The notes beneath the pieces were generated by a model that saw only the letters and a program-made list of their open reading frames with translations, was not told the DNA's origin and did not search any database. Position numbers and translations under genes: made by a program. Below, in pieces: positions 1 to 64,000 of a stretch of DNA of 64,000 nucleotides; position 1 is the stretch's first letter; every line of letters begins with the position of its first letter. Source of the DNA: Arthrobacter sp. 9AX (lineage in GTDB: Bacteria; Actinomycetota; Actinomycetes; Actinomycetales; Micrococcaceae); assembly GCF_902506095.1 (NCBI RefSeq), contig NZ_LR733293.1, positions 3,718,264 to 3,782,263 of the forward strand, given 5' to 3'.

Positions 1-1187
1 TGCAGCGGAAAGACGGCCTTCCGGGTGGCCATCACGGTGCGGTCCACGGCGTCGTTGGGATCGAATCCCACTTCCCAGGACCGCCACCAGAGCTCCACGT
101 CGTCGCCCATCAGCTCCGGGGCCGCGGCACCGAACTTCTCCTCAACGTAGGTGCGCCAATCAGCCGGGACCGCGGTCCGCAGCGGCACGGGGCGGCCCGC
201 AGCGATGGCAATCAGGTGGCTCCACGAGCGCGGAACCACCTGCAGCACGTTGTATCCGCCGCCGCCGGTGGCAATCCAGCGGTTGCCGCAATAGCGGGCG
301 GCAAGATTCCCGACGGCGGTGGCGGCCTCCCGCTGGCCGTCCACACTGAGGTTGAGGTGCGTGAGCGGATCCGTCCGGTGTGAGTCGCAGCCGTGCTGGC
401 TGACGATCACCTCGGGCTGGAATGCTGCCACGAGCTGCGGCACCACCGCGTGGAACGCCCGGAGCCAGCCGGCGTCGCCTGTTCCCGAGGGCAGGGCGAT
501 GTTGACGGCCGTCCCCTCAGCCGCGGGACCCCCGATCTCGTTGGCGAAACCGGTACCGGGAAACAGGGTGAGGCCGCTTTCGTGCAGGGAAACGGTGAGC
601 ACCCGCGGGTCGTCCCAGAAGATGCTCTCCGTCCCGTCCCCGTGGTGGGCATCAACGTCGAGGTAGGCAACCTTGCCGACCCCGCCGTCGAGCAGTTTCT
701 GCACGGCAAGGGCCGCGTCGTTGTAGATGCAGAAGCCGCTGGCCCGGTCGCGGGAGGCGTGGTGCATGCCGCCGCCGAAGTTGACCGCGTGCAGTGCCGA
801 GCCGTCCAGGATTTTGGCCGCGGACAGCAGGGAGCCGCCGGCCAGCCGGGCTGCCGCCTCATGCATCCCGGCAAACGCGGGATCGTCCTCGGTGCCCAGG
901 CCGCGGGATTCGTCGGTGGCGTGGGGATCTTCACTGACCCTGCGGACCGCCGCCACGAACCCGGCCGAGTGCACGGACTCGAGCTCGGCGTCGGTGGCGA
1001 CGTAAGGAGCCTCCACGGCGACATGGTCAAGGTCGAAAAGTCCCAGGCTGCCGGCCAACCGGGCCGTGAGGTCCATTCGCTCAGGCGCCATGGGGTGGCC
1101 CGGGCCGAAATTGTAGGCGGTCATGTCAGGGTCCCACGCCACCACCGTTGGCGGCGCGGGCTGGCTGAGGCCGGGCAGATATGTCAT
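1..1187 (-). CDS. acuC: Acetoin utilization protein AcuC / histone deacetylase-family amidohydrolase (3' end outside window)
   Basis: At least 395 residues of a histone-deacetylase superfamily protein; the C terminus runs off the left edge. The zinc-site landmarks are visible: GGGMHHASR, then DVDAHHGDGTE, then SQHGCDSHRTDP and a glycine-rich GGGGYN loop. These are the usual HDAC/AcuC catalytic His-His pair and metal-binding Asp/His. AcuC enzymes deacetylate lysines, classically on acetyl-CoA synthetase (an acsA lies 35 kb away in this window), but the substrate here is inferred. The start chosen is the ATG at 1187. It gives MTYLPGLSQPAP before the conserved core; an internal ATG (DMTAYNFGPGH) 21 codons later is an alternative. 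Divergent from trkH with about 100 bp between. Confidence 0.9.
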   Translation of the reverse strand, partial: MTYLPGLSQPAPPTVVAWDPDMTAYNFGPGHPMAPERMDLTARLAGSLGLFDLDHVAVEAPYVATDAELESVHSAGFVAAVRRVSEDPHATDESRGLGTEDDPAFAGMHEAAARLAGGSLLSAAKILDGSALHAVNFGGGMHHASRDRASGFCIYNDAALAVQKLLDGGVGKVAYLDVDAHHGDGTESIFWDDPRVLTVSLHESGLTLFPGTGFANEIGGPAAEGTAVNIALPSGTGDAGWLRAFHAVVPQLVAAFQPEVIVSQHGCDSHRTDPLTHLNLSVDGQREAATAVGNLAARYCGNRWIATGGGGYNVLQVVPRSWSHLIAIAAGRPVPLRTAVPADWRTYVEEKFGAAAPELMGDDVELWWRSWEVGFDPNDAVDRTVMATRKAVFPL

Positions 1188-1291
1188 CAATCACAGGCTA
1201 CCGGAGCATGCGGCCCTTCCCGCCCGGCCATTACGCGGGCATAAGTGGTTTACTACTGAGGGAAGCAGATTCAACCGAGGAAAAGCCACAC

Positions 1292-2725
1292 ATGACGCAA
1301 AGCCAGTCGAGGCCCCGGAATCCGGCCAGCTGGTATCCCGCCGCGCAGGAGCGGGAGGGCCTCTGGATCTTCACCCGGCTGCGCGACTTCATCGACGACA
1401 TTGCCAACACCTCCCCCGCCCGGCTTGCGCTCAGCGCGTTCGCCGCCGTGTGCCTGGTGTTCACCTTCCTGCTCTCGCTGCCCATCTCTTCGGCCGCCGG
1501 CACGGCCACTCCCCTGCACCAGTCGATGTTCACCGCCGTGTCCGCCGTGTGCGTCACGGGCCTCACCGTGGTGTCGACGGCGGTCCACTGGTCCTTCTTC
1601 GGCCAGCTGGTGATCCTGATCGGCATTTTCATCGGCGGCCTCGGCACCCTTACCCTGGCGTCGTTGCTCGCGTTGATGGTGAGCAAGCGCCTTGGCGTCC
1701 GCGGCAAAATCATTGCCGCCGAATCCATGAACAACGCAGGCCGGCTCGGCGAAGTGGGTACGTTGCTGCGGATCGTCATCACCACCTCCGTGGTCATCGA
1801 AGGCATCCTCGCCCTGGCACTCATCCCCCGGTTCCTGGCCCTCGGGGAACCCTTCCTGCAGTCTGTCTGGCACGGTATCTTCTACTCCATCTCGTCCTTC
1901 AACAACGCCGGCTTCACGCCGCACTCGGACGGCATCGTCCCCTACGAGACCGACCTGTGGATCCTGGTCCCCCTGATGCTTGGCGTCTTTTTGGGCAGCC
2001 TCGGGTTTCCGGTCGTGATGGTGCTGCAGCAGAACGGCCTGAACTGGAAAAAGTGGAACCTTCACACCAAGCTCACCATCCAGGTGTCCTTCATCCTGCT
2101 CGCGGCAGGTACGTTCCTCTGGGGGCTGATGGAGTGGGACAACGTCCGGACCATCGGTTCCATGGACTTGGGTGACAAGATCACGCATTCCCTGTTCGCC
2201 TCGGTGATGACCCGCTCCGGCGGCTTCAACCTGGTGGACCAGAACCAGATGGAATCCACCACCATGCTCCTGACGGACGCGCTGATGTTCGCCGGCGGCG
2301 GGTCTGCCTCCACAGCCGGCGGCATCAAGGTGACCACCATTGCCGTGATGTTCCTGGCGATCGTTGCCGAAGCCCGCGGCGACGCCGACGTCAAGGTGTA
2401 CGGCAGGACCATCCCGCAGGGCAGCATGCGCGTGGCCATCTCGGTGATTGTTGCCGGCGCCACCCTGGTTTCGGTGTCCGCCTTCCTCCTGCTGCACATC
2501 AGCGGCGCTTCCCTTGACCGCGTGCTGTTCGAAACCATTTCCGCTTTCGCCACCGTGGGGCTCAGCACCAACCTCAGTGCCGAGCTGCCGCCGTCGGGCG
2601 TGTATGTCCTCACTGCCCTGATGTTCGCCGGCCGCGTCGGCACCGTCACCCTTGCCGCCGGCCTGGCCCTGCGCCAGCGCAGCCAGCTGTACCACTATCC
2701 CGAAGAGAGGCCCATCATTGGCTAG
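1292..2725 (+). CDS. trkH: TrkH/KtrB-family potassium uptake membrane subunit
   Basis: A 477-residue multi-pass membrane protein that forms the K+ pore. The four pore-loop filter segments are recognisable in order: AVCVTGLTV, FNNAGFTPHSD, MTRSGGFN and FATVGLSTN, each with the conserved glycine. The ATG at 1292 is preferred over the in-frame ATG at 1181. It follows a GAGG ribosome site and gives a hydrophilic N terminus (MTQSQSRPRNP) before the first helix. The downstream gene overlaps its last codons and encodes the regulatory subunit, so the two form one K+ uptake system at the cytoplasmic membrane. Confidence 0.92.
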   Translation: MTQSQSRPRNPASWYPAAQEREGLWIFTRLRDFIDDIANTSPARLALSAFAAVCLVFTFLLSLPISSAAGTATPLHQSMFTAVSAVCVTGLTVVSTAVHWSFFGQLVILIGIFIGGLGTLTLASLLALMVSKRLGVRGKIIAAESMNNAGRLGEVGTLLRIVITTSVVIEGILALALIPRFLALGEPFLQSVWHGIFYSISSFNNAGFTPHSDGIVPYETDLWILVPLMLGVFLGSLGFPVVMVLQQNGLNWKKWNLHTKLTIQVSFILLAAGTFLWGLMEWDNVRTIGSMDLGDKITHSLFASVMTRSGGFNLVDQNQMESTTMLLTDALMFAGGGSASTAGGIKVTTIAVMFLAIVAEARGDADVKVYGRTIPQGSMRVAISVIVAGATLVSVSAFLLLHISGASLDRVLFETISAFATVGLSTNLSAELPPSGVYVLTALMFAGRVGTVTLAAGLALRQRSQLYHYPEERPIIG

Positions 2726-3404
2726 TTCCCCAGACGCCCCCCGGCGGCCCGCCCACAATGCACCTGTGCTGGTCATCGGACTGGGCAGGTTCGGTTCGTC
2801 AACGGCGGAGCAACTGGTCAAACAGGGCCGGGAAGTGCTCGCCATCGAACGAGACCGCAGCCTGGTGCAGAAGTTCGCGCCCCTCCTGACGCACGTGGTG
2901 GAGGCCGATGCCACCAACATCGACGCGCTCCGCCAGCTCGGGGCACAGGAGTTCAGCTCCGCCGTCGTGGGCGTTGGAACGTCCATCGAGTCCTCGGTGC
3001 TGATCACCGTCAACCTGGTGGACCTGGGCATTGAGCACCTGTGGGTGAAGGCCATTACGCCCTCGCACGGCAAGATCCTCACCCGCATCGGCGCCAACCA
3101 TGTGATCTACCCGGAGGCCGACGCCGGAGTCCGCGCCGCCCACCTGGTGTCCGGGCGGATGCTGGACTTCATCGAGTTCGACGACGACTTCGCCATTGTG
3201 AAGATGTACCCGCCGCGCGAGACGGTGGGGTTCACCCTGGACGAGTCCAAGGTCCGGTCCAAGTACGGCGTGACGATTGTGGGCGTTAAATCCCCGGGCG
3301 AGGATTTCACTTACGCGCGGCCGGAAACCAAGGTCTCGGCCCGGGACATGCTGATTGTGTCCGGGCACGTGGACCTGCTGGAACGCTTCGCCGCCCGCCC
3401 CTAA
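2718..3404 (+). CDS. trkA: TrkA/KtrA-type K+ channel regulatory subunit (RCK domains)
   Basis: A 228-residue cytosolic gating subunit. The N-terminal RCK_N Rossmann fold shows VLVIGLGRFGSS (GxGxxG nucleotide site) followed by an acidic residue after strand 2 (VLAIERD). The C-terminal third matches an RCK_C domain (residues about 150-225). The start is probably the TTG at 2718. It has a GAAGAGAGG ribosome site at 2702-2710 and overlaps the end of trkH by 8 bases, implying translational coupling. An upstream in-frame start would extend the protein into trkH sequence and is less likely. Confidence 0.88.
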   Translation: MASSPDAPRRPAHNAPVLVIGLGRFGSSTAEQLVKQGREVLAIERDRSLVQKFAPLLTHVVEADATNIDALRQLGAQEFSSAVVGVGTSIESSVLITVNLVDLGIEHLWVKAITPSHGKILTRIGANHVIYPEADAGVRAAHLVSGRMLDFIEFDDDFAIVKMYPPRETVGFTLDESKVRSKYGVTIVGVKSPGEDFTYARPETKVSARDMLIVSGHVDLLERFAARP

Positions 3405-3411
3405 GGTTTCC

Positions 3412-4245
3412 TCAGCCCAGTTGCCTGGTGATCTCCGCGGCCCGGTCCGCCGCTGCCCGTGCGCCGGCGGCGATGATGGACGGGATGCCCCGCTCGTCGA
3501 AGGTTGCGATGGCCCGCTCGGTGGTGCCGTTGGGGCTGGTCACGGCTTTGCGCAGGGCCGAAGGATCGGCGCCCGGCTCGGCGAGCATAAAGCCGGCGCC
3601 GGCCACGGTCTCTCTGGCCAGGAGCAGGGACAGCTCGGCGTCCAGGCCCAGCTCCTGCCCGGCGGCCGCCATCGCCTCGGCAAGGTAGAAGGCGTAGGCC
3701 GGTCCTGAGCCGCTGATGGCCGACAGGGCGTCCACCTGGTCCTCCGGAACCTCGACAACGGTTCCGGCCCCCTGCAGGATGTCCTTGACCTTCTGCAGCT
3801 GTTCCGGCGTGCAGTGGGTGCCCGGGGAGACAGATACGACGCCCCGCCCCAGCTTTGCGGGCGTGTTGGGCATGGTGCGGATCACCGGCTGGCCGGCGGG
3901 GAGGGCAGCCTCCAGCTGGGCGATCGACACGGCTGCGGCCACACTCACCACTACGGTTTCGGGTGCCAGCACCGGACTGATCTCGCGTGCCAGCTCCGTG
4001 ATGCCCACCGGCTTAACCCCCAGGATGACGACGGCGGACCCCTTGCTGGCCTGCCTGTTGTTGTCCGGTTCCTCCTCACCGGCGATCGCGGTGATGCCGT
4101 GGTACCGCTCGGCAAGTTCCGCGGCACGCTCTGCGCGCCGGACGGTTGCCACAATATCAGCCGGGTCCGTCCCGGCTTCCAGCAGACCGCCAAGGATGGC
4201 TTCGTTCATGGACCCACAGCCAAGGAATGCGATTCGGTTGCTCAT
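3412..4245 (-). CDS. proC: Pyrroline-5-carboxylate reductase
   Basis: A 277-residue NAD(P)H-dependent reductase for the last step of proline synthesis. The N-terminal Rossmann motif FLGCGSMNEAI is present. The C-terminal signature runs ALSAISGSGPAYAF and then the substrate-binding stretch through KAVTSPNGTTERAI, as in the family. Length is normal. The stop converges with trkA only 8 bp away, and the gene reads away from ppx with about 250 bp of upstream DNA for its promoter. Confidence 0.94.
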   Translation of the reverse strand: MSNRIAFLGCGSMNEAILGGLLEAGTDPADIVATVRRAERAAELAERYHGITAIAGEEEPDNNRQASKGSAVVILGVKPVGITELAREISPVLAPETVVVSVAAAVSIAQLEAALPAGQPVIRTMPNTPAKLGRGVVSVSPGTHCTPEQLQKVKDILQGAGTVVEVPEDQVDALSAISGSGPAYAFYLAEAMAAAGQELGLDAELSLLLARETVAGAGFMLAEPGADPSALRKAVTSPNGTTERAIATFDERGIPSIIAAGARAAADRAAEITRQLG

Positions 4246-4462
4246 GGCTCCATCATTGCAGTTTGACCCGCACGCACAGAACCGGGTTTCACAGCTGGCT
4301 CACATGTTGGGCGCAGGTATCTCACAACAAGCGCCCCTAGTGTGGTTAGTACCTCATTGAGGGTGCGAGTGATGCGGCAGGCATGGGGATGCCCGCCAGG
4401 GCACCGGCGTACGTGGCAGGTTTTCCCCCATTTTCCTGTCGCGGCCGCCGGTGCTTCCGCGT

Positions 4463-4480
4463 TAAAGGCTCAGGCCTTTA
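4463..4480 (-). terminator. Short hairpin downstream of ppx
   Basis: TAAAGGC and GCCTTTA are perfect 7-bp inverted arms with a 4-nt loop. They lie 13 nt beyond the ppx stop in the direction of its transcription. There is no long U tract, so this is a weak terminator candidate. Confidence 0.4.
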
Positions 4481-4492
4481 CTTCCGCCAGGG

Positions 4493-5479
4493 TCAGACGG
4501 CAGCCTGGACGGCTGGGGGCACAACGTGCGGAGCCGGCTCCAGCGGGCCGGCGAACACCAGCTGGTCGAGGCGGCGGAGGATCAGGCCCTCGCGCAGGGC
4601 CCACGGACAGATCCTGATCTTCTTGAACTTGAACAGTTCCAGCGCCGCCTCAGCCACAAGGGCACCGGCCAGGAGCTGGTGGGCGCGGGCTTCGGAAACG
4701 CCGGGCAGGTGAAGACGGTCTTCGGCTTTCATGGCGGAAATGCGCTGCGCCCAGACCCCAAGATCGGAACCCTGCAGCTCACGCTTGACGTAAGGGCCAG
4801 CCGCGCTGGGGGCGGCGCCGGCAATCCGGGCGAGGGAGCGGAAGGTCTTGGACGTTCCGGCGACGACGTTGGCCCGGCCGAGCCCGTCGAATTCCCGGAC
4901 AGCAGGCTTGAGGGTGGCCCGGATGTAGCGTCGAAGCTCCTTGACGCTCTTGGCCGACGGCGGATCCTCGGCAAGCCAGTCCCGGGTGAGCCGGCTGGCG
5001 CCCAGCGGCACGGAGGTGGCGACCTCGGGCAGTTCGTCCTGGCCGAACGCCATTTCGAAGGAGCCGCCGCCGATGTCCAGGTTGAGGATGGGTCCGGCGC
5101 CCCAGCCGTGCCAGCGCCGGACGGCGAAGAAGGTCATGGACGCTTCTTCGCTTCCCGTCAGTTCCTGCAGCGTGACAGTGGTTTCGTGCTTGACGCGGGC
5201 CAGGACTTCGGGGCCGTTCGTGGCTTCCCGGATGGCGGACGTACAGAACGCCAGGAGGTCCTCGGCCTTGTGCCGGGCCGCGAATTCCCAGGCTTCCAGG
5301 ACGAATTCGGTGAGTTCGTGCTGGCCGGCGTCGCTGATGCTGCCGTCCGGCTCCAGGTACTGGACCAGGGACAACGGACGCTTATGCGAAGCGAACGGCA
5401 CTGGCCGCGCGCCGGGGTGGGCATCCACCAGGAGGAGGTGGACAGTGTTGGACCCGATATCGAGGACGCCTAGCCGCAT
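4493..5479 (-). CDS. ppx: Ppx/GppA-family exopolyphosphatase
   Basis: A 328-residue member of the ASKHA phosphotransferase fold. It opens with MRLGVLDIGSNTVHLLLVD, the phosphate-1 loop typical of Ppx/GppA. It carries the second nucleotide loop as LDIGGGSFEMAFG and the conserved acidic/arginine region (CTSAIREATN). It is the short actinobacterial form without the C-terminal HD domain. It removes terminal phosphates from polyphosphate or pppGpp; which one cannot be read from sequence. The ATG at 5479 is used because conserved sequence starts immediately after it. The SseB-domain gene ends 7 bp upstream, suggesting an operon. Confidence 0.88.
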   Translation of the reverse strand: MRLGVLDIGSNTVHLLLVDAHPGARPVPFASHKRPLSLVQYLEPDGSISDAGQHELTEFVLEAWEFAARHKAEDLLAFCTSAIREATNGPEVLARVKHETTVTLQELTGSEEASMTFFAVRRWHGWGAGPILNLDIGGGSFEMAFGQDELPEVATSVPLGASRLTRDWLAEDPPSAKSVKELRRYIRATLKPAVREFDGLGRANVVAGTSKTFRSLARIAGAAPSAAGPYVKRELQGSDLGVWAQRISAMKAEDRLHLPGVSEARAHQLLAGALVAEAALELFKFKKIRICPWALREGLILRRLDQLVFAGPLEPAPHVVPPAVQAAV

Positions 5480-5486
5480 GCTGCCA

Positions 5487-5906
5487 TTATTCCCCGTCGG
5501 CGCGCTTGAAGTCGCGTTTGATGTTGGCGATGCCTTCGGGATTGATCTCAAAGCCGTAGGCTGCACCCGGGTTGATGACCATTCCCAGTTCGTCTCCGAT
5601 GTTGGCAATGATGGCTGCGCCCTGCGTGCCGAGGACGTTCGGGGCCGCGTCCAGGTACTGCTGGTCCACCCGGGTGGGGTGCGAGAAGACGGCCAGGACG
5701 GGGTCCCCGTCGGCGTTGGCCAGGACCAGCGGCTCCACCTGCGAATCGACGCCCTCGATGTTGTCCGGGCTGACGATGTAGACCTCGCTGTTCAGGAAGG
5801 ACAGGATGACGTCCACAGGACTGGCATCAGGCTGCCCTCCCTGGGCGAGCTTCTCCTCAAGGTCGTTGAGCGGAGTAGTGTCGGCGATTCCAGGCTGTTC
5901 AGTCAT
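5487..5906 (-). CDS. SseB-domain protein of unknown function
   Basis: A 139-residue soluble protein whose central part (NSEVYIVSPDN through VLAVFSHPTRV to GMVINPGAAYGFEINPEGI) fits the SseB protein N-terminal domain. In enterobacteria that domain occurs in a rhodanese-enhancing protein. In actinobacteria its role is not established. There is no signal peptide or membrane segment. It sits between topA and ppx on the same strand with a 7-bp gap to ppx. Confidence 0.75.
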   Translation of the reverse strand: MTEQPGIADTTPLNDLEEKLAQGGQPDASPVDVILSFLNSEVYIVSPDNIEGVDSQVEPLVLANADGDPVLAVFSHPTRVDQQYLDAAPNVLGTQGAAIIANIGDELGMVINPGAAYGFEINPEGIANIKRDFKRADGE

Positions 5907-5945
5907 ACGACTACCCGATCACGATCAGCAGGCGCATGCAAACCC

Positions 5946-8672
5946 CTACTTCTTCGCCGTTGCCCTCTTCTTGGCCGGGGCCTTACGGGTGGCGGTGCGC
6001 TTGACCGGTCCCTTGGCGCGCTTCTCGGCCAGGAGCTCAACGGCCTGCTCACGCGTCAACTCCTCCAGGGAGGTGGCACGCGGAACCGTGATGTTGGTGA
6101 TGCCATCGGTGATGTAGGGGCCGAAGCGGCCTTCCTTCACCACGATGTTCTTCTCCGACACCGGGTCCGGACCGAACTCCGCGAGCGGCGGCACGGCCGC
6201 GCGGGCACCGCGCTGCTTGGGCTGCGAGTAGATCTCCAGCGCCTGTTCCAGTGTGATGGTGAAGATCTCCTCCTCCGAGCCGATCGAGCGGGAGTCGGTG
6301 CCCTTCTTCAGGTACGGGCCAAACCGGCCGTTCTGCACCGTGATGAGGTTGCCTTCGGCGTCCTCCCCCAAGGCACGGGGCAGGCTCATCAGCTGCAGTG
6401 CCTCATCCAGCGTTACGGACTCAACAGTCATGGACGCGAACAGCGAACCTGTGCGCGGCTTGGCCTTGACCGGCTTCTTAGGCGGCTTGGGCTTGCCGTT
6501 CTTGTAGTACTCCACCGGCTGGGCGGCGATCTGTTCCTCGGTCATCTCGGGGATGACCTCGGTGACGTACGCGCCGTAGCGGCCGTTCTTGGCAACGACG
6601 GTGTGTCCGGTGTGCGGGTCCGTCCCCAGCACGCGTTCCTCGGGAGCGGCGGTTTCCATCAGTTCGATGGCTTTCGCGGCGGTCAGTTCATCGGGGGCCA
6701 GGTCCTCGGGCACGTTGGCACGGGGTGACTCGACGATCTCGCCCGTCTTGGCATCCACGGTGGCGGCGGAGCTTTCGAGGTACGGACCGAATTTGCCCAC
6801 GCGGAGGGTGATCTCGTCCGTGATGGGAATGGAGTTGATTTCCCGGGCATCGATTTCGCCGAGGTTGTTGACGATGCTCAGCAGGCCCGGGTCGGAGTCC
6901 TCGCCGAAGTAGAAGTGCCGGAGCCAGGAGGCGCCCACGGCCTGGCCGTTGGCGATCTTGTCCAGGTCGCCTTCCATGTCCGCCGTGAACTCGTAGTCCA
7001 CGTAGTCGCTGAAGTGCTGTTCCAGGAGCCGGATCACGGAGAACGCGATCCAGCTCGGAACCAGGGCCGAGCCCTGTTTCCGCACATAGCCGCGGTCCTG
7101 GATGGTGGAGATGGTGGAGGCATACGTGGACGGGCGCCCGATGCCCTTCTTCTCCAGCTCGGCCGTCAGCGACGCTTCGGTGTAGCGCGGCGGCGGCGAG
7201 GTCTCGTGGCCGATTGCGATGATGTCGGCGGCGGTGAGGGAATCGCCCTTGGCCACGTTCGGCAGACGGCGGGCTTCGTCGGAATCGTCGTCGCCGCGGG
7301 TTTCGTCCTTGCCTTCCTCGTAGGCTGCCAGGAAGCCGGGGAACGTGATGACTGTGCCTGAAGCGGAGAACTCGGCGTCGCGCCCGTCCGAAGCTGCAGC
7401 ACCCAGGCGGATGGTCGCCGTCGAACCCTTGGCGTCGCCCATCTGGGAGGCGACGGTGCGCTTCCAGATGAGTTCGTAGAGGCGGAATTCGTCGCCGGAG
7501 AGCTGCTTGGCCACCTGGGCGGGGGTCCGGAAGGAGTCGCCGGCGGGGCGGATGGCCTCGTGCGCTTCCTGTGCGTTGGCGGCCTTGCCGGTGTACACAC
7601 GGGGGGACTGCGGGATGTACTCGGGGCCGTACAGCTCGGAGGCCTGGCGGCGGGCAGCCGTGACGGCTTCGTCGCTCAGCGCGGAGGAGTCCGTACGCAT
7701 ATAGGTGATGTAGCCGTTTTCGTACAGCCGCTGGGCCACCTGCATGGTGCTCTTTGAGGAGAAACGCAGCTTGCGGCCCGCCTCCTGCTGCAGCGTGGAG
7801 GTGGTGAAGGGCGCTGCCGGGCGGCGGGTGTAGGGCTTGGTATCGACGGAGCGGACACGGAACTCGGCGTTCTGCAGCCCTGCCGCCAGGGACGTTGCCA
7901 GCTCCTCGTTGAGGTGCGCCACGTTCTTTGAGGTGAGCACGCCGTCGTCGTTGAAGTCGCGGCCGCTGGCCACCTTGGCGCCGTCAACGGCGGCGAGCTT
8001 GGCCTTGAACGAGCCGGCGTCGGCACCGAACTGGCCGGTGAGGTCCCAGTAGGACGCGGCTTTGAACGCCATGCGCTCCCGCTCGCGGTCCACCACCATA
8101 CGGGTGACCACTGACTGCACGCGGCCGGCGGACAGGCCGCGTGCCACCTTGCGCCACAGCACCGGGGAAATTTCGTAGCCGTACAGGCGATCCAGGACAC
8201 GGCGGGTTTCCTGCGCGTCCACCAGTGCCGAATCGACGTCGCGGAGGTTGCCCATGGCGCGCTGGATGGCTTCCTTGGTGATTTCGCCGAACGTCATCCG
8301 GTACACCGGAACCTTGGGCTTCAGCACCTCGAGCAGGTGCCACGCGATGGCTTCGCCCTCGCGGTCCCCATCGGTTGCGAGATAAAGTTCGTCGGCGTCC
8401 TTGAGCGCGGCTTTGAGCTCGGTCACCTTTTTCTTTTTGTCCGGGGACACCACGTAGTACGGCTTGAAGTCGTGGTCAATATCGACGGCGAACTTGCCCA
8501 CGGAGGTTTTCTTCAGCTCTGCAGGGAGTTCGGACGGCTGCGGCAGGTCGCGGATGTGACCGATGGAGGCCTCAACGATGAAGCCCTCGCCAAGGTACTT
8601 GGCGATGGTCTTGCTCTTGGCCGGAGACTCCACAATCACGAGTTTCTTGCCGGTTTTGGCCTTGCTTGGCAC
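5946..8672 (-). CDS. topA: DNA topoisomerase I
   Basis: A 908-residue type IA topoisomerase that relaxes negative supercoils. The Toprim domain is at the N terminus (KLVIVESPAKSKTIAKYLG, then ATDGDREGEAIAWHL). The active-site tyrosine lies in YITYMRTDSSAL near residue 325. The C-terminal third holds several repeated topoisomerase C-terminal elements (GRFGPYL/GRYGAYV/GRFGPYI). A Lys/Arg-Ala-rich tail ends in RKAPAKKRATAKK, as in actinobacterial TopA. The start is taken as GTG 8672 with an AGGAG site just upstream; the in-frame ATG at 8714 would add 14 residues without conservation. Confidence 0.95.
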   Translation of the reverse strand: MPSKAKTGKKLVIVESPAKSKTIAKYLGEGFIVEASIGHIRDLPQPSELPAELKKTSVGKFAVDIDHDFKPYYVVSPDKKKKVTELKAALKDADELYLATDGDREGEAIAWHLLEVLKPKVPVYRMTFGEITKEAIQRAMGNLRDVDSALVDAQETRRVLDRLYGYEISPVLWRKVARGLSAGRVQSVVTRMVVDRERERMAFKAASYWDLTGQFGADAGSFKAKLAAVDGAKVASGRDFNDDGVLTSKNVAHLNEELATSLAAGLQNAEFRVRSVDTKPYTRRPAAPFTTSTLQQEAGRKLRFSSKSTMQVAQRLYENGYITYMRTDSSALSDEAVTAARRQASELYGPEYIPQSPRVYTGKAANAQEAHEAIRPAGDSFRTPAQVAKQLSGDEFRLYELIWKRTVASQMGDAKGSTATIRLGAAASDGRDAEFSASGTVITFPGFLAAYEEGKDETRGDDDSDEARRLPNVAKGDSLTAADIIAIGHETSPPPRYTEASLTAELEKKGIGRPSTYASTISTIQDRGYVRKQGSALVPSWIAFSVIRLLEQHFSDYVDYEFTADMEGDLDKIANGQAVGASWLRHFYFGEDSDPGLLSIVNNLGEIDAREINSIPITDEITLRVGKFGPYLESSAATVDAKTGEIVESPRANVPEDLAPDELTAAKAIELMETAAPEERVLGTDPHTGHTVVAKNGRYGAYVTEVIPEMTEEQIAAQPVEYYKNGKPKPPKKPVKAKPRTGSLFASMTVESVTLDEALQLMSLPRALGEDAEGNLITVQNGRFGPYLKKGTDSRSIGSEEEIFTITLEQALEIYSQPKQRGARAAVPPLAEFGPDPVSEKNIVVKEGRFGPYITDGITNITVPRATSLEELTREQAVELLAEKRAKGPVKRTATRKAPAKKRATAKK

Positions 8673-8808
8673 GGTGCTCCTACAGAAAAAGGTTGCTCGG
8701 GCAGATGCGCCCATACTGGCCTAGTTCACCATATTTTGCCCAATTGTGCGCATCCATGTGGAAAAGAGGGTGGTTGGCGGGGCACCGTTCGGCTCCCCCG
8801 TCCGTGCC

Positions 8809-10443
8809 CTATCCGGCGGCGGGAATCAGGAAGCCGTCACGGACCAGGTTGGCCACTTCGGCGAGCAGACCGCTCCGGAACGTGCCGCCGTCGAACCCCT
8901 CGTCCCCGCCCAGCAGGGCCTCCAGCGCTCCGGCTATCTGGCCCGCAGTGAGGTCGCCGTCGCAGGCCGAGACAAACCCGGCGAGCTCCGTGCTGAGCAG
9001 GTTGGTCCGGCGCAGGCCGGCACCCTGTCGCAGCAGGATCACGCCCGGGTGCTCGGCGCCCGGACGCTGGTGGCGCTCTTCGGTGACGTCCTCCGCCACG
9101 AGCAGGTGCGCGTCCCCGATGCTGTTGGCGGCGAGCCAGTCCAGGCGTTCCAGCGCCGCGCCCAGGTGCGGGCCGATGGGCTGCTCGATGGGGTAGGTGA
9201 TTTCCTCGAACCGGTTGAAGGCCTGCGCCGGCGGAACGGGCCGGCGCAGCAGCAGCATGCCGAAGCCGATCCCCGCGACGTTCCTGGATTCGAAGTCTGC
9301 AAGGTACGCCTCATACGCGTCCCGGTAGTGGTCCCGGTCCCGGCCTTCGGAGGCGTCCCGCAGCCAGGTTTCGGCGTACTGCTCCGGGCTGACCAGCTCC
9401 CGCTGGATGAACCAGGCATCCACGCCGGCTCCTACCCAGGACTGCGGGCGCTCCTGCCAGGCAGCTCCGTCCGCCACCTCCCAGTTGCCGAGCATCTGGG
9501 CCGTCCCGCCCGGCGCCAGGACAGTCGGGAGCCCGGCCACGAGGGCGGCAACGATGCCGTCGCCCGGCAGGCCGCCGTCGCGGTACGTGAACTGTTCGGA
9601 GGCATCCTCCCCCGCGCTGCGGGGCGTGATGACGAAGGGCGGATTGGAGACCACCAGCCCGAAGTCCTCTCCGGCCACCGGTTCCAGCAGCGAGCCGAGG
9701 CGCAGGCTCACCCTGTCCTCCAGCCGGTCCGGGTCCACGCCCAGGGCCGGCGCGTTGAGCAGGATATTGAACCGGGTGAAAGCGAGCGCGCGTTCGGAAA
9801 TGTCCGTGGCCGTGACGTGTTCGCAGTGGTGCAGCAGGTGGAAGGCCTGGATGCCGCAGCCTGTGCCCAGGTCCAGTGCACGCGCTGTGTGCCGGCGGAA
9901 CGTGGTCTGCACCAGGGTGGTGGAGGCCTGGCCGATACCCAGGACGTGGTCGTGCCGGAGTACCCCTTCCTGCTGGTGGGCCGCGAGGTCGCTGGCCACC
10001 CAGAGTTCGGCACCGCCGCTGCCGTCCTCATTGGCGTCCCAGCCGTAGGGCCTCAGGTCGGCTTTGGCGGCCAGGAGCCCGGTGCCGGGAACGGGCTCCA
10101 CCAGCCCCAGCGCCAGGAGGCCTTCCGCGCGGATCCCCGGCAGGGCGTCGTCGAGCGTTTCTTCCGGCTGGGGCACGGCCAGGAGCCACAGGCGTACGAC
10201 GGCGGCAAGCGCCTTCGCGCCGTCGTCCCGCCGCACGGCGCGCCCGGCAACCAGCAGTGCGGGGATGGTCTGGTCCCGGTTCAGGGCGGTGTAGGCCGAT
10301 TCGCCCAGGAAACGGGCCACTCCGTCAAGGGTGTACTCCACAGCACGCAGGTCCGCGGCGAGGGCGCGCAGGAGGTCCGGAAGGTCGCTGCGGGGCGCAT
10401 CGGGGGTGTTGCCGGCGGTGAACTCGTATGGGGATTTAGGCAC
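8809..10443 (-). CDS. Class I SAM-dependent methyltransferase (HemK/PrmC-like)
   Basis: A 544-residue protein with an N-terminal helical region (1-180) and a Rossmann methyltransferase core. The SAM-binding motif I is ARALDLGTGCGIQAFHLL and motif IV is VVSNPPFVITPRS. The N/D-P-P-[FY] signature is typical of N5-glutamine and amino-group methyltransferases. The C-terminal 200 residues have no family I recognise beyond the actinobacterial versions of this protein. Substrate unknown. It reads toward topA with a 136-bp gap. Confidence 0.82.
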   Translation of the reverse strand: MPKSPYEFTAGNTPDAPRSDLPDLLRALAADLRAVEYTLDGVARFLGESAYTALNRDQTIPALLVAGRAVRRDDGAKALAAVVRLWLLAVPQPEETLDDALPGIRAEGLLALGLVEPVPGTGLLAAKADLRPYGWDANEDGSGGAELWVASDLAAHQQEGVLRHDHVLGIGQASTTLVQTTFRRHTARALDLGTGCGIQAFHLLHHCEHVTATDISERALAFTRFNILLNAPALGVDPDRLEDRVSLRLGSLLEPVAGEDFGLVVSNPPFVITPRSAGEDASEQFTYRDGGLPGDGIVAALVAGLPTVLAPGGTAQMLGNWEVADGAAWQERPQSWVGAGVDAWFIQRELVSPEQYAETWLRDASEGRDRDHYRDAYEAYLADFESRNVAGIGFGMLLLRRPVPPAQAFNRFEEITYPIEQPIGPHLGAALERLDWLAANSIGDAHLLVAEDVTEERHQRPGAEHPGVILLRQGAGLRRTNLLSTELAGFVSACDGDLTAGQIAGALEALLGGDEGFDGGTFRSGLLAEVANLVRDGFLIPAAG

Positions 10444-10517
10444 CGCTCAAGTTTAGTGCGGCTGATGCGGGCCGGTCGGCGGACTTCGCGGCCTGCCGGA
10501 CGGGGTAGCGTGGAGGC

Positions 10518-10994
10518 ATGCCAGCAACGCTTTCCGTCCTTCCGCGCGCCCGGAAGCAGCCCGCCAGCCCCAACCGCATCCCGTGCAAAGCCGCGGTACT
10601 GGCAGGCCTGGCCGCCGTTGCCTTGGCGGGGTGCTCGCCGGCGGTGTCGGTGGAGAACGCTGACGTGCCCGGGTGGCAGGCCACGGCGCTGCCGTCAGCT
10701 CCGGGGAGCGTGCTGGACGACGCCGGGAAAATCCTGGACCGGAACCGGATCATCCGCGAGGCGTCCAATGTCGCCGCCGGCCGCTACACCCTGACGGCAA
10801 CCTGCGAGGGCGGGGGAAAAGCGTTCTTCGCGGTATCGCTGGACGGGGCGGATGTGGTGGACGCCGGGGCCGCCTGCAACGGCAGCAGGGAGATCACCAG
10901 GATCACGCTGCCGCGGTCCGGGAAGCTGGAAATCAGCACCTCCAGCGTGGATGCCCCGCTCATCTACGCCTATCAGCTGACGCCGGCCGAATAG
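10518..10994 (+). CDS. Small lipoprotein with C-terminal beta-rich domain (paralogue of next gene)
   Basis: A 158-residue protein with a basic N terminus, a hydrophobic segment (AAVLAGLAAVALAGC) and a lipobox LAGC, so it is a probable membrane-anchored lipoprotein on the outer face. The mature part is about 120 residues. Its C-terminal region (RYTLTATCEGG...FFAVSLDG...YAYQLTPAE) aligns by eye with the end of the following gene. A GGAGG site precedes the ATG by 4 bases. No function is known. Confidence 0.72.
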   Translation: MPATLSVLPRARKQPASPNRIPCKAAVLAGLAAVALAGCSPAVSVENADVPGWQATALPSAPGSVLDDAGKILDRNRIIREASNVAAGRYTLTATCEGGGKAFFAVSLDGADVVDAGAACNGSREITRITLPRSGKLEISTSSVDAPLIYAYQLTPAE

Positions 10995-11032
10995 CTATGG
11001 CCCGCAGGGGCGTGCGGGCTTAAAGTCGGACT

Positions 11033-11602
11033 ATGCCCAGTGTGCGGAAATTCTCCGCGCCCAGTCCGGTGCGGACAGCCCCGGCGCCGCTGACACGAAA
11101 CCCTGCGGCCGCCGTCGTCCTCGGCCTTGTGCTCGCGGCAGGGCTGGCGTTGGGCGGCTGTGAATATACGTACGACGACGGGCGCTGGGCCGATTCCGCC
11201 GATGCCGGGCAGACAGTGGCCCCGGCGCCCGCATTCACCCGCGATCCGCTGCAGCGCGAGCCGGTCAGCGAAGCTGAACTTGGCGCCTGGGTGGCCCGCA
11301 CGCTGCCCGACACCGGCGACCCCGTAGTCCATGCCGCGGCGGGCCTGCTGGCAGCGGGCGAGGTGCGGACGGAGACGACCCCCGTCGTCGGCACGGGCAC
11401 CTATGCCCTGGCACTGACCTGCCGAAGCCAGCGGCGCGTGAATTTCACCGTACGGAGCGACGCGCTCACGCTGGTGGACCTCGGCCTGCGGTGCGGCATC
11501 AACCGGGAAAACGTCATCTACCTCTCGGCCGAAACCGCGCTCACCATCACCGTTGAGGCCAGGACAGGCGCCAATTACGCCTACCGGCTCCGGCTGCTGT
11601 GA
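11033..11602 (+). CDS. Lipoprotein, tandem paralogue of the preceding gene
   Basis: A 189-residue predicted lipoprotein: a hydrophobic stretch AAAVVLGLVLAAGLALGGC with lipobox LGGC, then a linker of about 75 residues. The last 70 residues (TYALALTCRSQ...VNFTVRSDA...NYAYRLRLL) share spacing, a cysteine pair and the terminal YAYxL motif with the upstream lipoprotein. The two genes are 38 bp apart and co-directional, consistent with a tandem duplication followed by divergence. Function unknown. Confidence 0.72.
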   Translation: MPSVRKFSAPSPVRTAPAPLTRNPAAAVVLGLVLAAGLALGGCEYTYDDGRWADSADAGQTVAPAPAFTRDPLQREPVSEAELGAWVARTLPDTGDPVVHAAAGLLAAGEVRTETTPVVGTGTYALALTCRSQRRVNFTVRSDALTLVDLGLRCGINRENVIYLSAETALTITVEARTGANYAYRLRLL

Positions 11603-11625
11603 TGGCTGCTGCCGTTTCGCCTGGC

Positions 11626-12531
11626 CTAGGCCGCGCCCTCAACGGCACAGCCTTCGGGGCAGCGCAGCGTTTCCGGGCTGGAAGCACAGTCGGCGCAGTA
11701 CAGGGTGAGCGTGCGGCAGCTCGGGTTGGAGCAGTTCTCGAATTTGCTGGTGGGGGCTGCGCAGCGGACGCACTGCCCGATGGTCTTGGCGTCCTCGCTG
11801 AATTCGAGGTGCATTCGCTTATCGAACACGTAGAGCGAGCCTTCCCAGAGTCCCTGGTCCTTGAAGGTTTCGCCGTAACGGACGATCCCGCCGTCCAGCT
11901 GGTACACCTCTTTAAAACCGCGGTTGACCATCAGGCTGGAGAGCACCTCACAGCGGATGCCGCCGGTGCAGTAGGTGACCACCGGTTTGTCCTTGAGGGC
12001 GTCGTACTTCCCGGACTCGAGTTCCTTGATGAAATCGTGAGTGGTGGCGACGTCGGGAACGATCGCGTCCTTGAAGCGGCCGATCTGTGCTTCGAAAGCG
12101 TTCCGGCCGTCGAAGAAGACCACCTCTTCGCCGCCTTGTTTCTTCGCGTCCACAAGTTCGTGCAGCTCTTCGGGCTTGAGGTGCGTGCCGCCGCCCACCA
12201 CGCCGTTGGCGTCCACCCTGAGCTCGCCCGGCGCGCCGAACGAGACGATCTCATCGCGCACCTTGACGCTGAGCCGCGGGAAGTCTTCCGCTCCGCCGTC
12301 GGACCACTTAACGTCGATACCGTGGAATCCCTTGTATTCGCGCGTCGTCTTGACGTACTGCTTCACCGCGCCGATCTCACCACCCACCGTGGCGTTGATG
12401 CCGTCCTTGGAAATCAGGATGCGGCCGGTCAGGCCCAGCTTTTCGCAGAGGGCACGCTGCCAGAGCCGCACGGCGTCGGGGTCGGTGATAGGGGTAAAGC
12501 CGTAAAAGAGGACAATCCGGTTCAAAGCCAC
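11626..12531 (-). CDS. trhO: tRNA uridine(34) hydroxylase (rhodanese-like TrhO)
   Basis: A 301-residue protein of the YceA/TrhO family, which hydroxylates U34 of certain tRNAs. It has the N-terminal UPF0176 domain ([15 protein letters not shown]...[12 protein letters not shown]) and a rhodanese domain with the catalytic loop [11 protein letters not shown]-terminal cysteine-rich tail (CVRCAAP...CSNPSCR...CADC) resembles a zinc ribbon. The start is the GTG at 12531, where family similarity begins; no strong ribosome site is visible. Confidence 0.88.
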
Positions 12532-12649
12532 GTATTTAAGGGTACCGGCTGGGATTCCTGCGGCCTGCCCCGCATCAGCCGCCCGCGGGCGCACGGAGGT
12601 GCCGCATCACAATTGCATAAGCACCTCGGTTCTGGCCCGCCTACCCCTG

Positions 12650-12676
12650 TTGCTTGTGAACGGCGTGCAATATTCT
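12650..12676 (+). promoter_or_regulatory. Candidate leaderless promoter for the GNAT gene
   Basis: A TATTCT hexamer (12671-12676) ends 6 bases before the ATG at 12683. A TTGCTT (12650-12655) lies 15 bases upstream, and no ribosome site is seen. Transcription from the A of ATG would give a leaderless mRNA, which is common in actinobacteria. This is inferred from spacing only. Confidence 0.35.
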
Positions 12677-12682
12677 CATCGC

Positions 12683-13375
12683 ATGAGCCCGGAAACCATG
12701 GTTAACGACATCACTGGCCTTCTCGACGTGTGGGTGGCCGGCTGGGCAGGTTGTCGCGGTTACCGGACATCCTCCGAAGGCCGCTTCCCCGCGGCTCTCC
12801 GGTCCGACACGTCCGGGGAGTGGGAATTCTTCGCCTCCGATCCCACGGATACGGAGTTCGCCGTGCTCGCAGCGAAGACGGCTGAAGTTCCGGCCAGGGT
12901 CCTCACCATCCTGACCAATGATCTGGCACGCTACTCGGAACTTGCCCGGCAGCACGGACTGAACGTGACGTCCAACTCGCAGGCTATGATGATCGTGGAC
13001 ATGGAAACCCAGGATGCAGAGGATCCCTGGCTTTCGGACGACGACCTTTCTCTCGCTACCTCCGAGCACGACGGTGTGCACTACGCGGAGGTCCGCTCCG
13101 GTGAAACCTTGGCTGCCAGCGGCCGGGTTTTTGTGGTGGGCGATACCGCGGTGTTCGACAAGATCATCACCGAACCGGCTTTCCAGCGGCGCGGCCTGGG
13201 CAGTTTCATCATGCGGGCACTGGCGGCGCAGGCGTTTGAGCATGACGTCCAGAGCGGGCTGCTGCTCGCGTCCCGTGATGGCCAGAAGCTCTACTCACAC
13301 CTTGGCTGGACCACCGTTTCCCGCGTGCTGATGCTTTCGGCCTCCCATGACGGGTCCGACCTTTCCCTGAGCTGA
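12683..13375 (+). CDS. GNAT-family N-acetyltransferase
   Basis: A 230-residue protein. The C-terminal half holds the GNAT core: a beta-strand (GRVFVVGDTAVFDKIITEP), the acetyl-CoA pyrophosphate loop QRRGLGSFIMRAL (Q/R-x-x-G-x-G/A), and a terminal LYSHLGWTTVSRVL strand typical of the fold. The N-terminal 110 residues have no recognisable domain. The substrate cannot be predicted. It is divergent from trhO by 151 bp. The ATG at 12683 is chosen because it follows a promoter-like -10 and the upstream in-frame codons look non-coding. Confidence 0.8.
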   Translation: MSPETMVNDITGLLDVWVAGWAGCRGYRTSSEGRFPAALRSDTSGEWEFFASDPTDTEFAVLAAKTAEVPARVLTILTNDLARYSELARQHGLNVTSNSQAMMIVDMETQDAEDPWLSDDDLSLATSEHDGVHYAEVRSGETLAASGRVFVVGDTAVFDKIITEPAFQRRGLGSFIMRALAAQAFEHDVQSGLLLASRDGQKLYSHLGWTTVSRVLMLSASHDGSDLSLS

Positions 13376-13486
13376 GCGCCCGGCGGCACATCCCGGTCTG
13401 CGGTTTCGTTGTTCCCAGCGTTTTCATTGGTTCTCCCGACGGCGAACCCGGCTTGTCCGGCTCCCGGCGGGTGAAACAATATTGGG

Positions 13487-15862
13487 GTGAACCCCCATGA
13501 CTCCCTGATTCCCTTGCTGGGCCGCGGCCCGGACCCGGAACAGCTGCGTCATGTCCGCACCATTCCCGCCCGGGAGGCGGTGCACGAACCGTGGCCGTCG
13601 TGGGTCCACCCGGACCTGGTTGCCGCCTATGGTTCGCTCGGCGTCCGGCAGCCCTACCGGCACCAGGTTGAAGCCGCTGACATTGCCCACGGCGGCGAAC
13701 ATGTTGTGGTGGCCACCGGCACGGCGTCGGGGAAGTCGCTCGCCTACCAGTTGCCCGCGCTGGATGCGATCCACCGCTCCGAGCTTCGGGTTCTCGCCGA
13801 GCCCGGAAAGATTCACGACGACGGCGCTGTCACCCTTTATTTGTCCCCCACCAAAGCCCTGGCCGCCGACCAGCTGAACGCCATCCGGGCGTTGCAGCTG
13901 CCCACCGTGCGGGCAGAAACCTACGACGGCGACACGGACCCGGCGTCCCGGCGCTGGATCCGGGACCATGCCAATTTCATCCTGGCCAATCCGGACATGC
14001 TGCACTTCGGGATCCTTCCCAACCACGCCTGGTGGGCGGCGTTCTTTCGACGCCTCCGCTACGTGATCATTGACGAGGCGCACAGCTACCGCGGCGTCTT
14101 CGGCTCGCACGTGGCCAACCTGATGCGCCGGCTGCGGCGGATCTGCGCGTACTACGGTGCAGGTTCCACCTTCCCCGAGCCGGTGTTCATCGCCGCTTCG
14201 GCCACAGCGTCCGACCCCGACGTCTCCTTCGCCCGGCTCATCGGCGCCCCGGTCAAGGCAGTCGCGGAAGACGGTTCACCGCACGGTGCCACCACCGTGG
14301 CGTTCTGGGAACCGGCGCTGACCGAGCTCCGCGGCGAGAATGGTGCCAAGGAGCGGCGCACGGCCGTGGCCGAGACTTCGGACCTGCTGGCCAACCTGGT
14401 GTCAGCACACGTCCGCACCATTGCCTTCATCAAGTCGCGGCGCGGAGCAGAGACCATCTCCTCCATCACCAAACGCCTCCTGGACGAGGTGGACCCCAGC
14501 CTGCCGCAGCGGGTGGCTGCCTACCGGTCCGGGTACCTGCCCGAGGAACGCCGGGCCGTGGAGAAGGCCTTGCGTTCGGGCCGGCTGTTGGGTGTTTCGA
14601 GTACGTCTGCCCTGGAGTTGGGGATCGACATTTCCGGGCTGGATGCTGTCCTTGTGGCCGGCTGGCCGGGGACCAGGGCCTCGCTGTTCCAGCAGATCGG
14701 ACGGGCCGGCAGGGCAGGGCAGGACGCGATCGCTGCGTTTGTTGCCAGTGACGATCCGCTGGACACGTTCCTGGTGAACCATCCGGAAGCCATCTTCGAC
14801 GTCTCGGTGGAAGCCACCGTTTTCGACCCTGCCAACCCCTATGTGCTGGGCCCCCATCTCTGCGCTGCGGCCGCGGAACTGCCGCTGGGACCGGCCGAGC
14901 TGGACCTGTTCGGCACCACCGCCGAGCCGCTTCTGGACCGCCTGGTGGCGCAGGGCTATCTCCGGCGCCGCCCCGCCGGATGGTTCTGGACCCATTCCCA
15001 GAGTGCGGCAGCGATGGTGAACCTGCGCGCCGACGGTGGCGGGCCCGTCAGTATTGTTGATGCCGATACCGGCTCCCTCCTCGGAACGATGGACTCACCG
15101 CAGACCCACTACCAGGCACACACCGGCGCCGTGTACATCCATCAGGGCGACAGCTACGTGGTGGAGGACCTCAACGAGGACGACCACTGTGTGGTGGTCC
15201 GGCGCGCGAATCCCGACTACTACACCACCGCCCGGGACGTCACCCAGATCGAGGTGCTGGAAACCCAGCGCACCGCCAGGTGGGGTGACGTTTCCCTGCA
15301 CTTCGGCGACGTCAAGGTCACCACCCAGGTGGTGTCTTTCCAGCGCAAGGCCCTGATCTCCAATGAGATCCTCGGCGAGGAACCCCTCGACCTGGGTGCC
15401 CGGGAGCTGTTCACCAAGGCGGTGTGGTTTGTGGTGGACAACCGGTCCCTGACCGCCGCCGGCCTGATCGAAGCCCAGTTCCCCGGCGCCCTGCACGCCG
15501 CCGAGCACGCAGCAATCGGCCTGCTTCCGCTGGTGGCTTCGAGTGACCGGTGGGACATCGGAGGCGTTTCCACTGCCCTGCACGCCGACACCGGGGTGCC
15601 CACCATTTTTGTGTATGACGGGCACCCTGGCGGGGCAGGCTTCGCGGAGCGCGGTTTCGACAAGGCGAAGGTCTGGCTGGCAGCGACGCGCGATGCCATC
15701 AAAGCCTGCGAGTGCGAATCCGGCTGTCCTTCCTGCGTGCAGTCTCCCAAGTGCGGTAACAAGAACAACCCCCTGGACAAGCCCGCGGCGGTCACCTTGC
15801 TGGATGTCCTGCTGAGGGATGCCACCGAGGCGACCGCCGAGAGTGTGGAAGCCCAGCGCTGA
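13487..15862 (+). CDS. DEAD/DEAH-box helicase with DUF1998 zinc region (helicase/secretion neighbourhood)
   Basis: A 791-residue superfamily 2 helicase. Motif I is VVATGTASGKSLAYQLPA, motif II is YVIIDEAHSYRG (DEAH), motif III is AASATASDP and motif VI is QQIGRAGRAGQ. The C-terminal DUF1998-type cysteine cluster reads CECESGCPSCVQSPKCGN. This is the architecture of the Hrq1/MrfA group implicated in DNA repair. Such a helicase is known to sit next to the Tad-like secretion/pilus genes in many actinobacteria (the helicase/secretion neighbourhood), and here it converges on that locus. The start is the GTG at 13487. Confidence 0.9.
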   Translation: MNPHDSLIPLLGRGPDPEQLRHVRTIPAREAVHEPWPSWVHPDLVAAYGSLGVRQPYRHQVEAADIAHGGEHVVVATGTASGKSLAYQLPALDAIHRSELRVLAEPGKIHDDGAVTLYLSPTKALAADQLNAIRALQLPTVRAETYDGDTDPASRRWIRDHANFILANPDMLHFGILPNHAWWAAFFRRLRYVIIDEAHSYRGVFGSHVANLMRRLRRICAYYGAGSTFPEPVFIAASATASDPDVSFARLIGAPVKAVAEDGSPHGATTVAFWEPALTELRGENGAKERRTAVAETSDLLANLVSAHVRTIAFIKSRRGAETISSITKRLLDEVDPSLPQRVAAYRSGYLPEERRAVEKALRSGRLLGVSSTSALELGIDISGLDAVLVAGWPGTRASLFQQIGRAGRAGQDAIAAFVASDDPLDTFLVNHPEAIFDVSVEATVFDPANPYVLGPHLCAAAAELPLGPAELDLFGTTAEPLLDRLVAQGYLRRRPAGWFWTHSQSAAAMVNLRADGGGPVSIVDADTGSLLGTMDSPQTHYQAHTGAVYIHQGDSYVVEDLNEDDHCVVVRRANPDYYTTARDVTQIEVLETQRTARWGDVSLHFGDVKVTTQVVSFQRKALISNEILGEEPLDLGARELFTKAVWFVVDNRSLTAAGLIEAQFPGALHAAEHAAIGLLPLVASSDRWDIGGVSTALHADTGVPTIFVYDGHPGGAGFAERGFDKAKVWLAATRDAIKACECESGCPSCVQSPKCGNKNNPLDKPAAVTLLDVLLRDATEATAESVEAQR

Positions 15863-15881
15863 CGCCAGCTCTTCCTCCTGC

Positions 15882-16247
15882 TCAGGGTGGAGGTCCGGCG
15901 CGGGCACGGCCGCGCGCCGCGCCGAGCGCGGTCGGCTCGATCAGTTCCGTCCGGACTTCCACTGTCTGCCCGGTACCCTCGGAGCAGCTGACGACCATGG
16001 CGGCATGACGCGCCGCGACTTCCGCTGCCACATTGCACGGCTCGCCATCGGTGACCCCGCGCAGGGCGTCCGCAGCGGCGAGTGCCGCAAGGTCAGCGGC
16101 GGCTGCGGCCCTGCTGGCCAGCACGGCAGACTGCGCCAGGAGCAACAGCAGCGCCATGGCCGTCATCACCACCAAAGCCAGCCCGGCCGCCAGGACTGTG
16201 CCCGAGCCACGCTCCGGGCCGTCCCGGGCATGACCCCGCCCGATCAT
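15882..16247 (-). CDS. TadG-like/TadE-like pseudopilin-type membrane protein of the Tad locus
   Basis: A 121-residue protein with one N-terminal membrane segment (GSGTVLAAGLALVVMTAMALLLLLAQ), then an Ala-rich helix and a short C-terminal domain with two cysteines. This is the Rv3654c-type helicase/secretion-neighbourhood TadE-like protein. The ATG at 16247 overlaps the upstream tadE stop as ATGA, so translation is coupled. It would act in the cytoplasmic membrane as a minor pilin or assembly component. It converges on the helicase gene with 19 bp between. Confidence 0.8.
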   Translation of the reverse strand: MIGRGHARDGPERGSGTVLAAGLALVVMTAMALLLLLAQSAVLASRAAAAADLAALAAADALRGVTDGEPCNVAAEVAARHAAMVVSCSEGTGQTVEVRTELIEPTALGAARGRARAGPPP

Positions 16248-16729
16248 GCGTTGCCTGCCACAGACCGGCATGCCAGCGGAACTGCACCGCGAAATGCTGC
16301 CCGTACGCTATCCGGAAGTTCGGCCGGAACTGCTGCCGGAATGGCCGCGCCCTCCGCAGGCGTCTCGCTGCGGGTGGAGGCGCGGGCCGTCAGCGTCCAG
16401 GGGATTGATGCCCCCAGCGGTCCCCCGACGCGGTCCGTCACGGTGACGCTCAGCCATTCTCCGTCCGCTGCAACGGCGGCGGACGCCGATGCCCCCGAAA
16501 GGGTGCGGACGATCCTCTCCACGGCGGCAGAATCGTCGCCGCGGGCCAGGGCCCGGGCGCCTGCCCGGGCTCCTTCCTCCAGCCGCAACTGGGTGACACC
16601 GGCGGCGGCGCCGGAGAGCAGCATGGCCAGGAGGAGCACAACGGCAGGCAGCGTCACGGCAAACTCTGCTGTGACAGCGCCCTGGTCTCTCGCCCGCCGC
16701 AGGCGCACTGCAGCCGGCACACCCGTCAT
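16244..16729 (-). CDS. tadE: TadE-like minor pilin / pilus assembly protein
   Basis: A 161-residue protein. It has a short basic leader, the prepilin-like stretch RDQGAVTAEFAVTLPAVVLLLAMLL (G followed by E at +5 in the TadE manner) and a periplasmic-side domain. TadE-family proteins are processed by the Tad prepilin peptidase and needed for pilus assembly. The ATG overlaps the TGA of the broken pilin gene as ATGA. Its translation is therefore normally coupled to the pilin, and the insertion upstream probably cuts it off from the native promoter. Confidence 0.85.
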   Translation of the reverse strand: MTGVPAAVRLRRARDQGAVTAEFAVTLPAVVLLLAMLLSGAAAGVTQLRLEEGARAGARALARGDDSAAVERIVRTLSGASASAAVAADGEWLSVTVTDRVGGPLGASIPWTLTARASTRSETPAEGAAIPAAVPAELPDSVRAAFRGAVPLACRSVAGNA

Positions 16730-16830
16730 GGCAATGCCAGCGCCGTGCGGATCAGGTTCAGCAGGAAGCCGCGCACTTCCTCGCTGCGGAGGATGAATAC
16801 CAGCAGCCCCGCGAAGCCTACGGCCGCCAG
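16726..16830 (-). pseudogene. 3' fragment of interrupted DUF4244 / Flp-pilin-like gene
   Basis: These 35 codons read L-AAVGFAGLLVFILRS-EEVRGFLLNLIRTALALP-stop, the hydrophobic C-terminal half of the DUF4244 pilin-like protein. The N-terminal half lies 9.2 kb away at 26,051-26,297. The CTG codon at 16,830 and the CTG codon at 26,054 are in the same reading frame. Joining them gives a 115-residue protein with the mature start GMATAEYAIATLAAVGFAGLL. Upstream of 16,830 the frame runs into element DNA and has no pilin sequence. The fragment still overlaps tadE by ATGA. Confidence 0.85.
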
Positions 16831-16855
16831 GGGAGCCGTCCTGCTGGGTCCGCTA
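16813..16855. other. attL-type junction of the integrated element (integrase side)
   Basis: Chromosomal pilin sequence (16,813-16,826) meets element DNA (16,831 onward) at a CCAG (minus strand CTGG, 16,827-16,830). The element-side arm, GGAGCCGTCCTGCTGGGTC at 16,832-16,850, is an imperfect inverted copy of the arm at the other end. The integrase stop codon (16,853) lies just beyond the arm. An integrase gene abutting its own att site is the usual arrangement. Confidence 0.8.
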
Positions 16856-18406
16856 CTGCGCCCGTGGGTCCAGGACGCCCCGGACGGTGACGGACTCGGG
16901 CAGGCCACCCACCAGGGGTCCGGCCACCTCCACGCGCAGGTCCAGCAGTTCCGCCAGCTCTAGCCGCTCGGCGTCCCCGAAGCCCTGCAGCCGCTCCGCT
17001 GCCCGGTCGGCCAGAGCAGCAAGCTCGGTGAGTTGTCGGACGTTGCCCCTGGCCTCGGGTCCGCTGCTCTGCAGCGCTTCCAGCTTCGCCCGCACGTCCG
17101 CGAGCTGGGCGCGGTACTTGGCCACCCTCGCCAGCAGCTCCTCCGGCTCGTCCGCCATGAACGCCTCGTCGGTGGCCCGCTGGATTGCCCGGGTGAGCTT
17201 CCGGGCCTGCTCCCCCAGCCGCTCCGCTTCCTGGTTGTCGGCCTCGCTGGTGGTGCCGCTGCGGGTCCACTCGGCTGCGAGCTTCAGCAGCCGCTCCCGG
17301 TCGCCCAGCACCCCGACCACTTCGTCCCAGACTGCGGCGTCCAGCTTGGCGACGTCGATCTGTCGGCAGACGCACTCCGGCTGGCCTGCCTTCGGCCTGC
17401 GTTTGCACTCTGGCCGGTAAATCGGTCTGCGGAGACCGGAGCGCTCCAGCACCAGGACGCCGAGGTAGTGCCTGCCGCAGGTCCCGTGGACCCTGGTGCT
17501 GAGCCACTGCCGCTGCTGGTTGTCCTGCCGCTGGCCGGACCTTGGAGCGGCGTCCAGGGCCTGCTGCAGCGCGTCGAAGGTTTCCCGATCCAGGGGTGGC
17601 TCGGGCAGCTCCAGAACCACCGGGTCGCCGTGCTTGGGCTTGCCGGTGCGTGCGTCGGCCTGGGTCTTGAAGTAGCGGTCCCCGGTCTTGCCGACGTGTC
17701 CCCAGTGGTGTTCCCCGGTGACCAGGGCCGGGTTGCGGAGCATTCGCCGGACGACGGTGTGGGACCACTCGGCCCCCGTTCTGGTGGGGACGCCCTGGCG
17801 GTTCAATTCGCGTGCAATTTCGCCTGTGGTCCGGCCTGCGAGCGCGGACTTCACCATGTAGGCCAGGGCGTCGCGCTCGGCAGTGTCGGGGACGGGTCGG
17901 GCGACTTTGCCCTTGCCGTCCAGCCGCCAGCCGTAGCTGGGCTGGCCTCCGGGCCAGCCGGAGCGGGCGAGCTTGGCCCGCTGCCCGGTGACGGACCTCG
18001 CCCGGATCAGGTCGCGCTCCATCTCGGCAACACCGGCAAGGACCGTCCGCATCATCCTGCCAGCGGGCGTCCCGAGGTCCACCTGCTCACGGAGGATTAC
18101 CAGGGTCACCCCGAGCTGCTCCAGCTCGTCGGTGACCTGGATGGCGTGGGAGGCGTTGCGGGCCATTCGGTCCAGACTGGCCACGACCACGGCTTGGACC
18201 TCACCGGAGCGGCAAGCGGCCAGGAGCGCCTGCCACTGCGGGCGGTCGTTCTTGGCCCCGCTGAGGCCCTCGTCCACGAACTTGCCAGCAAGCTGCCAGC
18301 CCCGGGCCTTGATGGCGCCCTCGCACTGCTCCCGTTGGGTGGTCAGGCTGGACCCGTGGTCCACCTGGCCTGCCGAGCTGACCCGCCCGTACCATGCTGC
18401 CTTCAT
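16853..18406 (-). CDS. int: Large serine recombinase (phage-type integrase)
   Basis: A 517-residue enzyme. The N-terminal resolvase domain has the nucleophile loop WYGRVSSAGQ (Ser10) and the catalytic arginines in ASLDRMARN and AEMERDLIRAR. The recombinase domain follows (PSYGWRL...LAYMVKSALAGRTTGEIARELN...WSHTVVRRMLRNPALVTG). A zinc ribbon (HGTCGRHYLG...RPECKRR...CVCRQI) comes next, with a coiled coil near residues 405-450. This is the full layout of phiC31/phiRv1-type integrases that recombine attP with attB. Its stop lies 3 nt beyond the attP half-arm. A GGAGAAGG site precedes the ATG. It appears intact, so the element may still move. Confidence 0.96.
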   Translation of the reverse strand: MKAAWYGRVSSAGQVDHGSSLTTQREQCEGAIKARGWQLAGKFVDEGLSGAKNDRPQWQALLAACRSGEVQAVVVASLDRMARNASHAIQVTDELEQLGVTLVILREQVDLGTPAGRMMRTVLAGVAEMERDLIRARSVTGQRAKLARSGWPGGQPSYGWRLDGKGKVARPVPDTAERDALAYMVKSALAGRTTGEIARELNRQGVPTRTGAEWSHTVVRRMLRNPALVTGEHHWGHVGKTGDRYFKTQADARTGKPKHGDPVVLELPEPPLDRETFDALQQALDAAPRSGQRQDNQQRQWLSTRVHGTCGRHYLGVLVLERSGLRRPIYRPECKRRPKAGQPECVCRQIDVAKLDAAVWDEVVGVLGDRERLLKLAAEWTRSGTTSEADNQEAERLGEQARKLTRAIQRATDEAFMADEPEELLARVAKYRAQLADVRAKLEALQSSGPEARGNVRQLTELAALADRAAERLQGFGDAERLELAELLDLRVEVAGPLVGGLPESVTVRGVLDPRAQ

Positions 18407-18460
18407 TGCCTTCTCCTACAGCTTTACCCCGGTCCCCCGGGGCTGGCTGGTTGTGGTTGG

Positions 18461-18868
18461 TTAGAGTGCGACCCAGTTACCGGAGCCGTCGCGCTTGTCG
18501 TTCACCTGGGTGACCTTGCCGTTGGTCCGGGTCGGGTAGGTCCAGCGGCCCCGCTTCACCGGCTCGGCTTCGGTCCACTTGCTGCCCTTGGCTGCTGCAC
18601 GGTCGGCCTGCGCCTGGGCCTTGGCGGTGAGCCGGTCAGCCATTTTGAGGGCCTTCGCCCGGAGAGCGTCGGAGCCGAGGTCTTCCTCGCTGTACTGGCG
18701 CTCGTGGCCCTGCAGGCGGGAGGCGACGAGGTCGCGGGCCACCAGTCCGGCGTGGCGGGCGTCGTGCCCGGGGCGGTAGAAGCTCTTCGCGCTCTGGGTG
18801 GCTTCCCCGCAGCCGCAGTTGCACTGGACGGTGACGGCTTCGGTCTTGGCGGTCTGGGTCTTGGTCAT
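18461..18868 (-). CDS. Small element protein with CxCGC and PGHDARH motifs, unknown function
   Basis: A 135-residue soluble protein, unrecognised. The N terminus carries CNCGCGEATQSAKSFYRPGHDARHAG, a cysteine/histidine cluster that could bind zinc and that I associate with actinophage and element proteins. The middle is helical and Lys/Ala-rich (DRLTAKAQAQADRAAAKG). It is 54 bp upstream of the integrase on the same strand and probably co-transcribed. A role as recombination directionality factor is possible but not shown. Its first seven residues (MTKTQTA) and its ribosome site repeat those of the next small gene. Confidence 0.7.
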   Translation of the reverse strand: MTKTQTAKTEAVTVQCNCGCGEATQSAKSFYRPGHDARHAGLVARDLVASRLQGHERQYSEEDLGSDALRAKALKMADRLTAKAQAQADRAAAKGSKWTEAEPVKRGRWTYPTRTNGKVTQVNDKRDGSGNWVAL

Positions 18869-18897
18869 TTTCGGCTCCTGTTGGGTGTGGGGTTGGG

Positions 18898-19047
18898 TTA
18901 GAGGCTCTTGATGAGCTGGAAGAACTTCGCCAGCTCCTCTGCGGAGAGGACGGCTTCGGCCTTCATGACCCAGCGCATCTGGGCGGTGTCGGAGTTGGCT
19001 GCGGCGACCTTCGCTGCGAAGTATTCGGCGGTCTGGGTCTTGGTCAT
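18898..19047 (-). CDS. 49-residue element protein
   Basis: An ORF of 49 codons plus stop: MTKTQTAEYFAAKVAAANS through KAEAVLSAEELAKFFQLIKSL. It is mostly helical. It has a clear AGGAGCCGGAA ribosome site, and that site together with the first seven codons is nearly identical to the start of the 135-residue gene 29 bp downstream. It is the first gene of the integrase transcript by position. Small size and location make it one candidate directionality factor, but there is no sequence motif to confirm this. Confidence 0.6.
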   Translation of the reverse strand: MTKTQTAEYFAAKVAAANSDTAQMRWVMKAEAVLSAEELAKFFQLIKSL

Positions 19048-19131
19048 TTCCGGCTCCTCGTGTGCGCTGCTGCCTTGAAATTCAATAAAAACATTGAGCT
19101 TGACTCTTGGACAAGTATCTGGTATAAGCGA

Positions 19132-19160
19132 AGGCCCTGGACGGCAACCGTCCAGGGCCT
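19132..19160 (-). terminator. 13-bp perfect hairpin after the 92-residue element gene
   Basis: AGGCCCTGGACGG and CCGTCCAGGGCCT are perfectly complementary around a 3-nt loop. They start 5 nt past the stop of the 19,165-19,443 gene on the minus strand. This probably ends the replication-side transcript. The AT-rich DNA just beyond (19,048-19,131) is then the likely promoter region of the integrase transcript. Confidence 0.6.
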
Positions 19161-19164
19161 CGCC

Positions 19165-19443
19165 CTAGTGCTTCGCCGCCGCCCGCTCCAGGGCTGAGGT
19201 CGGGGTGACCCGGACCCAGTGTTTCCAGTCCTGCACTGACTGGGCCAGCCACTGCTGCAGACGGGGTGGCGAGTCCGGACGCTCCGTGGCCCACTCCCTG
19301 ACCTCTCGGAGGCTCGTCGGGACGGAAGCCACCCTGCCCGCCACGAGGTCCGAGAAGAGCAGCTCGGACAGCTTCCCCGCTTCGCTGCCGTGTGGCTGCC
19401 CAACCAGCCAGGAGACGAACGCTGCCTGCTCCTGGCTGGTCAT
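19165..19443 (-). CDS. 92-residue element protein, unknown
   Basis: A soluble, Trp-rich small protein (MTSQEQAAFVSWLVGQPHG...WLAQSVQDWKHWVRV). I recognise no domain. Its ATG overlaps the stop of the upstream 86-residue gene as ATGA, and a GGAGG site lies inside that gene, so the pair is translationally coupled. A strong hairpin follows directly. Probably an element-specific regulatory or replication accessory protein. Confidence 0.62.
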   Translation of the reverse strand: MTSQEQAAFVSWLVGQPHGSEAGKLSELLFSDLVAGRVASVPTSLREVREWATERPDSPPRLQQWLAQSVQDWKHWVRVTPTSALERAAAKH

Positions 19444-19700
19444 CCCAGGACCTCCATTGCCGTGCGAATACCTTCCCGCAGGTCAGCTGCAGCCTGGGCG
19501 TAGTCTCCCTCGGGCGAGTAGGGTCCCGACTCAATGAGTTCGTCAGCGTTCAGCAGGAAGTCGTTGACGGCGCTGGCCACCGCCAAGGACTCTTTGGCCG
19601 AGGTGAGGAGGGCCTCGTCGAGTGCGGCCTGTTGGGCAACCGCCGTGTTGTAGTTCTGGTGAATTCCGGCGAGCATCCGGGCGAGCTTCTTGTTCTTCAT
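19440..19700 (-). CDS. 86-residue element protein, helical, unknown
   Basis: Begins MKNKKLARMLAGIHQNYNTAVAQQAALDEALL and is predicted almost all helical, with an acidic C-terminal half. An AAGGAA site lies upstream. It follows the CGGGACG repeat region and is coupled to the next gene. There is no recognisable family. Confidence 0.62.
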   Translation of the reverse strand: MKNKKLARMLAGIHQNYNTAVAQQAALDEALLTSAKESLAVASAVNDFLLNADELIESGPYSPEGDYAQAAADLREGIRTAMEVLG

Positions 19701-19820
19701 TTGAGGTTCCTTACTTGTGAGTGGAGGTCTGGGGTCGCGGGTGCGCCCCCGAGGCCACGGAGGCCAGCACGGACTCCGAAGCCACCAGGGAGCACCCGCC
19801 CCGAGAGGCCCCCCGTCCTG

Positions 19821-20014
19821 CCGTCCCGGCCCCTAAAGGGTCCGGGACGTCGGGACGATCCGGGGAAGAGCGTCCCGGGACGGTCCGGGACGGTCGGGAC
19901 GGCGGGGCTTCCGGCCCGGAAGGACGCGGCAGAGGCGTCCCGGCAGCTCCGGGACGATTGGTGCCCGGAACCGTCCCGGACGAGGTACTCAGAGAGGCAG
20001 GCGTCCCGGGACGG
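19821..20014. repeat. Cluster of about a dozen CGGGACG / CGTCCCG motifs
   Basis: Within about 190 bp the heptamer CGGGACG or its complement occurs roughly twelve times, in both orientations. Examples are at 19,843, 19,851, 19,871-19,882, 19,950, 19,972 and 20,002-20,013; several form CGTCCCGGGACG palindromes. It fills most of the 325-bp gap (19,701-20,025) between the replication gene and the 86-residue gene, where no convincing ORF exists. It may be a binding array for an element protein or a second origin component. Confidence 0.55.
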
Positions 20015-20025
20015 TTCCGAGGCCC

Positions 20026-21903
20026 TCACGAGGCGACTCCCGTCAGGTCCAGGGCGGTCTGGTCCGGTACCCATTCGAGAGGGCTGCTGGGGCTGGTCCT
20101 GGTCAGCACACCCTGGGCCACCAGCCACTTCACGACCGTCTCGATCTTCTGCTTCGAGCCGTGCTGCTTGATTGCCTCGACCTCGTGGAGCTTGCGGACC
20201 GCGAACGTCTGCGGGTGGACGCTGCGGTAGTGGCCAGCCACTGCCTGCACCAGCTCGGACTTGACGAAGGCCTCGGCCTCGTCGGCCTGGGTGAACTCCT
20301 CCACGTCCAGGAGGATCTGGCCGTTGCCGGTTGAGACGTCCACCTTCCAGCGGTCGCCCTCGGCGTAGTCACCGAAGCGGTTCTTGTTGCACTCGATGGT
20401 CATCACGCCGTCCTTCTCCTTGCTGAAGGGTTGGGTGGCCACCACCGCGAGCTGCACCGCCGTGAGCTGAAGCTTGATTGACGCTCCCCGGCTGTAGCGT
20501 CCGGTGTCGCCCTTGGTCTTGTGGTCAATCAGCAGGACCGTGACGCCGTACTTCTCAGCCAGCGGCAGGACCACCGAGGTCAGGAAGCCGCCGACCTCGC
20601 CGTTGTCGTTCTCCGGCCTGCCCGCGATCGCGAGCGCTGCACCCAGGCTGTCCACTACGACCACGCCGACCTCGCCCGAGGAGACCAGCGCGTGAAACTG
20701 GGTGGCCAGCTTGTCCAGGTTCCGTCCGCTGGGTGCGAGGTAGGTCAAACGGTCCTTCAGCAGCTCGGTGCTGGCCCCCAGGGCCACCAGCTTGCCGAGC
20801 GCGTCCCGGGGTCCGGCTTCCTCGTCCAGCAGGACTGCCCTCTTGCCTGCCCGCATCGCGTCAATGGCCCACTGGTAGCAGAGCACCGACTTACCCGAGG
20901 CAGGTTCACCGGCAATGATGTGGACCGACCCTTCGTAGATCAAGTTCCCGAGTCCGAACCGAGGCGGTGCCGGGTGGTCCGTACTGAACCACTCGTGAAG
21001 GTCCAGGCCGATAAACAGGTCCTCCGGGGTCCGCTCCACGTTGCGCGGGCTGTCGGCCCCGGCGAGCATGCCCGAGTCAATTGACTTAGGGATTTCGAAC
21101 TCATTCAGTCCGGCCTGTCGGCCTGCCTCTTCCAGCGCTCCCCGGACAACCGACTCCGCCAGCCCGCCACCCGCCAGGATCTGGCCGAGGGCGAACGCGG
21201 ACTTGTTGAGCTGGTCGTTGCGGGTGCCGCCGTCAGCGTTAACCACCGCCAGCAGTTCGCGGACCAGCGCCACGCCCTGGCCTGCCTCCCCGAGTGGCTG
21301 ACCGGAGCTGGGCTTCTCGGGCTTCGGTGCCACCGCCCTGGACCTGAGGAGTGCCCGCAGGGCCTCCGGGGCCTCCGGCAGTTCGTCGACTCGCGGGAGC
21401 CGTCCCCCGTCGCTCGTCCGGTAGGTCAGCCCTTCGAACTCGGAGCCGGGACCGACCACGAAGCCGCCGTTGCCCCTGACGTCGACTCCGTCGGCCAGGA
21501 CGCTGGCGCTGTTCCGGATTTCGCCGGACGGGTCGCGGAAGTAGACGTGCTGGCCACCCGAGGCAGTGTTGACGACTAAGGTCTTCGGTGCGTCCGGCAG
21601 AAGCTTGGCCCACTCTCCGGGTCCGTCCTGCCCGCTGTGGGTGTCCAGGTCCACCAGCGCCAGCCCAGCCTTGCCTGTGTCGATGCCGTAGGCGTTGGAC
21701 TTGAAGGGCCAGATCCTGAGCAGGTGCTCCTGGTCGGTGGTGGACTCCTGGGTCCACTTCACGAGCGGGGTCTTCTGGAGCCTGCCCTCTTCGTCGCGCC
21801 ACAGCCGGACCGGGAACACCGGGTAGCCTGCTTGCGCTGCAGCTAGCGCGGCTTGTTTGACCCTTTCCTTGGCGCTGTCGCCCCCCAGGTTCGCCTTAAC
21901 CAC
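20026..21903 (-). CDS. Bifunctional DNA primase/polymerase - AAA helicase (element replication protein)
   Basis: A 625-residue two-domain replication protein. The N-terminal prim-pol domain spans residues about 10-190 (AGYPVFPVRLW..., metal-binding ALVDLDTHSG, then the conserved histidine in GGQHVYFR). The C-terminal RepA-like ATPase spans about 300-560 (Walker A HIIAGEPASGKSVL, Walker B GVVVVDSLG, then LLIDHKTKGDTGRYSRGAS). A short winged-helix-like tail follows. Such fusions replicate plasmids, satellites and phiRv1-type elements. The start is GTG 21,903, because AGGAGG at 21,910-21,915 sits 6 bases upstream; longer in-frame starts overlap the small gene before it. Confidence 0.9.
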   Translation of the reverse strand: MVKANLGGDSAKERVKQAALAAAQAGYPVFPVRLWRDEEGRLQKTPLVKWTQESTTDQEHLLRIWPFKSNAYGIDTGKAGLALVDLDTHSGQDGPGEWAKLLPDAPKTLVVNTASGGQHVYFRDPSGEIRNSASVLADGVDVRGNGGFVVGPGSEFEGLTYRTSDGGRLPRVDELPEAPEALRALLRSRAVAPKPEKPSSGQPLGEAGQGVALVRELLAVVNADGGTRNDQLNKSAFALGQILAGGGLAESVVRGALEEAGRQAGLNEFEIPKSIDSGMLAGADSPRNVERTPEDLFIGLDLHEWFSTDHPAPPRFGLGNLIYEGSVHIIAGEPASGKSVLCYQWAIDAMRAGKRAVLLDEEAGPRDALGKLVALGASTELLKDRLTYLAPSGRNLDKLATQFHALVSSGEVGVVVVDSLGAALAIAGRPENDNGEVGGFLTSVVLPLAEKYGVTVLLIDHKTKGDTGRYSRGASIKLQLTAVQLAVVATQPFSKEKDGVMTIECNKNRFGDYAEGDRWKVDVSTGNGQILLDVEEFTQADEAEAFVKSELVQAVAGHYRSVHPQTFAVRKLHEVEAIKQHGSKQKIETVVKWLVAQGVLTRTSPSSPLEWVPDQTALDLTGVAS

Positions 21904-22111
21904 GGTCGACCTCCTGCTCTTCACGGCAGAAGACGCATGTCTCCGGCTTGGAGACTCCGCGCTTCGTGTGGGCTGTGACGTGGCCACCCCGGGAGGGCTT
22001 GCCACGGCGGGATGCGGCGTTGCGCTCCCGCCAAGGGTCGTTCGGGTCGGCCACCTTGGCCAGCATGGTTGCCCGCATCTTGGCCCTGGCCGCTGCGTCG
22101 TTGTACGGCAT
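21896..22111 (-). CDS. 71-residue basic protein with CxxC, unknown
   Basis: MPYNDAAARAKMRATMLAKVADPND through KPETCVFCREEQEVDRG. It is rich in Arg/Lys, with one CVFC pair near the end that could be half of a zinc knuckle. A GGAGGTGA site lies just upstream. Its stop overlaps the start of the primase/helicase by 8 bases, implying coupling. Possibly a DNA-binding accessory factor; the function is a guess. Confidence 0.65.
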   Translation of the reverse strand: MPYNDAAARAKMRATMLAKVADPNDPWRERNAASRRGKPSRGGHVTAHTKRGVSKPETCVFCREEQEVDRG

Positions 22112-22216
22112 TTACTTCACCTCCCCGGTGTCATCGGAGGTGGCTCCTGCTCCAAAGAGCAGGTCAAGTAGGTGTTGAAATTTGGCGTCGTCGAGACGCG
22201 TCTGGGTGGTAACCAA
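22112..22216 (-). CDS. Possible 34-residue leader ORF of the replication operon
   Basis: A TTG-started ORF (22,216) preceded at 8 nt by AGGAG (22,225-22,229) that ends directly against the ATG of the 71-residue gene (TAA then ATG, no gap). The sequence includes RLDDAKFQHLLDLLFGAG. The ribosome site and abutting stop/start support translation; otherwise nothing identifies it. Confidence 0.4.
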   Translation of the reverse strand: MVTTQTRLDDAKFQHLLDLLFGAGATSDDTGEVK

Positions 22217-22888
22217 AACAGGCTCTCCTGGCGGTAACCCTGTGCGGGTCCCCCGGGCAGTTGAAAGGTGCTCAACGGGGGTGATTACACAGGCTGTAAC
22301 CCCACCGGAGCTTCCCCGACCCGACAGCCATTTCCAGTTTGGCCTGTACCGCCTTGGCTCCTGCCCACCGTAGTGAGGGGATCGCCCTGTCGTGAAACCA
22401 TCACAACACGGCTTTTAGTAGTCGCGCAACTAGTGCGGCTCCAGGTCGCGTGGCGAGTACAGCTGAGGCCCCCGCCGAACCGACGAGGGCCTCGAACCCG
22501 ACCGTGCAGGAGAACCCGGAGCAAAACTCCAGGTTGGCGGGTTACCAAGCCGCCACTCCCATTCCAGCACCGGGTTTGCCAGCCACACAACCAGGGGTCG
22601 CCCGTACGTACAGGAGAACCCGAGAGCGGGCTTCCCTTGAACCGGGACGGCCCGGGCGGTACTCGTGGCCCCGGAAGCCACGCGAGGTCCTCCGTAGTAC
22701 CAAGACGGGGCGACGACAGGCCCCGGACAAGCGAAGACCCCCGGTGGAGTTACCACCGGGGGTCTTCGGAAGTTGCAGCCCAATGCAACTGGAGGTGACG
22801 GGGCGGAAAAGCGGGCAAGGCCAAAAGACCCCGTCCCGAAAATCGGAACACGAGGTTTAGCCCTGCCACAACTACTGAGACGAGGACA
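22217..22888. other. 672-bp stretch without a convincing gene; contains a 16-bp perfect hairpin
   Basis: Reading frames here are Pro/Arg- or Cys/Trp-rich and look like shadows. The clearest structure is at 22,732-22,768: CGAAGACCCCCGGTGG and CCACCGGGGGTCTTCG around a 5-nt loop, with no U tract on either side. The motif CAGGAGAACCCG occurs twice (near 22,507 and 22,612) and GGTAACC-type short repeats occur near 22,230-22,310. It may be a long untranslated leader or a structured RNA of the replication operon. Confidence 0.45.
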
Positions 22889-22913
22889 CCTCCCCCAACT
22901 AAGTTGAGGGAGG
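22889..22913 (-). terminator. Hairpin after the 44-residue membrane protein gene
   Basis: CCTCCCCCAACT and AGTTGAGGGAGG pair with a single C/A mismatch around a 1-nt centre. They lie 15 nt beyond the small gene's stop on the minus strand, and the pairing extends with GACG/CGTC outside. Terminator or attenuator candidate. Confidence 0.45.
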
Positions 22914-22927
22914 CGTCGACCCTCCGG

Positions 22928-23062
22928 CTAAAGCGTCGAAAGGTATTTGAGGAGACCCAGGACCGTCGTAACCAACGTGGCGCTTGTCGTAAGGACCAGG
23001 CATACCTGCTGGAGGCGGTGGGGGCGGTTCGGTTTTGACGGTTCGGGCTGTACTGCTGCCAT
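22928..23062 (-). CDS. 44-residue single-pass membrane protein
   Basis: MAAVQPEPSKPNRPHRLQQ followed by a hydrophobic helix (VCLVLTTSATLVTTVLGLLKYLSTL). An AAGGAG site (23,073-23,078) lies 10 nt before the ATG. It is the first gene reading away from the phased-repeat region toward the replication protein. It could be a membrane anchor or a superinfection/host-interaction factor; nothing in the sequence decides this. Confidence 0.5.
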   Translation of the reverse strand: MAAVQPEPSKPNRPHRLQQVCLVLTTSATLVTTVLGLLKYLSTL

Positions 23063-23118
23063 ACTTCGGTAACTCCTTGGGATAGGTGAGTTGCCGAAAC
23101 CTGCTTACAGTGCCGTGT

Positions 23119-23188
23119 CCAAATGGGTAACCTAAGTAGCCAAACGGTTGACCGGAGTAGCCATATGGCTACGAATATAGCCAAATGG
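23119..23188. repeat. Four CCAWAYGG iterons phased at 21-21-20 bp
   Basis: CCAAATGG (23,119), CCAAACGG (23,140), CCATATGG (23,161) and CCAAATGG (23,181) recur at exactly two helical turns. The third copy sits in a perfect 16-bp palindrome, GTAGCCATATGGCTAC. Such phasing puts all copies on one face of the helix, as in replication iterons or cooperative operators. The array lies just upstream of the 44-residue gene and the replication operon, next to the DnaA-box-containing region. Confidence 0.65.
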
Positions 23189-23913
23189 GAACAACTTGCG
23201 CTTGCACAAGCCCTACTCCGGCCCGTATGTTTGAGGTGTTAGAACATTCCTTAAGTTTCCTTTCGGAGCCGGTATTTAGCGTGCGGGTTTCGACGGTTGG
23301 GACTAAGGCACGACCTCGCCCGCTCTGAATGCCAGTTCAGAGCGACCACGGCGAGGTCGATTTGTATCGCCAGGAAGACAGTAACCCGACTTCCTACGTC
23401 CAGTGTAAGCGCTTACAAATTCCGCCGTCGAGTGCTGTATTACACGGGTGCTGTTCAACCCCGCGTCGTCCACAGCTTCAGCCCACCAAAATCCCCGGAA
23501 ACACGCGGAACTCCCTTCGGTTATCCACAGGCTGTGCAGTGTCAGAATCTGTGTTTACTTGTGGACCACAGAGTGCGTTAATCGCCACCAGATTGCCTCT
23601 GAAAACGGGTCTTTTGGCCCAACGCCTTATGAAGACCTCTTGCGCGACGTCCTCGCCTCGCGCACGCACAAATGCGCTCGCACGACCCCTCCCCTCCTGA
23701 GCCGGGGAGGGGGAGGACACTAACACGGTAGCCCTGTCTCAGGGCTGGCAGCGGCCAAGGCGTGAACGCCCCCCTCCTGCAGGTGGACCCCCGGTACCGG
23801 TTGGGCTGGTACCAGGGGTCCCCTGGGGTGGAGCAGGTCGGTCATCGAGCCAGGAATTGGAGGGACTCTCGCGGCCTTCCGGGTCAAGTGACGAAACCCC
23901 GGTTGACTCCCAA
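23189..23913. other. Origin-like non-coding region of the element
   Basis: No supported gene. Features seen: (a) a nested stem-loop at 23,311-23,359, with CGACCTCGCC/GGCGAGGTCG outside and GCTCTGAA/TTCAGAGC inside; (b) a perfect 14-bp palindrome TGTAAGCGCTTACA at 23,404-23,417, resembling LacI/CcpA-type operators; (c) a consensus DnaA box TTATCCACA at 23,521-23,529, plus near matches TCGTCCACA (about 23,466) and TTGTGGACC (about 23,560); (d) relatively AT-rich sequence through 23,600; (e) a long hairpin GGACCCCCGGTACC/GGTACCAGGGGTCC at 23,785-23,821. Together with the adjacent iterons this suggests the replication origin of the excised form. Confidence 0.5.
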
Positions 23914-23935
23914 GGCGGGCCTGTTACGGCCCGCC
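23914..23935 (-). terminator. Terminator-like hairpin after the capsid gene
   Basis: GGCGGGCC and GGCCCGCC, 8-bp perfect arms with a 6-nt loop, begin 11 nt past the capsid stop codon on the minus strand. Confidence 0.55.
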
Positions 23936-23946
23936 CAGTCTTTGGT

Positions 23947-25077
23947 TTAGGCGTCGACGAACGTGGCTTTCACGATTGCGGACGGGCGGACCACGTCCAC
24001 CTCGGCGCGGGTTTCGACGCGGGCCTGCAGCGTGTTCTTGGCGAACCCGGAGGAGGCGTCCCAGTCGACGTGCGTGCGCCCGTCCGTGCTGACGTTGGCG
24101 GAACCCTCACCCAGTACCCAGGCGGTGTTACTGGGTACCAGTCCGGACAGGGCTACCGGCTTACCCCAAACCCGCCTGGTCTCCTCGTTGACCGCCGTCC
24201 CGAGGTCGAACGCACCGGAGCTGTTGCGCTTGGTGACGATTCCTTCCCAGTCGGTCGGGTTGAGGATGACGACGTTCGCGGTCTCGCCGCTGTTGTCGAA
24301 GATCGACAGCGCCTTCCGGATGGAGACCAGGTCGTCGACCTGGCCAGCGGGTGCCGTGTAGAGCTGGATGCCGGAGGTGTTGTTCAGGCCGGTGAAGTTC
24401 TCCCCGGTGCCGTCCCCGTTCAGGACCTGGTCCTCAATTTCGAGCTGAATGGCGTACTGCAGCTCGGACTGGACGAACAGGTCCAGGTTGGTGAAGTCCT
24501 CCAGGTCGTAGCGGTTCACCGGCTCGGAGAGGGTGGCCACGATCTTGAGGCGCTTCTCGAAGCTCTGCAGGGTCATTGCCGAGACGGGCTTGGTTGCGCC
24601 CGGGGCCACCACGCTGGCGTTGGGAGTGCGGCTGACCTGCCGGAGGATTGAGTAGACCGCAGCGCGGCGCACGACCGGGAGTGCCTGCAGGAAGCTTTGC
24701 AGCGGCTTGGCCAGGGTCAGCGGGTTGGCCACCACAAGCGGGGTGTCCACAATCTGCGAACCCGTGGTGATGAGCGCCTTGGACCCGGCAGGCTTTATCG
24801 ACTGGGCAATCTTCCGGCCAAAGGCCTTGGAGTTGAAGTCCAGGTACTCGGTGCCGCCGTCGAGCGGTTCGCCGTCGACGGGGGCCGACTTGCCAATGGC
24901 GTCCAGGAGCGCACGGCCCTTGGTGCCCCGGGCGAAGTCCTCCGCTGCCTTGAGCGTGGCCTCAACGTCTGCGTTCTCGGCGTCCGTGAGGTTACGTCCG
25001 GCCTTGATTGCAGACCCGACCAGCTCCTGGGCTGCGGCCAGCGCCAGGCTGCGTTCGGTGTTTGTCTTGAAGTGCAT
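23947..25077 (-). CDS. HK97-fold phage major capsid protein
   Basis: A 376-residue capsid protein. The N-terminal 60 residues form the helical delta/scaffold-like region (LALAAAQELVGSAIKAGRNLTDAENADVEATLKAAEDF). Then comes the HK97 fold: the E-loop area, the QSFEKRLKIVATLSEPVNRYDLEDF strand and spine helix, and the A-domain (VVILNPTDWEGIVTKR...WGKPVALSGLVPSNTAWVLGEG). The start is ATG 25,077, with AAAGGAG upstream. No protease, portal, terminase or tail gene accompanies it. It is either a relic or a satellite capsid subunit that works with a helper phage. An encapsulin is less likely, given the delta region and the phage context. Confidence 0.88.
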   Translation of the reverse strand: MHFKTNTERSLALAAAQELVGSAIKAGRNLTDAENADVEATLKAAEDFARGTKGRALLDAIGKSAPVDGEPLDGGTEYLDFNSKAFGRKIAQSIKPAGSKALITTGSQIVDTPLVVANPLTLAKPLQSFLQALPVVRRAAVYSILRQVSRTPNASVVAPGATKPVSAMTLQSFEKRLKIVATLSEPVNRYDLEDFTNLDLFVQSELQYAIQLEIEDQVLNGDGTGENFTGLNNTSGIQLYTAPAGQVDDLVSIRKALSIFDNSGETANVVILNPTDWEGIVTKRNSSGAFDLGTAVNEETRRVWGKPVALSGLVPSNTAWVLGEGSANVSTDGRTHVDWDASSGFAKNTLQARVETRAEVDVVRPSAIVKATFVDA

Positions 25078-25085
25078 TTTGGGTG

Positions 25086-25146
25086 CTCCTTTCGAGAGCG
25101 GTAGAGGTGTGGACGCCTGGAGGCGTCCGTTTCTACGGCTCGAAAG
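25086..25146 (-). promoter_or_regulatory. Structured leader covering the capsid gene's ribosome site
   Basis: Three nested inverted repeats: outer CTTTCGAG/CTCGAAAG (25,089-25,096 with 25,139-25,146), middle GTAGA/TCTAC, inner GGACGCCT/AGGCGTCC (25,111-25,128). In the capsid mRNA the 3' strand of the outer stem ends in GAAAG, which is part of the GAAAGGAG ribosome site. Folding would therefore occlude initiation. It may act as a translational switch, or partly as a terminator for the opposite strand. Confidence 0.5.
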
Positions 25147-25395
25147 GACTAGCGGGCCTTGAAGCTTCGCTCCTCGCGGACCTTGCCCTTGCGGGTCCTC
25201 GGTCGGCTGGTGCGTCGGTTCCTTGGCTGGCTGCAGTTCGACTGCCGTGAAAGCGCTGGCGGGACCTTCGACCGGAGACGGACCCTTGCGGGCTGGCCTG
25301 ACCGGGCTGGGGTGCCCTGGCTTTCGTTTCCAGGGGAACACGCATTTTGGGTGTCACACAACCAGGCACGGTTGCAGTTGTGGTTTCCTGTAGAG

Positions 25396-26025
25396 GTGGC
25401 TGACCAACTCGCCCTTTTGGGCATCATCGCAACTGTCGTCCTTGGGCTGGGAGCAATAGCTGCCACTATTTACGTTTTCCGCAAGCAAAGTCCTCGCCGT
25501 GAATTTTCCTACGACTTACGGGCGACTCCGCTCGTAAGCGGCGCGGTGCGGGGTTCGGACAGGCTGACCCTAGCTTACGACGGCTCCCCGGTAACCAACC
25601 CGTACCTGGTCACTTTGCAGCTCGCGTCCAGCGGACGAGCCGACATCACCTCGTCCAGCTTCGACGGGGACAAGCCAATCCTGTTCGAACTCAATGTTCC
25701 GATCCTCGCCGAAATCGAGCAGACCCCAAGTACCAGTACCGTCAGTGCACAGCTGCAGTACAACGGCGAAGGGTCCGTAATCCAGCTCCCCCCGTCACTG
25801 CTGCCAAAGGGCTTCGGCATCCGAGCGTCCTACGTCTGCGACGGCGAACCCACTCTTGAACCCAAGATCGAGCTGGCTGACATAACCATTCGAGATGGGA
25901 TTCGATCTTTCGGGGAGAAGAACAAACTCTGGCTCAATGCAGCCGTTTTCGCGATTGGTGTGGCAGCGGCGGGGCTTGGTGCTCTGCTCGCCGAGTCCAT
26001 CATCTTCAAGGGTCTCACTCCCTGA
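25396..26025 (+). CDS. Membrane protein with two TM helices, candidate cargo gene of the element
   Basis: A 209-residue protein if the GTG at 25,396 is the start; an in-frame upstream extension to 25,159 exists but is Arg-rich and unconvincing. TM helix 1 (LALLGIIATVVLGLGAIAATIYVF) is followed by a beta-rich domain (FSYDLRATPLVSG...LTLAYDGSPVTNPYLVTLQLASSGRADITSSSFDG). TM helix 2 is near the C terminus (LNAAVFAIGVAAAGLGALL). I have seen similar domain patterns in actinobacterial hypothetical proteins but know no function. It is the only element gene on the plus strand and lies against the att site, the usual place for cargo such as exclusion or defence genes. Confidence 0.65.
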   Translation: MADQLALLGIIATVVLGLGAIAATIYVFRKQSPRREFSYDLRATPLVSGAVRGSDRLTLAYDGSPVTNPYLVTLQLASSGRADITSSSFDGDKPILFELNVPILAEIEQTPSTSTVSAQLQYNGEGSVIQLPPSLLPKGFGIRASYVCDGEPTLEPKIELADITIRDGIRSFGEKNKLWLNAAVFAIGVAAAGLGALLAESIIFKGLTP

Positions 26026-26032
26026 AAACCAA

Positions 26033-26070
26033 GACCCAGTAGGACAGCCACCAGCGTGGCGATGGCGTAC
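26033..26070. other. attR-type junction (pilin N-terminal side)
   Basis: The element arm GACCCAGTAGGACAGCCA (26,035-26,052 region) meets CCAG (26,051-26,054) and then chromosomal pilin codons. Placing this arm in front of CCAG and the arm from the other end after it gives an interrupted palindrome. GACCCAGTAGGAC faces GTCCTGCTGGGTC with one mismatch, about 10 bp either side of the core, as expected for an attP bound by a serine-integrase dimer. Confidence 0.8.
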
Positions 26071-26297
26071 TCCGCCGTTGCCATTCCGGCTTCAGATCCC
26101 AGCAGGCTCCGCATGCCGGTACGCCGCCGCGCTGTTGCTCCAGGGTAGAGCTCCACCACATTCGGCGGCAGCAGGGTGTTCCCGGCCCGGGGTGCGCGGG
26201 CGGGTTGGGCCGGAGCGGTGTGCTGTTTGGTGCTTTGCCGGGCTGCTGCGAGCGCTGCGGTTCCGGCGGCGTAGTGGCGGTCCTGGTTGATGGACAT
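26051..26297 (-). pseudogene. 5' fragment of interrupted DUF4244 / Flp-pilin-like gene
   Basis: Eighty-two codons from ATG 26,297. An N-terminal region of about 60 residues is followed by GMRSLLGSEAG-MATAEYAIATL, then the frame enters element DNA at the CTG codon 26,054. The G before M, with E at +5 and Y at +6, is the cleavage motif of Flp-type prepilins, and the rest of the hydrophobic helix is on the 16.8-kb fragment. In the present state the frame continues for about 74 foreign residues antisense to the cargo gene, so no normal pilin can be made. An AAAGGAA site lies upstream. Confidence 0.85.
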
Positions 26298-26317
26298 GCG
26301 GTGGTTCCTTTCTGTGG

Positions 26318-26335
26318 GCCGGCAGGATTGCCGGC
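26318..26335 (-). promoter_or_regulatory. Hairpin in the pilin leader
   Basis: GCCGGC repeated in inverted orientation with a 6-nt loop, 20 nt upstream of the pilin ATG in the tadC-pilin gap (138 bp). Such intergenic hairpins often mark processing sites that raise pilin mRNA above that of the assembly genes; that reading is an inference. Confidence 0.35.
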
Positions 26336-26435
26336 TGGTTTTGACTCTTCCCGGCCGGACCGCGCGCAGTAAGGCCGGCTGCCGCGTAAGTGGACAAGTT
26401 GCAGTGGTTCTCTGTTGTGGAGGGAAAGATCAGAT

Positions 26436-27068
26436 TTAGGCGCCGGACGGGACCAACGCCAGCAGGACGGGCACCACGCCCAGGCAGATGAACGCCGGAA
26501 GCGAACACAGGCCAAGCGGGACCACCAGCTTGACGCCGAGGGACGCTGCCCGCTTTTCCGCTGCGCGGAACCTTTCCCTGCGAAGCCTGGCTGCCTGGGC
26601 GTAGAGAATCGCCGAAGAGGGCGCTCCGGTAAGAGCGGCGAACCCCAAGGCATCCCGCAACTCCAGAATCGCCGGCAGCCGGACGGCTGAGCTGCGCCAG
26701 GCGGTCTCCCAGTCGGCCCCTATCGCCAGCGCCGAAACCACTGGCCGGAGCGACTCGCGGTACTGGACGGACGCGGACGCCGAGACCAGGTCAAGGGAAC
26801 GACCAATGCCGGACCCGGCGTCCAGCATGGCGGCAACGAGTTCAAGCATCATGGCGGTGTCCTGCAGGCCATCAGGGCCATCACGCGTCCTGGTCTTCCG
26901 GCCTGCGGATCGTTGATGGGATCCTGCGCGGCCCAGAGCATCAGCACCGTGAACAGCGGACAGGGCGATCAGCCGTTTGCGGGCGCGGTCCTTCCCTGTG
27001 CAGATAAGGCATGCTGCCGTGGCCAGAATGGTTATGAGCGGGAGCGCCTGCAGCAAGGGTTCGGTCAT
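26436..27068 (-). CDS. tadC: TadC-type inner-membrane pilus assembly protein
   Basis: A 210-residue membrane protein with a type II secretion F domain (GLQDTAMMLELVAAMLDAGSGIGRSLDLVSAS) and terminal hydrophobic helices (GVKLVVPLGLCSLPAFICLGVVPVLLALV). Its ATG overlaps the tadB stop (ATGA). It forms the membrane platform with TadB. It reads toward the pilin gene with a 138-bp gap. Confidence 0.85.
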   Translation of the reverse strand: MTEPLLQALPLITILATAACLICTGKDRARKRLIALSAVHGADALGRAGSHQRSAGRKTRTRDGPDGLQDTAMMLELVAAMLDAGSGIGRSLDLVSASASVQYRESLRPVVSALAIGADWETAWRSSAVRLPAILELRDALGFAALTGAPSSAILYAQAARLRRERFRAAEKRAASLGVKLVVPLGLCSLPAFICLGVVPVLLALVPSGA

Positions 27069-27901
27069 GGCCGGCCCGCACCTGCTGCTGCCGCCACCAA
27101 CCGCGCGGACCACACCCGGCCGGCCACGGTGAGGGCAATGCCGGCGACGAGCGCCGCCAGTCCCAGTGGCGTGCCCAGCAGAATGGCCAGCGGATCAACG
27201 CCGAGAGCCATGCCAAGTCCCAGTCCCATCAGTGGAAGCCAGGTCAGCAGCCTGACGGTCGCCTTGGGCCCTGCGAGCGCCGTCTGCCGTGCGGCATCGG
27301 CATCGTCCTCCACTTCCAGCTGCGCCGCGAACCTTGTCAGTACGTCGGCCAGGGGGCAGCCACTTGCTTCCGCGATGTCAAAGCACGCGGCCAGCTGGGA
27401 CCAGATCCGGCATTCCCGGTCCGTGCGCGGAAAAGCCGCAGGCACTGAGCGCCTGATGGCCTCCGACACGGGAGCCCCGGTCCCCGCGGCGGCGCGGGCG
27501 GCAGCCAGCATGGCCCCTGATCCCTTGGTCAGCCCGGTAGCCTGCTGCCCCGCAGTTGGGCCGTCAGAGGGGGTCTGGCTGCCCCCGCCGTATACGAACC
27601 ACAGCTCGTCCCACAGCCGGCCCGGCGTCCGCCCTCCTTTCAGCAGCGCGGCCAACTGCTGCACCACCAGGGTCATCGGCACCGCCGAACCTTGACTTGC
27701 CGCACCCGGACCTGCCGAACCCGAACGTGCCGCCTTACCGGCTCCCGGCCTGACCCGCAGCACCAGGCGGGCCCACGGACTGCCAGGAGCTGACGAAGCA
27801 CCGCCGGCAGTGGCACGGCGAAACCTTGCTGCCGCACTCCGGGGCGGGCGAAGGACCAACAGCACAGCCAGCGCCAGGGCTGCCACCAGGACAACCGTCA
27901 C
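27065..27901 (-). CDS. tadB: TadB-type inner-membrane pilus assembly protein
   Basis: A 278-residue protein with an N-terminal TM helix (VTVVLVAALALAVLLVL), a cytoplasmic F-domain helix bundle (LVVQQLAALLKGGRTPGRLWDEL...CFDIAEASGCPLADVLTRFAAQLE) and two C-terminal TM helices. The start is GTG 27,901, overlapping the tadA stop as GTGA. It partners TadC as the platform on which the TadA ATPase acts. Confidence 0.84.
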   Translation of the reverse strand: MTVVLVAALALAVLLVLRPPRSAAARFRRATAGGASSAPGSPWARLVLRVRPGAGKAARSGSAGPGAASQGSAVPMTLVVQQLAALLKGGRTPGRLWDELWFVYGGGSQTPSDGPTAGQQATGLTKGSGAMLAAARAAAGTGAPVSEAIRRSVPAAFPRTDRECRIWSQLAACFDIAEASGCPLADVLTRFAAQLEVEDDADAARQTALAGPKATVRLLTWLPLMGLGLGMALGVDPLAILLGTPLGLAALVAGIALTVAGRVWSARLVAAAAGAGRP

Positions 27902-29217
27902 AGGCCCGGACCCGGTTCCAGTCCCAGCCGCCCGGCGAGGGCAGGCCATGCGGGCCCGGGAGCAGCCACGCCGTCCCGGGATTCGAGGGCAGGCAGGACG
28001 CGAAGCCCGTGGGGACCGTCTTCGATCAGGCCGAGGCAGGTCACTTCCCTGCCGCGGATGGTCCTTTCAACGTGGACCACCACGTCCAGGGCGCTGGCGG
28101 CCTGGAGCCGGACGCCGTCCGGGCTCAGTCCGGCGAGGGCGCCAAGTGCCGTGAGCCGGGCCGGAACCGCGGTGGCGGTGTTGGCGTGGATGGTGCCGCC
28201 TCCACCGCTGTGCCCGGTGTTCATCGCCGTCAGCAATTCCCGGACCTCGGCGCCGCGGCACTCTCCCACCACCAGCCGGTCGGGCCGCATGCGCAGGGCC
28301 TGCCGGACGAGCTCGCCCAGGCCCACTTCACCGCCGCCTTCAAGATTCCCGTGCCGGGATTCGAGGGAAACCACGTGCGGGTGGACCGGGTTGAGCTCGG
28401 AAGCATCCTCTATGAGGACCAGCCTCTCCTCCGGCGCACAGAGTCCCAGCAGAGCGGACAACAGCGTGGTCTTGCCGGAACCGGTGGCACCACTGATCAG
28501 GAAGCTCAGCCGTAGTGTCAGCACCCGTTCCAGAACGTCCCTCATGTGGGGGCTGAACATGCCGGCCACCTGCAGCTCTTCCATGCTGAATACCCGCTCC
28601 CGCCGGATCCTGACGCTGAGCAGTGTTCCTGCCGTGGACACCGGCGGCAGCACCGCGTGGACGCGGTAGCCGCCGGCCAGCCGCACATCCACGCAGGGAG
28701 ATCCGTCATCCAGGCGCCGCCCGCCCGCAGCAACAAGCCTGCAGGCCAGCGCCCGCAACTGGGCTTCATCACCGAACGCCACCGGGACGCGCTCGATGCC
28801 CCGGCCGCGGTCCACCCACACCGAGTCCGGAGCGTTCACGAAGATGTCCGTGACTCCCGGATCACGGGTGAGTGCCTGGAGGGGTCCGAGTCCGTTCAGC
28901 TCGGCGCTGATGCGTTCCACCGCCGCGAGCGAACCGGCCGTGCCCAGCAGCTTGCCGGTGGCCTGCACCGCGGCCGCCACCCGGGACGGCGTCACAGCGC
29001 CGGCTTCGGCCATCATGGACTCGCGGACCGATTCCAGCAGCCCGGCGTCAACGGGCTGGCGTTCCCTCTGGCGGGGGTCGCGGCGCGGGTCCCTGCGCTT
29101 GCTTCCACCGGACTGGCTGTCACGAAGTGGGCTTCCACCGGACTGGCCTTCCATCAGCCGGGCATGCCGCCGCAGCCCGTCGGCGGTGCCGGAGCCGCGC
29201 GGGCTTTGCTGCGTCAT
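27898..29217 (-). CDS. tadA: TadA/CpaF secretion ATPase
   Basis: A 439-residue type II/IV secretion ATPase that powers pilus assembly. A basic, low-complexity N terminus (1-55) precedes the domain. Walker A is LISGATGSGKTTLLSALL. The Asp box reads RLVLIEDASELNP, Walker B is RPDRLVVGECRGAEV and the His box is GHSGGGGTIHAN. The ATG overlaps the cpaE stop (ATGA). It is a cytoplasmic hexamer by family knowledge. Confidence 0.93.
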   Translation of the reverse strand: MTQQSPRGSGTADGLRRHARLMEGQSGGSPLRDSQSGGSKRRDPRRDPRQRERQPVDAGLLESVRESMMAEAGAVTPSRVAAAVQATGKLLGTAGSLAAVERISAELNGLGPLQALTRDPGVTDIFVNAPDSVWVDRGRGIERVPVAFGDEAQLRALACRLVAAGGRRLDDGSPCVDVRLAGGYRVHAVLPPVSTAGTLLSVRIRRERVFSMEELQVAGMFSPHMRDVLERVLTLRLSFLISGATGSGKTTLLSALLGLCAPEERLVLIEDASELNPVHPHVVSLESRHGNLEGGGEVGLGELVRQALRMRPDRLVVGECRGAEVRELLTAMNTGHSGGGGTIHANTATAVPARLTALGALAGLSPDGVRLQAASALDVVVHVERTIRGREVTCLGLIEDGPHGLRVLPALESRDGVAAPGPAWPALAGRLGLEPGPGL

Positions 29218-30413
29218 CCGAGCTCCCCGGCGGACAATTCGTCACCGAGAGAATCGAGCACGGCCGCAGCAAAATGCCGCACGTTGCGCCGCTTCCCGAG
29301 TTCCAGGAGGCGGCCTGACTCCATGGCCGCAGCCACGCCGCGGAGCTCAGGGACGCGGGCCTGCACGGGAAGACCGACGGCCTCGGAAATAAGTGTGCCG
29401 TCCAGCGCAGCCCCCGGCCGTCCCCGGACAAGGAGCCCGGCCTCAACGGGCGGGAACTCGTGAAGCAGCCGCACCGCTGCCACGGCCGCCTTCAGCTGGG
29501 CTGGAACCACCATCATGATCCGGTCGCAGTCCCAGGCGTAGGATTGGAGCGGTCCGGCTCCCCTGCCGATGTCCAGCACCACCAGCTCATATCCCCTGCG
29601 TGCGGCGTCAAGCACCCCGGTGGTGGTGGGTGCGGCCACCGGCACGGGCTGTTCCCGGCTTGCGGGCCACGAGAGGAACGAGAATCCTCCCGAGACGGGC
29701 AGTGAATCCGACAGTTGGCTTGAATCGATGCTGCCCCGCGCTTCGGAGAGATCGGGCCAGCGCAGGCCGGGGCTTTCCTCGGCGGCCAAGGCGAGTTCGA
29801 TTCCGCCGCCCCACGGGTCACCGTCAATGAGCAGCACCCGTGCCCCCATCCGCGCAGCCGCCTGAGCTATCCAGACCGCAGCCGTGGTGGCTCCCGCCCC
29901 GCCGCATCCGCCCGTTACGCCGAGGATGATCCCGCCGGGGCCGGGCGCACGGGAGCGGCTGAGGTGGTCCGCGAGCCACGCCGCGGCATCGGGAAGCACC
30001 GCCACCCGCTCGGCCCCGAGCGCCGCAGCGAGGTGCCAGAGGCTGTCGCCTTCACCATCCAGGCCGACCAGGACCGCCGGTGCCCGCCGCCGGGGCGGCA
30101 ACTCGCGGATGTCGCTTCCCACCAGGACCGCTGCTGCGCCATCCCAGTGCCGGGCGCCTTCCAACGCGTCGCCAACAACACGAAGACGCGCACCGGCCGC
30201 CGCCACGATGCGCTCCACCTCCCCGCGCAAAACGGAAGATGAGCTCACCAGCAGCACCTCTTCCGCGCTGTCCGGCAACCAGGCGTCGGGTGGCCCGCCC
30301 AAGCCCGCATGCAAACCCGGCGGCCCCGGCAGGAGCCCGACATCAGGGTGCCGGGATGCGAGCCCGGCAAGGCCCGGATCAGGGTGGGAGGGGGTCAACT
30401 GATGCCTGCTCAT
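29214..30413 (-). CDS. cpaE: CpaE-like / septum-site-determining-type ATPase of the Tad locus
   Basis: A 399-residue protein with an N-terminal receiver-like region and a ParA/MinD-family domain. The deviant Walker A is GVTGGCGGAGATTAAVW, followed by RVLLIDGDPWGGG and YELVVLDIGRGAG. CpaE-like proteins localise Tad machines at the pole or septum. The ATG at 30,413 is preferred; an in-frame start 40 codons upstream lacks conservation. It is the first gene of the ATGA-coupled chain cpaE-tadA-tadB-tadC. Confidence 0.86.
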   Translation of the reverse strand: MSRHQLTPSHPDPGLAGLASRHPDVGLLPGPPGLHAGLGGPPDAWLPDSAEEVLLVSSSSVLRGEVERIVAAAGARLRVVGDALEGARHWDGAAAVLVGSDIRELPPRRRAPAVLVGLDGEGDSLWHLAAALGAERVAVLPDAAAWLADHLSRSRAPGPGGIILGVTGGCGGAGATTAAVWIAQAAARMGARVLLIDGDPWGGGIELALAAEESPGLRWPDLSEARGSIDSSQLSDSLPVSGGFSFLSWPASREQPVPVAAPTTTGVLDAARRGYELVVLDIGRGAGPLQSYAWDCDRIMMVVPAQLKAAVAAVRLLHEFPPVEAGLLVRGRPGAALDGTLISEAVGLPVQARVPELRGVAAAMESGRLLELGKRRNVRHFAAAVLDSLGDELSAGELG

Positions 30414-30547
30414 GGACCCACTGTCCGCTCCCCTGCCCGGAGGGATAAGGAGGCCAGTGCCGTATGTGCACAAAGCGGCCTCCACGGGCCCTGTGCAGGA
30501 AGAGTCCCGGCGGCAAGCACCCGCGGGAGACAAGGCAGAATTGGAAC

Positions 30548-32224
30548 ATGTACCTGCTGCTCGCCGCCCATCCCTCCGGCGCGGTCCTGCAGGAACTCAC
30601 CAAGGCCGGGCACCCCCACCCGGACAATCCGGAACCAAGGCTCATCGCCGAGGGTGAACTGGCCGACATCGTCCTCGGATTGGAACGCAGGCCACGCGCA
30701 GGGCAACCTCCACGCTGGATCTGGCACCGCACCCAGGACTGGTACCCCACCCTGCTGGCGCGCGGAGTGGAACTCGAGCGCTGTTATGACCTGGGCCTCT
30801 GCGGGAATATCCTCGCCCTCTCCCAGTTCACCGCCCACACTGACTACGCCAGGAACGCGGAGAAGGTCACCCTGGATGACCCGGAGCAGGACGCCCTGTT
30901 CGATGATCTGGCAACCGGTTCCAGACCAAGCTTTACCCTTGAGGACCTCCGCATCGAGTACGCGGCCCAGCAGGAGGCCCTGGCCGCCGTAAGCCCGGAG
31001 GAGAACCGCCGCAACCGGCTCCAGCTCCTGCTGGCCGCAGAATCCGCCGGCGCCATGATCGCGGCGGAAATGCAGCATGCCGGCGTCCCCTGGCGGGAGG
31101 ACCTGCACGCGGAAATCCTGGCCGACTACCTGGGTCCGCGCCCGCCTCTGGGCCACCGCCCGGCCAAACTTGAGGCACTCAACGTCGAACTGCGGGGGCT
31201 CCTGAAGGCGCCCGCGCTCAATCCGGATTCCCCACAGGAACTCATCCGCGCGCTGCACCGGAACGGCATCGAGGTGAAGAGCACCCGCCAGTGGGAGCTG
31301 AAGGAGTCGAACCACCCCGCCATCGGGCCGCTGCTTGCCTACAAGAAGCTCTCACGGCTGCACACGGCGAACGGCTGGGCCTGGCTGGACGCGTGGGTGG
31401 CGGGCGGCCGGTTCCGGCCGGAATACGTGGTGGGCGGGGTGGTCTCGGGCCGCTGGGCGTCGCGCGGCGGAGGTGCCCTGCAGATTCCCCGCCAGATCCG
31501 CGGCGCCGTCCATGCCGATCCCGGCTACAAGCTGATCGTGGCCGACGCTTCGCAGCTTGAACCGCGCGTCCTGGTGGCACTGGCGCAGGATTCAGTCATG
31601 GCCGAGGCCGCCCGGGACCAGGACCTCTACGCGGGCATCGCCGCGAAGGGGTTCGGCGGCGACCGCGCCAAGGCGAAAGTGGCACTGCTGGGCGCCATGT
31701 ACGGCGCCACCTCGGGCGAGGCCGGCCGCCTCATGCCGCAGCTGACCAGGACTTATCCGCGGGCAGTGGGTTTCGTGGAGCAGGCTGCCCGCGCCGGCGA
31801 GGCCGGCGCGGCCGTCACCACCCGGCTGGGCCGCAGCAGCCCTCCCCCCTCGGAGCGGTGGTTCCAAAGCCAGCGTCCGGCGTCGGCCGAGGAGCAGCGG
31901 CGCGCCGAATCGATCGCCCGTTCCAGGGGGCGTTTCACGCGGAACTTCGTGGTCCAGGGCTCGGCCGCGGACTGGGCGGCGTGCTGGCTGGCGGAATTAC
32001 GACGGCGGCTGCGCACCTTGCGCACGGAAGGTACCGCCAGGGCGGAGCTCGTGTTCTTCCTCCACGACGAGGTGATGGTCCACGCACCTGTCCACCAGGT
32101 GGATGCTTGTATCACCGCGATAGAGGACGCCGCGGGCGCCGCCAAGGAACTGTTGTTCGGGCGCATCCCGGTGGAGTTTCCGGTGAGCGTTGCCGTGGTG
32201 GATTCCTACAACAACGCCAAGTGA
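30548..32224 (+). CDS. Stand-alone family A DNA polymerase (Pol I-like)
   Basis: A 558-residue polymerase. Motif A is LIVADASQLEPRVLVALAQD. The motif B helix contains DRAKAKVALLGAMYGATSG, and motif C is FFLHDEVMVHAP with the catalytic aspartate. The N-terminal 200 residues resemble the degenerate exonuclease region annotated as bifunctional 3'-5' exonuclease/polymerase in actinobacteria. I do not see the DxE exonuclease acidic residues, and there is no 5' nuclease domain. A repair or gap-filling role is likely. Divergent from cpaE. Confidence 0.85.
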   Translation: MYLLLAAHPSGAVLQELTKAGHPHPDNPEPRLIAEGELADIVLGLERRPRAGQPPRWIWHRTQDWYPTLLARGVELERCYDLGLCGNILALSQFTAHTDYARNAEKVTLDDPEQDALFDDLATGSRPSFTLEDLRIEYAAQQEALAAVSPEENRRNRLQLLLAAESAGAMIAAEMQHAGVPWREDLHAEILADYLGPRPPLGHRPAKLEALNVELRGLLKAPALNPDSPQELIRALHRNGIEVKSTRQWELKESNHPAIGPLLAYKKLSRLHTANGWAWLDAWVAGGRFRPEYVVGGVVSGRWASRGGGALQIPRQIRGAVHADPGYKLIVADASQLEPRVLVALAQDSVMAEAARDQDLYAGIAAKGFGGDRAKAKVALLGAMYGATSGEAGRLMPQLTRTYPRAVGFVEQAARAGEAGAAVTTRLGRSSPPPSERWFQSQRPASAEEQRRAESIARSRGRFTRNFVVQGSAADWAACWLAELRRRLRTLRTEGTARAELVFFLHDEVMVHAPVHQVDACITAIEDAAGAAKELLFGRIPVEFPVSVAVVDSYNNAK

Positions 32225-32395
32225 AAGCGCATCCCTCGGCACGCCTTCGAGCCCTCTTACGCGACGTTTGTCGAGAAAAGTAACCTACCCGGCAGTAGCT
32301 CGCCGCGGCAGCGTGACGCGGGTTACAGTCTTGAAGGCGACTGAAGAAGCAGTCCATTTTGGTGCAACGACGCATACCAAGGGGAGATCCGGCAC

Positions 32396-32587
32396 ATGGC
32401 GGGCAGGTTTGAAATTCATCGGGTAGGGGACGAGTCGTACCGGCTTCGGCTCACGGACGCAGAAGGCAACATCGTGGCCGTCTCACCAAACTTCAAGTCC
32501 CTCAGTACGCTGCTGGAGGGCATCAAGGCCATGCGTGAAAATGCAGCCACCGGCATTGTGGTGGATTTGCGCCAGCAGCAGGCGTAA
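32396..32587 (+). CDS. YegP-family (DUF1508) small protein
   Basis: A 63-residue protein: MAGRFEIHRVGDESYRLRLTDAEGNIVAVSPNFKS...VVDLRQ. This is a single YegP repeat of the kind seen as one or two copies in bacteria. Function unknown. A GGGGAG-type site lies about 10 nt upstream. It converges on the Nudix gene with 3 bp between. Confidence 0.82.
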   Translation: MAGRFEIHRVGDESYRLRLTDAEGNIVAVSPNFKSLSTLLEGIKAMRENAATGIVVDLRQQQA

Positions 32588-32590
32588 CAC

Positions 32591-33268
32591 CTAGACACCT
32601 ATCGGGTGGACCCGGCTCCGATCCCACGGGACGGCCCAGCCAAGCTGTTCAAAGAGTCCGTTGAGGACAATGCCGGTAAACCCCCAGACCACCACGCCGT
32701 TGACGGTGAAGGCCGGACTATCGAAAGTCCGCCCGGCCCGGTGGGCCGTGGCCATGACCCGGTTGTCCGGATCCAGCAGGTCACGGACAGGAACCCGGAA
32801 CACCTGCGCGGACTCGGCATAGTCCACCACACGGACCGGTGACGGCGAACGCCACCACCCGAGGACAGGGGTGACCAGGAAGTTGCTGTGGGCCAGGCCC
32901 AGCTCCTGCAGCCTGCCCAGGACTTCGACGCCGTCCACGTCGAGTCCCGTTTCTTCCACGGCCTCCCGCAGTGCCGCCTGTACCGGCGTTTCCCTGGCGT
33001 CAATGGAGCCGCCGGGAAACGCCACCTGCCCCGGGTGCGAGTCCAGGGTGTGCGCGCGTTCCAGCAGGAGCACGTCCAGGTCCGCCGGGGCCAGAGGTTT
33101 GTCCGACGCGGCCGGGACGTTATCAAGCGCACCGAACAGCATCAGGACCGCAGCCCTGCGCGCCCGGCGGGCATCGACGGTCAGGGCCGCCCAGAGGGGG
33201 TCCGGGGCGGATGCCGATCCCGACTCTGCCTTCCGCGCCAGGTTGATCAGGTCTTCGCGGGCGCTCAC
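32591..33268 (-). CDS. Nudix hydrolase, CoA-pyrophosphatase-like (NudL type)
   Basis: A 225-residue protein. The Nudix box is [24 protein letters not shown] (GX5EX7REUXEEXGU pattern), preceded by the NudL-type [21 protein letters not shown], which suggests cleavage of CoA or similar nucleotides. GTG 33,268 overlaps the nth stop (GTGA), giving translational coupling. The exact substrate is unproven. Confidence 0.86.
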
Positions 33269-34152
33269 TGGATCCTCTTTTGGGATTCCATCCTGATTTC
33301 GGCTGCCCGGTGGGTCTCGGCCTGCAATTGGGCCAGCAGGGCTTCATTGCCCGGAGCGAGTTCATACTTCAGCAGCTTGGCCGCCTTGGCCGAGTCTGTT
33401 TCGCCCAGCCCGTAGCTGGGGCACCAGTTGGCCACCGGGCACGCACCGCAGGCGGGCCTGCGGGAATGGCACACCCGCCGCCCGTGGAACACCACCCGGT
33501 GGGAGAGCATGGTCCAGTCCCGTTTCTCGAAGAGCTCGGCGACGTCGTATTCGATCTGGACCGGGTCCTCGGACTGCGTCCAGCCGAACCGGCGGGCCAG
33601 GCGGCCAAAGTGGGTGTCCACCGTGATTCCCGGGACCCCGAAGGCGTTGCCCAGCACCACGTTGGCGGTCTTCCGGCCCACCCCGGGGAGCGTGACCAGG
33701 TCCTCCAGCCTGCCGGGGACAACGCCGTTGTACTCGTCTACCAGGCGGGTGCACAACGCCACCAGGCTTCGCGTTTTGGCGCGGAAGAAACCGGTGGCTT
33801 TGATGATCTCTTCGATTGCGGCGGGATCCGCTTCCGCCATCGCCCGCGGGTCGGGGTAGCGCGCGAACAGCAGCGGAGTGACCTGGTTGACTGTGACGTC
33901 GGTGGTCTGTGCCGACAGGACGGTGGCCACCAGCAGTTCGAACGGGTTGCGGAAATCGAGTTCCGCGTGCGCGTAGGGGTATTTCTCGGCCAGGGCCCTG
34001 TTGATCCGGCGTGCCCGCCTCTTCAGCCCGAGCAGGGACTCCGACGAGACCACCGGCATTCCCGCGGCCTGGGCGGGCGGCACACCGCCGGCCCCAGCCG
34101 CCGGTGCGGTGCTGCCGGCCAGTGGAGCTTTGGCGGCCCGGGGAGAGGCCAT
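33265..34152 (-). CDS. nth: Endonuclease III
   Basis: A 295-residue DNA glycosylase/AP lyase for oxidised pyrimidines. The helix-hairpin-helix [18 protein letters not shown] contains the catalytic lysine, the catalytic aspartate lies in [12 protein letters not shown], and the 4Fe-4S cluster is C-x6-C-x2-C-x5-C ([17 protein letters not shown]). An Ala/Pro-rich N-terminal extension of about 35 residues precedes the fold, as in several actinobacterial Nth proteins. Confidence 0.94.
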
Positions 34153-34155
34153 TTC

Positions 34156-35580
34156 CTAGCCGCGCTCGATATTGCTGAGGTCGCGCAGCACGCCCAGGCG
34201 ACCATCGGTGTGCTGGACCAGGAACTCGTGCCCGCGGTCCTCGAGCGCCAACACCCAGCCGCCGGGCTCGATCACGAACGCCGGGGCGCCGGTGCGGGGG
34301 TCGAAAGCGGTGCGGTGCTGGGCCACGGCGAACCAGAAGGCCTCGTGGATGGGCTGCTCGTCCTCCTCCGGGCGGCTGGCCGGGTCCACGGTCGCCCCGA
34401 TGGGAACGTCGGCGCGGACCTGCGGGTGGACGGCCGTTGCGGCCGGCGGCTGCCACGAGCCCTGCGCAGCGGATGCAGCAGCGGCGGGAGTGCCGCCATC
34501 GTGGTTGCCTGCAGTTCCCTGCCCGGCAGACGGGGCCGCAACTGCGGAAGCGCCCGCTCCTGAGGCGGCGCCTGAAGCAACGCCCGCACCGGCAGCCGCA
34601 GCGCCCGAGGACGGGATATCTGCCAGTTGCGTCTCTTCCGCGGCGGGGGCGGCAGCAGGACGGACGACGTCGGACGCCTGGGTTGCAGGCCCCGAGTCAG
34701 CTTTGGCGCCGAAATCGGAGGCTTCGGGCGCCGTGGAAACGGGTGCGGGGCCGGTGGAGACAGGCGCCGGAGCCGCGGCAGGCGCCCCGGCCGCCGCAGC
34801 GGCGGGAGCACCGGCAGCCGTGGCAACTGCGGCTGTGGCCGGCGCATGGTTGGTTGCCGGCTCATTGTTGGTGGCGGGCGCGTGCGTGGCACCGGTCTGG
34901 ACTGCGGAAGAGCCGGCACCGGCGCCGCTGAACAGGCCGCCCTTGGAGAAGAGGGGCTTGGAAGCAGATTCGGCCTTGGGCTTCTTGGGAGCGCGCGGCT
35001 TCTGGAAGGGAACGGCAGCTTCCCGCGCCACCACGTGCGCCGGGGCTTCCGCGCGTCCCTGGAAGTCGGGCGAGACGTACGGGAGGAAGCGTCCCAGGAC
35101 CGTGGCGGCGAACAGAACCAGGGACCCGATCAGGCCAACCAGCAGGCTGGGAACATACGCGCCGGCAATGGAAAGGAAAAAGAACGCCACGGCGAAGGAA
35201 GCCGCCACGGAAGCGAACTGGTCGATCGAGAGCGACCCGATCCGGATTTTGGTGCCGGGCGCCAGCCGGCGTGCGGCGAACAAAGCACTCACAATCAGGG
35301 GCAGGATGATGCCCAGGCCCAGGAAAAAGAGATTGTTCAGGTTCCAGAGGTTGTACCGGCCACCGAAGATGGGCAGCAGGGACGCAACGAACAAAATGAG
35401 GGTGGCAGCAAAGACTGCCAGGTCCCGGATGGTGAACGGACCGAGCACTGCCTGGTGGGCATTGGCGCCCTTGCCTCCGGACGGTGCCGGCTGGCCTGCC
35501 CCGTCGGCCGGCGCGGTGGTGCTGCCGGAACCCGCAACGGTGTCAGGGCCTGTTTTCTGGCCGAAGCTCTGCTGGTTCAT
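34156..35580 (-). CDS. Actinobacterial multi-pass membrane protein with Ala/Pro-rich linker, unknown
   Basis: A 474-residue protein. A hydrophilic N terminus (1-45) is followed by four TM helices (FTIRDLAVFAATLILFVASLLPIF, LFFLGLGIILPLIVSALFAARR, FASVAASFAVAFFFLSIAGAYVP, LLVGLIGSLVLFAATVLG). A very Ala/Pro-rich low-complexity region of about 200 residues comes next. A conserved C-terminal module of about 70 residues (EAFWFAVAQHRTAFDP...EDRGHEFLVQHTDGRLGVLRDLSNIERG) ends the protein. No function recognised. It ends 3 bp before the nth start and may be co-transcribed with it. Confidence 0.75.
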   Translation of the reverse strand: MNQQSFGQKTGPDTVAGSGSTTAPADGAGQPAPSGGKGANAHQAVLGPFTIRDLAVFAATLILFVASLLPIFGGRYNLWNLNNLFFLGLGIILPLIVSALFAARRLAPGTKIRIGSLSIDQFASVAASFAVAFFFLSIAGAYVPSLLVGLIGSLVLFAATVLGRFLPYVSPDFQGRAEAPAHVVAREAAVPFQKPRAPKKPKAESASKPLFSKGGLFSGAGAGSSAVQTGATHAPATNNEPATNHAPATAAVATAAGAPAAAAAGAPAAAPAPVSTGPAPVSTAPEASDFGAKADSGPATQASDVVRPAAAPAAEETQLADIPSSGAAAAGAGVASGAASGAGASAVAAPSAGQGTAGNHDGGTPAAAASAAQGSWQPPAATAVHPQVRADVPIGATVDPASRPEEDEQPIHEAFWFAVAQHRTAFDPRTGAPAFVIEPGGWVLALEDRGHEFLVQHTDGRLGVLRDLSNIERG

Positions 35581-35987
35581 TCTGTTCTCCTTAGCGTGGC
35601 GGCACCGGGGCTGGTGGCCCCGAAACCGTGCCGTCGTACAGCGGTTCCCTCCCTTCCCGGGCGCTTGCGCACCCGGGAAGGGAGGGGCCGAAGTGAAGTC
35701 ACAATTCCATCTCAGCCTAGTCAACAGCCTGACTGATCACTAGCTGGACGCGGCCCCGGAGGGCTGGCTGTTACCGCAGGTTCCACCATTCACCGCTTAA
35801 TAAATGCCGCTCGCGGGCCCGTCTGTGACAGCGCACACATGCGCCGCCGGGCAAGCATTAGTCTTGATTCCGGAACAGCTCTTTGCGGAAAGTCCGTGAT
35901 CAGCCGGTGCCCGGCGTCGTGCAGGCGGCGGAGCCCGGCCGGCGGCGGATGCCCGCGCAGCAAAGATCGATGAATGATGAGGTTCAC
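35581..35987. other. Intergenic region with a 15-bp perfect hairpin
   Basis: A 407-bp divergent region between the membrane protein and acsA. CCCTCCCTTCCCGGG (35,647-35,661) and CCCGGGAAGGGAGGG (35,672-35,686) form a perfect stem around a 10-nt loop that can itself pair. It lies in the untranslated leader of the membrane-protein gene. The acsA promoter should lie toward 35,850-35,960. No further gene is seen. Confidence 0.5.
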
Positions 35988-38006
35988 ATGTCCCAGGACA
36001 CTTCAAGCTCCACGGCCACCGCTCCCGCCGGCTCCGGACAGGGCGCACAGGCCGGCCAGCAGGGCGATGCCTTCGAAAACCTGCTGCACGAGACCCGGAC
36101 GTTTCCGCCTACTCCGGAGTTCGCCGCTGACGCAGTGATCAAGGCAGGCGAATATGACGAGGCCGCGGCTGACCGGCCGGCGTTCTGGGCAAAGCAGGCC
36201 CGCGAACTGCTGACCTGGAGCAAGGACTTTGACCAGCCGCTGGACTGGTCCAACCCGCCCTTCGCCAAGTGGTTCGTGGGTGGGGAAGTCAATGCCGCGT
36301 ACAACGCCCTGGACCGGCATGTGGAGGCCGGGCGCGGCGACCGGGTGGCCATCTATTTCGAGGGCGAACCGGGCGATACCCGGACCTACACTTATGCCCA
36401 GCTCACCGAAGAGGTGAAGAAGGCCGCCAACGCGTTCGAATCCCTCGGCGTCGCTAAGGGCGACCGCGTGGCGGTGTACCTGCCCATGATTCCGGAAGCT
36501 GTGATCACGCTCCTGGCCTGCGCCCGGATCGGCGCGGTGCATTCGGTGGTGTTCGGCGGCTTCTCCGCGGATGCCCTGCGGTCCAGGATCGAGGACGCCG
36601 AGGCCAAACTGGTGGTCACCGCTGACGGCACGTACCGCCGCGGCAAGCCCAGTGCCCTGAAGAGCGCTGTGGACGAGGCGCTGGCCAACGATGGCCACAC
36701 CGTGCAGAACGTGGTGGTGGTCAAGCGCAACGGCCAGGACGTGGACTGGAGCGAGGGCCGGGACCACTGGTGGGCCGATACCGTGGAGGCCGCCTCCGCC
36801 GAGCACACCGCCGTGGGACATGATTCCGAGCACCCTTTGTTCATCCTGTACACCTCCGGCACCACCGGACGGCCTAAGGGCATCCTGCACACCACCGGCG
36901 GGTACCTCACCCAGACCGCCTACACGCACAAGGCAGTGTTCGACCTGCACCCGGAAACGGACGTGTACTGGTGCACGGCCGACGTCGGCTGGGTCACCGG
37001 TCACTCCTACGTCACCTATGCCCCGCTCATCAACGGCGCCACCCAGGTCCTGTACGAAGGCACCCCGGATTCCCCGCACCAGGGCCGCTGGTGGGAGATT
37101 GTGGAGAAGTACAAGGTCTCCATCCTGTACACCGCCCCCACCGCGATCCGGACGTTCATGAAGTGGGGCCGGGAGATCCCGGACAAGTACGATCTGTCCT
37201 CCATCCGGGTGCTGGGCTCCGTAGGCGAGCCCATCAACCCGGAAGCGTGGATGTGGTACCGCAAGGTGATCGGCGGGGACAAGGCCCCCATCGTGGACAC
37301 CTGGTGGCAGACGGAAACCGGGGCACAGATGATCGCCCCTCTTCCCGGCGTCACCGCAACCAAGCCCGGCTCCGCCCAGGTCCCGCTGCCCGGCATCGCC
37401 GTGGACGTGGTGGACGAACTCGGCGAATCCGTCCCCGACGGGCACGGCGGCTTCCTGGTCATCCGCGAACCGTGGCCGGCGATGCTCCGCGGCATCTGGG
37501 GCGACCCCGAACGCTTCAAGGACACCTACTGGTCCCGGTTCGACGCGATGTATTTCGCCGGCGACGGCGCCAAAAAGGACGAAGACGGCGACATCTGGCT
37601 CCTGGGCCGGGTGGACGATGTCATGAACGTCTCCGGGCACCGGCTCTCCACCACCGAGATCGAATCCGCCCTGGTGTCCCACCCGGCCGTGGCCGAAGCA
37701 GCCGTGGTGGGCGCCGCGGACGAGACCACCGGCCAGGCCGTCGTCGCGTTCGTCATCCTCCGTGGTGACGCCGCCAACAACGGCGACGACACCGTCCAGG
37801 AACTCCGCACCCACGTGGGCAAGGAAATCGGCCCCATCGCCAAGCCGAAGAACATCCTCGTGGTTCCGGAACTGCCCAAGACCCGCTCCGGCAAGATCAT
37901 GCGCCGCCTCCTCAAGGACGTCGCCGAAGGCCGCGACCCCGGCGACGCCACCACGCTGTCGGACCCCACGATCATGCAGCAGATTGCGCAGTCGCTCAGA
38001 AAGTAA
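35988..38006 (+). CDS. acsA: Acetyl-CoA synthetase
   Basis: A 672-residue AMP-forming ligase. The acyl-adenylate P-loop is [15 protein letters not shown]. The family signatures [26 protein letters not shown], and [13 protein letters not shown]...[14 protein letters not shown] are present. The C-terminal acetylation-site lysine is in [11 protein letters not shown]. It turns acetate, ATP and CoA into acetyl-CoA. The ATG at 35,988 follows a GAGG site; the longer in-frame start lacks conservation. The conserved Lys fits control by acetylation and an AcuC-type deacetylase, encoded at the left end of the window. Confidence 0.95.
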
Positions 38007-38038
38007 CAGTGGCTGATTATCAGCTCCTACGCTGCCGA

Positions 38039-38081
38039 GTGGCCCCGCTTTCCCCCGATTTCACGGGAAAAGCGGGGCCAC
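38039..38081 (+). terminator. Terminator after acsA
   Basis: GTGGCCCCGCTTT and AAAGCGGGGCCAC pair perfectly, extended by CCC/GGG with one bulged base, around a short loop. It lies 33 nt after the acsA stop. Confidence 0.75.
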
Positions 38082-38136
38082 TCCCCGTTTGTGACGATTC
38101 AAAAGAATCGGCCGTTCAAAATGTTATTTCCCGTTC

Positions 38137-38190
38137 TTCCATGTTCTGTTTTGCACGGTTATAGTCAGACTCAATGTGAGGTGTCTCACA
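38137..38190 (+). promoter_or_regulatory. Promoter and TGTGAG-N4-CTCACA operator of the first sugar ABC operon
   Basis: TTCCAT (38,137-38,142) and TATAGT (38,160-38,165) with a 17-bp spacer form a sigma-70-like promoter. The perfect inverted repeat TGTGAG/CTCACA (38,175-38,190) starts about where transcription would begin, a classic repressor position. The DeoR-type regulator at the operon's end is the obvious candidate ligand-controlled repressor; that link is inferred. Confidence 0.55.
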
Positions 38191-38216
38191 TGCGGCTATT
38201 TTTCAAGGGAGAGAAC

Positions 38217-39527
38217 ATGGCTTCACAGTTTGATGCGTCGGCGACTGCCTTCCCGAGCAGGCGGACCATCCTTAAAACCGTCGGCGTAGGCGCGGCAGGC
38301 CTGGCCGGCAGCCCGTTCCTCGCAGCTTGTACTGGCGGAAGCGGCCCTACCGCCACCGGATCGGACTCCCCTGGCCTGACCTTTGGTTCCGGCTCTTCCG
38401 ACGACGTCCCCAAGCGGGCCTACCAGGCTGTCACCGACGCCTTCACAGCCAAGACCGGCAAAAAAGTCACCACCAACGTGGTCCCCCACAATGACTTCCA
38501 GAACAAGATCAACTCCTACCTGCAGGGCTCCCCGGACGATACCTTCACCTGGTTCGCCGGCTACCGCATGCAGTACTACGCAGGCAAGGGACTCCTGGCG
38601 CCCATCGACGACGTCTGGGAAACCATCGGCGGCAACTACTCCGATGCCCTCAAGAAAGCCTCCACGGGCCCGGACGGCAAGATGTACTTCGTCCCCAACT
38701 ACAACTACCCGTGGGGCTTCTTCTACCGGAAGAGCCTCTGGGCCGAAAAGGGGTACGAGGTGCCGGAAACCTTCGACGCCCTCAAAACCCTCGCCGCGAA
38801 AATGCAGGCGGACGGCATCATTCCGATCGGCTTCGCCGACAAGGACGGCTGGCCGGCCATGGGAACCTTCGACTACATCAACATGAGGCTCAACGGCTAC
38901 CAGTTCCACGTGGACCTGTGCGCGCATAAGGAATCCTGGGACCAGCAAAAGGTCAGCGCGGTCTTTGACACCTGGTCGGCGCTCCTCCCCTTCCAGGATC
39001 CGGCAGCACTTGGCCAGACCTGGCAGGACGCCGCCAAGGCGCTCGAAGCCAAAAAGACCGGCATGTACCTGCTCGGTTCCTTCGTCACCCAGCAGTTCAC
39101 CGACCCGGCAGTCCTGGCGGACATCGATTTCTTCGCATTTCCTGAGATTGCCGTGGAAGGCCGCGACGCCGTCGAAGCCCCCATCGACGGCCTCCTGCTG
39201 TCCAAGAAGGGCGGCGAGAACAAAACGGCCCGCGACTTCATGGCGTACCTCGGCACCCCCGAGGCCCAGGACACCTACTCCGCCGTCGACCCGTCCAACA
39301 TCGCCACCGCCAAGGGAACGGACACTTCCAAGTTCAGCCCGCTCAACAAGAAGTGCGCCGAGACCATCGCCGACGCGAAGTTCATCAGCCAGTTCTTCGA
39401 CCGTGACGCCCTGCCCGCGATGGCCAACAACGTGATGATCCCGGCCCTGCAAAGCTTCATCAAGGACGGCAAGATGGACGTCAAAAACCTTGAGGCGCAG
39501 GCCAAGACGCTGTACGCCGCGCAGTAG
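38217..39527 (+). CDS. Sugar ABC transporter substrate-binding lipoprotein (Tat-type signal)
   Basis: A 436-residue family 1 extracellular solute-binding protein. The signal has a twin arginine (SRRTILKTVGVGAAGLAGSPFLAAC) and a lipobox, so export by Tat and lipid anchoring are likely. The mature part shows the usual carbohydrate-binding layout (FAGYRMQYYAGKGLLAPID, PNYNYPWGFFYRKSLW). Substrate unknown. The ATG at 38,217 with a GGGAG site is chosen. It is followed by two permeases. Confidence 0.9.
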   Translation: MASQFDASATAFPSRRTILKTVGVGAAGLAGSPFLAACTGGSGPTATGSDSPGLTFGSGSSDDVPKRAYQAVTDAFTAKTGKKVTTNVVPHNDFQNKINSYLQGSPDDTFTWFAGYRMQYYAGKGLLAPIDDVWETIGGNYSDALKKASTGPDGKMYFVPNYNYPWGFFYRKSLWAEKGYEVPETFDALKTLAAKMQADGIIPIGFADKDGWPAMGTFDYINMRLNGYQFHVDLCAHKESWDQQKVSAVFDTWSALLPFQDPAALGQTWQDAAKALEAKKTGMYLLGSFVTQQFTDPAVLADIDFFAFPEIAVEGRDAVEAPIDGLLLSKKGGENKTARDFMAYLGTPEAQDTYSAVDPSNIATAKGTDTSKFSPLNKKCAETIADAKFISQFFDRDALPAMANNVMIPALQSFIKDGKMDVKNLEAQAKTLYAAQ

Positions 39528-39546
39528 GTCCAGGCAGCACTTCCAG

Positions 39547-39585
39547 CCCTTCCGCGCCGTTTCAACGGCGACCCGCAGGGAAGGG
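39547..39585 (+). terminator. Intercistronic hairpin between binding protein and permease genes
   Basis: CCCTTCC/GGAAGGG outside and GCCGTT/AACGGC inside form a nested hairpin 20 nt after the binding-protein stop, without a U tract. It may stabilise the upstream message or attenuate read-through to the permeases, giving more binding protein. Confidence 0.45.
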
Positions 39586-39659
39586 AACGAGGACGGCGGC
39601 ACAGGCTCCCGCCGTCGTCGTCCCCTTCCAGCGTCCGCACCAACAAAGGGAAGACTTCC

Positions 39660-40631
39660 ATGAGCAGCACCGCACAAGAACTGATCCCGCCGGAAGCGCG
39701 GGAACCGGGCGGCGGCCGGATCCGCCGGAGCAAAGGCGGGCGGGTCCGCCGCCTGACCGGACGGGACAAAGTGGTCCTGTCGCTGATGGTGGGAATCCCC
39801 ACCCTGATCGAACTGTGCCTGGTCTGGCTGCCCACGCTGATGTCCGTGGGGCTCAGCTTCAGCAGGTGGAACGGGCTGGACCTGGCCGACATCCGCCCTG
39901 CCGGCACGGACAACTACCAATACATCACCCAGGACTACCCGCCCTTCTGGCCGGCGGTGCAGCACAACCTGCTGTGGCTGCTGTTCCTGGCACTGATTGC
40001 CACGCCGCTGGGCCTGCTGCTCGCCGTGCTGCTGGACCAGAACATCCGCGGCAGCAAGATCTACCAGAGCATCTTCTTCGCACCGGTAATGCTCTCCCTC
40101 GCCCTCATCGGCATCATCTGGCAGCTCTTCTACCAGCGCGACAACGGGCTCCTGAACTTCCTCCTCGGCACCGCCGGGACACCGCGGGCGGTGGACTGGT
40201 TCGGGGATTCCTCCGTGAACATCTGGGCTGCGATGATCGCCGCGACCTGGCGGCATGCCGGGTACGTCATGCTCCTGTACCTTGCCGGGCTGAAGGGCGT
40301 GGACCCCAGCCTGAAGGAGGCCGCGGCCATCGACGGCGCCAACTCCGTGCAGACCTTCTTCCGGGTGGTGTTCCCGGCCATGCGTCCCATCAACATCGTC
40401 ATCGTGGTGATCACCATCATCGAATCGCTGCGCGCCTTTGACGTGGTCTACGTCATTAACCGCGGCACCAACGGCCTGGAAATGCTCAGCGCCCTGGTGA
40501 TCCAGAACCTCGTGGGCGAAGGGCAGGTGATAGGCGTCGGCTCGGCGCTGGCAGTGGTGCTGCTGGTCATCTCCCTGGTCCCGATCGTCTTCTACCTCAG
40601 CCGCACCTTCGGCAAGGAGAACAGAGCATGA
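39660..40631 (+). CDS. Sugar ABC transporter permease (MalF/UgpA type)
   Basis: A 323-residue permease with six predicted TM helices and the EAA loop EAAAIDGANSVQTFFRVVFPAMRP that contacts the ATPase. Its stop overlaps the next start by 4 bp (ATGA). Confidence 0.9.
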   Translation: MSSTAQELIPPEAREPGGGRIRRSKGGRVRRLTGRDKVVLSLMVGIPTLIELCLVWLPTLMSVGLSFSRWNGLDLADIRPAGTDNYQYITQDYPPFWPAVQHNLLWLLFLALIATPLGLLLAVLLDQNIRGSKIYQSIFFAPVMLSLALIGIIWQLFYQRDNGLLNFLLGTAGTPRAVDWFGDSSVNIWAAMIAATWRHAGYVMLLYLAGLKGVDPSLKEAAAIDGANSVQTFFRVVFPAMRPINIVIVVITIIESLRAFDVVYVINRGTNGLEMLSALVIQNLVGEGQVIGVGSALAVVLLVISLVPIVFYLSRTFGKENRA

Positions 40632-41542
40632 GCACCGCCACAGCCCGCGCCGGCCGCACCTCCGCTGCAGCTGCACTGCGCTCCGGCAGCAAAACCAAAC
40701 GCCACTACGGGACCCACATCTTCCTGGCTGTTATGGCAGTGATGTGGCTGATTCCGCTGGGCTGGTCGCTGTACACCGCGCTCCGTCCCGTGGCATCGAC
40801 GAACCAGTATGGCTATTTCAGCTTTGCGGGCAGCTTCAATTTCGACAATTTTGCCCAGGCCTGGACCCAGGGCGGGTTTGCCACGTACTTCTGGAACTCG
40901 GTCATCATCACCGTCCCGGCCGTCCTGCTGACCCTGTTCCTCGCCTCCCTGATGGCTTTCGCCGTGAGCCGGGTGAGCTGGAGATTCAACATCACGCTGC
41001 TGATCATGTTCACCGCCGGCAACCTGCTTCCGCCGCAGGTCCTGGCCGCCCCGCTGTTCGAGATGGCGAAGCACTTCCAGGTGCCGTACTCGTTCAGCGA
41101 CTCCGGAAACATGCTGAATACCTACATTGTGGTGATCGCTGTCAACACGGCGTTCCAGATGGGTTTCTGCACCTTTGTGCTGTCCAACTACATGAAGGCA
41201 CTCTCCGCGGACCTCACCGAAGCCGCGCTGGTGGACGGGGCCGGCATCTGGCGGCAGTACCGGGAAATCATCATGCCGCTGTGCCGGCCCGCGTTCGCAG
41301 CGCTCGGCACCCTCCAGGTCATCTTCATCTACAACGACTACTTCTGGCCCCTGATCTTTATCCAAAGCGGCAACCGGCTTCCCATCACCACGGCCATCAA
41401 CAACCTCCAGGGGGAGTTCCTGAGCAACTACAACCTGCTGGCGGCGGGCGCCGTCATCACCGTCATCCCCACGCTGGTGATCTACCTGCTCCTGCAACGG
41501 CAGTTTGTTGCGGGCCTGACTCTCGGTTCCAGCAAGGGGTAG
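40628..41542 (+). CDS. Sugar ABC transporter permease (MalG/UgpE type)
   Basis: A 304-residue permease with six TM helices and the EAA loop EAALVDGAGIWRQYREIIMPLCRP. It pairs with the preceding permease. No ATP-binding gene occurs in the operon, so a shared MsiK-type ATPase elsewhere is expected. Confidence 0.9.
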   Translation: MSTATARAGRTSAAAALRSGSKTKRHYGTHIFLAVMAVMWLIPLGWSLYTALRPVASTNQYGYFSFAGSFNFDNFAQAWTQGGFATYFWNSVIITVPAVLLTLFLASLMAFAVSRVSWRFNITLLIMFTAGNLLPPQVLAAPLFEMAKHFQVPYSFSDSGNMLNTYIVVIAVNTAFQMGFCTFVLSNYMKALSADLTEAALVDGAGIWRQYREIIMPLCRPAFAALGTLQVIFIYNDYFWPLIFIQSGNRLPITTAINNLQGEFLSNYNLLAAGAVITVIPTLVIYLLLQRQFVAGLTLGSSKG

Positions 41543-41601
41543 ACCATCATGGAACACAACGGAACATAACCCTCCGGCCTCAGCAGCACGAAAGGAACTC
41601 C

Positions 41602-42390
41602 ATGCTCCCCGCAGCACGCCACCAGGCAATCGTGGACGTCGTCCAGCGCGAACGGGTTGTCCGCGTCTCGGACCTCGCCCAGCAACTGGGCGTTTCGCTG
41701 ATGACTGTCCGCCGGGATATCGAGCTCCTGGAGGAAGTCGGGAAGCTGGAGCGGATCCACGGCGGCGCCAAGCTTCCCGGCGACGCCAGCACCCACGAGC
41801 CCGGCTTCGAGCTGAAATCCACCCAGCTGACCTCGGAGAAGCGGGCCATCGCCGTTGAAGCGGCCGCGCTGGTCCAGGAAGGAATGGCCGTTGGTTTGAG
41901 TGCAGGGACCACCACGTGGGCCCTCGCCCAAGAACTGGTGAACGGTCCGCAGATCACGGTGGTGACCAACTCGGTCCGGATCGCCGACCTGTTCCACCAC
42001 GCGGCGTCAACTGGCGCTGCCCGCTACAGCTCCACGGTGATCCTGATCGGCGGCCAGCGCACGCCGTCGGACGCCTTGGTGGGCCCCATCGCCACCAGCG
42101 CGTTGAAGCAGCTGCACCTGGACCTGCTGTTCCTGGGTGTCCACGGCATGGACGCCGTGGCCGGCTTCACCACCCCCAACCTCCTGGAAGCCGAAACGAA
42201 CCGGGCCTTTGTGGCGGCAGCACGGAAAACCGTGGTGCTCGCGGACCACACCAAGTGGGGGGTGCTGGGCATCAGTTCCATCGCGTCGCTGGAGGAAGTG
42301 GACGAGGTGATCAGCGACCCCGGGCTGGGCGCCGAGGCGCAACGTGTACTGCAGGAGAAGGTGGGGAGGCTGCGGCTCGCTGCCGCCTAG
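41602..42390 (+). CDS. DeoR/GlpR-family transcriptional regulator
   Basis: A 262-residue regulator. The N-terminal winged HTH is ARHQAIVDVVQRERVVRVSDLAQQLGVSLMTVRRDIELLEEVGKLERIHGGA. The C-terminal DeoR sugar-phosphate sensor domain follows (VGLSAGTTTWALAQEL...FLGVHGMDAVAGFTTPNLLEAETNRA...VLADHTKWG). An AAAGGA site precedes the ATG at 41,602; the frame is open upstream only as a shadow of the permease. It probably controls this ABC operon by binding a phosphorylated sugar. Confidence 0.92.
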   Translation: MLPAARHQAIVDVVQRERVVRVSDLAQQLGVSLMTVRRDIELLEEVGKLERIHGGAKLPGDASTHEPGFELKSTQLTSEKRAIAVEAAALVQEGMAVGLSAGTTTWALAQELVNGPQITVVTNSVRIADLFHHAASTGAARYSSTVILIGGQRTPSDALVGPIATSALKQLHLDLLFLGVHGMDAVAGFTTPNLLEAETNRAFVAAARKTVVLADHTKWGVLGISSIASLEEVDEVISDPGLGAEAQRVLQEKVGRLRLAAA

Positions 42391-42431
42391 GGGCTGGGCG
42401 ATCAAGGCCGGCCAGGCCACTGCAACCCTTG

Positions 42432-43460
42432 TCAGGGGCAGCCGCAGGACTGCCGGACCTGCAACTCGGCCGGGAAGATCAGGTGTTCGGATTCCTTGCC
42501 ACGGTGGGCGCCGATCAGGGCACTGACGGCGGCCTCGGCCATGGCCTTTGCCGGTTGCTTCACCGTAGTGAGCGGCGGCCAGCTGTACTCCGCCTCAGCC
42601 GAACCGTCGAAGGACGCCAGGGCGATGTCCCGGGGAATCGACAGTCCCGCCTCGTGGAGGGCCCGGAGGATCCCCACCGCCTGCAGGTCCGAGGTGGAAA
42701 AGATCGCCGTCGGACGGTTGGCGGCGGCCAGGAGGCGTTTGCCTGCGGCATAGCCGCCTTCGCGGGTGAAGGGGGTGCGGACAATGGGGCCCTCGGGCAG
42801 GCCGGCGTCGGCCAGGGCCTGCAGCCACCCCTCTTCACGGCCGTCGTAGAAGTTTCCGGTGTTGGTACCCATGGCCAGGGCGATGTTGGTGTGTCCGTGG
42901 CCGATCAGGTGCTCAACGGCCGCTTTCGCTCCGGCCACCAGGTCCACGCCCACGCTGTTGTAGCCGGGGGCATCGGCACTGTGGTTCAGAAGGACAACGG
43001 GGATTTCCGCCGATTCGAGGTCTGCCAGGCCAGGCTCCATCAGCACGCTGGAAAGGATTACCCCGTCCACTTGGCGCGCCGCAAGGTTGCGGACGTTCCG
43101 GAGTTCCTTGGCCAGGTTTCCGTCCGAGTTGGTCAGCACCAGGGCGTAGCCCAGTTCCGCGGCGGCGTCTTCCACGGCGTGGGCCAGGAGTGAGAAGAAG
43201 GGGTTGCTGTTGTCCGGGATGACCAGCCCGATGGTTTCGCTGGATCCCAATTTCAGGGCCCGCGCTGCAGCGTTGGGCCGGTAGCCCAGCCTGCGGATCG
43301 CATCCTGGACTTTCGCTTCGGTGGCGGGGGCCACCTTCTTCGGCCCGCCGTTGACCACATAACTCACGACGGCGGTGCTGACGCCCGCGAAGCGGGCAAC
43401 ATCCTTGCGCGTCACCGGCCCGCGCGGCGCCGGCACAGCCGAAGTGGTCATGGAGTACAT
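42432..43460 (-). CDS. LacI-family transcriptional regulator
   Basis: A 342-residue repressor. The HTH/hinge runs VTRKDVARFAGVSTAVVSYVVNGGPKKVAPATEAKVQDAIRRLGYRPNAAARAL. The periplasmic-binding-like sensor domain follows (IGLVIPDNSNPFFSLLAHAVE...GHTNIALAMGTNTG...AIFSTSDLQAVGILRAL). The start may be ATG 43,460 or ATG 43,451 three codons on. It lies 5 bp downstream of the oxidoreductase on the same strand, likely one transcript. It is the obvious regulator of the alpha-galactoside genes reading the other way. Confidence 0.92.
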   Translation of the reverse strand: MYSMTTSAVPAPRGPVTRKDVARFAGVSTAVVSYVVNGGPKKVAPATEAKVQDAIRRLGYRPNAAARALKLGSSETIGLVIPDNSNPFFSLLAHAVEDAAAELGYALVLTNSDGNLAKELRNVRNLAARQVDGVILSSVLMEPGLADLESAEIPVVLLNHSADAPGYNSVGVDLVAGAKAAVEHLIGHGHTNIALAMGTNTGNFYDGREEGWLQALADAGLPEGPIVRTPFTREGGYAAGKRLLAAANRPTAIFSTSDLQAVGILRALHEAGLSIPRDIALASFDGSAEAEYSWPPLTTVKQPAKAMAEAAVSALIGAHRGKESEHLIFPAELQVRQSCGCP

Positions 43461-43465
43461 GCTAG

Positions 43466-44668
43466 CTACCAGTTGCCCGGGGCGTCGCCAAAGTCGCGGA
43501 TGGGCAGCCGCGCGCCATTCTGCTGGGCCGACTGGTGGGCCACGATTCCGGGCAGGGTGAAACGTGCCGCTACCCAGGCGTTCACCGGGGGCAGGGTGCC
43601 CGCGTTGACCGCAGTGACGAAGTCGTCCACCAGGAAATGGTGGCTGCCCTCATGGCCGTTGGGCGCACCGCGGAACTCCTCCGGCAGCCGTTCCACGTCA
43701 TGGACGGGAGAAAGCCCGGAGACAAACGCGTCGCGGAGCTCGGGGGCGACGTTGGCCAGGGAGGGGTCCTCCAGGGACATGCTGGGCCGCGTTTCGAGCT
43801 GCTCCGAAATGTCGTGGACGTTGACCTTGTCCTGCCAGACGGTGACCTTTGCGAGCTGCTCGAAGCTTGCCTCGGTGCCGAAGAACCGGAACCGGGACTC
43901 GCGGATGTGGGACGGATAGCCCACGCGGCGCATCTCGTTGGTGCGCATCACGCCGCCGTCGTTCAGTTCAAAGAGTGCCGTGGCGTTGGAAAAGTCGTTG
44001 CCGAACATACTGACGTCCTTGTCGAACACGCCGTCGTTGCGGTCGTCCCGCACCCCTACGCAGCTGACGCTCACGGCATGCGCCGGGACGGCACCCAGCA
44101 CTCCCCCGATGGCGTGCGTGGGGTAGAGCATCGGCGGGTAGCTGGCGGTCTCCTTCCAGCGCTCACCGCCGCTGTACTGGTAGGCGTCATAGAAGCCCAG
44201 GTCCATGTCGTGGACGTAGTCGCCCTCGGAGTAGAAGATCCGGCCGAACCGGCCGGCAGCCTGCTGCCCCCGGGCGTACACCGTAGCGGGGTTGTAGTAG
44301 CTGGTCTCCCCCATCATGTACACCAGCCGGGTTTCGCGCACGGCGTCGATGATCCGCGCGATCTCCTCTTCCGAAATGGCCATGGGGACCGCCGAGTACA
44401 CATGCTTGCCCGCCCGGAGCGCCTTCTCCACCAGCGGGCCGTGGGTCCAGCGCTGGGTAAAGATCGCCACCGCGTCGATATCGGACGCGAGCAGTTCCTC
44501 AAAGCTCTCCTTGGATCCGGCGAGGTGGTACCGCTCCACGGCTTCGGCGGCGCGCTCGGGCCGCTCGTCCACCACATAGACGTTGCTGACGCCCGGGTGG
44601 AGGTTGAAGAGGTGTGCGAACTGTCCGCCGAACTGGCCTGCGCCGAGTACGCCGATCGAAAACGTCAT
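43466..44668 (-). CDS. Gfo/Idh/MocA-family oxidoreductase
   Basis: A 400-residue protein with an N-terminal NAD(P) Rossmann fold (FSIGVLGAGQFGGQFAHLF). The family's Lys-equivalent segment is AGKHVYSAVPMAIS, and the C-terminal GFO_IDH_MocA-like domain contains MLYPTHAIGGVLGAV. These enzymes oxidise or epimerise sugars or inositols. Here it is divergent from the alpha-galactoside transport genes, so it may process a released sugar. The exact substrate is unknown. Confidence 0.86.
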   Translation of the reverse strand: MTFSIGVLGAGQFGGQFAHLFNLHPGVSNVYVVDERPERAAEAVERYHLAGSKESFEELLASDIDAVAIFTQRWTHGPLVEKALRAGKHVYSAVPMAISEEEIARIIDAVRETRLVYMMGETSYYNPATVYARGQQAAGRFGRIFYSEGDYVHDMDLGFYDAYQYSGGERWKETASYPPMLYPTHAIGGVLGAVPAHAVSVSCVGVRDDRNDGVFDKDVSMFGNDFSNATALFELNDGGVMRTNEMRRVGYPSHIRESRFRFFGTEASFEQLAKVTVWQDKVNVHDISEQLETRPSMSLEDPSLANVAPELRDAFVSGLSPVHDVERLPEEFRGAPNGHEGSHHFLVDDFVTAVNAGTLPPVNAWVAARFTLPGIVAHQSAQQNGARLPIRDFGDAPGNW

Positions 44669-44700
44669 TGTCTGCCTTCCTGCGTTGCGGGAGCGAAAGG

Positions 44701-44754
44701 GTAAGCGCTCTCCGTCAGTCAGCCCAGTGTTGCACCGGCTTCTACTCGAGTCAA
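44701..44754 (-). promoter_or_regulatory. Promoter and LacI-type operator of the oxidoreductase-regulator transcript
   Basis: On the minus strand, TTGACT (44,749-44,754) and AACACT (44,726-44,731) are 17 bp apart. Between the start site and the gene lies GAGAGCGCTTAC (44,701-44,712), an imperfect palindrome around the CG centre typical of LacI-family operators. Autoregulation by the LacI protein is likely. Confidence 0.45.
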
Positions 44755-44804
44755 CTACCGGGAAACGGGAATTATTCGGGCAAATAAAAGATGAAAAGTA
44801 ACTC

Positions 44805-44833
44805 TTGCCACCCCTAATCTACTCGTGTAGATT
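44805..44833 (+). promoter_or_regulatory. Promoter with embedded operator for the alpha-galactoside operon
   Basis: TTGCCA (44,805-44,810) and TAGATT (44,828-44,833) are separated by 17 bp. A perfect inverted repeat AATCTAC-N4-GTAGATT (44,816-44,833) covers the spacer and the -10, so a bound protein would block polymerase. Confidence 0.55.
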
Positions 44834-44878
44834 GCTCTTCAAGTTGTTACCACCGTCACAGTCAGGAAAGGGTCGAAG

Positions 44879-45820
44879 ATGACCACCCTTGCCAAACACT
44901 CAAGATCTGTTTCGCCTGCCGCAGACAAACCCCAGCGGAACGGCGGCCTCCGCCAGCTCGGCGACCTGAAGATCGCACTGCTTTTCATCGCCCCGGCCAT
45001 GATCGGGTTCATCGTCTTCTACGTGGTTCCCACCATCCGCGGCGTGTACCTGAGCTTCACCGAATACAACATCCTGGGAGACCCGGAATGGATCGGCGTG
45101 GAGAACTACGCCGCCATCGCCAAGGACCCGCTCTTCTGGAACTCGCTGGCGGTCACCGGACAGTACGTTTTCCTCAACATCGTCCTCCAGACCGCACTGG
45201 CCCTGGGACTGGCCCTCCTGATGCACAATGTGGCCAAATCCACCATCATCCGCGGCACCCTGCTGCTGCCGTACCTGATGTCCAACGTCATCGCCGCGCT
45301 GCTGTGGTTCTGGATGCTCGACTACCAGATCGGCGTGGTGAACCAGTTCATCGAATGGGCAGGCCTTCCCCGCGTGGCGTTCTTCGGCAGTGAAGCGTGG
45401 GCCATCCCCACCCAGGCCCTGATCAACACCTGGCGGCACATGGGCTACACGGCGCTGCTGATCTTCGCCGGCCTCCAGGCCATCCCCGGCCACGTGTACG
45501 AGGTGGCGAAACTGGACGGCGCCTCAGCTTTCCAAACCTTCCGGAAGATCACCATTCCCCTGCTGCGTCCCGTCCTGGTACTGGTCCTGGTGGTGACGGT
45601 GATCGGCTCCTTCCAGGTCTTCGACACCGTCGCCGTTACCTCCGGAGGCGGACCTGTCAACGCCACCCGCGTCATCCAGTACTACATCTACCAGCGCGCC
45701 TTCACCGAGTCGGACTTCGGCTACGGATCCGCCATCGCCGTCATTCTCTTCCTCATCCTCGCCCTGGTGGCCTTCATCCAAATGAAGTTCCTCAAGGGCA
45801 ACGAGTCGGACCTGGACTAA
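44879..45820 (+). CDS. Sugar ABC transporter permease (MalF type), alpha-galactoside module
   Basis: A 313-residue permease with six TM helices. The EAA-type loop reads EVAKLDGASAFQTFRKITIPLLRP. It is the first gene of the operon, 46 bp after the promoter/operator, with an AAAGGGTCGAAG leader. Confidence 0.9.
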   Translation: MTTLAKHSRSVSPAADKPQRNGGLRQLGDLKIALLFIAPAMIGFIVFYVVPTIRGVYLSFTEYNILGDPEWIGVENYAAIAKDPLFWNSLAVTGQYVFLNIVLQTALALGLALLMHNVAKSTIIRGTLLLPYLMSNVIAALLWFWMLDYQIGVVNQFIEWAGLPRVAFFGSEAWAIPTQALINTWRHMGYTALLIFAGLQAIPGHVYEVAKLDGASAFQTFRKITIPLLRPVLVLVLVVTVIGSFQVFDTVAVTSGGGPVNATRVIQYYIYQRAFTESDFGYGSAIAVILFLILALVAFIQMKFLKGNESDLD

Positions 45821-45829
45821 GGAATTCCC

Positions 45830-46756
45830 ATGACCACCACCGCAAGCCGCGCCCCGCTCACCAAGCCGGCCAGCCGCCGTCGTCCGTTCAACCCACGCCG
45901 CGCCGGCGCCTGGGCACTCCTGGTCCTCGCTATCGCCGTCTCGGTCCTGCCCTTCCTCTGGGTACTCCGCACAGCACTGTCCACCAACAACGCGCTGGCC
46001 ACCAACGCCACCAGCCTGCTGCCGGCGGAGTTCAGCTTCGGCGCCTTCAAACGGGTCTTCGGGCTCCAGTCAGCGGCGGAGGCCGTGGCAGAAGGAGGGT
46101 CCGGGGCACAGATCGACTTCTGGCTCTACCTGCGGAACTCGCTCATCTTCTCCTCCGTCACCACCGCGGGCGCCGTCTTCTTCAGCGCCATGGCCGCCTA
46201 CGCGTTCGCCCGGCTGCGCTGGAAGGGCCGGAACGCCGTCTTCAGCCTTTTCCTCGGCACCATGCTGGTCCCACCGATCTTCACCGCACTGCCCAACTTC
46301 CTGCTCATCAAGAACCTGGACCTGCTCAACACGATGCTCGGCATGGTCCTGCCTTACCTCTTTATGACCCCCTTCGCCATCTTCTTCCTGCGGCAGTTCT
46401 TCCTGAACATGTCCCGCGAGGTGGAAGAGGCAGCGATGCTCGACGGCGCCAAGCACCTGCGGATCTTCTTCCAGATCATCCTGCCCAACGCCGCAGCCCC
46501 CATCGCCACGCTGGCCCTGCTCACCTTCATCGGCCAGTGGAACGAATACTTCTGGCCCCTGCTGGTGGGCTCCCAGGACGACGTCCGCGTGCTACAGGTG
46601 GGCCTGGGCGTCTTCAAGTCCCAGTCCCCGCAGGGCGCCCCGGACTGGTCCGGCCTGATGGCCGCGACCCTCATCTCGGCCCTGCCGGTGCTGATCCTCT
46701 TCGCCGCCTTCGGCAAGAAGATCGTCAACTCCATCGGCTTCTCCGGCATCAAGTAA
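45830..46756 (+). CDS. Sugar ABC transporter permease (MalG type), alpha-galactoside module
   Basis: A 308-residue permease with six TM helices and the EAA loop EEAAMLDGAKHLRIFFQIILPNAAAP, 9 bp after the previous gene. Like the first sugar operon, this one has no ATPase gene. Confidence 0.9.
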   Translation: MTTTASRAPLTKPASRRRPFNPRRAGAWALLVLAIAVSVLPFLWVLRTALSTNNALATNATSLLPAEFSFGAFKRVFGLQSAAEAVAEGGSGAQIDFWLYLRNSLIFSSVTTAGAVFFSAMAAYAFARLRWKGRNAVFSLFLGTMLVPPIFTALPNFLLIKNLDLLNTMLGMVLPYLFMTPFAIFFLRQFFLNMSREVEEAAMLDGAKHLRIFFQIILPNAAAPIATLALLTFIGQWNEYFWPLLVGSQDDVRVLQVGLGVFKSQSPQGAPDWSGLMAATLISALPVLILFAAFGKKIVNSIGFSGIK

Positions 46757-46798
46757 CCACCCCGCCATCCCTTCCCACCCGAAACGGAAAGTAGAACC

Positions 46799-48139
46799 AT
46801 GAAGAAAACCCTCGGCGCCGTCGCCGTTGCTGCCGCTGTGGCACTGTCCCTGTCCGCCTGCAGCGGATCCTCCTCCTCCGCAGAATCCGCCAAGGGCGAG
46901 ATCAGCTACTGGCTCTGGGACGCCAACCAGCTCCCCGCCTACCAACAGTGCGCTGACGACTTCACCAAGGCCAACCCGGACATCAAGGTCAAGATCACCC
47001 AGCGCGGCTGGGACGACTACTGGTCCACCCTCACCAACGGGTTCGTGGGCGGTACCGCTCCGGACGTGTTCACCAACCACCTGGGACGCTACGGCGAACT
47101 GGCCGAAAACAAGCAGCTGCTGGCCATCGACGACGCCGTCAAGAAGGACAACATCGACCTCAGCGGCTACAACGAGGGCCTCGCCGATCTCTGGGTGGGC
47201 CAGGACGGCAAGCGCTACGGCCTGCCCAAGGACTGGGACACCATCGGCCTCTTCTACAACAAGGCCATGCTGGCCGGCGCCGGCGTCACCGAGGACCAGA
47301 TGAAGAACCTCACCTGGAACCCCGAAGACGGCGGCAGCTACGAAAAGGTCATCGCGCACCTCACCGTGGACAAGAGCGGCAAGCGCGGCGACGAGCCCGG
47401 CTTCGACAAGAACAACGTCCAGGTCTACGGCCTGGGGCTCAACGGCGGCGGCGACTCCTCGGGCCAGACCGAGTGGAGCTACCTCACCAACACCACCGGC
47501 TGGTCCCACACGGACAAGAACCCTTGGGGCACCCACTACAACTACGACGACCCCAAGTTCCAGGAAAGCATGACCTGGTTCGCAGGCCTCGCCGAGAAGG
47601 GTTACATGCCCAAGCTCGAAACCACCGTAGGCGCAGCCATGGCTGACACCTTCGCGGCAGGCAAGTCTGCCATCAACGCCCACGGCTCGTGGATGATCGG
47701 GCAGTACACCGGTTACAAGGGCATCGAAGTGGGCATCGCCCCCACTCCCGTCGGTCCCGAGGGTGAGCGCGCCTCAATGTTCAACGGACTGGCGGACTCC
47801 GTCTGGGCCGGCACCAAAAAGAAGGACGCCTCCATCAAGTGGGTGGAATACCTCGCCTCGGCTGACTGCCAGGACGTTGTAGCCTCCAAGGCAGTGGTCT
47901 TCCCGGCGCTCAAGGCATCCTCGGACAAGGCTGCCGAAGCATTCGCCGCGAAGGGCGTGGACGTCAGCGCCTTCACCGAGCACGTCAAGAACAAGACCAC
48001 CTTCCTGTACCCCATCACAGACAACACCGCGAAGGTCAAGGGCATCATGGAACCTGCCATGGACGCCGTGGTCTCCGGCAAGGCGCCCGCAAGTTCCCTC
48101 ACCCAGGCCAACGAACAGGTCAACGCCCTCTTCAAGTAG
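46799..48139 (+). CDS. Sugar ABC transporter substrate-binding lipoprotein, alpha-galactoside module
   Basis: A 446-residue solute-binding protein with a Sec signal and lipobox (MKKTLGAVAVAAAVALSLSACSG). The carbohydrate-binding body includes ISYWLWDANQLPAYQQCADDF and GLPKDWDTIGLFYNKAML. A raffinose/melibiose-type ligand is likely because the next gene is an alpha-galactosidase. Confidence 0.9.
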   Translation: MKKTLGAVAVAAAVALSLSACSGSSSSAESAKGEISYWLWDANQLPAYQQCADDFTKANPDIKVKITQRGWDDYWSTLTNGFVGGTAPDVFTNHLGRYGELAENKQLLAIDDAVKKDNIDLSGYNEGLADLWVGQDGKRYGLPKDWDTIGLFYNKAMLAGAGVTEDQMKNLTWNPEDGGSYEKVIAHLTVDKSGKRGDEPGFDKNNVQVYGLGLNGGGDSSGQTEWSYLTNTTGWSHTDKNPWGTHYNYDDPKFQESMTWFAGLAEKGYMPKLETTVGAAMADTFAAGKSAINAHGSWMIGQYTGYKGIEVGIAPTPVGPEGERASMFNGLADSVWAGTKKKDASIKWVEYLASADCQDVVASKAVVFPALKASSDKAAEAFAAKGVDVSAFTEHVKNKTTFLYPITDNTAKVKGIMEPAMDAVVSGKAPASSLTQANEQVNALFK

Positions 48140-48148
48140 GCCCCATTC

Positions 48149-48222
48149 GTGGCTGCGTATGTGGTCGCAGCCACCGTGGCTGGATGCCGCCGTTTCGTTC
48201 TCGCGCGGCGGCATCCAGCCAC
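48149..48222 (+). terminator. Two tandem hairpins between binding protein and alpha-galactosidase
   Basis: The first is GTGGCTGCG/CGCAGCCAC (48,149-48,174). The second is a perfect 17-bp stem GTGGCTGGATGCCGCCG/CGGCGGCATCCAGCCAC (48,176-48,222). Neither is followed by a U tract. They probably protect or partly terminate the abundant transporter message. Confidence 0.55.
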
Positions 48223-48288
48223 CCCTTCCCTTGCCTTCCCTCCCGTGCGTAACTTAAGACGCGCCCCTTGAACACTGAAAGAGATCCT

Positions 48289-50469
48289 ATGGACCCCCTC
48301 CACCTCCGTTCCGCCGGCACCAGCCTGGTGATCAGCACCAGCCACGGGGAGGCCGAGATCATCCATTGGGGTGCGGACCTTGGCAGCACCCTTCCGGACC
48401 TCGCCATCCTGGGCGAGCCTGTCCCCCACTCCGCCATCGACGCCACCGTTCCCGCCGGCCTCCTGCCCCAGGCCTCCTCCAGCTGGCGCGGCCGCCCGGG
48501 CCTGCGCGGGCACCGCATTGCCGACGGCGTCTCCGGACTCGACTTCTCCCCGCGCCTGCGCACCGTGGCAGCACGCGTCGAGGGCACCACCGCAGTGATC
48601 ACCCAGGCTGACGCGGAGGCGGGCCTCAGCGTCGAGTCCACCCTTTCACTGCACGACGGCGGCCTGCTGGAACTACGGCACACGCTCACCAATGACGGCA
48701 CCACCCCTTACCAGCTGGACGAACTGGCGACCATCCTCCCGGTGGCGCCGGACGCCGTCGAACTCCTTGACCTGACCGGCCGCTGGTGCCGGGAAAACCA
48801 CCCGCAGCGCCGCGCCATCCAGCAGGGCACCTGGGTGCGGACCGGCCGGCACGGCCGCACCGGGCACGACTCCTCCCTGCTGCTCGCCGCCGGCACCCCC
48901 GGTTTCGGCAACCGGCACGGCAAGGTCTGGGCCACCCACCTGGCGTGGAGCGGCAACCACGAACAGTTCACCGACACTATCGGCGACGGCCGCACCATGA
49001 TCGGCGGCTCCGAACTCCTGGGACCGGCCGAGGTCGTCCTCGAACCGCAGGGCAGCTACACCACCCCTGCGCTGTTCGCCGCGTACTCGGACCGCGGACT
49101 GGACGGCATCAGCGAAGCGTTCTACAGCTGGTTCCGGGCCCGCCCGCATCACGTGCTTACCGCCGCCGGCGGCGGGAAACCCCGCCCCGTGGTGCTGAAC
49201 ACCTGGGAAGCCGTCTACTTCGACCACAACCTCCCCACCCTGATCGAACTCGCGGACTCCGCAGCGGAGCTCGGCGTGGAACGCTTTGTGCTCGACGACG
49301 GCTGGTTCCGCGGACGCCGCGACGACCACGCCGGGCTCGGTGACTGGTATGTGGACGAAACCCTGTGGCCGCAGGGGCTGACGCCCCTGGTCGACGCCGT
49401 CACCTCCCGTGGCATGGAATTCGGTCTGTGGGTGGAACCGGAAATGGTCAACCTCAACTCCGATATAGCCCGCGCGCACCCGGAGTGGATCGTGGGCCCG
49501 GCTGCCCTGTCCCACAAGGACGGCGGGCGCCTGCCGCTGGAATGGCGGAACCAGCACGTCATCGACCTGGTCAACCCCGACGCCTGGCAGTACATTTTCG
49601 ACCGCATCGACGCCCTGCTGCGGGGGAACAACATCAGCTACCTGAAGTGGGACCAGAACCGGGACCTGCTGGAGCACGGCCACGCCGGGCGACCCTCTGT
49701 CCACGAACAGACCCTCGCCGCGTACCGCCTGTTCGACGAGCTCAAGAAGGCGCATCCCGGCGTCGAAATCGAAAGCTGCTCCTCGGGCGGCGGCCGCGTG
49801 GACCTGGGGATTCTGGAGCGGACGGACCGGATCTGGGCCTCGGACTGCAACGACGCCCTGGAGCGGCAGAATATCCAGCGCTGGACCGGGCTGGTGGTTC
49901 CGCCGGAGCTGGTGGGTGGGCACATCGGGCCCACCACCTCGCACACCACGGCCCGTACACACGATCTGTCCTTCCGCGCCATCACCGCGCTGTTCGGGCA
50001 CTTCGGCATGGAGTGGGACGTCCGGCAGGCCACCGGTGCCGAGCGTGAGGAACTCAAACGGTTCATCGGCCTGTACAAGGAGCACCGGGACCTGATCCAC
50101 AGCGGACGGATGGTCCGCGCAGACCTTGCGGACGAATCACTGATGCTGCACGGCACCGTAGCTGCGTCTGCACCTGAGGCTGGGACGACCGCGGCCCTGT
50201 TCGCATTGGTCAGCACGCGCACCGCCTTCGCCGAGCAGCCGGGCAGGATAGCCATCCCGGGCCTTGAGCAGGACCGCGACTACCGGGTGGAAGCCATCTT
50301 CCCGGCCCCGGGCGACGCAGACTACGGCCAAAGTTTCACGCAGGTCCAGCCGCCGGCCTGGCTTGCTGACGGAGCTGTGGCGAATGGCCGTTTCTTTGCA
50401 GAGGTTGGCCTGCCCATGCCCATCCTGAACCCTGAGCACGCGCTGCTCCTGCGGTTCACGGCTCTCTAG
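48289..50469 (+). CDS. Alpha-galactosidase, GH36 family
   Basis: A 726-residue glycosidase. The N-terminal beta-sandwich runs to about residue 300. The TIM barrel then carries VLNTWEAVYFDHN, VLDDGWFRGRR, GLWVEPEMVN and LKWDQNR with the nucleophile Asp near 455, and the acid/base Asp near 519 in WASDCNDALERQ. CSSGGGR is also conserved. It is cytoplasmic, with no signal peptide. It releases galactose from raffinose, melibiose or stachyose brought in by the adjacent transporter. The ATG at 48,289 is favoured over the TTG at 48,268. Confidence 0.93.
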   Translation: MDPLHLRSAGTSLVISTSHGEAEIIHWGADLGSTLPDLAILGEPVPHSAIDATVPAGLLPQASSSWRGRPGLRGHRIADGVSGLDFSPRLRTVAARVEGTTAVITQADAEAGLSVESTLSLHDGGLLELRHTLTNDGTTPYQLDELATILPVAPDAVELLDLTGRWCRENHPQRRAIQQGTWVRTGRHGRTGHDSSLLLAAGTPGFGNRHGKVWATHLAWSGNHEQFTDTIGDGRTMIGGSELLGPAEVVLEPQGSYTTPALFAAYSDRGLDGISEAFYSWFRARPHHVLTAAGGGKPRPVVLNTWEAVYFDHNLPTLIELADSAAELGVERFVLDDGWFRGRRDDHAGLGDWYVDETLWPQGLTPLVDAVTSRGMEFGLWVEPEMVNLNSDIARAHPEWIVGPAALSHKDGGRLPLEWRNQHVIDLVNPDAWQYIFDRIDALLRGNNISYLKWDQNRDLLEHGHAGRPSVHEQTLAAYRLFDELKKAHPGVEIESCSSGGGRVDLGILERTDRIWASDCNDALERQNIQRWTGLVVPPELVGGHIGPTTSHTTARTHDLSFRAITALFGHFGMEWDVRQATGAEREELKRFIGLYKEHRDLIHSGRMVRADLADESLMLHGTVAASAPEAGTTAALFALVSTRTAFAEQPGRIAIPGLEQDRDYRVEAIFPAPGDADYGQSFTQVQPPAWLADGAVANGRFFAEVGLPMPILNPEHALLLRFTAL

Positions 50470-50475
50470 GCACGA

Positions 50476-50542
50476 AGCAACGCGGGGTTACTTTACGCCC
50501 ATCCGGGACCCCGGATGGGGCCCAAAGTGACCCCGCGTTGCT
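50476..50542 (+). terminator. Compound terminator after the alpha-galactosidase
   Basis: Outer arms AGCAACGCGGGGT/ACCCCGCGTTGCT (13 bp, perfect) enclose an inner CCCATCCGG/CCGGATGGG stem. It begins 7 nt after the stop. The 67-nt structure should be a strong transcription end. Confidence 0.75.
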
Positions 50543-50613
50543 GTTTGTAAGGGGGAACGGCAGGTGCCGTAAGAAATGCGCGGCTTGCCATGGCAGGCGC
50601 TAGATTTGCAACC

Positions 50614-51072
50614 ATGACTGAAGCCACCACCGCAGCGAGCCGCGGCACCATCCTGGTAATCAACGGACCCAACCTGAACCTGCTGGGCACCCGTGAACCG
50701 GAAAAGTACGGCACCTCCACCCTGTCCGATGTGGAGGACCTTGCCGCCCGCACCGCGCAGGCACATGGCTTTGCGGCGGAGTGTGTCCAGTCGAACCACG
50801 AGGGCGTGCTGCTCGACGCCATCCACGGCGCCCGGGAGTCCGCCGTCGGCATTGTCCTGAACGCCGGTGCCTTCACGCACACATCTGTGGCGCTCCGTGA
50901 TGCCCTCGCGGCCGTGCAGCTGCCCGCCGTCGAAGTCCACATCACCAATGTGCACCAGCGTGAGGAATTCCGGCACCATTCGTTCCTGTCGCCGGTGTGC
51001 TCGGCTGTGATCGTGGGGGCAGGGGTGTTCGGCTACAAGCTGGCCATCGACTACCTGGCGGAAGTCCTCTAA
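50614..51072 (+). CDS. aroQ: Type II 3-dehydroquinate dehydratase
   Basis: A 152-residue shikimate-pathway enzyme. [17 protein letters not shown] has the catalytic Tyr loop, and [32 protein letters not shown] and [19 protein letters not shown] are the family blocks. The ATG at 50,614 is preferred over the one at 50,590, which would add a non-conserved MAGARFAT. It converges on the MarP-like gene. Confidence 0.93.
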
Positions 51073-51079
51073 GGCGCGC

Positions 51080-52264
51080 TCATTTCTGGATGCATTGGCC
51101 GGAGGAAACCGGTGCGCCCAGTGACGGGGCCTGTGAGGCCACCGGGTTGAGGTCGTCCATGGTGAGGGCGAAGCCCATCTCGGCGTCGGAGGTGGCCTTG
51201 GCGAAGATCACGCCGGCCACCTGGCCGTCCGTGGTCAACAGCGGGCCGCCGGAATTGCCGGGCTGGACGTTTCCTGCCAGCCGGTAGATCTCCTCCGGTG
51301 ATGGGTTCTTGCCGTAGATATCCGGCACCAGCACGGTGGTGATGTCCTGGATGGTGGCGGGCCGGGACTGGAAGGGGCCGCCGTGCGGGTAGCCGGCAAA
51401 CGCAGCCGGGCTGCCGTTGGGCAGGTCCGGGCTGAGCGGCAGCGGCTGGACCGGGAGGTCATCCACCGCCAGGACGGCGAGGTCATGCTTGGTGTCGAAG
51501 TACACCACGCGGCCTGGCATCGCGCCGCCGTCGGGCATCTCCACCACCGGCTCCGACACGCCCGCCACAACATGCGCATTCGTTACGACGCGGTCCTCCG
51601 AAACAACGAAGCCGGTACCGGTCTGGTTCTGGCCGCACTGGTATGCCGTGCCGGCGATTTTCAGGACCGATTCGGCCGCCCGGTTGAGCGCCGGGGTGTT
51701 GGTGCTGGCGTTTGGCACCGCCACTGCCTGGCCCTGGTCCAGGCCTTCGATCAGGGTGGGGATGCCGTTCCCGATCACCTCCGAACGCAGCTGGGCCAGG
51801 GTGGCCTTCACGGGGTCCGGAGTCATGCCGTCGATGAAGCGGATGACCTTGGACTCGGCCAGTTGCTGGGAAACAAACGGGACGCCCAAGGAGCCGATGC
51901 TGAAGGCCAGCATGGACATCACGAGGGCGGAGACCACCAGGTTCACCGCCCCGCCCACCAGTCGGTCCACGGCCCGCAGGGGCCGGATCCGCATGGCGCC
52001 GCGGATTTGCCGGCCGATCATGGTTCCCGCGCCATGGCCCAGGACCACCAGGGCGACGGCGGCGGCCACGATGGCGGTCAGCCGCCAGCCGGAGTCGGTG
52101 ACGAAGCCGCTCACCAAAGGGACCGCGAAGAAGGCGGCGATGGCGCCGGCGGCGAACCCGGCGATGCCGCCCACCGTGACGAGGAAGCCGTTGCGCAGGC
52201 CGTAGACCAGGTAGGACAGCAGCGCCAGGATCAGGACGAAGTCCAGGACAGTCAAGCCGACCAC
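51080..52264 (-). CDS. MarP-like membrane serine protease (CvpA domain plus trypsin-like domain)
   Basis: A 394-residue protein. Four N-terminal TM helices form a colicin V production (CvpA) domain (1-150). An extracytoplasmic chymotrypsin-fold protease follows, with His in VVTNAHVVAG, Asp in TKHDLAVLAV and Ser in VQPGNSGGPLL. This is the architecture of mycobacterial MarP, an acid-resistance protease. Two cysteines (YQCGQ and QCIQK) could form the stabilising disulphide. Confidence 0.9.
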   Translation of the reverse strand: MVGLTVLDFVLILALLSYLVYGLRNGFLVTVGGIAGFAAGAIAAFFAVPLVSGFVTDSGWRLTAIVAAAVALVVLGHGAGTMIGRQIRGAMRIRPLRAVDRLVGGAVNLVVSALVMSMLAFSIGSLGVPFVSQQLAESKVIRFIDGMTPDPVKATLAQLRSEVIGNGIPTLIEGLDQGQAVAVPNASTNTPALNRAAESVLKIAGTAYQCGQNQTGTGFVVSEDRVVTNAHVVAGVSEPVVEMPDGGAMPGRVVYFDTKHDLAVLAVDDLPVQPLPLSPDLPNGSPAAFAGYPHGGPFQSRPATIQDITTVLVPDIYGKNPSPEEIYRLAGNVQPGNSGGPLLTTDGQVAGVIFAKATSDAEMGFALTMDDLNPVASQAPSLGAPVSSGQCIQK

Positions 52265-52448
52265 TAAGGCTCCTTATAAGCAGTTGTAGGCTCATTCTAG
52301 TGGCGCAGGCTGACAATCTTCTGAGGGTCCCTGCCGCCCCTGCTCCCCGCCGTTTGGGCGTTTTGGCTGCCAAGTTCGTCACAGAACCTTGAAAATTCTG
52401 AAACAATGGCACAAGCGCCACAGCCGAAACTTTTATTCAGGAGATTTT

Positions 52449-53126
52449 ATGGACATCGAGGTACTGCGCCGAGCACCCCTTTTCGCCACGCTCGACGACG
52501 ACGCATTCCGTCTGCTGACGGACGAGCTCACCGAGGTGGACCTCTCCCGCGGTGCTTCGGTTTTCCGTGAAGGCGACCAGGGCGACCAGCTCTACTTCAT
52601 CGTCTCCGGCAAGGTGAAGCTGGGCCGCACGTCCCCGGACGGCCGGGAGTCACTCCTTGCCATCCTCGGCCCGGGTGAGCTCTTCGGTGAGATGGCCCTG
52701 TTTGACCCCAGCCCGCGTACCGCCACGGCCACCGCTGTCTCGGAGACCCGCCTGGCCGGCCTGAAGAACGAAAGCCTGAACAACCTGCTCCGCACCCGCC
52801 CCGAAGTTTCCGCTCAGCTGCTGCAGGCCCTTGCCCGCCGCCTGCGCCGCACCAACGACTCCCTGTCCGACCTGGTGTTCTCGGATGTTCCGGGCCGTGT
52901 TGCCAAGGCCCTCCTGGACCTGGCAGACCGCTTCGGCCGCCCGGCCACGGACGGAGTCCTGGTGGCCCACGAGCTCACGCAGGAAGAGCTGGCCCAGCTG
53001 GTTGGCGCTTCCCGCGAAACCGTGAACAAGGCACTCGCCGAGTTCGTCCAGCGCGGCTGGCTCCGCCTGGAAGCCCGCGCCGTGGTCATCCTGGACATGC
53101 AGCGCCTCCGCCAGCGCTCCCGCTAG
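52449..53126 (+). CDS. crp: Crp/Fnr-family cyclic-nucleotide-responsive regulator
   Basis: A 225-residue regulator. The cNMP-binding domain has LYFIVSGKVKLG and the phosphate-binding cassette GELFGEMALFDPSPRTATATA. The C-terminal HTH is ELTQEELAQLVGASRETVNKALAEFVQRGWLRLEARAVVI. It resembles actinobacterial global Crp (Rv3676/GlxR type). The ATG at 52,449 follows AGGAG. Confidence 0.92.
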   Translation: MDIEVLRRAPLFATLDDDAFRLLTDELTEVDLSRGASVFREGDQGDQLYFIVSGKVKLGRTSPDGRESLLAILGPGELFGEMALFDPSPRTATATAVSETRLAGLKNESLNNLLRTRPEVSAQLLQALARRLRRTNDSLSDLVFSDVPGRVAKALLDLADRFGRPATDGVLVAHELTQEELAQLVGASRETVNKALAEFVQRGWLRLEARAVVILDMQRLRQRSR

Positions 53127-53136
53127 TCTTCACCGC

Positions 53137-53168
53137 AAAAAAGGCCGCCCCTGGGGGCGGCCTTTTTG
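53137..53168 (+). terminator. Rho-independent terminator of crp
   Basis: GGCCGCCC/GGGCGGCC stem (53,143-53,162) flanked by an A run before and TTTTT after, 11-40 nt past the stop. Confidence 0.88.
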
Positions 53169-53223
53169 CATGCCCGGTGGTTTGGTGGTTGCAAAGGCCC
53201 GGCCGGGCCTTTGTGTCACCGGA

Positions 53224-53319
53224 AACGCCAGCTCACATCCCGCCGCTTCCCACGCAACGCCCCATCAGATCCTGCCGCTCTCCAGGCAACGCCAGCTCAC
53301 TTCCCGCTGCCCCGGGCTG
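53224..53319. repeat. Three 32-bp tandem degenerate repeats
   Basis: AACGCC starts at 53,224, 53,256 and 53,288, exactly 32 bp apart. Each unit follows the pattern AACGCC-x-CTCA-x-ATCC-x-GCCGCT-x-CC. A related inverted segment (GGCGT...GGATGTGAG) follows to about 53,350. It fills the gap between crp and the next gene; there are no spacers, so it is not CRISPR. Confidence 0.55.
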
Positions 53320-53428
53320 CGCTGGCGTCTAGAAATTCACGCCGGATGTGAGCGCGGGTCGGGGATTAAGCGGCCACATCAGAGCGCGTGTTTCGAGCAC
53401 CGCAGCGGTAAAATTGGCTTAGAGGTGC

Positions 53429-53617
53429 ATGGCGATGTCCGTGGCTATTGTGGTTGTTTTGATCCTGCTGGGCCTGGCTTCTGTGGCCGCGATGGTTGGC
53501 ACGGTGGCCCTGGTGATCCGGGACGGCCGCGGGCAGATTCCGCTGGAACCTCCCGTTAAACCATGGACGGCAGGGAACCTTCCCAGCCGCCCCTACTCCA
53601 CGCTCCGGCGCATCTAG
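53429..53617 (+). CDS. Small single-pass membrane protein
   Basis: 62 residues: an N-terminal hydrophobic helix (SVAIVVVLILLGLASVAAMVGTVALVI) and a short basic/Pro tail. AGAGG lies 5 nt before the ATG; a second ATG two codons on is equally possible. Unknown function. Confidence 0.62.
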   Translation: MAMSVAIVVVLILLGLASVAAMVGTVALVIRDGRGQIPLEPPVKPWTAGNLPSRPYSTLRRI

Positions 53618-53627
53618 CGCAACCGGA

Positions 53628-54539
53628 TCAGCGTTCGCGCTGCGGATCCCCGGCGACGGTCTTGGCCGCTTCGACCTCGAGCAACAGCTTCCCGTCTTCC
53701 TCCACGAGGTGCGGCTGGTACACGTGGGCTTTGCGCTTGTAGCTGAGGTACGCGATGCAGCCGTTGGCCATCGCCATCTTTTCGAGCATGATCTCCGAGC
53801 CCGGCACCAGGAGTTCCCCGAGGGTGCGGCCTTCCGTGTTCTCCTGGCCCACCTCATCACCCAGGGCCGTGGTGTCGCGGCCGGCAATGACGTCGGCAGC
53901 GTTGACCCACCGGCCCCACACACCTTTGCCTTCCAGCAACATGGGCTGCTGGTTCAAAGGAACGGTGGCAGCAAAGTAGCGGGTATCGAACCGGCGGTGG
54001 GCGAAGTCGGGGCTGCGCCAGTTGACTAGTGACTTCAGCAGATCGGTGCGCAGTGAGAGTCCCCGTTTGCCGAGGACCTCCGGGAAGGTCTTTTCCTGGT
54101 CTGCCACGGCGAGCCGCGCGCGCATCCATTCGGATGTGGACGTGGCCTCAACGGTGCTCGACATGTCCGGGCCGGCGAGGAGCACACCGGTTTCCTCGAA
54201 AAGCTCACGGATGGCGCCCACCACGTGGCGGCGCGCCAGCCCGACGTCGCCAGTCCCCATCTGCTCCGCCCAATGCTGCGGTGAGGGACCCAGCCAGCCG
54301 ACGGGGTCGTCGTCGGCGGCGTCCAGCGAGCCGCCGGGGAACGCGAGGACCCCCAGCGGCGAGGAACCGGGCCGGTAGGCCAGCCAGGTTTCCAGGCCGG
54401 TGGGGGAATCACGCAGCAGGACAACAGATGATGCGAGGCGAGCGGCACGGGGGCTTCTCTCGCCGTGTTCAAGCCAGCTCTGCGCTGCCCCTTCAAGGTC
54501 TTGAGGGAGTGCAAACAGGCGTCGGGCAAGCTGAGGCAA
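53628..54539 (-). CDS. Nudix hydrolase with insertion in the Nudix box (NUDT19-like)
   Basis: A 303-residue protein. The Nudix signature is split: FPGGSLDAADDD, a 30-residue insert, then RRHVVGAIRELFEETGVLL. This layout is typical of the RP2p/NUDT19 group acting on CoA-type substrates. The family is clear; the substrate is inferred. It is 15 bp downstream of the RidA-like gene. Confidence 0.8.
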   Translation of the reverse strand: MPQLARRLFALPQDLEGAAQSWLEHGERSPRAARLASSVVLLRDSPTGLETWLAYRPGSSPLGVLAFPGGSLDAADDDPVGWLGPSPQHWAEQMGTGDVGLARRHVVGAIRELFEETGVLLAGPDMSSTVEATSTSEWMRARLAVADQEKTFPEVLGKRGLSLRTDLLKSLVNWRSPDFAHRRFDTRYFAATVPLNQQPMLLEGKGVWGRWVNAADVIAGRDTTALGDEVGQENTEGRTLGELLVPGSEIMLEKMAMANGCIAYLSYKRKAHVYQPHLVEEDGKLLLEVEAAKTVAGDPQRER

Positions 54540-54554
54540 GGGAAGCGACCGGTC

Positions 54555-55088
54555 CTAGCTGAATTCGGCGATCAGTTCGACCTCTACCGGAGAGTCGAGC
54601 GGAAGGACGGAAACGCCGACGGCGGAGCGGGCGTGCTGGCCGGCGTCACCCAGGACGCGGCCCAGGAGGTCCGACGCGCCGTTGATGACTCCGGGCTGTC
54701 CCGTGAAGGACGGGTCCGACGAGACGAATCCCACAACCTTCACGATGCGCGTAATCCGGTCAAGGTCGCCGATGACGCTCTTGACGGCTGCCAGGGCGTT
54801 GACGGCGCAGACAGCCGCGTATTTCTGGGCATCTTCGGGGGAAACGGTGGGCTCGTCGGCGTAGCCTTCGGTGCCGGCGGAGACTTTGCCCGTTGCTGGG
54901 AGTTTGCCGTTAATAAAAGGCAGCTGGCCGGACGTGTAGACGTGGTTGCCGGAAATCACGGCGGGGACATAGGCGGCCACCGGTGCGGCAACCTCGGGAA
55001 GGGCCAGGCCGAGGTCTGCCAGGCGCTGCTCAACGGCGGAAACGGGGGCGGCGGCGGCGCCGGACTGGGCTTCTGCGGCGGTGCTCAT
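54555..55088 (-). CDS. RidA/YjgF-family protein
   Basis: A 177-residue protein. An Ala-rich N terminus precedes a RidA-like fold of the longer YjgF subgroup (VISGNHVYTSGQLPFINGKLPATGKV...AALAAVKSVIGDLDRITRIVKVVGFV...GQHARSAVGVSVLPLDSPVEVELIAEF). Family members hydrolyse reactive enamine/imine intermediates. The key arginine (HARSAVGV) is present. Confidence 0.85.
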   Translation of the reverse strand: MSTAAEAQSGAAAAPVSAVEQRLADLGLALPEVAAPVAAYVPAVISGNHVYTSGQLPFINGKLPATGKVSAGTEGYADEPTVSPEDAQKYAAVCAVNALAAVKSVIGDLDRITRIVKVVGFVSSDPSFTGQPGVINGASDLLGRVLGDAGQHARSAVGVSVLPLDSPVEVELIAEFS

Positions 55089-55089
55089 G

Positions 55090-55245
55090 CTACTGCTTCT
55101 CCCTCTTCAGGTAGGCAACCAAACCGTTTCCGTCGGGTCCAGTGACTACCTGGACGAGCTCCCAGCCGTCATCTCCCCACTGGTCCAGGATCTGTTTTGT
55201 GGCGTGGATAATGAGCGGAATCGTGGCGTACTCCCATTTGGTCAT
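55090..55245 (-). CDS. Small DUF4177-like protein
   Basis: 51 residues, MTKWEYATIPLIIHATKQILDQWGDDGWELVQVVTGPDGNGLVAYLKREKQ in outline (conserved WEY...NxWGxxGWELV pattern). The stop is 1 bp before the RidA-like start. Unknown function; divergent from the penicillin-binding protein gene. Confidence 0.75.
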   Translation of the reverse strand: MTKWEYATIPLIIHATKQILDQWGDDGWELVQVVTGPDGNGLVAYLKREKQ

Positions 55246-55282
55246 GAGAGAAAGACTAGTCCTTGCCGGTAAAGTGGAAAAC

Positions 55283-57598
55283 ATGGCGACTCGTAAGAAC
55301 CCATTATTCGACACTGCCACCACCCTTGGAAAGATCCTCGTTTTCCTTGGCGTGAGTGCACTTTGTGGTGTCCTGGTAGCAGGCCTGCTGGTCCCCGCGG
55401 CAGCCGTCTCCGGCAGCGCAGCCAGTGGTTCGATCGAGTTCTTCGACACCCTTCCGGCGGAGCTGAAGGTTGACCCTCCCAACCAGACCACCAGGATCCT
55501 GGCGGCGGACGGCAGCGAGATCGCCAGCGTTTACACGGAGAACCGCACCAAGGTTGCGCTGGACCAGATTTCGCCGTTCATGAAGGATGCCGTCATCGCC
55601 GTCGAGGACAGCCGCTTTTACGAGCACGGCGGCGTGGACACCACCGGTATCCTCCGTGCGCTGGTCAGCACCGCGCGCGGCAACAAGCAGGGTGCCTCCA
55701 CCGTCACGCAGCAGTACGTCAACAACGTCCTCAACGCCAACCTCGCCGCCGAGGGCAACGAGGACCAGATCAAGCTCAACGGTGTGAACAAGGGTGTGGG
55801 CGACAAACTCCGCGAGATGAAGCTGGCCATCGCCCTGGAGAAGGAGTTCAGCAAGGAGCAGATCCTTGAGGGCTACCTGAACATCGTGTTCTTCAACCGC
55901 GACGCCTACGGGGTGGAGGCCGCGTCCAGGTTCTTCTTCAGCACCTCCGCCAAGGACCTCTCGCTGCCGCAGGCCGCACTGCTGGCCGGCCTGGTGAACA
56001 GCCCCTCCGCGTTTGACCCCATCACGAACCCCGAGCGTTCCAAGGAACGCCGCGACCTGGTCCTGGGACTGATGCTGAGCCAGGGCAAGATCACCCAGGC
56101 TGACCATGACGCCGCCGTTGCCACGCCGGTGGAAACCAAGGTGACCCAGCCAAAGCAGGGCTGCGCCTACGCGTCCACCGCCCCCTACTTCTGCGACTAC
56201 GTCCTGCACCTGCTGGAGAACAACACGGCTTACGGCACGGACCTCAAGGAGCGTCAGCGCCTGATCTACGGCGGCGGCCTCACCATCACCACCACGTTGG
56301 ACCCGAACGCCCAGGCCGCCGCACAAGAGCAGGTCAATGCTTCGGCCGGCGCCAACCCCGACAAATGGGGCGCCGCCATGGTGTCGGTACAGCCAGGCAC
56401 CGGCAAGATCATCTCGATGGCCCAGAACACCTCGTTCCTGCCCGGCGAGGGCAGCTTCGATTCCCAGTTGAACTTCAACGTGGACAAGCTGGACAAGGAC
56501 GGCAACGACCTCAACGGCATGGGCGGCGCCCAGCCCGGCTCCACCATGAAGCCGTTCACGTTCGCTGAATGGCTCAACGAGGGCAAATCCATGAACACCG
56601 TGGTCAACGCTGCCCAGCGCATCTATCCGCTGAACTTCCCCTGGCGGAACACCTGCGGCAAGGTGACCGGCGGCTACAGCACCGCGCAAAAGAACCAGGG
56701 CCTCGGCACCGCGGATGACCTGCAGAACGCAGAACCACAGTGGTACCGGAACCTCTCCGTCCTGGAAGGCCTCTACAACTCCATCAACACCGTGACCTTC
56801 GCTTCAGCAGCCCAGCTGGACTTCTGCGGCATCCAGAAGGTGGTTGACGCCGTCGGACTCCACAGCGGCCTTCCCTCCGCGGACGGCAGCGAGCCGAACC
56901 CCAAGATCAACATGTCCACGCTGGGTAACCTGCTGGGTTCCACCCAGACCTCGCCGCTGACCATGGCCAGCGCATTCGCCACGTTCGCGAACGACGGCAA
57001 GTACTGCGAGGCCATCGCCATCACCTCCGTCAAGGATGCAACGGGCAAGGACCTGCCGGCTCAGTCCACCAGCTGCCGGGACGCGATCAAGCCCGAGGTG
57101 GCCCGCGGCGTGAACTACGCGCTGCAGGAAGTCCTGAACCGGGGATCCGGCTCCCTGATCCAGCCCCGGATCTCCACCCGGACCAGCTTCCCCATCGGTG
57201 CCAAGACCGGTACCTCCAACAACAACGGCTCCACCTGGGTTGTTGGCCACACCACCGGCCTGGCCACCGCTGCCTGGTTCGGCGACCCCCTGGGCGCCCA
57301 GGAGCGCGCCGGCCAGAACATCACCGTCAACGGGAAGTTCTACCAGGGCATCGATGGTTACATGATCGCCGGGCCCATGTTCTCCAACTTCATGTCGAAG
57401 ATCGCCCCGGCCTACGGCACCAACCCGTTCCCGGCCCCGCCAAGCAACCTGCTGAACGGCGGCGGAAGCACTACACGGACTACCCCATCCACGCCGCAGG
57501 CCACCCAGGCACCGTCGGCACCTGCCACCCAGCCCGCACCGCAGCCGAGCAACAACGGAAACGGCAACGGGAACGGCAGTGGAAACGGGAACGGCTAG
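55283..57598 (+). CDS. Class A penicillin-binding protein (glycosyltransferase/transpeptidase)
   Basis: A 771-residue bifunctional peptidoglycan synthase. An N-terminal TM helix (ILVFLGVSALCGVLVAGLLVPAAAV) precedes the domains. The GT51 domain has VIAVEDSRFYEHGGVD (catalytic Glu near 108) and GASTVTQQYV. The transpeptidase carries PGSTMKPF (nucleophile Ser near 420), YNSINT and GAKTGTSNNN (near 641). The C terminus is Thr/Pro/Ala-rich and ends in Asn-Gly repeats. The ATG at 55,283 is chosen from conservation. Confidence 0.93.
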   Translation: MATRKNPLFDTATTLGKILVFLGVSALCGVLVAGLLVPAAAVSGSAASGSIEFFDTLPAELKVDPPNQTTRILAADGSEIASVYTENRTKVALDQISPFMKDAVIAVEDSRFYEHGGVDTTGILRALVSTARGNKQGASTVTQQYVNNVLNANLAAEGNEDQIKLNGVNKGVGDKLREMKLAIALEKEFSKEQILEGYLNIVFFNRDAYGVEAASRFFFSTSAKDLSLPQAALLAGLVNSPSAFDPITNPERSKERRDLVLGLMLSQGKITQADHDAAVATPVETKVTQPKQGCAYASTAPYFCDYVLHLLENNTAYGTDLKERQRLIYGGGLTITTTLDPNAQAAAQEQVNASAGANPDKWGAAMVSVQPGTGKIISMAQNTSFLPGEGSFDSQLNFNVDKLDKDGNDLNGMGGAQPGSTMKPFTFAEWLNEGKSMNTVVNAAQRIYPLNFPWRNTCGKVTGGYSTAQKNQGLGTADDLQNAEPQWYRNLSVLEGLYNSINTVTFASAAQLDFCGIQKVVDAVGLHSGLPSADGSEPNPKINMSTLGNLLGSTQTSPLTMASAFATFANDGKYCEAIAITSVKDATGKDLPAQSTSCRDAIKPEVARGVNYALQEVLNRGSGSLIQPRISTRTSFPIGAKTGTSNNNGSTWVVGHTTGLATAAWFGDPLGAQERAGQNITVNGKFYQGIDGYMIAGPMFSNFMSKIAPAYGTNPFPAPPSNLLNGGGSTTRTTPSTPQATQAPSAPATQPAPQPSNNGNGNGNGSGNGNG

Positions 57599-57604
57599 CC
57601 GCCG

Positions 57605-58552
57605 ATGATGTCAACCAGCGCTTTGGCAAGCCGCGCCCGGACCATCGGGCGCGGCTTTGCCGTCACCGCCGGAGCGGGCGCAACGGCGGGACTGGCTGCC
57701 TTCGGGTACGGCCTGTGGGAGAAAAACCAGTTTGTCCTCCGCGAAGAAACGCTGGCCATCCTGCCCCCGGGCCAGGAGCCGTTCCGCGTCCTGCACCTGA
57801 GTGACATCCACTTTGTCCCAGGGCAGCAAAAGAAGGCTGCCTGGCTGGAATCGCTGGCCGGCCTGGAGCCGGACCTGGTGGTCAATACCGGTGACAACCT
57901 CAGCCATGCCAAGGCCGTGGACCCGCTCCTGAAAGCACTCCGCCCCCTCCTGGAGTTCCCCGGCGTCTTTGTGCCGGGCTCCAACGACTACTTCGCGCCC
58001 AGCCTGAAGAACCCGGCATCATATTTCCTGGGTCCGTCCAAGGTGAAGCCAAAACCGGTCCAGCTGGACTGGCCGCGGCTGCGCTCGGGCTTTGGCATGG
58101 GTGGCTGGATTGACCTGACCAACCGGCACCAGTCGGTGGTCCTGAAGGGCATCCGCTTCGACTTTTCCGGCGTTGACGATCCCCACCTGAACCGGGAACG
58201 GTACGCCGGCTGGCCCCGGGGAACCGTGAGGCAGGACTCCACTCCGCACCTCCGGGTGGCCGTGATCCACGCCCCCTACCAGCGTGTGCTGGACCACTTC
58301 ACTGAGGACGGCGCCGACCTGCTGCTCGCCGGGCACACCCACGGCGGCCAGTTGTGCATCCCCGGCTATGGCGCCCTGGTGTCCAACTGCGACCTCCCCA
58401 CCTGGCGGGCCAAGGGCCTCAACGACTGGCAGAACAATGGAAGTACGACGCCGGTCAATGTTTCGGGCGGTATCGGCACCTCGCGCTTCGCCCCGGTCCG
58501 CATCGCCTGCCGGCCCGAGGCCGTCCTGCTCACCCTCACCTCGCCCAACTGA
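57605..58552 (+). CDS. Metallophosphoesterase (calcineurin-like)
   Basis: A 315-residue protein with an N-terminal signal/anchor segment. Metal-binding motifs: HLSDIHFVPG (D-x-H), VVNTGDNLS (GD), VPGSNDYFAP (GNxxD variant with SND), VAVIHAPYQ and LLAGHTHGGQL (GHxH). It belongs to the YkuE-like group, which acts outside the membrane on phospholipid-type substrates. It starts 6 bp after the penicillin-binding protein and is probably co-transcribed. Confidence 0.88.
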   Translation: MMSTSALASRARTIGRGFAVTAGAGATAGLAAFGYGLWEKNQFVLREETLAILPPGQEPFRVLHLSDIHFVPGQQKKAAWLESLAGLEPDLVVNTGDNLSHAKAVDPLLKALRPLLEFPGVFVPGSNDYFAPSLKNPASYFLGPSKVKPKPVQLDWPRLRSGFGMGGWIDLTNRHQSVVLKGIRFDFSGVDDPHLNRERYAGWPRGTVRQDSTPHLRVAVIHAPYQRVLDHFTEDGADLLLAGHTHGGQLCIPGYGALVSNCDLPTWRAKGLNDWQNNGSTTPVNVSGGIGTSRFAPVRIACRPEAVLLTLTSPN

Positions 58553-58564
58553 GTCCGAGCAGAA

Positions 58565-58580
58565 TGCATTACGCAATGCA
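58565..58580. promoter_or_regulatory. TGCATT-ACGC-AATGCA palindrome upstream of the ABC exporter
   Basis: Perfect 6-bp arms with a 4-bp centre, 112 bp before the exporter start in an otherwise featureless 139-bp gap. Likely operator of the exporter operon; the cognate regulator is not in view. Confidence 0.4.
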
Positions 58581-58691
58581 ATAAATTGGCAAGCCCGCTG
58601 AAGGGTCCCGATCCCTGTGAATCGCCTCACGCCATGGCATAGGGTAGTTGCTACGGGAAACTACATTCGTTTTAGAGCTTGAGAAGCGGGC

Positions 58692-60500
58692 ATGGCCAAG
58701 CAAACTTCATTTTTTCGATCCATCAGTCGCCTCTACCCTCATGTCCGGCCCATCATTCCCCGGCTTCTGTTGGGACTCCTCTGCGCGTTGATGGCCAGCG
58801 TTGTTGCCCTGGCCATCCCCCAGGTCCTCCGGGTGCTGGTCAACGAATCGCTCGAGGCGGGCGGGGCAACCGAAGCGGTTTGGATTTCCGCCGGCGTCAT
58901 CCTGGTACTGGGCATAGCCGAGGCAGGACTGGTGGCCCTGCGCCGGCAGTTCGTGATCAACCCCGCCACCTCCGTGGAAACCGCCATGCGGGTTTCGCTG
59001 TATGACCATCTCCAGGACCTTACCGTCTCCTTCCACGACCGCTGGGGCTCCGGCCAGCTCCTGTCCCGCGCCATGACGGACCTGAACTTCCTGCGCCGGT
59101 GGATGGCCTTCGGCGCCATCATGCTGGTGGTCACCACCCTCACCGTGATTATCGGCATCACGGTCATGTTTGTGATGAGCTGGCAGCTGGCCCTGATCTT
59201 TCTGGCCGCAGCCGCGCCCATCATGGCCTACAGCTTCCGCTTCCGGACCCGTTTCAGCAGGGTGGCGCGCCGCAGCCAGGACCAGGCCGGCGACCTCGCC
59301 ACCACTGTAGAGGAATCAGTCCACGGCATCCGTGTGCTGAAGGCCTTCGGACGCAGCCGGGAGGCGCTGGAAAACTTCAACGAACAGGCTGAGGAACTCC
59401 GCCAGACGGAGATTGAAAAGGCGCGCCACCAGGCAACCTTCACCATGGTGGTCACCCTGCTCCCCGAACTCGCCCTCGGCGCCGGACTGGTGGTGGGAGT
59501 CATGCTGTGCGCCAGCGGCCAGCTGAGCATTGGTTCGCTGGTGGCCTTCTTCGCCACGGCCGCCGTGATGGCCTCGCCCGTGGAATTTTCCGGCATGCTG
59601 CTCGCCATGGCACTGACTGCCAAGACCGCCGTCGACCGCCACTTCGAGGTGATGGACACTCCCAACACCATCAGCAGCCCTCCGGAACCCCAACGGCCGC
59701 ACCAACTGGCCGGCGCACTCCGCTTCAACAACGCCACCTTCGCCTTCGAGGATGCACCGGACAAGCCCATCCTCAAGGAGATCACCCTCGACGTCCGGCC
59801 CGGCGAAACCATGGCGCTGGTGGGAATCACCGGTAGCGGCAAGAGCGCGCTGATCCAACTGGTCCCGCGCCTGTTCGACGTCACCGGCGGGTCCATCACC
59901 ATCGACGGCGTGGACCTGCGGGACTTCGAGGTGGCGGAACTCCGCCGGATCGTCGCCGTGGCCTTCGAGGACACCACCCTGTTCTCCAACTCCGTCCGGG
60001 ACAACGTCCTGCTCGGTGCCCCCGTGCGCTCTGAAGCTGTCCTCGACGAAGCCCTGGACGTGGCCCAGGCGCACTTCGCCTACTCCCTGCCGGAGGGCGT
60101 GGACACGCTGATCGGCGAGGAAGGCCTCAGCCTTTCCGGCGGGCAGCGGCAGCGGATTGCCCTGGCCCGCGCCATCGCCGCGCGGCCCCGCGTGCTGGTC
60201 CTGGACGATCCCCTGTCCGCCCTGGACGTCCACACCGAGGAGCTGGTGGAAACGCGGCTCCGGGCCGTGCTGAAGGACACCACCACGCTGATCGTTGCGC
60301 ACCGCCCCTCCACCGTGGCGCTGGCGGACCGGGTGGCGCTGCTCGAGGACGGCCGCATCACCGCAGTTGGCACCCACACCGAACTGCTGGCAGGCAACCA
60401 CCACTACCGGTACGTGATCGCCAGCCTGGACCCGGAACCCCGCGACCTGGACTCCGAACTGTCCGCCCTTGAGGACCAGGCAGAGGAAGTGACCCGATGA
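58692..60500 (+). CDS. ABC exporter half-transporter 1 (degenerate Walker B)
   Basis: A 602-residue type IV ABC exporter: six TM helices (1-310), then a nucleotide-binding domain with Walker [13 protein letters not shown], signature [14 protein letters not shown] and Walker [13 protein letters not shown]. The usual catalytic Glu is Asp (LDD), so its own site is probably inactive. It pairs with the next gene, which it overlaps by ATGA. Multidrug or lipid export is the usual role. Confidence 0.9.
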
Positions 60501-62323
60501 GCACCACCACCTTTGGCACGGCCAACGAGGACAACGCCCACCTCAGCAAAAGCGACAGCAGGGCGGTACGACGACGGTCGCTGGCTTTGTTGCGCAGCCT
60601 GATCCGGCCGGTGCGGCTGCGGTTCTGGTTGACGATTGCCACGGTGGTCCTTTCGCAGGCGGCCCGCGTGGCCGGCCCGGCCCTGATCGCCTTCGGCATC
60701 GACCACGCACTGCCCGCCCTGCAGGCCGGAGACAACCTCCCCCTGGTGTTCACCGGCGTCGCCTATCTTCTTGCTGCCATTGCGACGGCGGGACTCACCG
60801 CCCTGTATGTGACCTCCACGGCGAAACTCAGCCAGGCCATGCTCCTGGACCTGCGCCTGCGGGTATTCCGCCACACGCAGCGGCTGAGCCTGGAGTTCCA
60901 CGAGAGATACACCTCCGGCCGGATCATTGCCCGGCAGACCTCGGACCTGGAGGCCCTTCGCGAACTCCTGGATTCCGGCGTCAGCTCGCTCGCCTCCGGC
61001 ATGCTGTTCATGATCTTCACCGCGGTAACGGTGTTCGCGCTCGACTGGCGCAGCGGCCTGCTGGTGCTGGCAGCCGGTGTCCCCATGTTCTTCCTGGCCC
61101 GCTGGTACCAGAAGCATTCCCAGATCGCGTTCCGCGAATCCCGGGTGGTGTCCGCCCGTTTGATTGTGCACTTCGTGGAGACGATGACCGGCATCCGCGC
61201 AGTGAAGGCTTTCCGCAAGGAGCAGGAGAACGCTGACCGCTACGGAAAGCTCGCCGAGGACTACCGGCTGGTGACCGTCCGGTCCATCAACCTCAACGGC
61301 ATCTTCCAGCCGGGGCTGGTGCTGATCGGGAACGTGTGCGTGGCCGTGGTGCTGCTCCTTGGCGGTTTCCGCGTCCTCACCGGCGACCTGGCGGTGGGTG
61401 TCCTGCTGGCGCTCATCCTCTCCACCAAGCGGTTCTTCCAGCCGGTGGACCAGATGGCCATGTTCTACAACTCCTTCCAAAGCGCGCAGGCGGCGCTGGA
61501 GAAGGTGTCCGGACTCCTCGAGGAAGTTCCCACCGTCCGCCCGCCCAGGAATCCCGTGGCCCTTCCCCGCGCCAAGGGAGCGGTCGATTTCAAGGATGTG
61601 GAATTCCGGTACGGGGACGGTCCGCTCATCGTTCCCCGGCTGAACCTGCGGATCCCGGCAGGCCAGACGGTAGCGCTGGTAGGCCAGACGGGCGCGGGGA
61701 AGTCCACCCTGGCCAAACTGATCGCCCGCTTCTACGACGTCTCTTCCGGTTCCCTGACCCTGGACGGCGTGGACCTGCGCAACCTCAGCACCACGGACCT
61801 GAGGCGGAACATCGTAATGGTCACCCAGGAGGCCTTCCTGTTCAGCGGTTCCGTTGCCGACAACATCGCCCTGGGCCGGCCGGAGGCATCCCGGGCCGAA
61901 ATCGAGGAAGCCGCGAAGGCGGTGGGCGCACACGACTTCATCCTGGAATTGCCCGAGGGCTATGACACCGATGTGAACAAACGCGGCGGCCGGGTCTCGT
62001 CCGGGCAGCGGCAGCTCATCAGCTTCGCCAGGGCATTCCTGGCCCGGCCGGCCGTGCTGATCCTTGACGAGGCCACCTCGTCGCTGGACATCCCCTCCGA
62101 GCGGCTGGTGCAGACCGGCCTGGCCCGGCTGCTGGCGGACACGGACGCCGCCAGCAGGACGGCTCTGATCATTGCGCACCGCCTGTCCACGGTGGAAACC
62201 GCGGACCGGGTCCTGGTGGTGCAGGACGGCCGGATCGTCGAGGACGGCTCTCCCGCGGGGCTGATCGGCGGCGGCGGACGCTTCGCCGACCTTCACGGCG
62301 CGTGGAAGGACTCGCTGGTCTGA
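60497..62323 (+). CDS. ABC exporter half-transporter 2 (canonical Walker B, altered signature)
   Basis: 608 residues: six TM helices, Walker [16 protein letters not shown], signature [15 protein letters not shown] (S for the first G of LSGGQ) and Walker [13 protein letters not shown] with the catalytic Glu. The degenerate features are complementary to those of the partner, as in asymmetric heterodimers such as TM287/288 and BmrCD. Confidence 0.9.
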
Positions 62324-62407
62324 CTGCAGGAGACCGCCGGCCGCCTCCTCGATTTCGCATCGGGGACCCGCATCGGCTATCCTTGTAAAGTTGCTTTTGC
62401 AGCGGAT

Positions 62408-62484
<77 letters not shown>

Positions 62485-62490
62485 CGACAA

Positions 62491-62521
62491 AAGAGGGTCT
62501 CCTAACGGAGGCCCTCTTTTT
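62491..62521 (+). terminator. Terminator after tRNA-Pro
   Basis: AGAGGG-T-CTCC pairs with GGAG-G-CCCTCT around TAAC, followed by a T run. Confidence 0.88.
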
Positions 62522-62568
62522 TGCGTGCCCGAACTGTTACCTGCCGGACAGCCGAAGTTTCCGGCAAA

Positions 62569-62606
62569 GGGGAAGGCTCCGGAGCAGATGCTCCGGAGCC
62601 TTCCCC
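62569..62606 (-). terminator. 17-bp perfect hairpin downstream of the pro-peptide gene
   Basis: GGGGAAGGCTCCGGAGC and GCTCCGGAGCCTTCCCC around a 4-nt loop, 24 nt beyond the pro-peptide stop on the minus strand. It insulates the small gene from the convergent tRNA transcript. Confidence 0.7.
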
Positions 62607-62629
62607 GCCCCCTTTTGTTGAGGAAGCTG

Positions 62630-62878
62630 TTACATCGGATCAGGCCAGTTGCCGGTGTAGGTGGTGACTGTGCCCTCGCCGCTCGTGTCCGTGGCGGGCT
62701 TCTCCTTAGCGGGCTTCTCCTTGACCGGCTTTGACATCGGATCGGGCCAGTTGCCTGTGCGGGCTTCCGCGACGTTCCCGGTGTCAACAACCGAACCCAC
62801 TGACAGAACGGCCGGAGCCGCAGCAGAGAAAGCCAGGGCTCCGGCCAGAACGGCAGCAGCTGCAATCTTCTTCAACAT
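62630..62878 (-). CDS. Secreted pro-peptide with two TGNWPDPM copies (candidate peptide pheromone)
   Basis: 82 residues. A Sec signal (MLKKIAAAAVLAGALAFSAAAPA) and a short spacer are followed by TGNWPDPM (41-48), a Lys/Pro linker with KEKPAKEKPA, and TGNWPDPM again as the last eight residues (75-82). The two DNA copies differ at two of 24 bases. GAGGA precedes the ATG, and a TTGACA promoter lies upstream. A repeated short peptide at the C terminus of an exported pro-protein, divergent from an HTH-TPR regulator, is the layout of RRNPP pheromone systems in Firmicutes. That function is inferred; the alternative is a small cell-wall or antimicrobial peptide. Confidence 0.78.
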   Translation of the reverse strand: MLKKIAAAAVLAGALAFSAAAPAVLSVGSVVDTGNVAEARTGNWPDPMSKPVKEKPAKEKPATDTSGEGTVTTYTGNWPDPM

Positions 62879-62937
62879 ATGTGTTCCTCAATACGAGTCG
62901 GATTCGTTACAAAGCCAGCACTGTCCTTGTTGACATA

Positions 62938-62977
62938 CATTGTAAAATGTTTTCCACAGAGGCTGTCAAGCCTCTGA
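62938..62977 (-). promoter_or_regulatory. Pro-peptide promoter with palindromes over -35 and -10
   Basis: On the minus strand TTGACA (62,965-62,970) and TACAAT (62,940-62,945) are 19 bp apart. The -35 is the centre of the perfect palindrome CAGAGGCT-TGAC-AGCCTCTG (62,958-62,977). The -10 lies in ACATT-TTAC-AATGT (62,938-62,951). Both are symmetrical and 20 bp centre to centre. They are likely operators for the adjacent HTH regulator. Confidence 0.6.
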
Positions 62978-63010
62978 TGCAAAGAGTGTCCGGAAAAGGA
63001 GGAAATCCCG

Positions 63011-64000
63011 TGGGCAACGGATTCGGGGAGAAGCTCCGGGCGGAGCGGCTTGAACGCGGTCTGACACAGGCTGAGCTGGGCAAGGATCTTTACTCCCCCA
63101 GTTACATCTCCCTGCTTGAAACCGGCCGACGGGAACCCACCGCGGAGGTGATCGACGAGCTGGCGAAGAGGCTTGAGCTTGCCCCCAAGGCCCTTGAGGC
63201 CTGGAGCCAGCCCATCACTGTCAGCGACGCCGAGTACGTCCTGGCGGGCCTGTACGCGCGCCAGGCGTGGGACCTGCGGGACTATCCGCTGGCCGCAAGC
63301 CATGCAGCTACCGCCGCACAGATCGCCCTTGACGGCAAGAACACCAGTGCCTGGTGGAACATGTCCTATATGCAGGCCGAATGCCTGATGAAGCACGGCG
63401 ACCTGCAGGAGTGCCGGGAGATCATCCAGCGCCTGCTGGAGCACCCCATGGCCACCGAGTCGGTGGGCCTGGGCGTCCGGGCCCGGCAGATGCTGGCAAC
63501 TGTATGCCAGCGGCAGGGCCAGCTGTCAATGGCTGTCAATTACGCCCAGGAGGCCATGGAGCTTTCGCGGCAGCTGCCCAGGAGCTCCACCATCATCGTG
63601 GGTGCCCTGCGGGTCCTGATTGGCGCCCTTGCGGAGAGTGGCCGGCTGGACGAAGCGTGGACATCCTGCCAGGACCTTCTCGCCCAGGTGGACGAGCACG
63701 CGATGTCCCAGCTGGCCGGCGAGGTCGCCTGGGTGGTGGGCAACGTGGCCTTCATGCGGCACGACTACTCCGAAGGGGTCAAGCACCACGAACGTGCCGC
63801 GAAGCTTCTGTCCCCTGCCAACGACATTGAGCTCTGGGCGCGGTTCAACAAGGCATCCGCCGCGGTGCGCCTGTCCTCCGGCATCGTCGAGCCGGAGACC
63901 CTGTCCTCCATCGAACGGGCAGAGCTCGCCTTCTCCATCGTGGGCGGAACCAAGAGCGACGAACTGGAGGTCGCCTTCATCCGTGCCCGGTGGCTGTACC
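63011..64000 (+). CDS. XRE-HTH / TPR-repeat regulator (RRNPP-like), C terminus outside window
   Basis: At least 330 residues. The N-terminal XRE helix-turn-helix spans about residues 4-58 (FGEKLRAERLERGLTQAELG, SPSYISLLETGRREPTAEVI). After it come tandem helical TPR-like pairs (YVLAGLYARQAWDLRDYPLAASHAA, WWNMSYMQAECLMKHGDLQE, GQLSMAVNYAQEAMELSRQL, WVVGNVAFMRHDYSEGVKHHERA). This is the domain plan of Rgg/PlcR/PrgX-type receptors that bind short peptides in the TPR groove. GTG 63,011 has AAGGAGG 7 nt upstream. The gene runs off the right edge in frame. Confidence 0.85.

Follow-up and report, generated by a model that had tools for sequence, protein, structure and literature searches.

A candidate RRNPP-like peptide-pheromone family with xGxWPx units beside TPR receptors in Micrococcaceae

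The precursor gene, its divergent neighbor and the region between them

The far end of the window (the whole stretch of 64,000 nucleotides of Arthrobacter sp. 9AX DNA that was analyzed) carries two divergent genes, one for a small exported precursor and one for an HTH protein with TPR repeats. The precursor gene (62630..62878, - strand), kept in orthologues, is preceded by a GAGGAAC ribosome-binding site and encodes 82 residues comprising an export signal, a spacer and two copies of the octapeptide TGNWPDPM. Copy 1 occupies residues 41 to 48 (62735..62758, - strand) and copy 2 residues 75 to 82 (62633..62656, - strand), the latter forming the exact C terminus; the boundaries of both were set by within-precursor identity. 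The N-terminal export signal (MLKKIAAAAVLAGALAFSAAAP...AEA; 62759..62878, - strand) is a prediction from a K-rich basic start, a hydrophobic core and an AxA motif, made without SignalP; its cleavage site is undetermined, and the AxA (AEA) motif immediately precedes copy 1. The exported pro-protein of the initial annotation, with one octapeptide given twice and the second time at the very C terminus, is confirmed, its export being judged from these features. Of the 825 open stretches of at least 40 aa in the window, no other contains an octapeptide of ordinary complexity more than once, and the finding is far beyond chance, since the whole genus conserves the gene, its repeats and the copy at the exact C terminus. 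One further WPDPM coding match in the genome (L003) lies alone in an unrelated region and was rejected as due to chance. A pair of overlapping half-size ABC exporter genes (58692-62323, + strand) lies upstream of a tRNA-Pro gene (62408-62484) and the peptide gene, a synteny partly retained in L106 and L127.

The neighboring receptor gene (63010..64000, + strand, continuing to 64275; full gene at L034:5274-6539) starts at a GTG at 63010 behind an AGGAGG-like ribosome-binding site and encodes a 421-aa protein. Pfam places HTH_31/HTH_3 (residues 5 to 64) and TPR_12/TPR_2 domains in it above the cut-offs, bearing out the XRE-HTH and TPR-like repeats first read in this neighbor; neither Pfam nor NCBIfam gives it a family-level assignment. 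The nearest named orthologue, from P. siccitolerans 4J27, is 98% identical, in keeping with a Pseudarthrobacter-like genome. An AlphaFold2 (AF2) model built with 26 relatives (pLDDT 91.8) has the HTH followed by eight TPR A/B helix pairs. Residues R84, W116, W241, N245, W276, N280, R287 and W328, all on TPR A helices, are invariant in both the HTH-TPR and the TPR-only class of receptor, and the B helices conserve mostly alanines. In Rap3T, a conserved asparagine (N226) anchors the peptide (PMC11343458); N245 and N280 are invariant asparagines on A helices here, their residue equivalence with N226 not being established.

Structure comparison aligns the receptor model with pheromone-bound Rap (Z 24), with NprR (Z 22.5 apo, 20.9 with NprX) and, end to end, with AimR (Z 20-21). 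Since equally high scores go to MalT and APC/C subunits, the fold fits an RRNPP receptor without being diagnostic of one. Among TPR-containing PDB entries, the closest relative by receptor profile is PlcR (E 5.5e-7, over the HTH and first TPRs). In RRNPP(A) receptors the N-terminal effector is either an HTH (PlcR, NprR, Rgg, PrgX, AimR) or a three-helix bundle (Rap, NprR). Three gene-level features of that group are present here: the superhelical TPR receptor, by Pfam and the AF2 model; the N-terminal effector, in the HTH class only (HTH at residues 5 to 64); and the adjacent small exported propeptide gene with a C-terminal pheromone, in the precursor, export again being read from sequence features. 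The N-terminal three-helix bundle by which Rap acts on response regulators is not present; the HTH class carries its HTH instead.

The intergenic region spans 131 bp (62879..63009) and, by sequence comparison, contains overlapping face-to-face promoter elements; the divergent arrangement described initially stands, while its distance of 132 bp does not. A conserved TTGACA-N4-TTGTAAA-N17-TGTCAA element (62930..62969) is common to HTH-receptor loci and was found, with small lineage changes, in HTH-receptor/peptide loci of at least seven genus-level clades. Read on the - strand, it offers the peptide gene a -35 TTGACA, a 17-18 bp spacer (18 bp in the window) and TTACAA. It is missing from the TPR-only loci examined and from the L181/L185/L205 clade, and a sigma-70 consensus scan called no promoter in the intergenic region. 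The quasi-palindrome ACGAGTCGGATTCGT (62893..62907) in the 5' leader of the peptide gene, conserved at genus level only, is a candidate operator for which there are no binding data. When a regulon was sought through both sequences, neither recurred convincingly in the genome; the promoter element has no second genomic copy at up to 3 mismatches and, being single-copy, leaves the regulon out of view.

Conservation of the pair and the repeated unit

The precursor is present in 61/61 same-genus genomes searched, and a divergent precursor lies beside all 80 named receptor orthologues (Pseudarthrobacter, Arthrobacter and Paenarthrobacter), 124-146 bp upstream in 79 of them. The eightieth is L249, first taken as peptide-less; the gene is present there and its second copy has decayed. 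L246 and L253 have lost the second octapeptide copy through a frame change. These three related species retain copy 1 with copy 2 disrupted, which suggests, as far as sequence comparison can tell, that the internal copy is sufficient. The initial expectation that homologous regulators would stand beside a small exported ORF ending in an NWPDPM-like motif holds across the 80 orthologues (copy 2 being decayed in those three), and linked exported ORFs with an altered motif also accompany regulators in several other genera.

Receptor relatives occur in 144 of the 295 Micrococcaceae genomes drawn. The search for small exported ORFs upstream of 150 receptor loci, representing 149 distinct receptors, assigned a divergent exported precursor with xGxWPx (WP) units to 90 receptors; L199 was counted as peptide-linked by script on a match that is probably spurious, and the first receptor of L155 lies at a contig start. 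HTH-TPR receptors adjoin purC in nearly all peptide-bearing clades. The octapeptide-receptor locus is real, but it is not unique to this DNA, being family-wide in Micrococcaceae. A search of the phylum by receptor profile yielded weak relatives only (G092, G627 and G732), none with an adjoining WP peptide; four candidates per genome were scored at E 1e-20, so that remoter ones may have escaped. Neither viral relatives nor any phage or mobile context were found.

About 59 of the 149 receptors have no linked peptide, and they group in clades. One HTH-TPR clade of 20 such loci (L115, L116, L118, L119 and 16 related) mostly still lies beside purC, and another (L151 and related) sits between ksgA and an Rpf-type gene, which encodes DUF348, G5 and transglycosylase-like domains. 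Six-frame reading of the whole loci of peptide-less receptors produced no convincing peptide. Some lineages have lost the linked peptide gene, so a receptor can outlive its signal; the receptors left may be orphans, sense an unlinked peptide or have another role. Regulators lacking any linked peptide gene had been named as grounds for refutation, and such regulators do exist, but only in derived clades.

The extent of the unit was determined from 157 unique precursors, 127 of them with at least two copies, with offsets counted from the Trp. Copies within one precursor agree at 0.99-1.00 from offset -3 to +2, at 0.92 at +3 and at 0.88 at +4, and agreement is about 0.33 at offsets -4 and +5; between different precursors, agreement at offset -3 is only 0.42. 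This pattern indicates that the copies in one precursor change together and that the stretch jointly kept is one octapeptide. Recent duplication does not fully explain this, since the copies are near-identical despite 1135 synonymous codon differences, set against 101 residue changes in 3595 codon comparisons. As a comparative inference, the pattern points to selection acting on an octapeptide that is released or recognized. Precursors carry up to eight units, and the motif varies by lineage, in multi-copy forms (AIGNWPDPM x6, FVGNWPDAV x5, PGIWPDS x3, VGDWPH x8, PAVGNWPDRF x7) and in single C-terminal forms (IGWWPN, RVGSWPF, RVNNWPY, MGNWPH).

Wall-associated and antimicrobial precursors can likewise carry a short motif in repeats behind a signal peptide, and the small protein could be exported for a structural, antimicrobial or binding role, its gene being regulated by an HTH-TPR neighbor that does not bind the peptide. 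The receptor could then read another ligand, and the persistence of some receptors without a peptide would fit. The precursors themselves speak against this: no wall anchor is seen on them, and single-copy forms terminate exactly at WP[DNHFYG].

Peptide-receptor co-variation and the proposed mechanism

Stronger, if indirect, evidence on recognition comes from 125 peptide-receptor pairs placed on a receptor tree: when octapeptide offset -3 changes, so do residues 167, 132 and 127 of the receptor (family-wise p 0.001, 0.002 and 0.006, respectively). No significant co-change was seen at offsets -1, +2 and +3, where changes are too few. Ile at offset -3 is paired with M-L-H at 127/132/167 in 69/69 pairs, and among genus members Val goes with I-W-Q (25/26) and Thr with M/L-L-Q (8/9). 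The window pair itself has Thr at offset -3 with M-L-Q. The same receptor residues, 127/132/167, lead again on a genus-only tree built without codons 100-190 (p up to 0.002). Offset +4 (M/V/A) co-changes with residue 196 (p 0.010). On an independent purC tree, offset -3 is again associated with 167 and 127 (p 0.0003 and 0.0017), and also with 195; in 6/6 changes, offset +4 goes with 196. In the AF2 model, the A helices of TPR2 and TPR3 end at residues 127 and 167, respectively, 132 begins the B helix that follows 127, and 196 lies within the A helix of TPR4; by general TPR geometry, with no distances measured, these positions form one face of neighboring repeats. Co-change of the octapeptide's end residues with TPR residues is what a matched peptide-receptor pair would be expected to display, and the assignment of the neighboring regulator as the octapeptide's receptor is supported to that extent, binding itself being inferred.

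The same data weigh further against an exported structural or antimicrobial peptide that its regulator does not bind, since the end residues of the unit change together with particular TPR residues and the remaining precursor does not; we regard that reading as quite unlikely. They also raise a different possibility, that the pair is real and the co-variation reflects linkage alone, with alleles traveling together by homologous recombination and no physical recognition. The genes are only 131 bp apart, and silent third-codon positions of codons 121-180 are likewise raised in co-change, so that allelic exchange of DNA segments does contribute. Linkage alone, however, predicts a peak in codons 1-120, nearest the peptide gene, and their silent sites are not raised; it also predicts co-change in signal-peptide or spacer residues, and 28 control precursor traits (signal peptide, spacer, flanks and copy number) reached a minimum p of only 0.027. 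The peaks are instead single residues in neighboring TPRs, and the I/MLH pairing extends outside the genus. Linkage as the sole cause is, in our judgment, very unlikely.

We conclude that the cell very probably secretes TGNWPDPM as a signal, coded in repeated copies beside the gene for its receptor. That the two genes make up a peptide-pheromone system complete in itself, operating as the RRNPP systems of Firmicutes do, is the reading to which we assign a probability of roughly 0.8; gene organization, conservation, unit boundaries, predicted fold, co-variation and the conserved promoter element are its computed support, while export, processing, uptake, peptide binding, DNA binding and the regulated genes are inferred. 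The precursor would be exported by Sec, and proteolysis would free identical octapeptides, here two TGNWPDPM per precursor, to be re-imported, presumably through an oligopeptide permease. Inside the cell, the octapeptide would bind the receptor, a cytoplasmic HTH-TPR protein, in the concave groove of its TPR domain; TPR2-3 (127, 132 and 167) would read the N-terminal residue of the peptide, and the C-terminal one would lie near TPR4 (196). Binding would then alter the action of the receptor on the shared divergent promoter region, closing an autoregulatory loop.

Whether such a signal passes between cells is a separate matter. The peptide might act within its producer or on the producer's surface, as a self-sensing of export or growth, and the data do not separate self-sensing from cell-to-cell signaling, a caveat that applies equally to Phr systems. 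Precursors with up to eight units and lineage-specific variants nevertheless fit a diffusible signal better, and we consider confinement to the producer unlikely.

Among the closest known systems, the RRNPP-like pair resembles PlcR-PapR of the Bacillus cereus group in having, next to an HTH-TPR regulator, a small exported precursor whose C terminus holds a short peptide. It differs in belonging to Actinomycetota, in its divergent peptide gene (downstream in PlcR-PapR), in its 2-8 identical copies with a W-P core, and in having eight predicted TPRs where PlcR has five, a purC neighbor and no known regulon. It shares with AimR-AimP arbitrium and NprR-NprX the HTH plus TPR receptor, the exported precursor and an end-to-end alignment (Z 20-22), but lacks phage or mobile context and viral relatives, and has another motif and another output. 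Multi-copy propeptides are known in Bacillota, where 1-4 putative mature pheromones occur per propeptide (PMC11343458); the precursors here belong to Actinomycetota and carry up to eight copies, near-identical within a precursor.

Actinomycetota are thought to signal mainly by small molecules. Across 13,513 complete bacterial genomes, RRNPP-type systems were found only in Firmicutes and their phages (PMC9765709), and a large RRNPPA detector study covered Firmicutes and viruses only (PMC10075063). Our literature search found no description of the xGxWPx motif and no RRNPP system in actinobacteria, so that the octapeptide motif, initially put forward as undescribed, still appears to be so. If the reading is true, this would be the first RRNPP-type signaling in Actinomycetota, and the match between peptide and receptor could be read from a testable residue code (I with M-L-H, V with I-W-Q). 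Quorum sensing by linear peptides would then enter the phylum through a system that is widespread and vertically conserved among Arthrobacter-like soil bacteria.

TPR-only receptors and neighboring c-di-GMP genes

At 32 receptor loci there is a second class, TPR proteins that lack an HTH; most come with single-copy precursors of Phr-like form (...IGWWPN, ...RVGSWPF). These receptors keep the same type of peptide adjoining with no HTH for binding DNA, which also counts against a neighbor that merely regulates the gene of an unrelated exported peptide. Genomic neighborhood analysis separates the two classes sharply: a HAMP-GGDEF-EAL gene is next on the same strand at 26/32 TPR-only loci vs 0/91 HTH-TPR loci, and a DUF7793 gene at 12/32 vs 0/91. 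L172, L173, L175, L192 and L204 are among the TPR-only loci with Phr-like precursors that lie directly upstream of the HAMP-GGDEF-EAL gene. Like Rap-Phr of Bacillus, the TPR-only paralogues have single-copy precursors built of a signal peptide, a spacer of ~20 aa and a C-terminal pheromone, and alignment with peptide-bound Rap (Z 24) adds to the likeness. Unlike Rap, the models lack the N-terminal three-helix bundle (the TPR-only model begins at its first TPR, with neither bundle nor HTH), the gene order is divergent, and coupling is to the HAMP-GGDEF-EAL gene, not to Spo0F/ComA.

In the genome from which the window comes, a GAF histidine kinase gene and a HAMP-GGDEF-EAL gene are direct neighbors (L306:2957-5828; G000:C5), and in other Arthrobacter genomes the peptide, TPR and DUF7793 genes are lodged between the two. 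Relative to those cassette-bearing genomes, the junction is an empty site. Both systems occur in five same-genus genomes, with differing peptides ([IV]GNWPDPM and [IV]GWWP[NDH]).

A pheromone input to c-di-GMP at the TPR-only loci is possible, an inference from gene order. Transcription, the output first proposed for the regulator, is consequently not the only one to be considered, as the class without an HTH is tied to a GGDEF-EAL gene. The system as a whole reads as RRNPP-like in Actinomycetota, with a second branch that is probably c-di-GMP-coupled. For the full scheme we have only a slight preference: an xGxWPx pheromone family of Micrococcaceae in which HTH-TPR receptors at purC would act on transcription, and TPR-only receptors on c-di-GMP via HAMP-GGDEF-EAL, from a cassette inserted between the histidine kinase and the enzyme. 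We know of no earlier direct peptide-pheromone input into c-di-GMP, and this one, if true, would be the first; through the second branch, cell density may set c-di-GMP.

Tandem TPR-only receptor pairs were observed at L154, L155 and L161, and in at least two such pairs each receptor has its own precursor variant (e.g. IDDWPH and VGNWPG).
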